Below, piece by piece: positions 1 through 33,850 of a stretch of 33,850 nt of DNA; within the stretch, counting starts at the first letter, position 1, and each line of letters starts with the position of its first letter. The stretch is from the NCBI GenBank assembly GCA_017881265.1, contig JADGRA010000076.1, positions 1-33,850 on the forward strand. Direction: 5' to 3'. The position numbers and the translations under genes are program-made. This DNA comes from Myxococcaceae bacterium. GTDB taxonomy: Bacteria; Myxococcota; Myxococcia; Myxococcales; Myxococcaceae. The notes beneath the pieces were generated by a model that saw nothing but the letters and a program-made list of their open reading frames with translations, was not told where the DNA came from and did not search any database.

Positions 1-110
1 GATCTGGCCCTGTACCACTTTCGGCGTTGACGGCTGGGCGCTTCTGGCTCTGACAGAGCTCTCGCGACGTTGACCTGGGTCTTGACGCTCCGCTAAACGC
101 TCGCCCACCG

Positions 111-1910
111 ATGCCCGCAGCTCGCAAAGCGACCGGAACACTCGTCCGCCTTAGGCCGGCGGACCCTTTCGAACTCATTCGCTGGCTGGCCCGTAGCCAG
201 AGCGACCCGCGAAAAGCGGTGGCCGAATTGGTTCAGAACTCGCTTGACGCTGGCGCCACGAAGATCCGCGTCAGCCGCCGCAGGCTGAAGACGGTCCACA
301 TCCTCGCGGTCGAGGATGACGGCGAAGGTGTCATCCCTGAGATGCAGCGTGAAGAGGCACTACGCTACCTCGCCACTCACGTCGGCCACTCCCGCAAGCT
401 GAACCTGACGCCCACGCAGCGTGCTGAACGCGTCGTCGCCGGTCAATACGGCGTCGGGCTCCTTGGATTCTGGGCCATTGGGCGCCGCTTGGAGCTTCGC
501 TCGCGCCTGCGCGGCGGGGACCTGTGGGCCCTGAGGCTGACCGAGGACGAGCAGCAAGCGTCCATTGACCGAATGGCCCCGCCCCTTGACGCGGCGGAGA
601 CCTATACCGAGGTCGTGGTCCTTGACATTCACCCGATGGCACAGCGGGCGCTTTCAGGAAGGCGCCTCGCCGAATACCTCGCCGCCGAGCTTCGGGGACA
701 GCTTCTGGCAAGAGACGTCGAAGTCACTGTTTACGACGGCCAAGCGCGCGGAACGGCTCAGCGCTCCTTCGCGGTTGTGCCGCGACGCTTCGTCGGAGAG
801 AAGCTCGCTGTTCCTCCCCAATGGGAGGTTCCTGGCTTTGCTCCTATTCGCGTTGAGCTCCATGTGTCGTCAGGGGGGGAGTTGCCTGCGATTCAAGTGG
901 GCTGCGCGGGCACCCTCGTTGCCGACGACATCCGCGAGCTTGGCGCCCTCGGATTCGACGGGGCTCCATGGGCGGGGTGCGGACTGTCGGGGCTCATCGA
1001 CTTCCCGGCGTTTCGAGTGCCCCCGGGCACTCGCCGCGGAGTGATGCCGGACGATGCGGCGCGGGCGTTCGCGGAGGCAATGGATGGGCTGGCAGAGGTC
1101 ATCACCGCCGAACTGCATCGCTTGGAACGTGAACGGAAGCGGGCCTCGGATCGCGACGTGGTCAAGGAACTGCGGCGCGCCTTGAAGGGCTTCCAGCAGC
1201 GCCTGCCGCAATACGATCTGCCTCACGTCCCCGATGGCGGCAGCGTCGGACCGGCAGAAGATGGAGGCGGTCCGCTTTTCGCGGGGACGGAGGAGTCTGT
1301 CTCCGCTCCGGTCGTTGAGTTGTTTCCCCCCGGTCCGGTCGCCGCCGTGACGATCGAGCCATCGCACGTGCGCGCTGCACCGGGCACCGAGCGCAGAATC
1401 CGCGCTGTGGCGGTCGATGCCGAGGGCCGTTCCGTGGCTGGCGAAGCCGAGTTTTTGTGGTGGGTCGACGGAACTGATTTTACACTCCGTGGGGCCGGTT
1501 CGCGGCCCGCCATTTGCGTCCTTCCGACTGCCCGCCATGGCGCGACAGGCCGGATCTGCGTTGAGGTCCGATCGGGCGGCGCCCGAAGCGGGGCGGAGGC
1601 AACGGTCCAGGTGAGCCCGCCCCCGGAAGATGTTGATGGATCGGCATTCGGCATCCCGGAACCCGTCTTGGTGAGCGATCCTTCCAGCCTTTGGCGCAGT
1701 CGCCTCTCCTCTGACACCTGGGAGATCAACGAAGCGCACGAGGACTATGTTCGACTCCGCAGCGAGCCGAAGTCTCGCGTCCGCTATCTGTTGACGCTCC
1801 TGGCCAAAGAGTTGGTGCAGAGGTCCTTCGCGCAGCCCGGGTCCGACCAGCTGCTGGAGCGAATGGTGGAGATCCTCGCGCACGCCGAGCGCAACCTGCG
1901 AGGCGGCTGA
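111..1910 (+). CDS. MORC/Hsp90-like GHKL ATPase with Ig-like domain
   Basis: A 599-residue predicted soluble ATPase. Residues 1-130 carry the GHKL (Bergerat) fold motifs. The N-box is E39 to N43 in AELVQNSLDAGAT, the G1 box is DDGEG at 69-73, and the glycine-rich lid is GQYGVG at 111-116. This arrangement resembles Hsp90, MutL and the bacterial relatives of eukaryotic MORC proteins more than histidine kinases. No HisKA or receiver domain is seen. Residues of about 405-500 form a beta-rich stretch resembling a bacterial Ig-like domain, from VTIEPSHVRAAPG to EATVQVSPP. The last 65 residues are a helical tail starting WEINEAHEDY. There is no signal peptide or membrane segment, so the Ig-like domain is probably cytoplasmic, which is unusual. 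The gene is convergent with the PrlF-YhaV pair, 32 bp away. Family members are known near restriction and defence genes; a defence role here is inference only. The ATG start lacks a clear Shine-Dalgarno. Confidence 0.82.
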   Translation: MPAARKATGTLVRLRPADPFELIRWLARSQSDPRKAVAELVQNSLDAGATKIRVSRRRLKTVHILAVEDDGEGVIPEMQREEALRYLATHVGHSRKLNLTPTQRAERVVAGQYGVGLLGFWAIGRRLELRSRLRGGDLWALRLTEDEQQASIDRMAPPLDAAETYTEVVVLDIHPMAQRALSGRRLAEYLAAELRGQLLARDVEVTVYDGQARGTAQRSFAVVPRRFVGEKLAVPPQWEVPGFAPIRVELHVSSGGELPAIQVGCAGTLVADDIRELGALGFDGAPWAGCGLSGLIDFPAFRVPPGTRRGVMPDDAARAFAEAMDGLAEVITAELHRLERERKRASDRDVVKELRRALKGFQQRLPQYDLPHVPDGGSVGPAEDGGGPLFAGTEESVSAPVVELFPPGPVAAVTIEPSHVRAAPGTERRIRAVAVDAEGRSVAGEAEFLWWVDGTDFTLRGAGSRPAICVLPTARHGATGRICVEVRSGGARSGAEATVQVSPPPEDVDGSAFGIPEPVLVSDPSSLWRSRLSSDTWEINEAHEDYVRLRSEPKSRVRYLLTLLAKELVQRSFAQPGSDQLLERMVEILAHAERNLRGG

Positions 1911-1926
1911 CGCCTGCCGCGGCGTC
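1909..1926. terminator. hairpin between convergent genes
   Basis: A perfect 6-bp stem GACGCC/GGCGTC with a 6-nt loop begins on the stop codon of the GHKL gene. It sits in the 32-bp gap to the convergent toxin gene, so it could act in both directions. No T-tract follows on either strand, so an intrinsic terminator is possible but not certain. Confidence 0.35.
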
Positions 1927-1942
1927 GCAAGACCAAGAGCGT

Positions 1943-2458
1943 TCAGAGTGACTCTTTCCCTTTCGACTCGAGAGGCTTAGCCACCTTCGCTCTCTCAAGA
2001 CGGGCAACCGCTTCGGTGGCCCTGGCCGTTTCCAAGAGCGCCTCCCAGTCCTCTGGCGGGTCGCCCTTGTCGAGCATCTTCTTGAACACTGCGTACGCGT
2101 CGGCCCTGGAACCGTAGGTGCGCAATGTAGTCGAGTCGTTCACCCAAGCGTAGATGACCACCCTGGCCTTCGAATCGAACCGGAAAAAGAGCCGGAACCG
2201 CTGTCCGCCGAACTTCGCTCGAAACCAGTGCTTCCGATCTGCGCCCAAAGTGGCCCCCTGCCGATGATCCGGCCGGCCGGGCTCGGCCGGGATGGTAGCG
2301 AACATCAGGTCGTGGAGGGCCGCCAGCACCTTGAAGTTCGCGCTGCTCTGATAATCTTTCGGCTTCTTCGCTTTCTCCCTCTCGACCGCTCCCATCAGCT
2401 TTTCGAGTTGGTCGAGGAGGAGGGGATGAGCGAAGAGCTCCCAGCCGTTGACCTGCAT
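1943..2458 (-). CDS. yhaV: type II toxin YhaV (RelE-like mRNA interferase)
   Basis: A 171-residue protein matching the YhaV toxin family. It begins MQVNGWELFAHP, has the family-typical VNGW..F.HPLLLDQLEKL opening, and has a central RFRLFFRFDSKARVVIYAWVND core. YhaV is a RelE/ParE-fold ribonuclease that cuts mRNA in a ribosome-dependent manner and is held inactive by PrlF. Conserved basic and aromatic residues (H, R, K around KHWFRAKFGGQRFRLFFR) fit an RNA-cleaving toxin. The E. coli protein is about 154 residues; this one has a short Lys-rich tail (VAKPLESKGKESL). The ATG follows the antitoxin stop after 3 nt, so the two are almost certainly co-translated. The gene appears intact. Confidence 0.9.
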   Translation of the reverse strand: MQVNGWELFAHPLLLDQLEKLMGAVEREKAKKPKDYQSSANFKVLAALHDLMFATIPAEPGRPDHRQGATLGADRKHWFRAKFGGQRFRLFFRFDSKARVVIYAWVNDSTTLRTYGSRADAYAVFKKMLDKGDPPEDWEALLETARATEAVARLERAKVAKPLESKGKESL

Positions 2459-2461
2459 CGG

Positions 2462-2785
2462 TCAAAGGGCCACGTCGCCGTCGATAGGCGCGTTGAGATC
2501 GACCTTCTTGCCCTTCAGAAGTTTCGCCATACGCGACGCGAAGTCCTTAGACAGTGCCTTCACCGCATTGGGATGCTGCGCGATGTCCTCGGCGATGAAC
2601 TCAAGGAACTTTTTGACCACGGGGTCCTCGTGGACCGGGCCAGCGGGCACGACTGTCACCTGCTGCCCGTCAACGCGAAAGGCAATCTGGTCACCAACGT
2701 CGACGCCCAGTACCTGGCGCACGGCCTTCGGAACAGTTGTCTGGCCTTTGGCGGTGATAGTGCTGACTTCTTCAAGGACGGGCAT
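2462..2785 (-). CDS. prlF: antitoxin PrlF (AbrB/SpoVT swapped-hairpin domain)
   Basis: A 107-residue antitoxin. Residues 1-45, MPVLEEVSTITAKGQTTVPK onward, are a classic AbrB/SpoVT DNA-binding domain (TITxKGQxTVPKxVRxxLGVxxGDxIxF). The rest is a helical region expected to wrap and neutralise YhaV. The start at 2785 is chosen over an upstream in-frame ATG at 2848 because GGAGGT lies 6 nt upstream of it and the protein begins at the AbrB fold. Upstream residues would be encoded across the operator palindrome. It forms a two-gene operon with yhaV (3-nt gap). Autorepression by PrlF, or by the PrlF-YhaV complex, is expected from the family. Confidence 0.9.
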   Translation of the reverse strand: MPVLEEVSTITAKGQTTVPKAVRQVLGVDVGDQIAFRVDGQQVTVVPAGPVHEDPVVKKFLEFIAEDIAQHPNAVKALSKDFASRMAKLLKGKKVDLNAPIDGDVAL

Positions 2786-2809
2786 CTGAGACCTCCAAAG
2801 GCCCCAAGG

Positions 2810-2827
2810 GTAAGGAATAGTCCTTAC
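2810..2827. promoter_or_regulatory. palindromic operator of prlF-yhaV
   Basis: An inverted repeat GTAAGGA-atag-TCCTTAC, with perfect 7-bp arms, is centred about 33 bp upstream of the prlF start codon. It is AT-rich against the high-GC surroundings. A leftward promoter such as TTGCAA, a 16-bp spacer and TAAGGA would overlap it. Position and symmetry fit an autoregulatory AbrB-type antitoxin operator; binding itself is inferred. Confidence 0.6.
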
Positions 2828-2935
2828 ATGGTCAAGCGGGTCTTGCAATCGCCTCCTCGATCATGGGGAGGGCCTTTGGGGCTTGGTGCTCGGTGACTCA
2901 ATTCCCGAGGCGGCTTGGGGTCCTTTTGCGGGAGC

Positions 2936-2982
2936 GCGCGATACTGGACTCGAACCAGTGGCCTTCGGCTCCGGAGGCCGAA
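2936..2982 (-). pseudogene. tRNA-Arg(CCG) 3' fragment, possible att-site remnant
   Basis: On the minus strand this reads as the 3' half of a tRNA. The anticodon stem TCGGC/GCCGA encloses the loop CTCCGGA (anticodon CCG, arginine). It is followed by the variable loop AGGCC, the T arm ACTGG-TTCGAGT-CCAGT with canonical T-loop, and a 3' acceptor strand ATCGCGC with discriminator G. The CCA is not encoded. The D arm and 5' acceptor strand (expected GCGCGAT) are absent: the sequence upstream on that strand is instead the nhaA remnant. A 3'-only tRNA fragment is the usual scar of site-specific integration into a tRNA gene by an integrative element or prophage. No intact copy or integrase is nearby. 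Confidence 0.75.
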
Positions 2983-3195
2983 ACGAAGGCACGCCAGCTG
3001 CTTGGGGTGGGCACGGTGGCCGGCATTGGCTTCACCGTCGCCCTCTTCTATCGCCAACCTAGCCTTCGGAGCGGGGCACCACCTGCTGGACGAAGCGCGG
3101 CTGGGCATCCTCGTCGGCTCGGGCGTGTCCGGCACCTGGGCATGCTGCTGTCGCGGCTGCTGCCCGCCCGGGCCGTCCCGGCGCCCGCCGGCTAG
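2983..3195 (+). pseudogene. nhaA: NhaA Na+/H+ antiporter C-terminal remnant
   Basis: Three consecutive pieces in shifting frames match the NhaA C-terminus. From about 2983 the frame reads LLGVGTVAGIGFTVALF. From about 3047, in the next frame, it reads IANLAFGAGHHLLDEARLGI. From about 3133, back in the first frame, it reads HLGMLLSRLLPARAVPAPAG and a stop. The AGIGFT.SLFIA.LAF and AKLGIL motifs are family hallmarks. Everything upstream of the last two transmembrane helices is missing; the coding remnant begins exactly where the tRNA fragment ends. With two frameshifts and roughly 300 N-terminal residues lost, it cannot encode a transporter. A sequencing error could explain one shift but not the truncation. 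Confidence 0.8.
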
Positions 3196-3293
3196 GGCCG
3201 CCGCGACCCACCCGCGCCGTCGGTCGGGAGGGCCTGGACGGGGAGGGCCTTGCGGCCCGTGTGTCCGGCGCGCCAACATACTTAGCTGTCCCC

Positions 3294-5492
3294 GTGCAGC
3301 GCCGTGCCTCCACGCTTCTCGTCGCCCTTCTCCTCGCGGGCGTTTGCGTCGGGAAGGCACAGGCCGCGGGCACCAAGGAAAGGGACCGCACGGCGCTGCG
3401 CGAGGTGCTGGAGGACTTGGCGGGCCGCGGGCCACTGGGCGCGGCACGGGTGGGAATTGCAGTCCTCAGCCTGCAGGACGGCTCCGTCGTCTTTGCGCGC
3501 AACGCGGACGCACTCCTCAACCCCGCCTCCAACGTGAAGCTGGTGACGGCCGCCGCTTCCCTCTCCCGCCTGGGGCCGGACTTTCGCTTTGAGACGGAAT
3601 TCTCCCTGGAGGGTGCGCTCAGCGACAGGCCGCGCCTGTACGTGCGGGGCAAGGGCGACCCTTCCATGACGACGGAGCGGCTGTACCAGGTGGCGGGCGA
3701 GCTGAAGCACCTCGGGCTGCGCGAGGTCTCGGACATCGTCCTGGACGACAGCTACTTCGACGCCGAGCGCATGGCGCCCGGCTTCGAGCAGGAAACCACG
3801 GACCGGCCGTACACTGCGCCCACCGGGGCGCTCAGCCTCAACGCCAACGCGGTGGGCGTCTACGTGCGGTCGGCGGGCGCGGGCGCACGGCCGGTGGTGG
3901 AGGTGGACCCGGCCAGCGACTACTTCACCGTGGCGAATTCCGCGGTGGGGACTTCCAGTCGCGCGCGCCGTGCCTCGGTGTCCTCGGAAGTCGACGGCGA
4001 GCACCAGCGGATTGTCGTCCGGGGCACGGTGCCGGCCACCGGGGAATTCGTCTCGTGGAAGCGCATCAACCAGCCGCCCCTGTACTACGGCCAGACGCTG
4101 AAAATGCTGCTCGAGCAGCGCGGCGTGCACGTGCGGGGCAAGGTGAGGCTGGGCCTCGTCCCGGACCGGGCCAAGCCGCTGTACCTCGCCCAGAGCGACA
4201 CCTTCGACCTTGTCCTGAAGCGGATGAACAAGACGTCCAACAACTTCGTCGCCGAGCAGCTGATGAAGACGCTGGGGGCCGAGGTGAAGGGCGCCCCGGG
4301 CACCACCGCCAAGGGCGTCCAGGCCACCGAGGAATTCCTTGAGAAGGAAGTGGGCATCCAGCGGGGCAGCTACGTGCTGAAGAACGGCTCCGGGATGAAT
4401 GACACCAACCGCTTCACGCCGGCCCAGCTGGCGAAGCTGTTGAAGACCATGGCCGAGCGCTTTCCCGTCGCCGCCGAGTACCTCTCAAGCGTCCCCATTG
4501 GCGGACGGGACGGGACGCTGCGCTGGCGCTTCGAGGGTAATGACATTGCCGGCAAGCTGCGCGCCAAGACGGGGACGCTGGAAAACGTCTGTGCCTTGAG
4601 CGGCGTGGTGCAGACGGCCGGCGGCGAGATGCTGGCCTTCAGCATCCTGGTGAATGACTTCCCTGGGCGCACCGGCCCGGTGGTGCAAACCATCGACGCG
4701 GTGGGCACGGCCCTGGTGGCGGCCGGCACGGCTGCCGGCCCGGGCGCCGCGGTGGCGGCCCTCACCGCCCCGGCCACCCAACCCTCGCCCGTCGAGGAAG
4801 CCCGCGCGCGGCTGAAGACGTACCTGCAGCTGGCCGCCCAGGCAGACCGCCGCAACGTGGCCTTCCTCCGCACGGCCTGGCGCAACGAGAAGGACCCGGC
4901 GGTGCGCGCCGCGGTGGCGGACGCCGTCTACCAGTCCAACCCGTCGGACTACCTGGGCACGCGCGCGCTGCTGGACAGCTTCACCGCCTCGGACGACGTC
5001 TACCTCCGCCTGCGGCTGCTCGCCCGCACGCTGGGCGTCGAGACGCCCTGCGTCTCCTCGCTGGTGACGCTGGCAGCTGAAGGGAACGCCGAGGCGCTCT
5101 CTCGCCTGGTGGAGCTGTCGCGCGCCTCGGGGCAGGACGAGCACGCCAAAAGTGACTTGGCCGTCGCCCTCGCCGAGGTGGCCCGGACCGCGCCGGAGGA
5201 ACTGGTGCACGCGCTGCAGACGGCCGTCCCCACCGACCGCGACGCCGCGCTCCCCCTTCTGGCGAAGGGCCTGGAGCGCGAGGCGGACCCGGACCACCCC
5301 TTCTGGCCCGCCGTGCGCGGCCTCATGGGTTCCACGGACGCCGGGCGGGCCCGCTTCGCCAGCCAGCTGGAGTCGGAGCTGAGCCAGCGTATCGCCCTGG
5401 ACAAGGCGGCCAGCCTGCCGCCAACCGCCCCCTCGCCCGCGGCGGCCCGGAGCAGCCCGCTCGCGCCCCCGGCCGAAAAGCCGGGCGGTTAG
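3294..5492 (+). CDS. dacB: PBP4-type D-alanyl-D-alanine carboxypeptidase/endopeptidase
   Basis: A periplasmic peptidoglycan hydrolase of the S13 (PBP4/DacB) family that removes terminal D-Ala and can cut D-Ala-mDAP cross-links. With the GTG at 3294 as start (732 residues), it opens with a textbook signal peptide (QRRASTLLVALLLAGVCVGKAQA). The three penicillin-binding motifs are present: SxxK as SNVK with nucleophile S79, SxN as SNN at 315-317, and KTG at 425-427. The family usually ends about 40-60 residues later. Here about 240 further residues follow (roughly 490-732): an Ala-rich, helical, HEAT-like region (NEKDPAVRAAVADAVYQ) ending in a Pro/Ala tail. A second in-frame GTG at 3261 would add 11 residues to the n-region; neither has a clear ribosome-binding site, so the start is uncertain. 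It stands alone between the nhaA remnant and ssb. Confidence 0.92.
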   Translation: MQRRASTLLVALLLAGVCVGKAQAAGTKERDRTALREVLEDLAGRGPLGAARVGIAVLSLQDGSVVFARNADALLNPASNVKLVTAAASLSRLGPDFRFETEFSLEGALSDRPRLYVRGKGDPSMTTERLYQVAGELKHLGLREVSDIVLDDSYFDAERMAPGFEQETTDRPYTAPTGALSLNANAVGVYVRSAGAGARPVVEVDPASDYFTVANSAVGTSSRARRASVSSEVDGEHQRIVVRGTVPATGEFVSWKRINQPPLYYGQTLKMLLEQRGVHVRGKVRLGLVPDRAKPLYLAQSDTFDLVLKRMNKTSNNFVAEQLMKTLGAEVKGAPGTTAKGVQATEEFLEKEVGIQRGSYVLKNGSGMNDTNRFTPAQLAKLLKTMAERFPVAAEYLSSVPIGGRDGTLRWRFEGNDIAGKLRAKTGTLENVCALSGVVQTAGGEMLAFSILVNDFPGRTGPVVQTIDAVGTALVAAGTAAGPGAAVAALTAPATQPSPVEEARARLKTYLQLAAQADRRNVAFLRTAWRNEKDPAVRAAVADAVYQSNPSDYLGTRALLDSFTASDDVYLRLRLLARTLGVETPCVSSLVTLAAEGNAEALSRLVELSRASGQDEHAKSDLAVALAEVARTAPEELVHALQTAVPTDRDAALPLLAKGLEREADPDHPFWPAVRGLMGSTDAGRARFASQLESELSQRIALDKAASLPPTAPSPAAARSSPLAPPAEKPGG

Positions 5493-5656
5493 CAAAAGGG
5501 CCTGTTCCAGCCTCGCCGGACGTGGCTCCCCCAGGAGGGTGCGCCGGTCTGCCGTCCCTCCAAAAAGGCAGCAGCCAGCTGTCAGCGTCCTCTGCTACGA
5601 GCTGTTTCTGCCACCGGGCCGCAACGGGCCGGTGCTCGAAAGGACGGTAAAGCGAC

Positions 5657-6121
5657 ATGGCTGGAGGCGTAAACAAAGTCATTCTGGTGGGCAACCTGGG
5701 TGCGGACCCCGAGGTGCGCTTCACTCCCAGTGGGCAGGCGGTTGCCAACTTCCGCATCGCCACCAGTGAGAACTGGACGGACAAGGCGGGGCAGAAGCAG
5801 GAACGCACCGAGTGGCACCGCATTGTCGTGTGGGGCAAGCTCGGCGAGCTCTGCGGGGAGTACCTGGCCAAGGGCCGGCAATGCTTCGTCGAGGGCCGGC
5901 TGCAGACACGCGAGTGGACGGACAAGGAAAACAAGAAGAACTACACCACCGAGGTGGTGGCCTCGAACGTGGTGTTCCTCGGCGGGCCCCGCGGCGAGGC
6001 CGGTGCGGCCAGCGGCCGACCCCGGACGCGCAATGGCGAGGAGTACGCGGCCACCGGTGCGCCCGAGGAAATGGCGCCCACCGCCAACGGCGCTGGCGCC
6101 GAAGACGACATTCCCTTCTAG
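5657..6121 (+). CDS. ssb: single-stranded DNA-binding protein
   Basis: A 154-residue SSB. Residues 1-110 form the OB fold, opening [20 protein letters not shown], with [12 protein letters not shown] and [10 protein letters not shown], all strongly conserved in bacterial SSBs. A Gly/Ala-rich linker leads to the acidic tip EDDIPF, the partner-binding tail that recruits replication and repair proteins. Length and layout are normal. The 164-bp gap upstream contains a hairpin at 5612-5634 (CACCGG/CCGGTG arms extended by CC/GG), close to the start and possibly affecting expression. A terminator-like hairpin follows at 6146. Myxobacteria often carry more than one ssb, so it need not be the only copy. 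Confidence 0.95.
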
Positions 6122-6145
6122 GGAAGCCTGAGTGGACGGCCGGTG

Positions 6146-6171
6146 CCCCTCGCTCCGCAGGGAGCGAGGGG
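6146..6171. terminator. hairpin terminator after ssb
   Basis: A perfect 11-bp stem, CCCCTCGCTCC/GGAGCGAGGGG, with a 4-nt loop (GCAG), starts 24 nt after the ssb stop. It is very stable but lacks a T-tract (TGGGTCTGC follows), so it may stop transcription only partly or protect the mRNA end. It also lies just upstream of the next gene's start at 6183. Confidence 0.6.
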
Positions 6172-6182
6172 TGGGTCTGCCC

Positions 6183-6533
6183 ATGAGTCCCATCCGTACC
6201 GACTGGCTCGAGCGGCTGCTCACCCAGTTGGCTGCGGCCCTCGCGCGCGCCCTCGGCTACCGGGCGCGGGGCGAGGAGGAGCAGGCCCTCGAGGAGATTC
6301 ACCGCGCCACGCTGGAGCTCTTCGGCATTCCCCGAAGCATGCTGCTCTCGCTGGATGCGCGCGCGGCCCTGGAAGTGCTGGCCACCCCGCGTCTTCGGCA
6401 GGCGGCGCTTCGCCTGTTGGACACCGAGGAGTCCATTCTTCGCTCGGTGGGAAAGGTGCGTGACGCGGATGCCCTGGCGGCATGGTTGGCGCGGACACGC
6501 GCCGCCGCCGACGTGGGCGACAGCCGAGAGTGA
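6183..6533 (+). CDS. small alpha-helical protein of unknown function
   Basis: A 116-residue, probably all-helical soluble protein beginning MSPIRTDWLERLLTQLAAAL. It has conserved-looking segments EEEQALEEIHRATLELFGIP and ILRSVGKVRDADALAAWLART. The pattern (an N-terminal amphipathic helix with a short aromatic anchor, then TPR-like helix pairs) recalls the DUF6483-type proteins of other phyla, but the similarity is only by eye. The start at 6183 is preferred to the upstream ATG-like start at 6132 because the upstream extension runs through the ssb hairpin and is Arg-rich and low in hydrophobic residues. Codon use (strong GC third position) supports a real gene. I do not recognise a function. 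Confidence 0.6.
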   Translation: MSPIRTDWLERLLTQLAAALARALGYRARGEEEQALEEIHRATLELFGIPRSMLLSLDARAALEVLATPRLRQAALRLLDTEESILRSVGKVRDADALAAWLARTRAAADVGDSRE

Positions 6534-6821
6534 AGCGAGTTGGCCACCGGTGCGCCGGCGTCAGTCCGACGCATGGCGCCCGTCGCGCGGCTTGTTTGCT
6601 GCAGCCACTGGCGTCCAAACATTCGACAAAACAGGGGCCGTCGAGGAACTCGGTAGAGCGGATGGACGCCCCGGAGGGCTGCGGACGTCTCCGCGCAGTC
6701 GGGCGTAACAAGCGCCCGGAGACACAGCTTCAGCCCAACGGGTAGCGTGCAGCTGCAGTGGCGGCTTTTCGCGGACCTGATGTGCGTGGCCAATTCACGG
6801 TCCGTTCGTCCTGGGAGTGCC

Positions 6822-7136
6822 ATGACGCCCGGTGTCCTCCTTGTCATCGCCTGGGTGGTCTGGCTGGCCTGTACGCCATTCCTCGCCCGCTATCTCGGGC
6901 ACCTCATGGACTGGTTGGTCGCCCCGAAAATCATCTGGCCGAACGACCCGGAGGGGGGCCCTCTCGACAACATGCCGCGCCAGACGCATCTGCGTGGGTT
7001 CGTGACCGTCTTGGTTACCGTCATCCTGCTCCTCGGGGTTCCAGCGTTCGCCACCTACGCGCTATCCCACTACCAGCACATCTTGCGCTCTGGCGTCGGT
7101 GGTCCCGTCGGCGACGCCGGGCTCCGAACCGAGTAG
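6822..7136 (+). CDS. small two-helix membrane protein, unknown
   Basis: A 104-residue protein with two predicted transmembrane helices: residues 3-22 (PGVLLVIAWVVWLACTPFLA) and about 55-77 (FVTVLVTVILLLGVPAFATYAL). They are separated by a loop containing DWLVAPKIIWPNDPEGGP. The start at 6822 is chosen because GGGAG lies 4 nt upstream and the membrane helix follows at once; a start at 6747 would add 25 residues. The 288 bp before it (6534-6821) hold no supported gene. Function unknown. A real gene is likely but not certain. Confidence 0.5.
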   Translation: MTPGVLLVIAWVVWLACTPFLARYLGHLMDWLVAPKIIWPNDPEGGPLDNMPRQTHLRGFVTVLVTVILLLGVPAFATYALSHYQHILRSGVGGPVGDAGLRTE

Positions 7137-7333
7137 GCCGGGGACAAGGCGGTCCTGGGCGCCGGTCCTTGAACTCCACGCCAAGGGTGCGGGCGCGAGG
7201 TGGTGATGACCTGCCTCCGTCCGCGCGGTGCTTGCGCAGGTCACTCCGACAGGTGGTTCGTGCAATCGGTCTGGAGCACCTGTGGTGGCAACTCGTCGGG
7301 CCTGTCCCATCCCGAATTCTCTGCAAGTACTCT

Positions 7334-7786
7334 TCAAACGGAGGGGGTCCGATGGCCTTCTGCGGGAGCCGCCGGCGCAGGCCAGAACGCGGCCACCAAG
7401 AGGGTCACGCTCGCGACGCAAACGATGACCGCGGCGACGAGAAAGGGGATGGCCGCTAAATAGCGGGTTCCCATCAGGGCGAGCAGCGTGGGTGGTAGCG
7501 TGACTACCGCCAGAGCGACCGTCCGGCTGACAGTGAGCGCCCAAGCCACGCCGGCAGCGGCCGGCCGCGCGCTGTAGAAAGTGAGACTCCCGAGCGGGAG
7601 CAGAAGGATGCCGAGCACCACTTGGTTGAGCAGCATCGGCGGCATCAGCCAATTCACTGCATCGGGGGCCGCGGCTGTACGGATGAATTGGGCGACTAAG
7701 GGCGTGACGGCAAGATGCAGCGCCCCGAGGACGACCAGCAGGATTCCGCTGAGACGGAGAATGACGAAGCGGGTGCGCGGTGCCAT
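7334..7786 (-). CDS. four-helix membrane protein, unknown
   Basis: A 150-residue integral membrane protein starting MAPRTRFVILRLSGILLVVL. About four hydrophobic helices can be picked out: near 8-26, 43-62, 70-92 and 100-125. A Pro/Ala-rich tail ends GHRTPSV. The open frame runs further upstream to 8062, but that extension is Cys/Arg-rich and not protein-like, so the start at 7786 (or 7801, five residues earlier) is preferred. It is divergent from the 5'-nucleotidase gene. No catalytic motif is seen and I do not recognise the family. Confidence 0.6.
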   Translation of the reverse strand: MAPRTRFVILRLSGILLVVLGALHLAVTPLVAQFIRTAAAPDAVNWLMPPMLLNQVVLGILLLPLGSLTFYSARPAAAGVAWALTVSRTVALAVVTLPPTLLALMGTRYLAAIPFLVAAVIVCVASVTLLVAAFWPAPAAPAEGHRTPSV

Positions 7787-8181
7787 CGCCAATCGTCTCA
7801 TCCGATGCAAGACGCGCGCAAGGCGTCGGGTGCCCAGCGCTAGGCCAGCTCCAGCGCGGTTGCCATTAAGACTGCTGACACCGCAGAGCGACAACCTGGA
7901 AGCCATGTGACAGCCGATGGGACGGGCAGGTGGCGCCGACAGCTGGCGACACGTCTGCCGCCGACCGGGCTGCGGCCATGTCGCGCAAAGCGCGGACGGC
8001 ACCCAGCGTGCTGCCCCCCGTTTGCAACATGAAGCTCGGGCCAAAGCCTGGGCCCGGCCCATCCGCTTTCACTAGCAGCGTGCGGTCGCGCTTAAAACCG
8101 TACGGCGCTCCTCGTCTTGTTAGATGCTTGACAGAGAATGACCCGGGTGGCTTCTTGCCCGCGTTCCCCTGGGGGTTCCCT
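7787..8181. other. non-coding gap between divergent genes
   Basis: These 395 bp separate two divergent genes. Long frames cross it on both strands but only as extensions of the flanking genes, with poor codon bias. The one recognisable signal is a perfect TTGACA at 8128-8133, 49 nt before the 5'-nucleotidase start. A plausible but weak -10 (CTTCTT, 17 bp on) follows. I see no RNA gene or repeat. Confidence 0.4.
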
Positions 8182-10227
8182 ATGCTCCGTAGAAGCGCCG
8201 TCGCTACCGCGGTCTTAATCTGCGCCTGCAGCTCGTCCCCCTCACCGTCCGCGGCGCGCAAGCTGACTCTGCTGCACACCAACGACGAGCACTCGCACCT
8301 GCTCGGCCTTGGCCCCGAGGTGGACGACTTTCCGGCGCCCACCGTCGCCGGGACCGGCACCATCCAGGGCGGTGCTTCCCGGCGTTCCGTCCTGCTAACC
8401 GCTCAACGTGCCGCCGCGGCCGACGCGGGCTTCGCAACCCTCACAGTTTCGGCCGGAGACAACATGGTGGGCGCGCTGACGCAAGTCGCCGACACGTACC
8501 CCACCGCCGCCTCCGGAACCGGCGACTACCGGGTGCTTTCGATGCTCAAGTACGACGTCACCACGCTCGGCAACCACGAGTTCGACTACGGACCCCACGA
8601 GCTCGCCAACATCATCGCTGCGGCCAAGGGAAGCGCCGAAGGCATCCCCGCCATCGTCTCCAGCAACATTCACTTTAGCGGCACCGCGGGTGACGCGGAC
8701 CTAGAGGCTCTCTTCGACGACGCTGGGACCGACCCGAGTAAACCTGTCCACCGCTGGCTGGTCGTGACGGCCTCCAACGGCCTGCGCGTCGGTTTCGTCG
8801 GAATCATGGGAGCAAACGCGGCCTCGGTAGCCCCGTTGAAGGCGCCGGTGAAGTTCTCGCTTCCCCCGAGCGGCGTTGAGTCCGACACCGCGGGGGTACT
8901 GGCGGCCATCTACAGCGACTTGCAGCCGGTGGTGGACACCGTGCGGAGCGTCGGCAAGGCCGACGTGGTGGTTGCGCTCAGCCACAGCAACCTCCTGCCA
9001 GCCGCCCTCGCCTCAAGCGAGGACTACCTCATCGCACAAAATGTCACCGGACTCGACGTCATTGTCAGTGGCCACACCCACTCGGATGTACCGGCCATCC
9101 TGGTCGCCAACCTGACCAGCGGGAAGAACGTCATGGTGCAGCAGGCGGGCCGTTATGGCGACCACATCGGCCGAATCTCGCTGAGTGTGGAAGCCAATGG
9201 CACCGTCGTCTTCGACACCGAAAACTCCAAGCTGATTCCGGTCGACGACACCACCATCCCCACGAACACCGAAATCAACACGTTTATCGCCTCTGTCATC
9301 TCCTCGGTGGAGCAGACGCCGGTGGCGGGGGGACTCTCATTCCTTCAAATCGCGCTGGCGGAGGTCTTCGGCGCGCCGCAGGCGCTCCCCGCGCAGCCGG
9401 GCGGCCTGGCCTTCAAGTCCGTGGCCGGTCTCAATTTCGACATCGACAACAGCAAGACGGTGGCGGAGACGGAACTGGCTGACTTGGTTGCGGACTCTTT
9501 GCTTGCGGCGGCAGAGTCCGTCGCGCCCACGGACCTCGCAGTCGAGGCTGAAGGCGTCCTGCGGGTCTCCACCCTTGCGCAGGGGAAGACTCATCAACTC
9601 TCGTTCGACGACCTATTCAGCGCCGTTCCATTGGGTTCGTCGGTCAACGGAACACTCGGCTATCCGCTCTGCCGGTTTGGCATTTTCTTGGCTGAGGTGA
9701 AGGCCGCCTTCGAGGTGACCCTGCGCCTCGCCTACGCCGGCGATTCCGACCTCTATCTCGTGCCCGCTGGCTTCAAGTTCGAGTACGACCTCTCGCGTCC
9801 GGCCAACGACCGAGTTTTCAGAATTTACCAGACATCGACGCATGCCGGGAACACGTACGACACTTACGACGCCACTTCGCTCGTCTATGACCGCTCGACC
9901 TCCACCTCGCCCGGCTGGCTGGTGTCGTCCTCGACGCTGGTACGTGCCACTTCGAATCTCTACGTGGCCACATTCGCTTCGCTCGTGGGAGTCACACTCA
10001 AGGATGCAGACACGGGCCAACCGATTTCGCACAACGACCCGACGGCAACCATCCTGCACCGCGCTGCCGACGGTAGTGAGATTAAAGAGTGGGAGGCGCT
10101 GGGTGCCTACGTCTACGCCCAGGCCAACCTGCCAGCAAACTCGGGCGTCGTGCCCCAACGCTACTCTCCGACCGGCACGCTCCCGCGGCGGGCGATTTGC
10201 CTCCAGAGCGGCGTTCCGTGCCCATGA
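8182..10227 (+). CDS. 5'-nucleotidase/metallophosphatase lipoprotein
   Basis: A 681-residue exported enzyme of the bifunctional UDP-sugar hydrolase/5'-nucleotidase (UshA-like) family, which dephosphorylates extracytoplasmic nucleotides. The start at 8182 gives a lipoprotein signal (MLRRSAVATAVLICAC, acylated Cys probably C16). The calcineurin-like domain carries the di-metal ligands in order: DEH (D35, H37) in LLHTNDEHSH, GDN (D93), GNHE (N131, H132), SHSN (H268) and GHTH (297-300). The C-terminal substrate-binding domain covers about 400-600 and contains SFDDLFSAVPLGSSV; the tail ends RRAICLQSGVPCP. Typical family length is 520-560, so this one is long. A frame extends upstream to 7930, but it lacks signal-peptide logic. 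It stands alone; the surface role is probably phosphate or nucleoside scavenging. Confidence 0.88.
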   Translation: MLRRSAVATAVLICACSSSPSPSAARKLTLLHTNDEHSHLLGLGPEVDDFPAPTVAGTGTIQGGASRRSVLLTAQRAAAADAGFATLTVSAGDNMVGALTQVADTYPTAASGTGDYRVLSMLKYDVTTLGNHEFDYGPHELANIIAAAKGSAEGIPAIVSSNIHFSGTAGDADLEALFDDAGTDPSKPVHRWLVVTASNGLRVGFVGIMGANAASVAPLKAPVKFSLPPSGVESDTAGVLAAIYSDLQPVVDTVRSVGKADVVVALSHSNLLPAALASSEDYLIAQNVTGLDVIVSGHTHSDVPAILVANLTSGKNVMVQQAGRYGDHIGRISLSVEANGTVVFDTENSKLIPVDDTTIPTNTEINTFIASVISSVEQTPVAGGLSFLQIALAEVFGAPQALPAQPGGLAFKSVAGLNFDIDNSKTVAETELADLVADSLLAAAESVAPTDLAVEAEGVLRVSTLAQGKTHQLSFDDLFSAVPLGSSVNGTLGYPLCRFGIFLAEVKAAFEVTLRLAYAGDSDLYLVPAGFKFEYDLSRPANDRVFRIYQTSTHAGNTYDTYDATSLVYDRSTSTSPGWLVSSSTLVRATSNLYVATFASLVGVTLKDADTGQPISHNDPTATILHRAADGSEIKEWEALGAYVYAQANLPANSGVVPQRYSPTGTLPRRAICLQSGVPCP

Positions 10228-10475
10228 GAGATGGGCGGCTGCGCCCAGGCAGGTCAGACGTGGCGCAAGCGCGCCAGGTCCGCGGTGATGAGCATGCTCC
10301 CCTCTCGTAGCGGGCGCGCGACGAGCTGACGAAGAGGTCTGCGCCGCGTTTCTCGAACTGAGGGGGCCGAAGTTGGAGTCCTCTTCGCTCGTATGCTGCG
10401 GAACAAGCCATGACCGACCCACGAACTGTTTTCGCGAAGGTGTCTGCTGTCTCAGAAGGCCCCCCCTGACGTGAC

Positions 10476-10709
10476 ATGCACACGCACGTTGATTCGCACC
10501 AGGCGCTCTTAAGGCTAAACGCCTACTTGCACGGGGCACTGACGCTGGAAGCGCTCATGGACTGGGCGGAGCGCCTCGACGCGGCCGGGACGGAAGACGT
10601 ATGGCTCCGCCGCGTCGCCGCCGACCTGGCCAACCCGCTTCTGTGCCGGGAGCAGGCCACGGCCCTCGTGCGGGACCACCTGCGGACGCGCGCGCCTCCG
10701 GGCGGCTGA
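10476..10709 (+). CDS. small hypothetical protein
   Basis: A 77-residue frame, MHTHVDSHQALLRLNAYLHG onward, with a helical, amphipathic composition and GC-biased third positions. No membrane segment, no Cys pair and no known motif. It lies 130 bp upstream of nrfH in the same orientation. The 248 bp before it (10228-10475) hold nothing I can identify. It could be a small regulator or adaptor; its reality is uncertain. Confidence 0.4.
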   Translation: MHTHVDSHQALLRLNAYLHGALTLEALMDWAERLDAAGTEDVWLRRVAADLANPLLCREQATALVRDHLRTRAPPGG

Positions 10710-10840
10710 GCGGCCCACGCTGCGAGGCTACCTGACGCCCACGCGCCGAGCGGGCGAGCCGCATTTAGTGGACACCTCGCAGGCCTTCTGGGTCTGGTCC
10801 GCGGCATGTCGGGGGAGGACGAGGCGGGCTGAGCGTCGGG

Positions 10841-11278
10841 TTGGCCGCCGCGGTGGCGGTGGGGCTCCTCGTGGGACTCGGCGGCTTCACCTTTCGCTTC
10901 GCCGAGGGGCTGTCCTACTTCAGCACCGACCCACGGGCCTGCGCGAACTGCCACATCATGCGCGAGGAGTACGCCTCCTGGCAGCACGCCACGCACCACG
11001 GCAATGCCACGTGCGTGCAGTGCCACCTGCCGCACGCCCTCATCCCGAAGCTTCTGGCCAAGGCCGTCAACGGCTGGAACCACAGCCGCGCCTTCACCCT
11101 GCAGGACTTCCCGGAGCCCATCCGCATTGGAAAGACCAATGCCCGCATCCTCCAGGAGAACTGCCTCGCCTGCCATGGGCAGTTTGTCTCGGAAGTCGTC
11201 CACGGAAGCACCACGGCCGAGGGTGCGCCGCAGTGCGTGCACTGCCACCGCCGCGTCGGGCACGGCGCCCGAAACTAG
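10841..11278 (+). CDS. nrfH: tetrahaem cytochrome c NrfH, nitrite reductase small subunit
   Basis: The membrane quinol dehydrogenase of the NrfHA complex (NapC/NirT family), passing electrons from menaquinol to NrfA for reduction of nitrite to ammonium. One N-terminal membrane helix (AAAVAVGLLVGLGGFTFRF) precedes four c-type haem motifs: CANCH at 34-38, CVQCH at 58-62, CLACH at 108-112 and CVHCH at 132-136. The first is followed by the Met of the CXXCHxM signature of NrfH (M40). At 145 residues it is of normal size. The only in-frame start codons before the helix are TTG at 10841 and GTG at 10853, so a rare start is used. nrfA follows after 25 nt with its own ribosome-binding site. Confidence 0.92.
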   Translation: MAAAVAVGLLVGLGGFTFRFAEGLSYFSTDPRACANCHIMREEYASWQHATHHGNATCVQCHLPHALIPKLLAKAVNGWNHSRAFTLQDFPEPIRIGKTNARILQENCLACHGQFVSEVVHGSTTAEGAPQCVHCHRRVGHGARN

Positions 11279-11303
11279 GAAGCCACCGCCAAGGAGACCC
11301 CGC

Positions 11304-12722
11304 ATGGAGACGCCCGCCGACAAACCGAAGCGCTGGTGGACGCTGGCCGCCGTAGCGGCAGTGACGGCACTCCTCACTGCGGGCATCGCCGCGCTGCTGG
11401 TCAACATTGTCGAGCGGAAGACGGAGGCGAAGCAGCGCTTCCTGAAATTCGTCCAGGTGGACGAGAACACGGTGGACCCCGCCGTGTGGGGGATGAACTG
11501 GCCGCGGGAGTACGACAGCTACCAGCGCACCGTCGCCCCCAGTCACACCAACTTCGGAGGCGGGGACGCTTCACCCGCGGAGAAGGCCGACCGCTTCCCC
11601 TGGCTGACGCGCATTTTCGCCGGCTACGCCTTCAGCCTGGACTACCGAGACCGCCGCGGCCACGCCTATATGCTGCTGGACCAAGAGAAGACGCGCCGGG
11701 TGACGGAGAAGCAGCAGCCCGGCGCCTGCCTGCACTGCCACGCCAGCATCATCCCCGCCTACCGCTCCGTCGGGAAGGGAGACGTCATGAAGGGCTTCGA
11801 GGAGGTGTGCGCCATGAAGTACCAGGACGCACGCGCCCTCGTCGACGCCAAGGGCGAGCAGCTGGTGAACCACCCGGTCAGCTGTGTCGACTGCCACGAC
11901 CCGAGCACCATGGAGCTGCGCGTGACGCGGCCTGGCTTCCTCGTCGGCATCAAGGCGCTGAAGGAGCACGAGGGGGTGAAGGACTACGACGTCAACCGCG
12001 ACGCCACCCGGCAGGAGATGCGCAGCTACGTCTGCGGGCAATGCCATGTCGAGTACTACTTCCGGGGTGACCACAAGACGCTGACGTACCCCTGGAAGAA
12101 CGGGCTGAAGGTGGAGGACATCGAGGCCTACTACGACGAGGGGGCCAATTTCCCGGACGGCAAGCCCTTCAAGGACTGGGTGCACCCGGACACGGGCGCA
12201 CCGGTACTGAAGGCCCAGCACCCGGAATTCGAGACGTGGAACCAGGGCGTCCATGCCCGCAGCGGCGTGGCCTGCGCCGACTGCCATATGCCGTATTTAC
12301 GCGAGGGGGCGGTCAAGGTGTCCGACCACTGGGTGCGCAGCCCCCTCCTCAACGTCAACCGCGCCTGCCAAGGTTGCCACCCCTACGCGGAGAGCGAACT
12401 GCAGGCGCGGGTGGGCCTCATCCAGGCGAGAAGCCTGGACCTCCTGCAGCGGGCGGGCAGCGCCATCACGCAGATGCTCGACGCCGCGAAGGCAGCCCGG
12501 GCCGCAGGCGCCAGCGACGCGCAGCTGGAGGAGGTGCGCAAGCTGCACCGCAAGGCCCAGTGGCGGCTCGACTTCGTGGCGGCGGAAAACTCCATGGGCT
12601 TCCACGCGCCACAGGAGACGGCCCGCATTCTCGGCGAGTCCATCGACTACAGCCGCCAGGCCCAGCTGGCCGCGGAGCGCCTCAAACCGGGCGCCCCGTC
12701 GCCCCGGCCCGGGCCGCCGTAG
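11304..12722 (+). CDS. nrfA: pentahaem nitrite reductase NrfA (CXXCH type)
   Basis: The catalytic subunit of periplasmic ammonifying nitrite reductase (nitrite to ammonium, six electrons). 472 residues; ATG at 11304 with AAGGAG 8 nt upstream. An N-terminal hydrophobic anchor (13-34, uncleaved-looking) is followed by five haem motifs: CLHCH 142-146, CVDCH 194-198, CGQCH 244-248, CADCH 324-328 and CQGCH 355-359. The first, catalytic, haem has CXXCH in place of the Lys-ligated CXXCK of the E. coli and Wolinella enzymes. Other active-site elements are kept: R118 in RRGH, E250-Y251 in CHVEYYF, and K303-A-Q305-H306, which carries the calcium-site Lys/Gln and the substrate His. It is an operon with nrfH. 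The gene ends only 3 bp from the convergent ankyrin gene. Confidence 0.95.
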   Translation: METPADKPKRWWTLAAVAAVTALLTAGIAALLVNIVERKTEAKQRFLKFVQVDENTVDPAVWGMNWPREYDSYQRTVAPSHTNFGGGDASPAEKADRFPWLTRIFAGYAFSLDYRDRRGHAYMLLDQEKTRRVTEKQQPGACLHCHASIIPAYRSVGKGDVMKGFEEVCAMKYQDARALVDAKGEQLVNHPVSCVDCHDPSTMELRVTRPGFLVGIKALKEHEGVKDYDVNRDATRQEMRSYVCGQCHVEYYFRGDHKTLTYPWKNGLKVEDIEAYYDEGANFPDGKPFKDWVHPDTGAPVLKAQHPEFETWNQGVHARSGVACADCHMPYLREGAVKVSDHWVRSPLLNVNRACQGCHPYAESELQARVGLIQARSLDLLQRAGSAITQMLDAAKAARAAGASDAQLEEVRKLHRKAQWRLDFVAAENSMGFHAPQETARILGESIDYSRQAQLAAERLKPGAPSPRPGPP

Positions 12723-12725
12723 CGC

Positions 12726-13208
12726 TCAGCGAAAGAACTGTTCCAAGTCGTAATTCGACGGGCGGTGGCTGAGGTCTTCCGGAGAGACCCCGTGCTTGTT
12801 CTTCAGGGTGGGGTCCGCGTCGGAGAGAAGCAACGTCCAGATGGCCGCACCCTCGGCCTCACCCCGGAAGGTCGAGAGGGCGCGGAAGAGGGGCGTCTGC
12901 CCGAAGTGGTCGAGCGGGTCCACCGGCGCTCCCTTGTCGAGCAGCAGTTGCACCACGTCGGGGAGATGGGCCTGAGCCGCGAAGTGCAGGGCCGTCGCGC
13001 CCTCTCGGTCCGAAAGGGCCGGGTCGGCGCCGTGCGCGAGGAGGATGCGGACCAGGTCCAGCCGCTTCTCGAGCACCGCTTCCATCAGCAGCGTCCGACC
13101 CTCGCCGTCGGCGTGGTTGAGGTCGGTCGAGGCAAGCGCCTTCTCGACCCGCCGCGGGTCCCCACTCCAGAGTGCCTCGAGCGCGTCCTCGGTCGGCTTC
13201 TTCTTCAT
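12726..13208 (-). CDS. ankyrin-repeat protein
   Basis: A 160-residue soluble protein made almost wholly of ankyrin repeats. Successive units read GRTLLMEAVLEKRLDLVRIL, GATALHFAAQAHLPDVVQLL and GQTPLFRALSTFRGEAEGA, the last followed by a degenerate DPTLKNKHGVSPEDL unit. Ankyrin arrays bind partner proteins; no enzyme domain is present. The ATG at 13208 follows CCGGGGAACG and gives a protein starting MKKKPTEDALEALWSGDPRR. The longer frame to 13454 is a shadow of the cupin gene. It is convergent with nrfA (3-bp gap) and 76 bp downstream of the cupin gene on the same strand. Partner unknown. Confidence 0.88.
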   Translation of the reverse strand: MKKKPTEDALEALWSGDPRRVEKALASTDLNHADGEGRTLLMEAVLEKRLDLVRILLAHGADPALSDREGATALHFAAQAHLPDVVQLLLDKGAPVDPLDHFGQTPLFRALSTFRGEAEGAAIWTLLLSDADPTLKNKHGVSPEDLSHRPSNYDLEQFFR

Positions 13209-13284
13209 CGTTCCCCGGTGGCTACCGGCTCCCGGCCACCCGGGAGCGCCGTCTCGGAGGTGCCCGTGCGGACGAATGCGCGGT

Positions 13285-13758
13285 CTACTTCTTCGGGGCC
13301 GGCTCCTCCACGATGTCCCACTTGCCCCGGCAGTCGACGAAGAGCACGCAGTCGGCCCCGTCGGCGCAGTGGGTGGTGTGCGCCTTCTTCCCGGTGAAGG
13401 AGAAGTACGAGCCAGCCGGCAGCGTGTGGTCCTGGCCGTCGACGTTGAAGACAACGGTGCCCGACATCACCGCAACGTAGTGGTCGGGCGAATGGTGGTG
13501 GAGCGGAGCCGAGAACCCGGCTGGTAGCTTGATGAAGAAGTGGCTGGCCCCCTTGCTAGGGTCACCCTCCGCCGCAGCCAGCTTCGCCCCGGGCCTGTCG
13601 GACACGTCCCCCCACTTGAGGTCGCTCGCCGGAAGGAGGACCACCGTCCCGCCGCCCTTCTTGGAGGCTGCGTCCTTGGCCCCCGCTGCTGCCGAAACGA
13701 GAAGTGCGGCTCCGACGATGCTCACCAGCGCGATGGTCTTCTTCACCAGTACCCCCAT
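13285..13758 (-). CDS. exported cupin-domain protein
   Basis: A 157-residue secreted protein with an N-terminal signal peptide (VKKTIALVSIVGAALLVSAAAGA) and a single cupin barrel. Cupin motif 1 appears as HHHSPDHYVAVMSGTVVFNV, where the His cluster and the E/D-H pattern would bind metal. Motif 2 appears as PAGSYFSFTGKKAHTTHC. It resembles DUF4437-type cupins of unknown substrate. Two Cys near the end (HCADGADCVLFVDC) may form a disulphide. The start is ATG 13758 or GTG 13746, the latter having GGGGGT 5 nt upstream. It is divergent from serA, 85 bp away, and may form an operon with the ankyrin gene. Confidence 0.85.
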   Translation of the reverse strand: MGVLVKKTIALVSIVGAALLVSAAAGAKDAASKKGGGTVVLLPASDLKWGDVSDRPGAKLAAAEGDPSKGASHFFIKLPAGFSAPLHHHSPDHYVAVMSGTVVFNVDGQDHTLPAGSYFSFTGKKAHTTHCADGADCVLFVDCRGKWDIVEEPAPKK

Positions 13759-13842
13759 TGAGAGATTGCCCTGGCTACGCCTTATCCGCAGCGAAGTCCA
13801 CGCACCCACCGCAGCGGCTCCCGGTCTAGGCTTGGCGTCCCG

Positions 13843-15078
<1,236 letters not shown>

Positions 15079-15288
15079 AGCGCGGTCCGCCGCGAGCCCG
15101 CTGACCGCCAGCGTCGGTTTGTGCCGAGGCGAGTTCCGTTGACCGTTGCGCGGGGTCGGTGACCGCAGCGAACCAGCTCGATGAGAATCGCGGCCGCCAT
15201 GAGCTGAATCATCCTTCTTTCCTGTCCGAACCGAGTTCTCTAGCCAAAGGCTCGAGCGGCGCCGGCCTCACAAAAAGAACGCGGGTGG

Positions 15289-15774
15289 CTACTTGTTCGC
15301 GGGCGACTTCGCGAGGACCTCGAATTGCAGGCTGCCGGCCGGCCTCTCGTTGACGAAGACTTCAACCGAGTATTTGCCAACGGCCAACCCGGACCGGTTG
15401 TCGAGGTGGAACGCGGTTGCTTTGGGCCCGACGGAAGAAACGGTCTGCGAGCCCTCCTGTAGGAGGGTGCCATTCGGGCCATACCACCTCGCGCGGAGTA
15501 TCACGGCCGGGTCCACGCCGTCGGAGACTACAGACAGGAAGACGGTGTCCTTACGGCCGAAGCTCTCCGCAGGGGCAGTGACATTGTTGTCCGTGTACAC
15601 CGCCTTGCCCACGCTCAACGTCGTCACCGTAAAGGGCGGCGAGAGGGGAGGAGGGGGCGTGGGCTGTACCGGCCGGGGCAACGGTGGAGGTGGTGGGGGA
15701 GGTCGGCTGCAGCCAGAAAGGGCAGTTGCTGCGGTGAGGAGGCCGACGGCCAGAACTCCAGCAAGCTGTGGCAA
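15289..15774 (-). CDS. proline-rich lipoprotein with beta-domain
   Basis: A 161-residue predicted lipoprotein. The TTG at 15774 is taken as start because an AGAGG sequence lies 6 nt upstream and the frame then opens with a lipoprotein signal (PQLAGVLAVGLLTAATALSGC, lipobox LSGC). A Pro-rich spacer (about 25 residues) leads to a beta-rich domain of about 110 residues with ARWYGPNGTLLQEGSQTV and GLAVGKYSVEVFVNERPAGSL. This recalls small carbohydrate- or protein-binding sandwiches seen in delta-group lipoproteins. Function unknown. The 210 bp to serA contain no gene. The upstream 285 bp (15775-16059) are non-coding, with only weak short frames. Confidence 0.75.
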   Translation of the reverse strand: MPQLAGVLAVGLLTAATALSGCSRPPPPPPPLPRPVQPTPPPPLSPPFTVTTLSVGKAVYTDNNVTAPAESFGRKDTVFLSVVSDGVDPAVILRARWYGPNGTLLQEGSQTVSSVGPKATAFHLDNRSGLAVGKYSVEVFVNERPAGSLQFEVLAKSPANK

Positions 15775-16059
15775 GGGGACCTCTTCCTTTCGGGAACGCC
15801 AGGAGACAGACCGTATCAGTCTGGCGGGGCACCCCACCCTTGTGGAAGTGGCACAGCGTACGACATGGAATTCGCTGTTCCTGGACGGGGGAAATTGGGA
15901 CCGAACGCCCGTGCAACGGCGAGTGCTTGGCAGCACGCGTCCTTAAGAAGACGTTTTTGTTCATCGCTCACGGGTTCTTTGAGAACAACGAGGCCCTTGC
16001 GCCCAACAGTCGACGCCCTACCTTGCACTGTTCCAGCCCACCTCTGAGGAGAAGCGCCA

Positions 16060-16272
16060 ATGCAGGGAACACATTTACGAGCGGCAATTGTCGGTGTGTT
16101 GGTTGCCGCCTCTGGGTGCGTGGCGCACGAGCACTACGCAACGCGTCCCGCCGCACCGTGCCGCGGGGGAGTCTGGGAGGAAGGCCACTACGGAGAACGT
16201 GGGAGCTGGCATCCCGCGCATTGGGAATGCCCCACTGGGGGAGAGAAGGTTGAGGTCATTATCAGACCGTAA
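16060..16272 (+). CDS. small lipoprotein with aromatic/Gly repeat
   Basis: A 70-residue lipoprotein with a perfect ribosome-binding site (GAGGAG, 8 nt from the ATG). The signal ends at the lipobox AASGC, and a short mature part follows with WEEGHYGERGSWHPAHWECP. This resembles the YXWxxGxW-type aromatic repeats of envelope proteins found widely in Gram-negatives. It is followed by two hairpins and then by the secreted 340-residue gene, also aromatic-rich, so the two may work together. No enzymatic function is expected. Confidence 0.72.
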   Translation: MQGTHLRAAIVGVLVAASGCVAHEHYATRPAAPCRGGVWEEGHYGERGSWHPAHWECPTGGEKVEVIIRP

Positions 16273-16273
16273 G

Positions 16274-16303
16274 CCAGGTCTGGAACGCAGCGACGCGACC
16301 TGG
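16274..16303. terminator. hairpin after the small lipoprotein
   Basis: A 7-bp stem CCAGGTC/GACCTGG with a 16-nt loop begins 2 nt after the stop codon and is followed by a T-rich stretch (TTGATTTTCTTT). It is a possible weak terminator, with the stronger one at 16325 as backup. Confidence 0.4.
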
Positions 16304-16324
16304 GATTAGCTTGATTTTCTTTGG

Positions 16325-16350
16325 AGGGAGGATTTGGCCTCCCTTCTTTT
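16325..16350 (+). terminator. intrinsic terminator
   Basis: Stem AGGGAGG/CCTCCCT with loop ATTTGG, followed by TCTTTT: a textbook Rho-independent terminator for the rightward small lipoprotein. The next gene starts at 16400, so it needs its own promoter within or after this element. Confidence 0.75.
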
Positions 16351-16399
16351 GTCCGCGCGAACACCGCGCCCGCCTCCGTTTAGACGAGGGAGTAGTCCG

Positions 16400-17422
16400 A
16401 TGCGCCATTTGCTGCTGTCGACCTCTTTATTGCTACTCCCCCTCTTCCCGGCCGCGGCCCAGGCTCAGGTAAGCATCTCCATCAACGTCGACACCTATCC
16501 GACGCTGGTCCAAGTTCCCGGCTATCCTGTCTATTACGACCCGCAGCTGAACTCGAATTACTTCTTCTACGACGGTCTCTACTGGGTTTACGCCGGAGAC
16601 ACCTGGTATGCGAGCAGCTGGTACAACGGCCCCTGGCAGATGGTTGGGCCCGAGTCCGTGCCGCTGTTTGTGCTGCGTATTCCAGTTCGCTACTACCGCG
16701 AGCCGCCGGTCTATTTCCGCGGTTGGCAGGCCGACGCGCCGCCGCGCTGGGGCGAGCACTGGGGCCAGGGCTGGGAAGCACACCGCGCTGGATGGGACCG
16801 CTGGGACCGGCATGATGTCCCGCCACCTGCGCCCCAGCCCGTGTACCAGCGCCAGTACGCGGGTGCCCGCTATCCGCGCGCTCCTGAGCAGCAGCAGGCA
16901 ATCCGGGCGGAGAGCTACCACTACCAACCGCGCGAAGCGGTCACGCAGCAACACTACCAGCAGGCGCCCAAGCCCGCAGACTCGGAAGCTGCGGCTCGGC
17001 AGCAGCCTGCGTCTCAGCACACACAAGCGCCTCCTCCGCAGCGTGCCGACGTTCATCCGCCTGCGACTCAGCACACAGAAGCGCCTCCTCCGCAGCGTGC
17101 CGACGTTCATCCGCCTGCGACTCAGCATCCGCAAGCACTTCCTCCTCCGCAGCGTGCCGACGTTCAGCCGCCTGCGACTCAGCATCCGCAAGCACCTCCT
17201 CCGCCGCAAAGCGCCGGGGTTCATCCGTCCGCGCCCGTGCCAGGTTCAGCGCCGCAGCACGCACCTCCTCCTCCTCCGCACCAGCAGGCTGCTCAGGCGT
17301 CGGCCCCTCCGCTACCCAACAAGCCGACGTCAGCGCCGCAACAGCACGAGAACAAGGCGCCACCCCCTCCTCAGAAGTCCGACGAGAAGAAGGGTGAGCA
17401 GCACGGGCAGGAGTCAAAGTAG
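16400..17422 (+). CDS. secreted aromatic-rich protein with Pro/Gln repeats
   Basis: A 340-residue exported protein. Signal peptide MRHLLLSTSLLLLPLFPAAAQA. Residues of about 22-150 are a conserved aromatic domain (YFFYDGLYWVYAGDTWYASS, then WYNGPW and VRYYREPPVYFRGW). The domain closely resembles a family of uncharacterised envelope proteins I know mainly from Betaproteobacteria. The rest is Gln/Pro/His-rich, with near-identical tandem units of 18-19 residues, then a Lys-rich end. The ATG at 16400 has GAGGGAG 7 nt upstream; the frame from 16334 only adds terminator sequence. Function unknown; a periplasmic or surface spacer or metal-binding role (many His) is guesswork. Possible horizontal acquisition: an integrase remnant lies just downstream. 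Confidence 0.8.
   Translation: MRHLLLSTSLLLLPLFPAAAQAQVSISINVDTYPTLVQVPGYPVYYDPQLNSNYFFYDGLYWVYAGDTWYASSWYNGPWQMVGPESVPLFVLRIPVRYYREPPVYFRGWQADAPPRWGEHWGQGWEAHRAGWDRWDRHDVPPPAPQPVYQRQYAGARYPRAPEQQQAIRAESYHYQPREAVTQQHYQQAPKPADSEAAARQQPASQHTQAPPPQRADVHPPATQHTEAPPPQRADVHPPATQHPQALPPPQRADVQPPATQHPQAPPPPQSAGVHPSAPVPGSAPQHAPPPPPHQQAAQASAPPLPNKPTSAPQQHENKAPPPPQKSDEKKGEQHGQESK
17032..17220 (+). repeat. in-frame 54/57-nt tandem repeat
   Basis: Three consecutive units of 54-57 nt, plus flanking partial units, encode QRADVHPPATQHTEAPPP, QRADVHPPATQHPQALPPP and QRADVQPPATQHPQAPPPP. Nucleotide identity between units is high (the string GCGTGCCGACGTTCA recurs), so they are recent duplications and likely to vary in copy number between strains. 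Confidence 0.85.
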
Positions 17423-17485
17423 AGCTCCGCCGGCACCCGGCCGCGAGCCGTCGGCTCCTCCGGGAACCGTGACGCGGACCACCCG

Positions 17486-17690
17486 TTGGGCCGCTGCCCG
17501 GTACATGGCTGGACCCTGCGGCCCGTAGCGAAGGTCCATCCCGCGCGCTGGTATGACTTACGCCACCCGGCGGCCTGGCTGCTCAAAGTCGCGGGCGTCC
17601 ACTTGGTAGATGCGCAGCAGATTCTCAGACACGAAGAGCCCAGGACCACGAAAGCCATCCATATGCGGTGGATACCGAAGCGCTCGCGGG
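17486..17690 (+). pseudogene. tyrosine recombinase (phage integrase) C-terminal remnant
   Basis: The frame reads RWYDLRHPAAWLLKVAGVHL, then VDAQQILRHEEPRTTKAIHM. This is the typical LRHTAA..L...GV.L..VQ..LGH...TT..Y.H signature of tyrosine recombinases. The LRH..A box and the second His/Arg box (ILRH) are present. The catalytic Tyr is not: the place of TT.xYxH reads TTKAIHMRW. Nothing like the N-terminal SAM-like or core-binding domain is found upstream, where the secreted gene ends at 17422. It is therefore a decayed remnant of a mobile element's integrase. The frame continues to 18103 without recognisable content. Confidence 0.75.
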
Positions 17691-18095
17691 CGGACTCTGC
17701 GTGCGCACGGCCCCCCCCTTGTCGCGCAAGGGTCCACCGGTCCCGCGTTCTTGGCCACCAAGCCAGGGAGTCTCGACAATCGCAGGTGGTTCGCGCTGCT
17801 AGTCGACATCTGGACTGTGAGCGCCCAGCCGTAGGCGCCGATGACCCCAGCACTGCCGAACGTTCCCCAACGCCCCGCCGCGTTGGTGAAGCCGGCCGTC
17901 ACCGTGCAGCGAACCTCTGGCGTGGGCGGTGTCCAGCACGATGCACTACTCGCGCAGCGGTTGCCCAAAACGCGCAGGCGGAGCTGCCGCGCCGCGAGAG
18001 CGAAGTGCCCGTAGAGACAGACGTTCCCGTGTGGCACCCGGGGTGCACAGGTCCCGGGGTGGGCGAATGTCCGGCCGGGTGCCAGGAGAACTCTC
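17691..18095. other. stretch without a supported gene
   Basis: About 400 bp between the integrase remnant and the next lipoprotein. Open frames exist on both strands. On the minus strand a run reads NVCLYGHFALAARQLRLRV, vaguely like an I36-type inhibitor fold, then VTAGFTNAAGRWGTFGSAGV. There is no start/ribosome-binding site or clean family match. Probably decayed accessory DNA. Confidence 0.35.
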
Positions 18096-18446
18096 GTGAA
18101 TAGGGCAATACTTGCAGCAGTCGGTATCCTCACCGTCGCAGGGTGCGGTCCCTTGTTTCCGGACCACTGGATGACCTTCGACACCATTTCAGTTCCTGAC
18201 GCGGGCGACGCCACTGCCGCCGCCGTCCACGCCGCAGACGACGCCAAGGCGACGAGGGTTTTCGCCGTCTACGGCAACGACGCCGTGCACACTTGCCTGG
18301 CAGCGTTCCACCGGGAAGTCGTCAACGGTGGCGCCGACACCGCTGCAGCGGCCACGCCGCTCTCCTACCGCGCCCAGCTGGCTGCCTTCCTGTGCGATTG
18401 CGCCCGCGGCCAGTCGGCCGTAGCTTGCCCGGACCTCTCTGAATGA
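18096..18446 (+). CDS. small lipoprotein, unknown
   Basis: A 116-residue predicted lipoprotein with GTG start at 18096 and AGGAGA 7 nt upstream. Signal MNRAILAAVGILTVAGC has the lipobox VAGC. The mature part is Ala/Asp-rich with a CLAAFHREV helix and ends with a Cys pair (FLCDCARGQSAVACPDLSE). Its stop overlaps the ATG of a second small Cys-containing frame (ATGA), so the two are translationally coupled or are one gene split by a frameshift. Function unknown. Confidence 0.6.
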   Translation: MNRAILAAVGILTVAGCGPLFPDHWMTFDTISVPDAGDATAAAVHAADDAKATRVFAVYGNDAVHTCLAAFHREVVNGGADTAAAATPLSYRAQLAAFLCDCARGQSAVACPDLSE

Positions 18447-18610
18447 GCGGCGTCGTGGGCGTTAGCGTGGGCGACTTCTGCGACGCTCCTGCCTGCACCG
18501 ACTGCATCAACGCCGCAATCAACGTCGCCGCACAGTCTCAGTACCAAGCCGACTTCAACGCCAGGAAAGGGACGACTCGCATCTGTCCGTGCGCGACGCC
18601 CGTGCGGTGA
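18443..18610 (+). CDS. 55-residue Cys-rich ORF coupled to the upstream lipoprotein
   Basis: Starts MSGVVGVSVGDFCDAPACTD, overlapping the previous stop by ATGA. It has five Cys (CDAPACTDC and CPC near the end) and a helix CINAAINVAAQSQYQADFNA. The Cys spacing continues the style of the upstream protein's C-terminus. It is therefore either a separate coupled peptide or the true C-terminus of the lipoprotein displaced by a single-base frameshift. It has no signal peptide of its own, which favours the second explanation. Confidence 0.45.
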   Translation: MSGVVGVSVGDFCDAPACTDCINAAINVAAQSQYQADFNARKGTTRICPCATPVR

Positions 18611-18801
18611 GCTGAAAGATGGGCGTCTGCAGCCTCGGCCCATGACGGGCGTTTCCCTACCGGCAGACGGTCGGCACAGCAGCGCCTGGCTTTCCGGTGC
18701 AGTCAGGGCCGGGCAGCTGGCGGGGCTCCTACGCCCGTTCGCCGCCGTCCGCTGCAGAAGGGCTGCCCCGGCGCGGCCCCTGCATTACAACCCCCTCCAG
18801 C

Positions 18802-19677
18802 ATGCCGGATGAACTCCTCACCGCCCTGCTTCCCGCGGCCAGCCTCCGAGTCGTCGTGGCCACCACCACGGCCCTATGCCGGGAGGCCCGGACGCGTCAC
18901 CAGGCCCGCGCTGCGTCGGCCGGGCTGCTGGCGCGGGGGTTGACGGGGGTGGCGCTGCTGGCGGGCCTTCAGAAGGAGGAGACGCGCGTCTCGCTGCAGC
19001 TGGAGTGCGACGGCCCGCTGGGCGGCTTCTACACCGACGCCACCACCAGCGGCGCGGTGCGGGGCTACGTCAAGAATCCGCTGCTGCAGCACCTAGGAGA
19101 GGCGGGGCCTTACCGCTTTCGCCCGGCCCTTGGAAACAAGGGATTCCTCTCCACGGTGCGCGAGCTGCAGGCCGGCGAATTCTACCGGAGCAGCGTGGAC
19201 CTCCAGGCCTTCGAATTGGCCGTCGACTTCGAGCGCTTCTTCCAGACGTCCGAGCAGGTGGACAGCGTCGTGGCGTTGGAGGTCCATGCCGAGGGCGATG
19301 AAGTCCTCGGCAGCGTCGCCGGCCTTCTCGTCCAGAGCCTTCCGGGCGGAGATACCGCGGCCCTCGAGGCACTGCGGGGTCGGTTCCATGGGCAAGCGGC
19401 GCTCGCCGGGGAACTCGCCCGCATGCCCAGCCCCTCAGCCGCCGGTCTACTCCGGGCCCTCTTCGTGGGGGACCCGCCCGAGGTCCTCAGCGTCCGTCCG
19501 CTGGGCTTTCAGTGCCGGTGCTCGCGCGAGCGGGTGCGCCAGGCCCTGCGACTCCTCGGCCGCGCCGAGATTGAGGAGCTCTTGCGCGAGGACGGCAAAG
19601 CGGACATCACCTGCGAGTTCTGCACCACCGCATACCTCCTCGAGGCAGAAGAGTTACGTTCCCTCCTCGAGGCCTGA
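18802..19677 (+). CDS. hslO: Hsp33 redox-regulated chaperone
   Basis: A 291-residue Hsp33, the holdase chaperone activated when its C-terminal zinc centre is oxidised. The N-terminal domain carries SLQLECDGPLGGFYTDATTS and GEFYRSSVDLQ; the redox switch is the Cys set CRC (C238, C240) and CEFC (C271, C274) that binds zinc in the reduced form. Length is normal. The ATG at 18802 begins MPDELLTALLPAASLRVVVA, as in the family; the longer frame from 18697 has a poor, low-complexity lead. Next comes a phosphoribosyltransferase (35-bp gap) on the same strand, with SelB after that, so an operon is likely. Confidence 0.93.
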   Translation: MPDELLTALLPAASLRVVVATTTALCREARTRHQARAASAGLLARGLTGVALLAGLQKEETRVSLQLECDGPLGGFYTDATTSGAVRGYVKNPLLQHLGEAGPYRFRPALGNKGFLSTVRELQAGEFYRSSVDLQAFELAVDFERFFQTSEQVDSVVALEVHAEGDEVLGSVAGLLVQSLPGGDTAALEALRGRFHGQAALAGELARMPSPSAAGLLRALFVGDPPEVLSVRPLGFQCRCSRERVRQALRLLGRAEIEELLREDGKADITCEFCTTAYLLEAEELRSLLEA

Positions 19678-19712
19678 GAGGGAGCCACTGTCCCCCCCCA
19701 GGGGTGCCCGCC

Positions 19713-20354
19713 ATGGCAGACAAACGCGTCCGGACTCCCAGGAGACAGCCCGCACGGCGTGCCGCCCCCGCGTTTACTGTCCCGTCCGGGGACCTCCTTG
19801 CCCCGCAGTCCGAAGTCCCCCGGGGAGGCCTCGGCACGGACCGCTCGCGCCACGTCGAGTCCGTCACGGAGTTGTCCTGGGCGAGCTTCGACATGGCCCT
19901 GCAAGCGCTGGCCCGCGCCATTGCCCGCAGCTTCGTCCCGGAGGCCGTCCTGGGCGTGGCCCACGGCGGCGTCTTCGTCGGCGGCGCCCTGGCCTCGGCC
20001 CTCGGCGCGGACTTCTACCCGGTGCGCATCAGCCGCCGGAGCCGCATGCGCACCGACATCGGGCGGCCGCGGCTTTCCGGCACCATTCCCAAGGAGTTGA
20101 AGGGCCGCCGGGTCCTCGTCGTGGACGACGTGTCGGCCAGTGGAGAGACGCTGGAGCTCGCCAAGGCGCTGGCCCGCAAGGCCGGCGCGCGTGCGCTGCG
20201 CACCGCCACGCTGGTGTGCCGCACCGACGGCTACGCCCCGGACTTCACCGCGCTGAAGGCCGACACCCTCCTCGTCTTCCCGTGGGACTACGCCCCCGTC
20301 ACGGAGGATGGACGCTTCGACGCACGGCCGGTGCCACGGGGTCGGCCCCGGTGA
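19713..20354 (+). CDS. phosphoribosyltransferase (purine-salvage-like)
   Basis: A 213-residue type I phosphoribosyltransferase. The PRPP-binding signature is [14 protein letters not shown] with both acidic residues. The upstream loop [20 protein letters not shown] and the late [10 protein letters not shown] resemble archaeal-type xanthine/guanine phosphoribosyltransferases, so a nucleobase (xanthine or guanine) plus PRPP reaction is likely. The substrate is not proven. A 45-residue N-terminal extension rich in Arg/Pro precedes the fold and is not family-typical. The start is ATG 19713 (AGGGG 8 nt upstream) or GTG 19704. Its stop TGA overlaps the selB GTG (GTGA), implying translational coupling. 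Confidence 0.85.
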
Positions 20355-22276
20355 TTGTCGGCACCGCCGGACACGTCGACCACGGCAAGACGTCCCTGGT
20401 GAAGGCCCTCACCGGCATCGACACCGACCGGCTGCCCGAGGAGAAGCGCCGCGGCATTACGCTGGAGCTGGGCTTTGCCCACCTCGTCCTTCCGGACGGC
20501 ACCGTGGCCGGCGTGGTGGACGTGCCGGGGCATGAGCGCTTCGTCAAGGCCATGGTGGCCGGCGCGGGCGGGGTCGACCTGGTGCTCCTCGTCATCGCCG
20601 CGGATGAGGGCGTCATGCCCCAGACGCGCGAGCACCTGGATATCTGCCAGCTGCTGGGCGTGCGCGCGGGCGTGGTGGCCCTCACCAAGGCGGACCTCCT
20701 TCCCGGCCTTGGCAGCGACTGGAGCGCGCTGCTCGAAGCCGACGTCAGCACCCTGTTGGCCGGCACCGCCATGGAGCAGGCCGAGGTGGTGGAGGTGTCG
20801 GCGCGCACCGGCGCCGGACTGCCGCAGCTGCTAGCCGCGCTCGGGCGCGCCGCGGCCAAGCTGCCCGTGCGCAACGCGGACGGACCCCTCTTCCTCCCGG
20901 TGGACCGCGCTTTCACCCTCAAGGGCTTCGGCACTGTCGTCACCGGCACCTTGCTGTCCGGGACGCTGTCCCCCGAGGAGTCCGTCTCGCTGTTACCCGG
21001 GCTCCCCGGCCCCTTCCGCACTCGTGCCGTGCAGGTGCACGGGGCGCCCGTCCCCCGCGCCGTCGCCGGGCAGCGCACCGCCGTCAACCTACCGGCGGTG
21101 GCCGCCCCCGAGGTGCGCCGGGGCATGGTGCTCACGCGCTTTGAAGAACTGCCGGAGACGCGCAGCCTGGACGTGGAGCTGGCGCTGCTGGGTGCCGCCG
21201 ACGCCCCGCTGGGGCGCCGGCGCACGCTGCTGCTTCACCTGGGTACGGCCCAGGTGGAAGCACGGGTGCGCCTGTTGGACGTCGACGTCCTGCAGCCCGG
21301 GGAGACGGCGCTCGCGCAGCTCCGGCTGTCTGCCCCGCTGGCAGCCCTGCCCGGCCAGCGCTTCATCCTCCGCGGACCCCGGCCGCTGCCCGGGCGCGGG
21401 GCCACGCTGGCCGGCGGCCGAGTCCTCACCCTGTCCGCGCCCCGCCGTCGGCGCGGGGCGGGACAGCAGCTGGAGCCCATGCGGGGCGAGGACGGGGAGG
21501 CCCGCGTGCGGTGGCTGTTGCGGCAGGCGGGCTACCGCGGGCTCAGCGCCCCGGAGCTCTTCGTTCGCGCGAGCCTGCCGCAGAAGCAACTCGGCCGGAC
21601 GCTGGAAGTCCTCAGCAGCCGCGGCGAGGTGCTGCTGGTGGACCGGGAGCGCCGGCTGTACCTCTCGAGTGACGTCTTCCTGGGGCTCCTGCAGCGGGCG
21701 CTGTCTGTGCTGCAGGCCTTTCATGAGCGGGAGCCGCTGAAGGACGCCCTCGGACGCGAGGAGCTCCGCCAGCGCCTCTCCAGCGCGCTCGAGCCGCGGC
21801 TGTTGGGGCGCCTCGTCCAGCAGCTGGTGGAGCGCAACCAGGTGGAGCTGGTGCCGCCGGACGGCGTCCGGCTGCGTGGCCGCGGACGCAGCCTCACCCT
21901 GGACGAGGAGGCAGCGCGCTCCAAGGCGGTGGCCTCGCTGGCCGCGGCCGGCCTTGCCCCGCCCACCCTCGCCGAGCAGGGCCAGGCCCTCGGCCTTCCC
22001 CCGGCCCGGGTGGCGGCCCTCCTCGAGGGCCCCCTCCGGGAAGGCAGCGTCGTGAAGGTGACGGAGGAGCTCTACTTCCACGCCGCGCCGCTGGCTGCGC
22101 TGCGGACCGCGCTCCTGGCCCACCTGGCACAGCACCGCGAAATTTCCACGCAGGCCTTCAAGCAGCTGGTGGGGCAGAGTCGGAAATTCGTCATTCCCCT
22201 GTCCGAGTATTTCGACCGGGAGAAAGTCACCCTGCGTCTAGGCGAGCGCCGCGTCGCGCGTACCAGCCACCAGTGA
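20351..22276 (+). CDS. selB: selenocysteine-specific elongation factor SelB
   Basis: A 641-residue GTPase delivering Sec-tRNA to UGA codons by binding the SECIS element in the mRNA. G1 GHVDHGKT (7-14), G3 DVPGH (57-61) and G4 TKAD (112-115) are intact. The EF-Tu-like beta domains 2 and 3 contain [13 protein letters not shown]. From about residue 380 to the end are the winged-helix repeats ([55 protein letters not shown]) that bind SECIS RNA. The GTG start at 20351 overlaps the stop of the phosphoribosyltransferase and places the GTPase domain directly at the N-terminus, as expected. The genes selA, selD and selC (tRNA-Sec) are not in the window. The upstream frame to 19130 is a shadow of hslO and the phosphoribosyltransferase. 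Confidence 0.93.
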
Positions 22277-22296
22277 CGTCCGACTTGCGGGACGTC
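22275..22296. terminator. hairpin overlapping the selB stop
   Basis: Stem GACGTCC/GGACGTC (7 bp) with an 8-nt loop starts within the selB stop codon and is followed by CCCTTGG. No T-tract. It is a possible transcription-stop or mRNA-stabilising structure. Confidence 0.4.
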
Positions 22297-22321
22297 CCCT
22301 TGGGGGCAGGCAAGCGTGCAA

Positions 22322-22371
22322 GGGGCAAATGCACGCGCGGCGTAACTCTCAACGCAGAGCGCATTTGCCCC
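22322..22371. repeat. perfect 11-bp inverted repeat with 28-nt loop
   Basis: GGGGCAAATGC at 22322-22332 and its exact complement GCATTTGCCCC at 22361-22371. The loop can form a minor inner helix (CTCT/AGAG). It is in no gene; it could be an operator, an RNA structure or a small insertion-sequence end. A matching second copy was not seen. Confidence 0.55.
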
Positions 22372-22459
22372 AAGCAGCGTGTACGCGTGCATCCGACCGT
22401 GTGCGCGACCACTCCCTGAAAAGGCAAAACTGAGAATGGACGAGGAGCGGTGGAGCCGC

Positions 22460-22591
22460 TATAAAAAGTGACGGGCGTGAGGCTCGGCGGATTGGGCAGG
22501 TTCCCCCCCACCGGCCCAAACGTAGAGTCCTCGCGCTGACTGAAGTCCCCAAGTGGCCCGGCGTCCCTCGTGGGTGCCGGGCCGCTTTTTT
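22460..22591 (+). ncRNA. candidate small RNA upstream of a strong terminator
   Basis: Non-coding DNA lies between selB and the leftward HEAT gene. It contains a second hairpin at 22492-22519 (TTGGGC-a-GGT / ACC-g-GCCCAA, C-rich loop) and then the 22555 intrinsic terminator. A TATAAA at 22460 could be a -10 but has no good -35. The alternative is simply the 3' tail of the hslO-selB transcript. The 5' end is a guess. Small RNAs ending in such terminators (for example Pxr of Myxococcus) are known, but I cannot identify this one. Confidence 0.35.
22555..22591 (+). terminator. strong intrinsic terminator
   Basis: Perfect 8-bp stem GGCCCGGC/GCCGGGCC, 13-nt loop (GTCCCTCGTGGGT), then GC and six T. 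This is the best Rho-independent terminator in the window. It ends rightward transcription, either from selB (279 nt downstream of its stop) or from a separate small RNA. On the minus strand it lacks a T-tract. Confidence 0.9.
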
Positions 22592-22679
22592 CCCCCTGCA
22601 CCAAGGAGGACGGCTTGTCGCTCGAGCTGAGCCAGCCCACTTGGCCAAGCGGCCCCTCGGGTGCCCCGTCGGTGGGCTG

Positions 22680-23438
22680 TCAGTGCGCCAGGGCCTGCGC
22701 GGCCTCGCGGCGCACGTCGGGGCTGGCATCCACCAGGGCAGCCCGCAGGGCGGTTTGCACGTTGGCCGTCGTCCCGTCCCCCAACTGGCCGAGGCTGGCC
22801 ACCGCCGCCTGGCGCACGCGTACAGCCGGGTGGCGTGCTGCCTGCAGCAAGGCCGGGACGGCCCGGACGTCCCCGGTGGCGCCGAGGGCCCAGGCGGCCA
22901 TTGCGGCGACGCGCGCGTCCGCGTCTTCCAGGGCGCGCTGCAGAAGCGCGAGTCCGGAGGCGTCCGCCCGTTCCCCAAGCCCCAAGGCCGCCGCTTCGCG
23001 TTCGGCAGACTCGGCCGCGCCGAGGGCGGTGCGCAGCCGGGCAAACGCCTCCGGGCTGTCCGAGCGGCCTAGCAGCGTTGCGGCGACGCGGCGCACGCAC
23101 GCTTCGGGCGCGCCCAGGCGGCTGGCCAAAAGCGCCACGGCGTCTGGCCTGCGGACCCGTGCCTGCGCGGCGGCCGTCCAGGCGCGCGCCGCGGGCTCCC
23201 CCAGCGGCCCCATGTCCCAGCGCAGTCCGGACAGCAGCGCGTCCGCCGCCAGCTGGCACACCGGCTGCCCGGCGCGGGAGAGGCCGTCCAGCACCGGAAG
23301 GAGTTCAGCTGCCGACGGCCCGGGGGCGGCGTCGTCCGCGTCGGCGCCCACGTGCAGGTGGTGTCTGCCCGCGGCCTCGGCGTTGGCCGAGGCGAGGGCC
23401 CAAAGGGCGAGGAGCGCGAGGGCCCCGAGGCGCACCAT
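22680..23438 (-). CDS. exported HEAT-repeat protein
   Basis: A 252-residue protein with an N-terminal signal peptide (MVRLGALALLALWALASANAEA). It then has a His-rich stretch (GRHHLHVGADADDAA) and about six HEAT/PBS-lyase-like repeats (about 31 residues each, such as LQRALEDADARVAAMAAWAL and VPALLQAARHPAVRVRQAAV). The ATG at 23438 is 4 nt after the M56 stop, so it is translated with it. HEAT arrays bind proteins; being periplasmic, it may be the ligand or partner of the M56 sensor's own HEAT domain. The frame extends upstream to 23492, but the start at 23438 gives the best signal peptide. No enzyme motif. Confidence 0.85.
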   Translation of the reverse strand: MVRLGALALLALWALASANAEAAGRHHLHVGADADDAAPGPSAAELLPVLDGLSRAGQPVCQLAADALLSGLRWDMGPLGEPAARAWTAAAQARVRRPDAVALLASRLGAPEACVRRVAATLLGRSDSPEAFARLRTALGAAESAEREAAALGLGERADASGLALLQRALEDADARVAAMAAWALGATGDVRAVPALLQAARHPAVRVRQAAVASLGQLGDGTTANVQTALRAALVDASPDVRREAAQALAH

Positions 23439-23442
23439 GGGC

Positions 23443-25878
23443 CTAGTCCCTCTGGCCCAGCGCGGCGGCGGCGGCCTTGCGCACCGCCGCATCCTTGCTC
23501 TGCATGGCGGCGATGAGGGCCTGCAGCGCGCCCGCGTCGCGAATCTCCGCCAGCGCGGAGACTGCCTCCTCGCGGACGTCGGCCGAGGGGTCCTCGAGGA
23601 GTGCCTTCAGCGCTGCCACCACGGCAGGCGAGTGGGCGCCGTCCTGTAACTCCGCCAGCGCGCCCGCGGCCTGGGCCCGCACGCTGCTGCTGCGGTCCCG
23701 GGTGGCTTCCACCAGGGCTGGCACTGCCGCGGCCGAGCCGAGGCTGCCCAGCGCCCGCACGGCCTGCGTGCGGACGGTTTCGTCGTCGTCCTTCAGGGCG
23801 CTGGTGAGGGCCGGCAGGGCCGAGGCGTCCTGGTATTCGCCGAGGGCCTCCACCGCGGTGGCCCGCACTTCCGGGGAATTGTCCTGCACCAGTCGGGTGA
23901 GGGCGGCCAGGGCCCGTTTGTCCCGGCGGGCGGCCAGTCCCTGCACGGCGGCGAGGCGGACGTGGACGTCCGTGTCGCCGAGGGCGCCCACCAGCGGCTC
24001 CACGGCCTCCGGTGCTTCGCTTTGGCAGGCCAGCGCCTCGGCCGCGGCGCGGCGGACGCCGGGGCTGGCGTCCTTGAGGGCCTTGGCCAGCGCGGGGACG
24101 GCCCGCGCGTCCTGTAGGGCGGCCAGGGCCTGCACCGCGGCGAGGCGGACAGGCGCCTCGGCGTCGGACGTCGCGGCCACCAGCCCCTGAAGGGCGCGGG
24201 CGTCGGCCAGCTGTCCGAGGGACTCCGCCGCGGCCTCCCGGACACCGGCGTCGGAGTCCTTGAGGGCCTTCACCAGCGCGTCCACGGTGGCCGCATCGGC
24301 CTGGGTGGCTGGCCGGACGCCGGGGTGGACGTGGACTGCGCGGGGGTGGACGGAGAGGCGGCCAATGTCCACGCGGCTGCGGGCGAGGTCGATGCGTGCC
24401 TTGGCCAGGGCCTTCTTCACCTCGGCGTCCCAGGGGCCTGCCGGCATGGCGACGGGTGCCGACGGCGGCAGCGGGGCGGCGGGCGGCGTCGGCGCCACCG
24501 GCGCGGCGGGCGCTGTCGGTGCGGGGGGCGGGACTGGCGTGGCTTGGGCCAGCGCGCTGGGCCCCAGGCCCAGGGCCGCCTGGCGGGCGCCGCGGCGCGC
24601 CTCGTCGGCGACACGGCGCAGCGCGGTGAGGGGATTGTCCCCGGCGGCCGGCGGCGGCGTCACCGCCTCCACTGCCACAGCCGGGGTGGGGCCGGCCATC
24701 ACGGCCTCGCTGGCAACCGGACTCCCCTCGAACCAGCCCGCGGCCGGCGCCGCGCGCACGCCGGGCACCACCGCCACCGTGAAGAGCAGGAGGAGAGCGA
24801 AGGCCAACAGGTGCCAGGAGCGGCGGGGCTCCAGCTGGATGGCGCTTGTCTGAAGAAGCCGCTGCACCCGCGCCACCAGCAGGCTGGGGCGCTCTGCCAT
24901 GCCGGCCAGCGGGACTTCCCGCTCGGGGGCGCCTTCCAGCCACCTTGCCACCGAGGCCAGACCGCGGGCGATGGGCAGGCCCGACCCGTTCCGCACGGCG
25001 GCCCAGTCGTCGCACAGGTACTCGGCCACCTCCTGCATGTTGCGACGGGCGAGGTGGTTGAGGGGCTGGAAGAAGAGGAGCTGCTCCAGCGTCGTCCCGA
25101 GCAGCAGCCACAGCGGGTCCTTGCGCTGCAGGTGGGCCAGCTCATGGGCGAGGACGCTGCGCTGCTGGGCGTCGTCCAACTCGGTGAGGACGGCCGCGGG
25201 CAGGCAGATTTCACCCAGTCCCAGCGCCACCGGACTCTTCAACCCCTCCGCCGTGGTGAGCTGGACGCTGGCCGTGCGCCCGGCCTCGCCGCACAGCCGG
25301 TCGAGTTGCGCGCGCAGCTGGGGCAGAAGCACGGGGGCCCGCTGTCCGAGGCCCTCCAGCACGCGGGCGCGCGCCACCGCCAGCCGGAGCAGCAGCGCGG
25401 AGGCCACCGCCACCCAGGCCATGAAGAAGATGGAGGCCACCCGCACCTGGGGCAGGGCCATTTCCGCCGGGGACTCGGCCTGCGCCGCCACCGGCGGTGG
25501 CAGGCCCGCGTTCGCCCGCGGGGCGACCGTTTCGACGGGCAGCAGGACGCTGGCCGGTGCCTCCAGCGGGCGAGGCGTGGCTGCCCTGGGAAGCGCCATG
25601 GGGTTGGAGACCGGGGCAGCCGCCGGAGCGGGCACCTCGAGGCGGAGGCCCCAGGGCGCAAGCCCCAGCCCCAGCTGCAGGCTGGCCGTGACAAGCCCGC
25701 CGACCAGGGCGCCCCGCCACAGCACGTCCCGCAGCCGCAGGGAACGCAACAGGGACAAGCGCTGGAGGGCCCAGATGCCGGCGATGAGGACGGTGGAATG
25801 CAGCGCGTAGGTGAGGAGCCAGGCAGCTCCCACCGAGGCGAGCGTCTCGCCCCACTGCAACAAGTCAGGTGTCGTCAT
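23443..25878 (-). CDS. M56 (BlaR1-type) membrane protease fused to nine HEAT repeats
   Basis: An 811-residue membrane protein. Residues 10-85 and 140-175 hold the first membrane helices, and a fourth lies at about 354-376. The cytosolic zinc-protease core has HELAH at 245-249 (two zinc His and the catalytic Glu) and E286 in EYLCDDWA as third ligand, as in BlaR1/MecR1 (M56). In those proteins a penicillin-binding domain follows the last helix on the outside. Here it is an Ala/Pro linker (about 380-480), then nine 31-residue HEAT repeats (532-811). No SxxK or KTG penicillin-binding motif is present. The ATG overlaps the blaI gene by 14 nt. By family logic, ligand binding outside would trigger cleavage and loss of BlaI repression; the ligand here is unknown. 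Confidence 0.9.
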   Translation of the reverse strand: MTTPDLLQWGETLASVGAAWLLTYALHSTVLIAGIWALQRLSLLRSLRLRDVLWRGALVGGLVTASLQLGLGLAPWGLRLEVPAPAAAPVSNPMALPRAATPRPLEAPASVLLPVETVAPRANAGLPPPVAAQAESPAEMALPQVRVASIFFMAWVAVASALLLRLAVARARVLEGLGQRAPVLLPQLRAQLDRLCGEAGRTASVQLTTAEGLKSPVALGLGEICLPAAVLTELDDAQQRSVLAHELAHLQRKDPLWLLLGTTLEQLLFFQPLNHLARRNMQEVAEYLCDDWAAVRNGSGLPIARGLASVARWLEGAPEREVPLAGMAERPSLLVARVQRLLQTSAIQLEPRRSWHLLAFALLLLFTVAVVPGVRAAPAAGWFEGSPVASEAVMAGPTPAVAVEAVTPPPAAGDNPLTALRRVADEARRGARQAALGLGPSALAQATPVPPPAPTAPAAPVAPTPPAAPLPPSAPVAMPAGPWDAEVKKALAKARIDLARSRVDIGRLSVHPRAVHVHPGVRPATQADAATVDALVKALKDSDAGVREAAAESLGQLADARALQGLVAATSDAEAPVRLAAVQALAALQDARAVPALAKALKDASPGVRRAAAEALACQSEAPEAVEPLVGALGDTDVHVRLAAVQGLAARRDKRALAALTRLVQDNSPEVRATAVEALGEYQDASALPALTSALKDDDETVRTQAVRALGSLGSAAAVPALVEATRDRSSSVRAQAAGALAELQDGAHSPAVVAALKALLEDPSADVREEAVSALAEIRDAGALQALIAAMQSKDAAVRKAAAAALGQRD

Positions 25879-26266
25879 GGGACTTCTCCAGGGCCGCTTC
25901 GGCGCGGGCGATGAGGGTGCGCACCCGGTCCAAGTCCCCGGGGCTGACGCTGCCAGCGTCGAGCAGATGGCTCATGAGGGCGGCGACGTCTCCGCCGAAG
26001 AGGGTGTCGGTGAGGCCAGCCACCATGGAGGCGCGCACCGCACTCTCTGAGACGCGCGCGCGGTAGACGTATTGCCGGGCCCGGGTGGTGTGGGAGACGA
26101 CCCGCCGCTTCTCCAGCCGGCTGAGGAGGGTAGCCACGGTGGTGGGAGCCAGCTCGCGCTCCGGCCGCAGCGCCTCCACCACCTGCGCCACGGTGGCCTC
26201 GCCATGCGTCCACAGGACGCGGAGCAGCGCCAGCTGCAAGTCAGTGAGTTGGGCGGTGTCCGTCAT
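25865..26266 (-). CDS. BlaI/MecI/CopY-family repressor
   Basis: A 133-residue winged-helix repressor. LTDLQLALLRVLWTHGEATV, then PTTVATLLSRLEKRRVV, form the wHTH with the recognition helix; the C-terminal helix pair (about 75-133) dimerises. In the family, the repressor is cut by an M56 protease, here encoded immediately downstream with a 14-nt overlap. The ATG at 26266 has GGAGGG a few nt upstream; a longer frame begins at 26296. It is the first gene of a three-gene operon, under an operator-containing promoter at 26307-26333. Target genes beyond this operon are unknown. Confidence 0.93.
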   Translation of the reverse strand: MTDTAQLTDLQLALLRVLWTHGEATVAQVVEALRPERELAPTTVATLLSRLEKRRVVSHTTRARQYVYRARVSESAVRASMVAGLTDTLFGGDVAALMSHLLDAGSVSPGDLDRVRTLIARAEAALEKSHDDT

Positions 26267-26306
26267 GGGCCCTCCAGCAGTCACGGGAAGAAGCATGACG
26301 ACATGT

Positions 26307-26333
26307 GTAATACTACGACTGTAGACGTGTCAA
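26307..26333 (-). promoter_or_regulatory. BlaI operator and promoter of the M56 operon
   Basis: On the minus strand: a perfect -35 TTGACA (26328-26333), a 15-bp spacer, and a -10-like TATTAC (26307-26312). The spacer and -10 carry the dyad TACTACGACTGTAGAC (26311-26326 on the plus strand), with core arms CTAC/GTAG. This matches the BlaI/MecI operator style (TACTAC-N4-GTAGTA), as known in mycobacterial BlaI. Binding between -35 and -10 would block polymerase, so autorepression is predicted. The short spacer makes the exact -10 uncertain. Confidence 0.7.
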
Positions 26334-26347
26334 TTCACACCGTCACT

Positions 26348-26413
26348 GGGGCCGGGGGCTGCGGAGGCGTTGGGGGGGAAAAGCATCCCGCCCTTGGGGG
26401 GGCCGGGGGGGGG
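26348..26413 (+). other. G-run cluster downstream of nuoN
   Basis: Several runs of 4-9 G on the plus strand (GGGGCCGGGGG, then two GGGGGGG, then GGGGGGGGG). As DNA this could form G-quadruplexes. As the nuoN mRNA tail (minus strand) it is C-rich and G-poor, the profile of a Rho-utilisation site. No intrinsic hairpin-plus-T terminator is present after nuoN. Confidence 0.45.
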
Positions 26414-26416
26414 GCG

Positions 26417-27994
26417 CTACTGGCCGAAGAGGTGGCCGGCCGGGCCTAACCAGCGCGTCACCAAGCCGGGCGCCACGCCCAGCAGCACCACGGCGGCCGC
26501 GGTGACGGCCAGGGCGACTTCGGTGCCCCACTGGTGCGGGGCCAGCGTGGCCTGCTCCGGCGGCGGGCGCATGAACATGTACACCACCACCCGCAGGTAA
26601 TAGTACGCGCCCACCGCGCTGGTGAGGACGCCCACCACCACCAGCATGAGGAGGCCCGAGTCCACCGCGGCCCGGAACACCAGAAGCTTCCCCATGAAGC
26701 CGGCCAGCGGGGGAATGCCCCCCAAGGACAGCATGAAGGCCGCCATCGCCACGGCCCAGCCCGGCCGGCGCTGCGCCAGGCCGCTGAAGCGGTCCACGTC
26801 CCAGCCGAAGCCGCGCGTCTCGTCCTCCCGGCGCTCCAGCGCCCCCACCACCCCGAAGGCGCCCACCGCCGTGACGGTGTAGGTCAGAAGGTAGAAGAGG
26901 ATGGCGCGCAGGGCGTCGGCCTGGTCCGCGCGGGTGCCAGCGGCCAGCACCGTCACCCCCGGCAGCCCGGCGCGGGCCTGAGGGACGAAGAGGGCCGTCA
27001 CCCCCACCAGCAGGTAGCCGGCGTGGGAGATGGAGGAGTAGGCCAGCATCCGCTTCACGTTGCGCTGTGGCAGCGCCAACAGGTTGCCCAACACCATGGT
27101 GAGGATGGCCAGGGTGGAGAAGAGCAGCACCGGCACTTGCGGTTCCACGTGCCGCCCGATGGCCAGAAAGACGCGCACCAGGGCAGCGAAGGAGGCCGCC
27201 TTCACCCCGACACTCATCAGGGCCGTCACCGGCGTGGGGGCGCCCTCGTACACGTCCGGGGCCCACATGTGAAAGGGCACCGCGGCCACCTTGAAGGCGA
27301 GCCCCGCCGCCACCAGCGCCATGCCGCAGTACACCACCAGCCGCCGGTCCGAGCTGGGGTCGGCGAAAATGCGGCCCAGCTCCGAAGCCAGCCCGGCCAG
27401 GTGCGTCGTCCCCGACGCGCTGTAGAGGAGCGCCGCGCCGTAGAGAAAGAGGGCCGAACTGAAGGCGCCGAGGATGAAGTACTTGAAGCCAGCCTCGGTG
27501 GGGCGCGGACCGCGGCGCAGGTAGGCCGCCAGCGCGTAGGTGGAGATGCTCATCACCTCCAGGCTGACGAAGAGCATGATGAGCTCGTTCGACAGGGCAA
27601 GCAGACTCATGCCGGCCGTGGCGAAGAGGAGCAGGGCGTAGAATTCGCCGCGCTCCGCCTGCCGCTGGCGCAGAAAGCCATCGGAGAGCAGCGCCGTCAG
27701 GGCAAGCCCCAGACACGCCACCGCGGTGATGAAGCTGCTGAAGGGGTCGAGCACCGCGAAGGCGAGAAAGACCGCGCGGGCCGGCTCGAACGTGAGCGAG
27801 AGGGCCAGGCCGCCGGCCAGCACGGCGGCGCCCACCGTGAAGACCGCTTGGTACGTCCGGACGCTCTCCCCCTCGCGCTCGGTGGCCTTGAGAAACACCT
27901 CGCTCAGCAGGAGGACCATGCCGGCCAGCGACAGCACCACCGCCGGCCAGAGCGGCAGAAAGTCTGCGGCGGTGAGGTTGGGGATGGGGGGCAT
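26417..27994 (-). CDS. nuoN: NADH-quinone oxidoreductase subunit N
   Basis: A 525-residue, about 14-helix antiporter-like subunit of complex I. Typical segments: FVSLEVMSISTYALAAYLRR (helix-5 Glu of the proton path), FKVAAVPFHMWAPDVYEGAP, and VTALMSVGVKAASFAALVR with the conserved Lys. It works with M and L in proton pumping by the membrane arm. It is last in the operon as transcribed, 37 nt after nuoM. Start ATG 27994 (MPPIPNLTAADFL), no clear ribosome-binding site, probably translated by reinitiation. Length is normal for NuoN. Confidence 0.95.
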   Translation of the reverse strand: MPPIPNLTAADFLPLWPAVVLSLAGMVLLLSEVFLKATEREGESVRTYQAVFTVGAAVLAGGLALSLTFEPARAVFLAFAVLDPFSSFITAVACLGLALTALLSDGFLRQRQAERGEFYALLLFATAGMSLLALSNELIMLFVSLEVMSISTYALAAYLRRGPRPTEAGFKYFILGAFSSALFLYGAALLYSASGTTHLAGLASELGRIFADPSSDRRLVVYCGMALVAAGLAFKVAAVPFHMWAPDVYEGAPTPVTALMSVGVKAASFAALVRVFLAIGRHVEPQVPVLLFSTLAILTMVLGNLLALPQRNVKRMLAYSSISHAGYLLVGVTALFVPQARAGLPGVTVLAAGTRADQADALRAILFYLLTYTVTAVGAFGVVGALERREDETRGFGWDVDRFSGLAQRRPGWAVAMAAFMLSLGGIPPLAGFMGKLLVFRAAVDSGLLMLVVVGVLTSAVGAYYYLRVVVYMFMRPPPEQATLAPHQWGTEVALAVTAAAVVLLGVAPGLVTRWLGPAGHLFGQ

Positions 27995-28031
27995 GGCGCG
28001 CTTGCGGGGGCTAGGCTTTCGTCCTTGCGGG

Positions 28032-29723
28032 TCAGCGGGGAAGGGCCACGGCGGCGACGGGAGGCTGGGGGAGGGCCGGTGGGGCTCCCTCGATGGGAGG
28101 CACCGTGACGCGCACGTCCGCGTCCTTCACCTTCGCGGAGTCAGGCGTGCCGAGCTGCGCCCGGGCGACGAAGCGGTCGGTGGCCGGGGCGATGCGGTCC
28201 AGGAAGGGCTGGGGGGCGAGCCCCATCCACAGCACCAGCACCATGAAGGCCGAGGCGGTGAGGCCCTCGCGCAAGTCCAGGTCGCGCAAGCCGCCGTTCT
28301 CCGGCCGGTCGATGGGGCCAAAGAAAACGCGCTGCACCATCCACAGCATGTAGCTCGCCCCGAGGATGACGGTGGTGGTGGCGAGCACCGGGTAGCCGAG
28401 CCACAGCGAGGAGGCCTTGAAGGTGCCGAGCAACACCAGGAACTCCCCGACGAAGCCATTCGTCCCCGGGACGGCGATGCTCGAGAACGTCACCACCAGG
28501 AAGGAGGCGGCGAAGAACGGCATCACGCGCGCCACCCCGCCATAGTCGCTGATGCGCCGGGTGTGGCGCCTCTCGTAAAGGAAGCCAAACAGGCAGAACA
28601 GCGCCCCGCTGGACACGCCGTGGTTCAGCATCTGGTAGGCGCTCCCGCTGGCGGCCTCGGCGGTGAAGGCGAAAATTCCCAGCATGCAGATGCCCAGGTG
28701 GGAGACGGAGCTGTAGGCAATCAGCTTCTTCACGTCCTGCTGCGCCAGGCACATCAGCGCGCCGTAGACGATTCCCACCACGGCCAGCGCGACGAAGAGC
28801 GGCCGGAACTGGTAGGCGGCCACAGGAAACAGCGGGATGGCGAAGCGCCAGAAGCCGTAGGTGCCCATCTTCAGCATGACGCCGGCCAGGATGATGGAGC
28901 CCGCCACCGGCGCCTCGACGTGCGCCTCCGGCAGCCAGGTGTGCAGCGGGACCATCGGCACCTTGATGGCGAAGGCGAGCGCAAAGGCGAGGAACATGAG
29001 CGGCCCCCACGCCTGAAGCGTCAGGGCCAGCGGCGAGAGCGTGGCGCAGCCCACCCCTTGGGTACACGCGGCCAGCTGCCGGTTGGCGGACAGCAGCGAG
29101 TTGTAGATGGTGCCGTAGTCGAAGCTGCGCGCCCCCGCCGGCTGGCCGATGAAGTAGACGGCCAGGATGGCGACCAGCATGACCAGCGAGCCGAACAGCG
29201 TGTAGAGGAAGAACTTCATCGCCGCTTCCCGCCGGCGCTCCGAGCCCCACACCCCAATCAGCAAGTACATCGGGATGAGCATCGCCTCGAAGAAGACGTA
29301 GAAGAGGACGAGGTCGAGCGAGACCAGCGTCCCCATCATCGCCGCCTGGATGAGCAGCAGCGAGATGTGGAACTCCTTCACGCGGTCGTGAATGAATTTC
29401 CAGGACGACAGCACCACCACCGGGCCCAGAAAGCCGGTCAGCAGTACGAGCGAGACGCTCAGTCCGTCGACGCCGAGGTGGTAGCTGATGCCGAACTCCG
29501 CACTCCATGCCCGGCGCACCTCAAGTTGGAACTCCGCCCCCTTCGGGTCGAAGACGAGGTAAGCCACCGCCGCCAGCGCGAGGTCGACCCCCATCGCCAG
29601 AAGCGTCCAGGCCCGCACCTGGCCCGCCTCCTCCCGGGGAAGGAACAGCAAGAGCCCGGCCCCTAGCAGCGGCAGGAAGACGACCAGGGTCAACAGGTAG
29701 GGCTGCAGCTGGGCGGCATTCAT
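28032..29723 (-). CDS. nuoM: NADH-quinone oxidoreductase subunit M
   Basis: A 563-residue antiporter-like subunit. The helix-5 glutamate lies in FYVFFEAMLIPMYLLIG, and the lysine-bearing region in FAIKVPMVPLHTWLPEAHVE. KMGTYGFWRFAIPL and QQDVKKLIAYSSVSHLGICM are also typical. The ATG overlaps the nuoL stop by 4 nt (ATGA), giving coupled translation. The C-terminal extension (about 525-563, VTVPPIEGAPPALPQPPVAA) is Pro/Ala-rich and beyond the usual end of NuoM. All core motifs are intact. Confidence 0.96.
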   Translation of the reverse strand: MNAAQLQPYLLTLVVFLPLLGAGLLLFLPREEAGQVRAWTLLAMGVDLALAAVAYLVFDPKGAEFQLEVRRAWSAEFGISYHLGVDGLSVSLVLLTGFLGPVVVLSSWKFIHDRVKEFHISLLLIQAAMMGTLVSLDLVLFYVFFEAMLIPMYLLIGVWGSERRREAAMKFFLYTLFGSLVMLVAILAVYFIGQPAGARSFDYGTIYNSLLSANRQLAACTQGVGCATLSPLALTLQAWGPLMFLAFALAFAIKVPMVPLHTWLPEAHVEAPVAGSIILAGVMLKMGTYGFWRFAIPLFPVAAYQFRPLFVALAVVGIVYGALMCLAQQDVKKLIAYSSVSHLGICMLGIFAFTAEAASGSAYQMLNHGVSSGALFCLFGFLYERRHTRRISDYGGVARVMPFFAASFLVVTFSSIAVPGTNGFVGEFLVLLGTFKASSLWLGYPVLATTTVILGASYMLWMVQRVFFGPIDRPENGGLRDLDLREGLTASAFMVLVLWMGLAPQPFLDRIAPATDRFVARAQLGTPDSAKVKDADVRVTVPPIEGAPPALPQPPVAAVALPR

Positions 29724-31939
29724 TTGGCCAGCGCCTCAAAAATTGCATAGCCCACGCCGGCCAGCAGCCCCACCGCCATCATCGCCGCGTAGGCCTGCAC
29801 GTCCCCCGTCTGCAGGTAGCGCAACAATGACCCAATCCGCGCCGTCACCCAGGCCGTCCCGCCCACCAGCACCGTGTCGATGAGGCCCTCGTCCACCACG
29901 CGGAAGAGGCCGATGCTGAGAAGCTTGATGGGCCGAACCAGGACCGCGTCGTACAACTCATCGACGTAGAACTTGTGCACGGTGAAGGCGCGCACCGCGG
30001 CGAAGACCTCCGGTGCGGGCTTGCCAGCGCGCGCCGGGAAGACGCGCTTGTAGAGGTACCAGGCGGCCCCGCCCCCGGCCCAGGCCAACAGCAGCGCAAT
30101 CCCGAAGCCCGGCCAGGGGCTTCTCTCGGCCTCCGGCAAGAGCGAGTGCGCCTCGATGGCAAGCCTGTCGGCTACCCCGAAGACGGGCTTGAGGAACGCC
30201 TCCATCAACGTCTCCGGCTCGCCATTGGGCATCTTCAACAGCCCGGGGAAGCCGTGCGAGATGAGCGCGATGGAGAGGGCCGCCAGAATGACCAGCGGCG
30301 CCACAATCACCCAGCCACTCTCGTGGGCGTGCGGCACCTTGGCGTCCTTGGAGCGCTCGCCGGTGAACGCCAGCAGGTAGGCCCGGGACATGTAGAAGGC
30401 GGTGCACAGCGCGCCGAGCGAGCCGATGGCGAACACCGTCGGTCCCACCCACTCGTAGCCGACCAGGCGGGCGTGGAGGGCGCCGTGGAGGATGTCGTCC
30501 TTGCTGAAGAAGCCGCTCAACGGGATAATTCCGGTGATGGCCAGCGTGGCGATGCCGAAGCAGGCCGTCGTCCAGGGCATCTCCTTGCGGAGGCCGCCGA
30601 GCTTCTTGATGTTCACCTCATTGTCATTGCCGTGCATGACGCTGCCGGCACTGAGGAACAGACACCCCTTGAAGCAGGCGTGCGTCACCAGGTGCAGGAT
30701 GGCGCCCCAGAAGAAGCCGACGCCTACCCCGAGGAACATGTAGCCGAGCTGGCTGATGGTCGAGTAGGCCAGCACCTTCTTCAAATCGTCCTGGGCAAAC
30801 GCAATCAGCGCCGCGTACAGCGCGGTGAGGGCGCCCACCACCGCCACCGTGGCCATCGCCGCAGGCGACATGACGAGCAGTGGCGCCATCCGGCAGAGCA
30901 GGTACACGCCGGCTGTCACCATGGTAGCGGCATGGATGAGCGCTGACACCGGCGTCGGACCGGCCATGGCGTCCGGGAGCCAGACGTAGAGTGGCAGCTG
31001 GGCGCTCTTCCCCGCGGCCCCCAGAAGCATCAGCAGGAAGACGAGGGTGAGGGTGTGCCCGTAGGTGTGGCCCGCCAGCGGCCCGATGGGGATGTCCGTC
31101 CCGAGCATGCCCCTGCTGCCCATGGCGAGGTTGGCGGGCATGTACTGGGCGAACTCCTCCAGCACCTTGAAGTTGAGCGGCCCGGGCTCGCTCGTCGCCG
31201 CGTGCGTCCACACCGCCCGCCGCTGGGCGAAGAAGACGGCCGGCGGCTCGGTGCCGGGCGCCTTGGCGAAGGCCGTCACGGTGAGGACCAGCAACATCAT
31301 CGCCAGGAGGAAGGCGCAGTCGCCCACCCGGTTGGCGATGAAGGCCTTGCGGCCGGCCCAGGCGTTGGCGGCGTCGGTGTACCAGAAGCCGATGAGCAGG
31401 TAGCTGCACAGCCCGACGCCCTCCCAGCCGACGAAGAGGAGGACCAGGTTGTCCGCCAGCACCAGCGTCAACATGGAGGCCATGAACAGGTTGAGGTAGG
31501 CGAAGAAGCGCCAGTACCCCGCGTCGTGCTCCATGTACGCCGTGCTGTAGAGGTGGATGAGGAAGCCCACCCCCGTCACCACCATCAGCATGGTGGCCGA
31601 CAGGTGGTCGACCCACAGCCCCAAGTGCGCGCTGAAGCTGCCCGCCTGGAACCACACGCCCCAGTCGCCGGACAGCGCGAAGCGCATCGGCACGCCGTTG
31701 GCGGCCGGGGTCACAATCACCGAGGGGTCGGCGGCCACCGCCTGGAAGGCGAAGACCGACAGGCAGAAGCTCGCCAGCACCGAGGCGCAGGCCACCAGGT
31801 TGACGTAGGTGCGCCCCAGCGCCCGGCCGAAGACGCCGCACACCAGGGCGCCGAAGGCGGGCAGCGCGATGATGAGCCACAGGTTGGCGGAGAGCGCCTG
31901 CGGGTTTGCCCAGGCCTTGGTTAACCAGGTGGTGTCCAT
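29720..31939 (-). CDS. nuoL: NADH-quinone oxidoreductase subunit L
   Basis: The largest antiporter-like subunit, 739 residues, with the long lateral C-terminal helix. Motifs: LLFVGWEGVGLCSYLLIGFW (helix-5 Glu), AAGKSAQLPLYVWLPDAMAG, PTPVSALIHAATMVTAGVYL and FAQDDLKKVLAYSTISQLGY. It ends with the amphipathic lateral helix (VLVGGTAWVTARIGSLLRYL). The family is usually 600-660 residues, so this one is long; an insertion around residues 225-280 (AKAPGTEPPAVFFAQRRAVW) contributes. Start ATG 31939, 16 nt after the nuoK stop. Intact. Confidence 0.96.
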   Translation of the reverse strand: MDTTWLTKAWANPQALSANLWLIIALPAFGALVCGVFGRALGRTYVNLVACASVLASFCLSVFAFQAVAADPSVIVTPAANGVPMRFALSGDWGVWFQAGSFSAHLGLWVDHLSATMLMVVTGVGFLIHLYSTAYMEHDAGYWRFFAYLNLFMASMLTLVLADNLVLLFVGWEGVGLCSYLLIGFWYTDAANAWAGRKAFIANRVGDCAFLLAMMLLVLTVTAFAKAPGTEPPAVFFAQRRAVWTHAATSEPGPLNFKVLEEFAQYMPANLAMGSRGMLGTDIPIGPLAGHTYGHTLTLVFLLMLLGAAGKSAQLPLYVWLPDAMAGPTPVSALIHAATMVTAGVYLLCRMAPLLVMSPAAMATVAVVGALTALYAALIAFAQDDLKKVLAYSTISQLGYMFLGVGVGFFWGAILHLVTHACFKGCLFLSAGSVMHGNDNEVNIKKLGGLRKEMPWTTACFGIATLAITGIIPLSGFFSKDDILHGALHARLVGYEWVGPTVFAIGSLGALCTAFYMSRAYLLAFTGERSKDAKVPHAHESGWVIVAPLVILAALSIALISHGFPGLLKMPNGEPETLMEAFLKPVFGVADRLAIEAHSLLPEAERSPWPGFGIALLLAWAGGGAAWYLYKRVFPARAGKPAPEVFAAVRAFTVHKFYVDELYDAVLVRPIKLLSIGLFRVVDEGLIDTVLVGGTAWVTARIGSLLRYLQTGDVQAYAAMMAVGLLAGVGYAIFEALAK

Positions 31940-31955
31940 GGTCAGTGAGAGAGGC

Positions 31956-32270
31956 CTAGTACTTCATCGTCCGGATGTCTTCCACGTTCACCGTGCCCCG
32001 GTTGCGGAAGACCGCGATGACGATGGCCAGCCCGATGGCCGCCTCGGCGGCAGCCACGGCGATGACGAAGAGAGCGGCCAGATGGCCGGTGGCGTCCAGG
32101 CGCTCCCGCGCGGCGGCCAGGAACGTCAGGTTGGCGGCGTTGAGCATGAGCTCGATGCTCATGAACACCACCAGGGCGTTGCGGCGGACGAGGACGCCGA
32201 GCATGCCGGTGCAGAACAGCGTCGCCGCCAGCAAAAGGTAGTTCTGGGTGTCGACCGGGCTGATTTGCAT
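31956..32270 (-). CDS. nuoK: NADH-quinone oxidoreductase subunit K
   Basis: A 104-residue three-helix subunit homologous to MrpC. Key acidic residues are in [13 protein letters not shown] (E. coli E36 equivalent) and [17 protein letters not shown] (E72 equivalent), both essential for proton transfer. The start at 32270 ([19 protein letters not shown]) has AGGGAG nearby; the longer frame to 32327 would run through the G-rich hairpin at 32296. It is 69 nt after nuoJ, the widest gap of the operon here. Confidence 0.94.
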
Positions 32271-32295
32271 GGGCTCCCTGAACTTTGGCTGGGGT

Positions 32296-32323
32296 GGCCC
32301 CCCGCCCCGGGGGGGGAGGGGCC
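32296..32323 (-). other. very GC-rich hairpin between nuoJ and nuoK
   Basis: On the mRNA (minus) strand GGCCCCTCCCC pairs with a downstream GGGGCGGGGGGCC in a roughly 10-bp, near-continuous GC stem. It lies 26 nt before the nuoK start. There is no T-tract, so an attenuator, RNA-processing or stabilising element is more likely than a terminator. The plus strand shows a run of eight G. Confidence 0.5.
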
Positions 32324-32339
32324 CCACGTTGCGCTCAGG

Positions 32340-33850
<1,511 letters not shown>

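Follow-up and report, generated by a model that had tools for sequence, protein, structure and literature searches.

BlaR1 and MecR1 sense β-lactams and cleave the repressors BlaI and MecI. To our knowledge, these proteins are known almost only as drug sensors. The window analyzed here, a stretch of 33,850 nucleotides from a Myxococcaceae bacterium, carries a blaI-type gene, a gene for an M56 metalloprotease that ends in HEAT repeats, and a gene for an exported HEAT protein (the companion). What does such a switch detect, and what does it control?

Organization of the operon

The three genes form a tight operon (Table 1). The blaI start codon is the ATG at 26266, with a GGAGG Shine-Dalgarno sequence upstream. 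The end of blaI and the start of the M56 gene share 14 nt (25865–25878). The companion ATG (23438) lies 4 nt past the M56 stop codon (23443–23445), and its ribosome site AGAGGGA sits within the M56 gene. The coordinates confirm the overlap and spacing given in the original prediction. The mechanical open reading frame of the companion starts at 23492, while the start that yields a signal peptide is 23438. In the window, the cassette is flanked by a selB-like gene (20299–22276, + strand) on one side and nuoL-M-N (26417–31939, − strand) on the other. Since nuo genes in genome G082 and a selB-like gene in genome G081 are likewise found near the cassette, its position looks inherited.

Table 1. 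Features of the cassette (positions in the window)
Feature	Position	Strand	Description
blaI-type repressor gene	25865–26266	−	133 aa, winged helix, Penicillinase_R
M56 metalloprotease-sensor gene	23443–25878	−	811 aa: 4 TM, HELAH...E286 protease domain, Pro/Ala linker, nine HEAT repeats
Exported HEAT companion gene	22680–23438	−	252 aa, signal peptide, ~6.5 HEAT repeats
Nine-repeat HEAT domain, M56 protein residues 527–811	23446–24300	−	predicted periplasmic
PGVRAAP, M56 protein residues 372–378	24745–24765	−	putative signal-peptidase-like site
Operon promoter/operator	26292–26334	−	TTGAC(A) + two dyads

The arrangement resembles BlaR1/BlaI and MecR1/MecI of Staphylococcus and Bacillus (MEROPS M56; PDB entries 8EXP–8EXT) in being a repressor-sensor operon with a BlaI-family winged helix. 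Unlike in the BlaR1/MecR1 operons, the output gene encodes a HEAT protein and not a β-lactamase or PBP2a.

The protease and its membrane part

The M56 protein matches Peptidase_M56 (PF05569) with E=2e-19 and 70.1 bits (curated cut-off 31). It contains H245-E246-x-x-H249 and E286, and these residues are invariant over 32 myxobacterial M56 proteins. The catalytic residues of S. aureus BlaR1 are H201, H205 and E242 (PMC9834060), and the spacing of 37 between H249 and E286 is identical to that between H205 and E242. The list of structural matches (Foldseek) was dominated by the HEAT domain, and the M56 part was compared with BlaR1 by sequence alone.

The AlphaFold2 (AF2) model of the protein, built on the 32-sequence alignment with a mean pLDDT of 78.6, shows four long membrane helices (residues 3–40, 47–72, 139–176 and 355–375) plus the protease domain. 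These helices and the charge pattern fit the M56 layout, in which the protease sits between helices 3 and 4 on the cytosolic side; a plain hydropathy cut-off on the window's protein (P0001) finds just two strong membrane segments. As in BlaR1/MecR1, the predicted four-helix protease is followed by a variable C-terminal domain past the last helix. Unlike in BlaR1/MecR1, the loop between helices 2 and 3 and the linker are rich in Pro and Ala. The four membrane helices, the positively charged cytosolic loops and the Pro/Ala linker predict that the HEAT domain is located in the periplasm, so the objection that the C-terminus might lie in the cytosol fails on the predicted topology. The protease of BlaR1 is cytosolic and cleaves BlaI directly (PMC9834060).

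Directly after the last membrane helix, all three M56-HEAT proteins share an identical PGVRAAP sequence. By analogy with BlaR1, which has an SpsB site at Gly331 and whose sensor shedding is documented (PMC9834060), we infer that it is a signal-peptidase-like site. Both observations would suit a scheme of constitutive M56 protein turnover, with signal peptidase freeing the HEAT domain, so that sensor and companion just deliver soluble periplasmic HEAT with no ligand sensing. Simple delivery would not need the protease residues, the BlaI partner and the operator, all of which are strongly constrained, and we regard this scheme as very improbable.

The HEAT sensor domain

Counted as consecutive pairs of helices in which V-R and D positions are conserved, HEAT repeats number nine in the M56 protein and about 6.5 in the companion. 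In the M56 protein, the HEAT_2 family (PF13646) matches with E=3e-59, and the AF2 model shows 18 helices that make exactly nine repeats at residues 529–810, with pLDDT mostly above 94. Where BlaR1 and MecR1 carry a penicillin-binding domain of the class D β-lactamase-like type, these nine repeats stand instead: the M56 protein has no penicillin-binding Pfam domain, and beyond residue 527 only HEAT-type families match. It contains no K[TS]G motif, and its one SxxK string is a chance occurrence inside a HEAT repeat. The NCBIfam BlaR1 model scores only 25 bits on this protein against a cut-off of 400. Pfam, AF2 and the 32-sequence alignment confirm that HELAH and E286 are kept and that nine HEAT repeats follow, and the absence of an SxxK/KTG penicillin sensor holds as well. 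The original description of a BlaR-like switch with a HEAT sensor in place of the penicillin sensor is supported by Pfam, AF2 and the catalytic residues.

Among solved folds, alphaRep binders come nearest to the sensor domain (Z 31.6, rmsd 3.1 over 277 residues), and alphaReps are known to bind proteins. Since the HEAT solenoid of the sensor resembles them, a protein or peptide is a likelier ligand than a drug, and this protein or peptide is probably located in the envelope. Sensor and companion share their fold and repeat length with alphaRep/HEAT_2 proteins (PF13646; PDB entries 4ZV6 and 3LTJ), although alphaReps are designed proteins and not sensor domains of receptors.

The BlaI repressor and its operator

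The repressor matches Penicillinase_R (PF03965), a family with a winged helix and a dimerization domain, over positions 1–114 of 115 with E=3.8e-28 and 98.6 bits (cut-off 22.6), and it also matches the BlaI and MecI structures in the PDB. In an alignment read by eye, H100-L101 of the window's BlaI falls opposite N101-F102, the site of cleavage in S. aureus.

The promoter contains two dyads of the TACA/TGTA type, as in BlaI/MecI systems. The first is CTACAGTCGTAG (26313–26324) and the second, 14 bp downstream, is TTACACATGTCG. A TTGAC −35-like element is found ahead of the dyads, with no clear −10 element. The double dyad is kept at four loci, the three cassettes and a sister locus in genome G159, as CTACAnnnGTAG followed 14 bp on by TTACA/CTACA-nn-TGT. 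Boxes of the CTACnnnnGTAG type are also found ahead of dozens of other myxobacterial blaI genes. This sequence evidence suggests that BlaI represses its own operon through the double dyad as a putative binding site.

The 21-base core of the operator, with up to 3 mismatches, occurs at one site per genome (G000, G081 and G082), at the cassette promoter. A slightly looser form gave no more extra matches than its control; single-dyad targets would escape such a scan. Since the core occurs once per genome, the circuit seems mainly to control itself. The operator search thus favors autoregulation, with few other genes, if any, under the full operator, single-dyad targets being of a kind that it would miss. 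Mycobacterial BlaI is reported to control distant genes, the M. tuberculosis protein being described as a multi-target regulator, and the same could apply here, with the operon's own control being just feedback and the neighboring nuo or other envelope genes being the real output. In the window, nuoLMN is located just upstream of the cassette; in G082 the distance is about 2 kb, and other genes stand between nuo and the cassette. With the core found only at the cassette's own promoter in the three genomes and no excess of looser matches, we consider control of distant genes unlikely.

Distribution and evolution

The survey was made within Myxococcota; loci were read in 96 Myxococcaceae genomes and in the order, with not every M56 match taken in. 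The three-gene cassette occurs in identical order in G081 and G082, which belong to another genus of the Myxococcaceae; no other locus examined has it, so that the known carriers are two genera of soil myxobacteria. In the loci read, every M56 protein outside these three is free of HEAT repeats. The gene overlaps there are 1–4 nt. A search of the contigs of close relatives with the window's M56 protein returned the same two loci. The M56 protein of the cassette is the single one in the window's genome. Among the Myxococcota M56 proteins checked, the fusion to HEAT repeats is found only together with BlaI and a HEAT neighbor (3/3), and none was found lacking either, in line with the conserved HEAT neighbor gene that had been proposed. 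The dN/dS values of BlaI, the M56 part, the HEAT part and the companion are about 0.15–0.3, indicating purifying selection on all coding parts, with the linker relaxed. Because the gene order is the same in two other genomes and dN/dS is this low, the cassette is not a chance array.

A relative is found in another class, in genome G159, where BlaI matches with E=2e-37 and the M56 domain is 38% identical. The M56-HEAT proteins and the G159 protein form one clade with support of 100/99. The G159 BlaI-M56 pair (locus L132, 6444–8347) has a perfect double operator, and the contig ends before the C-terminal domain of the M56 protein. HEAT matches in the G159 genome are not close, the best of them scoring 55 bits.

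A Pfam scan of 29 other non-redundant Myxococcales M56 proteins found neither HEAT nor a penicillin-binding domain. Like the cassette, other Myxococcales BlaI-M56 pairs have blaI directly ahead of the M56 gene, the same type of boxes before many of them and C-terminal repeat modules. They differ from it in the modules themselves: TonB_C is found in three of the 29 proteins and most others end in helical repeats of about 25 residues or a coiled coil of LGxQQEK type. No paralogous output gene was noted in these pairs. Many other myxobacterial M56 proteins, among them those at L037, L046, L063, L105 and L074, end in a tandem repeat of about 25 residues, LSVDELVRLRxxGVDxxFIRxLRDAG, which has no Pfam match and is apparently another periplasmic sensor module. 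The C-termini at L010, L014, L016 and L028 show heptad-like LGxQQEK-type repeats, a probable coiled coil. In the blaI promoters at these four loci, the CTACnnnnGTAG boxes are accompanied by another TACA box at a distance of about 35 bp.

Several other leads were rejected. PADLOC matches to defense systems reflect generic HEAT or winged-helix similarity only. When 72,556 plasmids were searched by tblastn, all matches were to HEAT parts, and the HEAT gene on a Gemmatirosa plasmid is without M56. The viral contigs searched gave no match. A literature search (PMC) returned no article pairing 'peptidase M56' or 'BlaR1' with 'HEAT repeat'.

The exported HEAT companion

The companion matches HEAT_2 with E=7e-31. 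In its AF2 model, a signal-sequence-like helix (residues 2–23) is followed by about 6.5 repeats. It has exactly two cysteines, C61 and C114, whose positions correspond among the three orthologues, as expected for a periplasmic protein. The N-terminus following the signal peptide (window 22683–23438 for the gene) is rich in histidine in all three (GRHHLH, SHDHHPRR and GRHTHRRLH), and metal binding is possible.

Compared with its orthologues (P0006 and P0007), the companion differs in length between genera, with a range of 252 to 468 aa. In G081, the last nine repeats of the companion are collinear with the nine of the sensor, with 42% identity over 279 residues and 2 gaps, and the companion is by far the closest HEAT paralogue of the sensor domain in that genome (172 vs 63 bits). 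Judged from this collinearity, the HEAT block of the sensor was duplicated in place to give the companion repeats, as seen in the other genus. In the window species, the companion has lost about seven repeats, which is most of the sensor-matching block, and its relation to the sensor is weaker; compared with the sensor domain, another HEAT gene of this genome scores slightly higher than the companion does (58.7 vs 48.8 bits).

The original prediction took the exported HEAT protein, or else an envelope factor, as a possible signal, sensed by HEAT-HEAT contact. As a signal or co-receptor, the companion would touch the sensor domain directly and report the state of the envelope. It is always adjacent (3/3) and translationally coupled, it is predicted to share a compartment with the sensor domain, and homologous repeats could stack. 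However, its place in an induced operon makes the companion an output first, and its length is far from constant. The sensor HEAT domain also shows no conserved binding face, as 19 of 48 positions on the presumed face are invariant compared with 49 of 132 other exposed positions (three sequences only). Sensing by contact with the companion is not supported and, in our view, doubtful; it takes second place to an output role. An output role explains the companion better: its gene belongs to the BlaI-controlled operon, and in the other genus the sensor block reappears as a duplicate at the end of its product.

Proposed mechanism and implications

We propose, with about even confidence, that the cassette is a proteolytic switch of the BlaR1 type in which the periplasmic sensor has been exchanged, and that it mainly puts out a secreted paralogue of this sensor, which probably binds the same ligand. 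BlaI would hold its own operon repressed at the double dyad. The M56 protein would span the inner membrane, its zinc protease facing the cytosol and the nine-repeat HEAT domain being carried into the periplasm by the long Pro/Ala linker. Ligand binding by the HEAT domain would lead the protease to cleave BlaI, as BlaR1 does, and the operon would be derepressed. The chief product besides the sensor would be the secreted HEAT protein, which may sequester or escort what the sensor detects. Since this output is a relative of the sensor domain, and BlaR1 likewise pairs its penicillin-binding sensor with an output acting on the drug that it senses, the two HEAT proteins probably have one kind of ligand in common, and the loop may for that reason be homeostatic. 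The companion could also act elsewhere than on the ligand of the sensor. In its fullest form, the proposal describes a proteolytic transmembrane homeostat: a receptor and a secreted effector, both HEAT solenoids and paralogues of each other, would bind the same envelope protein or peptide, the effector would titrate the signal of the receptor, and the pair would have arisen by duplication of the sensor domain in place; we put this forward only tentatively.

The cassette is real, conserved and rare in the genomes seen, and it is a sensor swap on a known chassis. Because of the HEAT cassette and because none of the 29 other myxobacterial M56 proteins checked has a penicillin-binding domain, we suggest that the BlaI-M56 chassis may be a switch of general use in envelope sensing, whose periplasmic modules can be exchanged. 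With sensor and secreted output being paralogous HEAT proteins, the question of the ligand is accessible to direct pull-down. If the homeostat reading is true, the cassette would be a protein-sensing counterpart of the β-lactam BlaR1/BlaZ loop.
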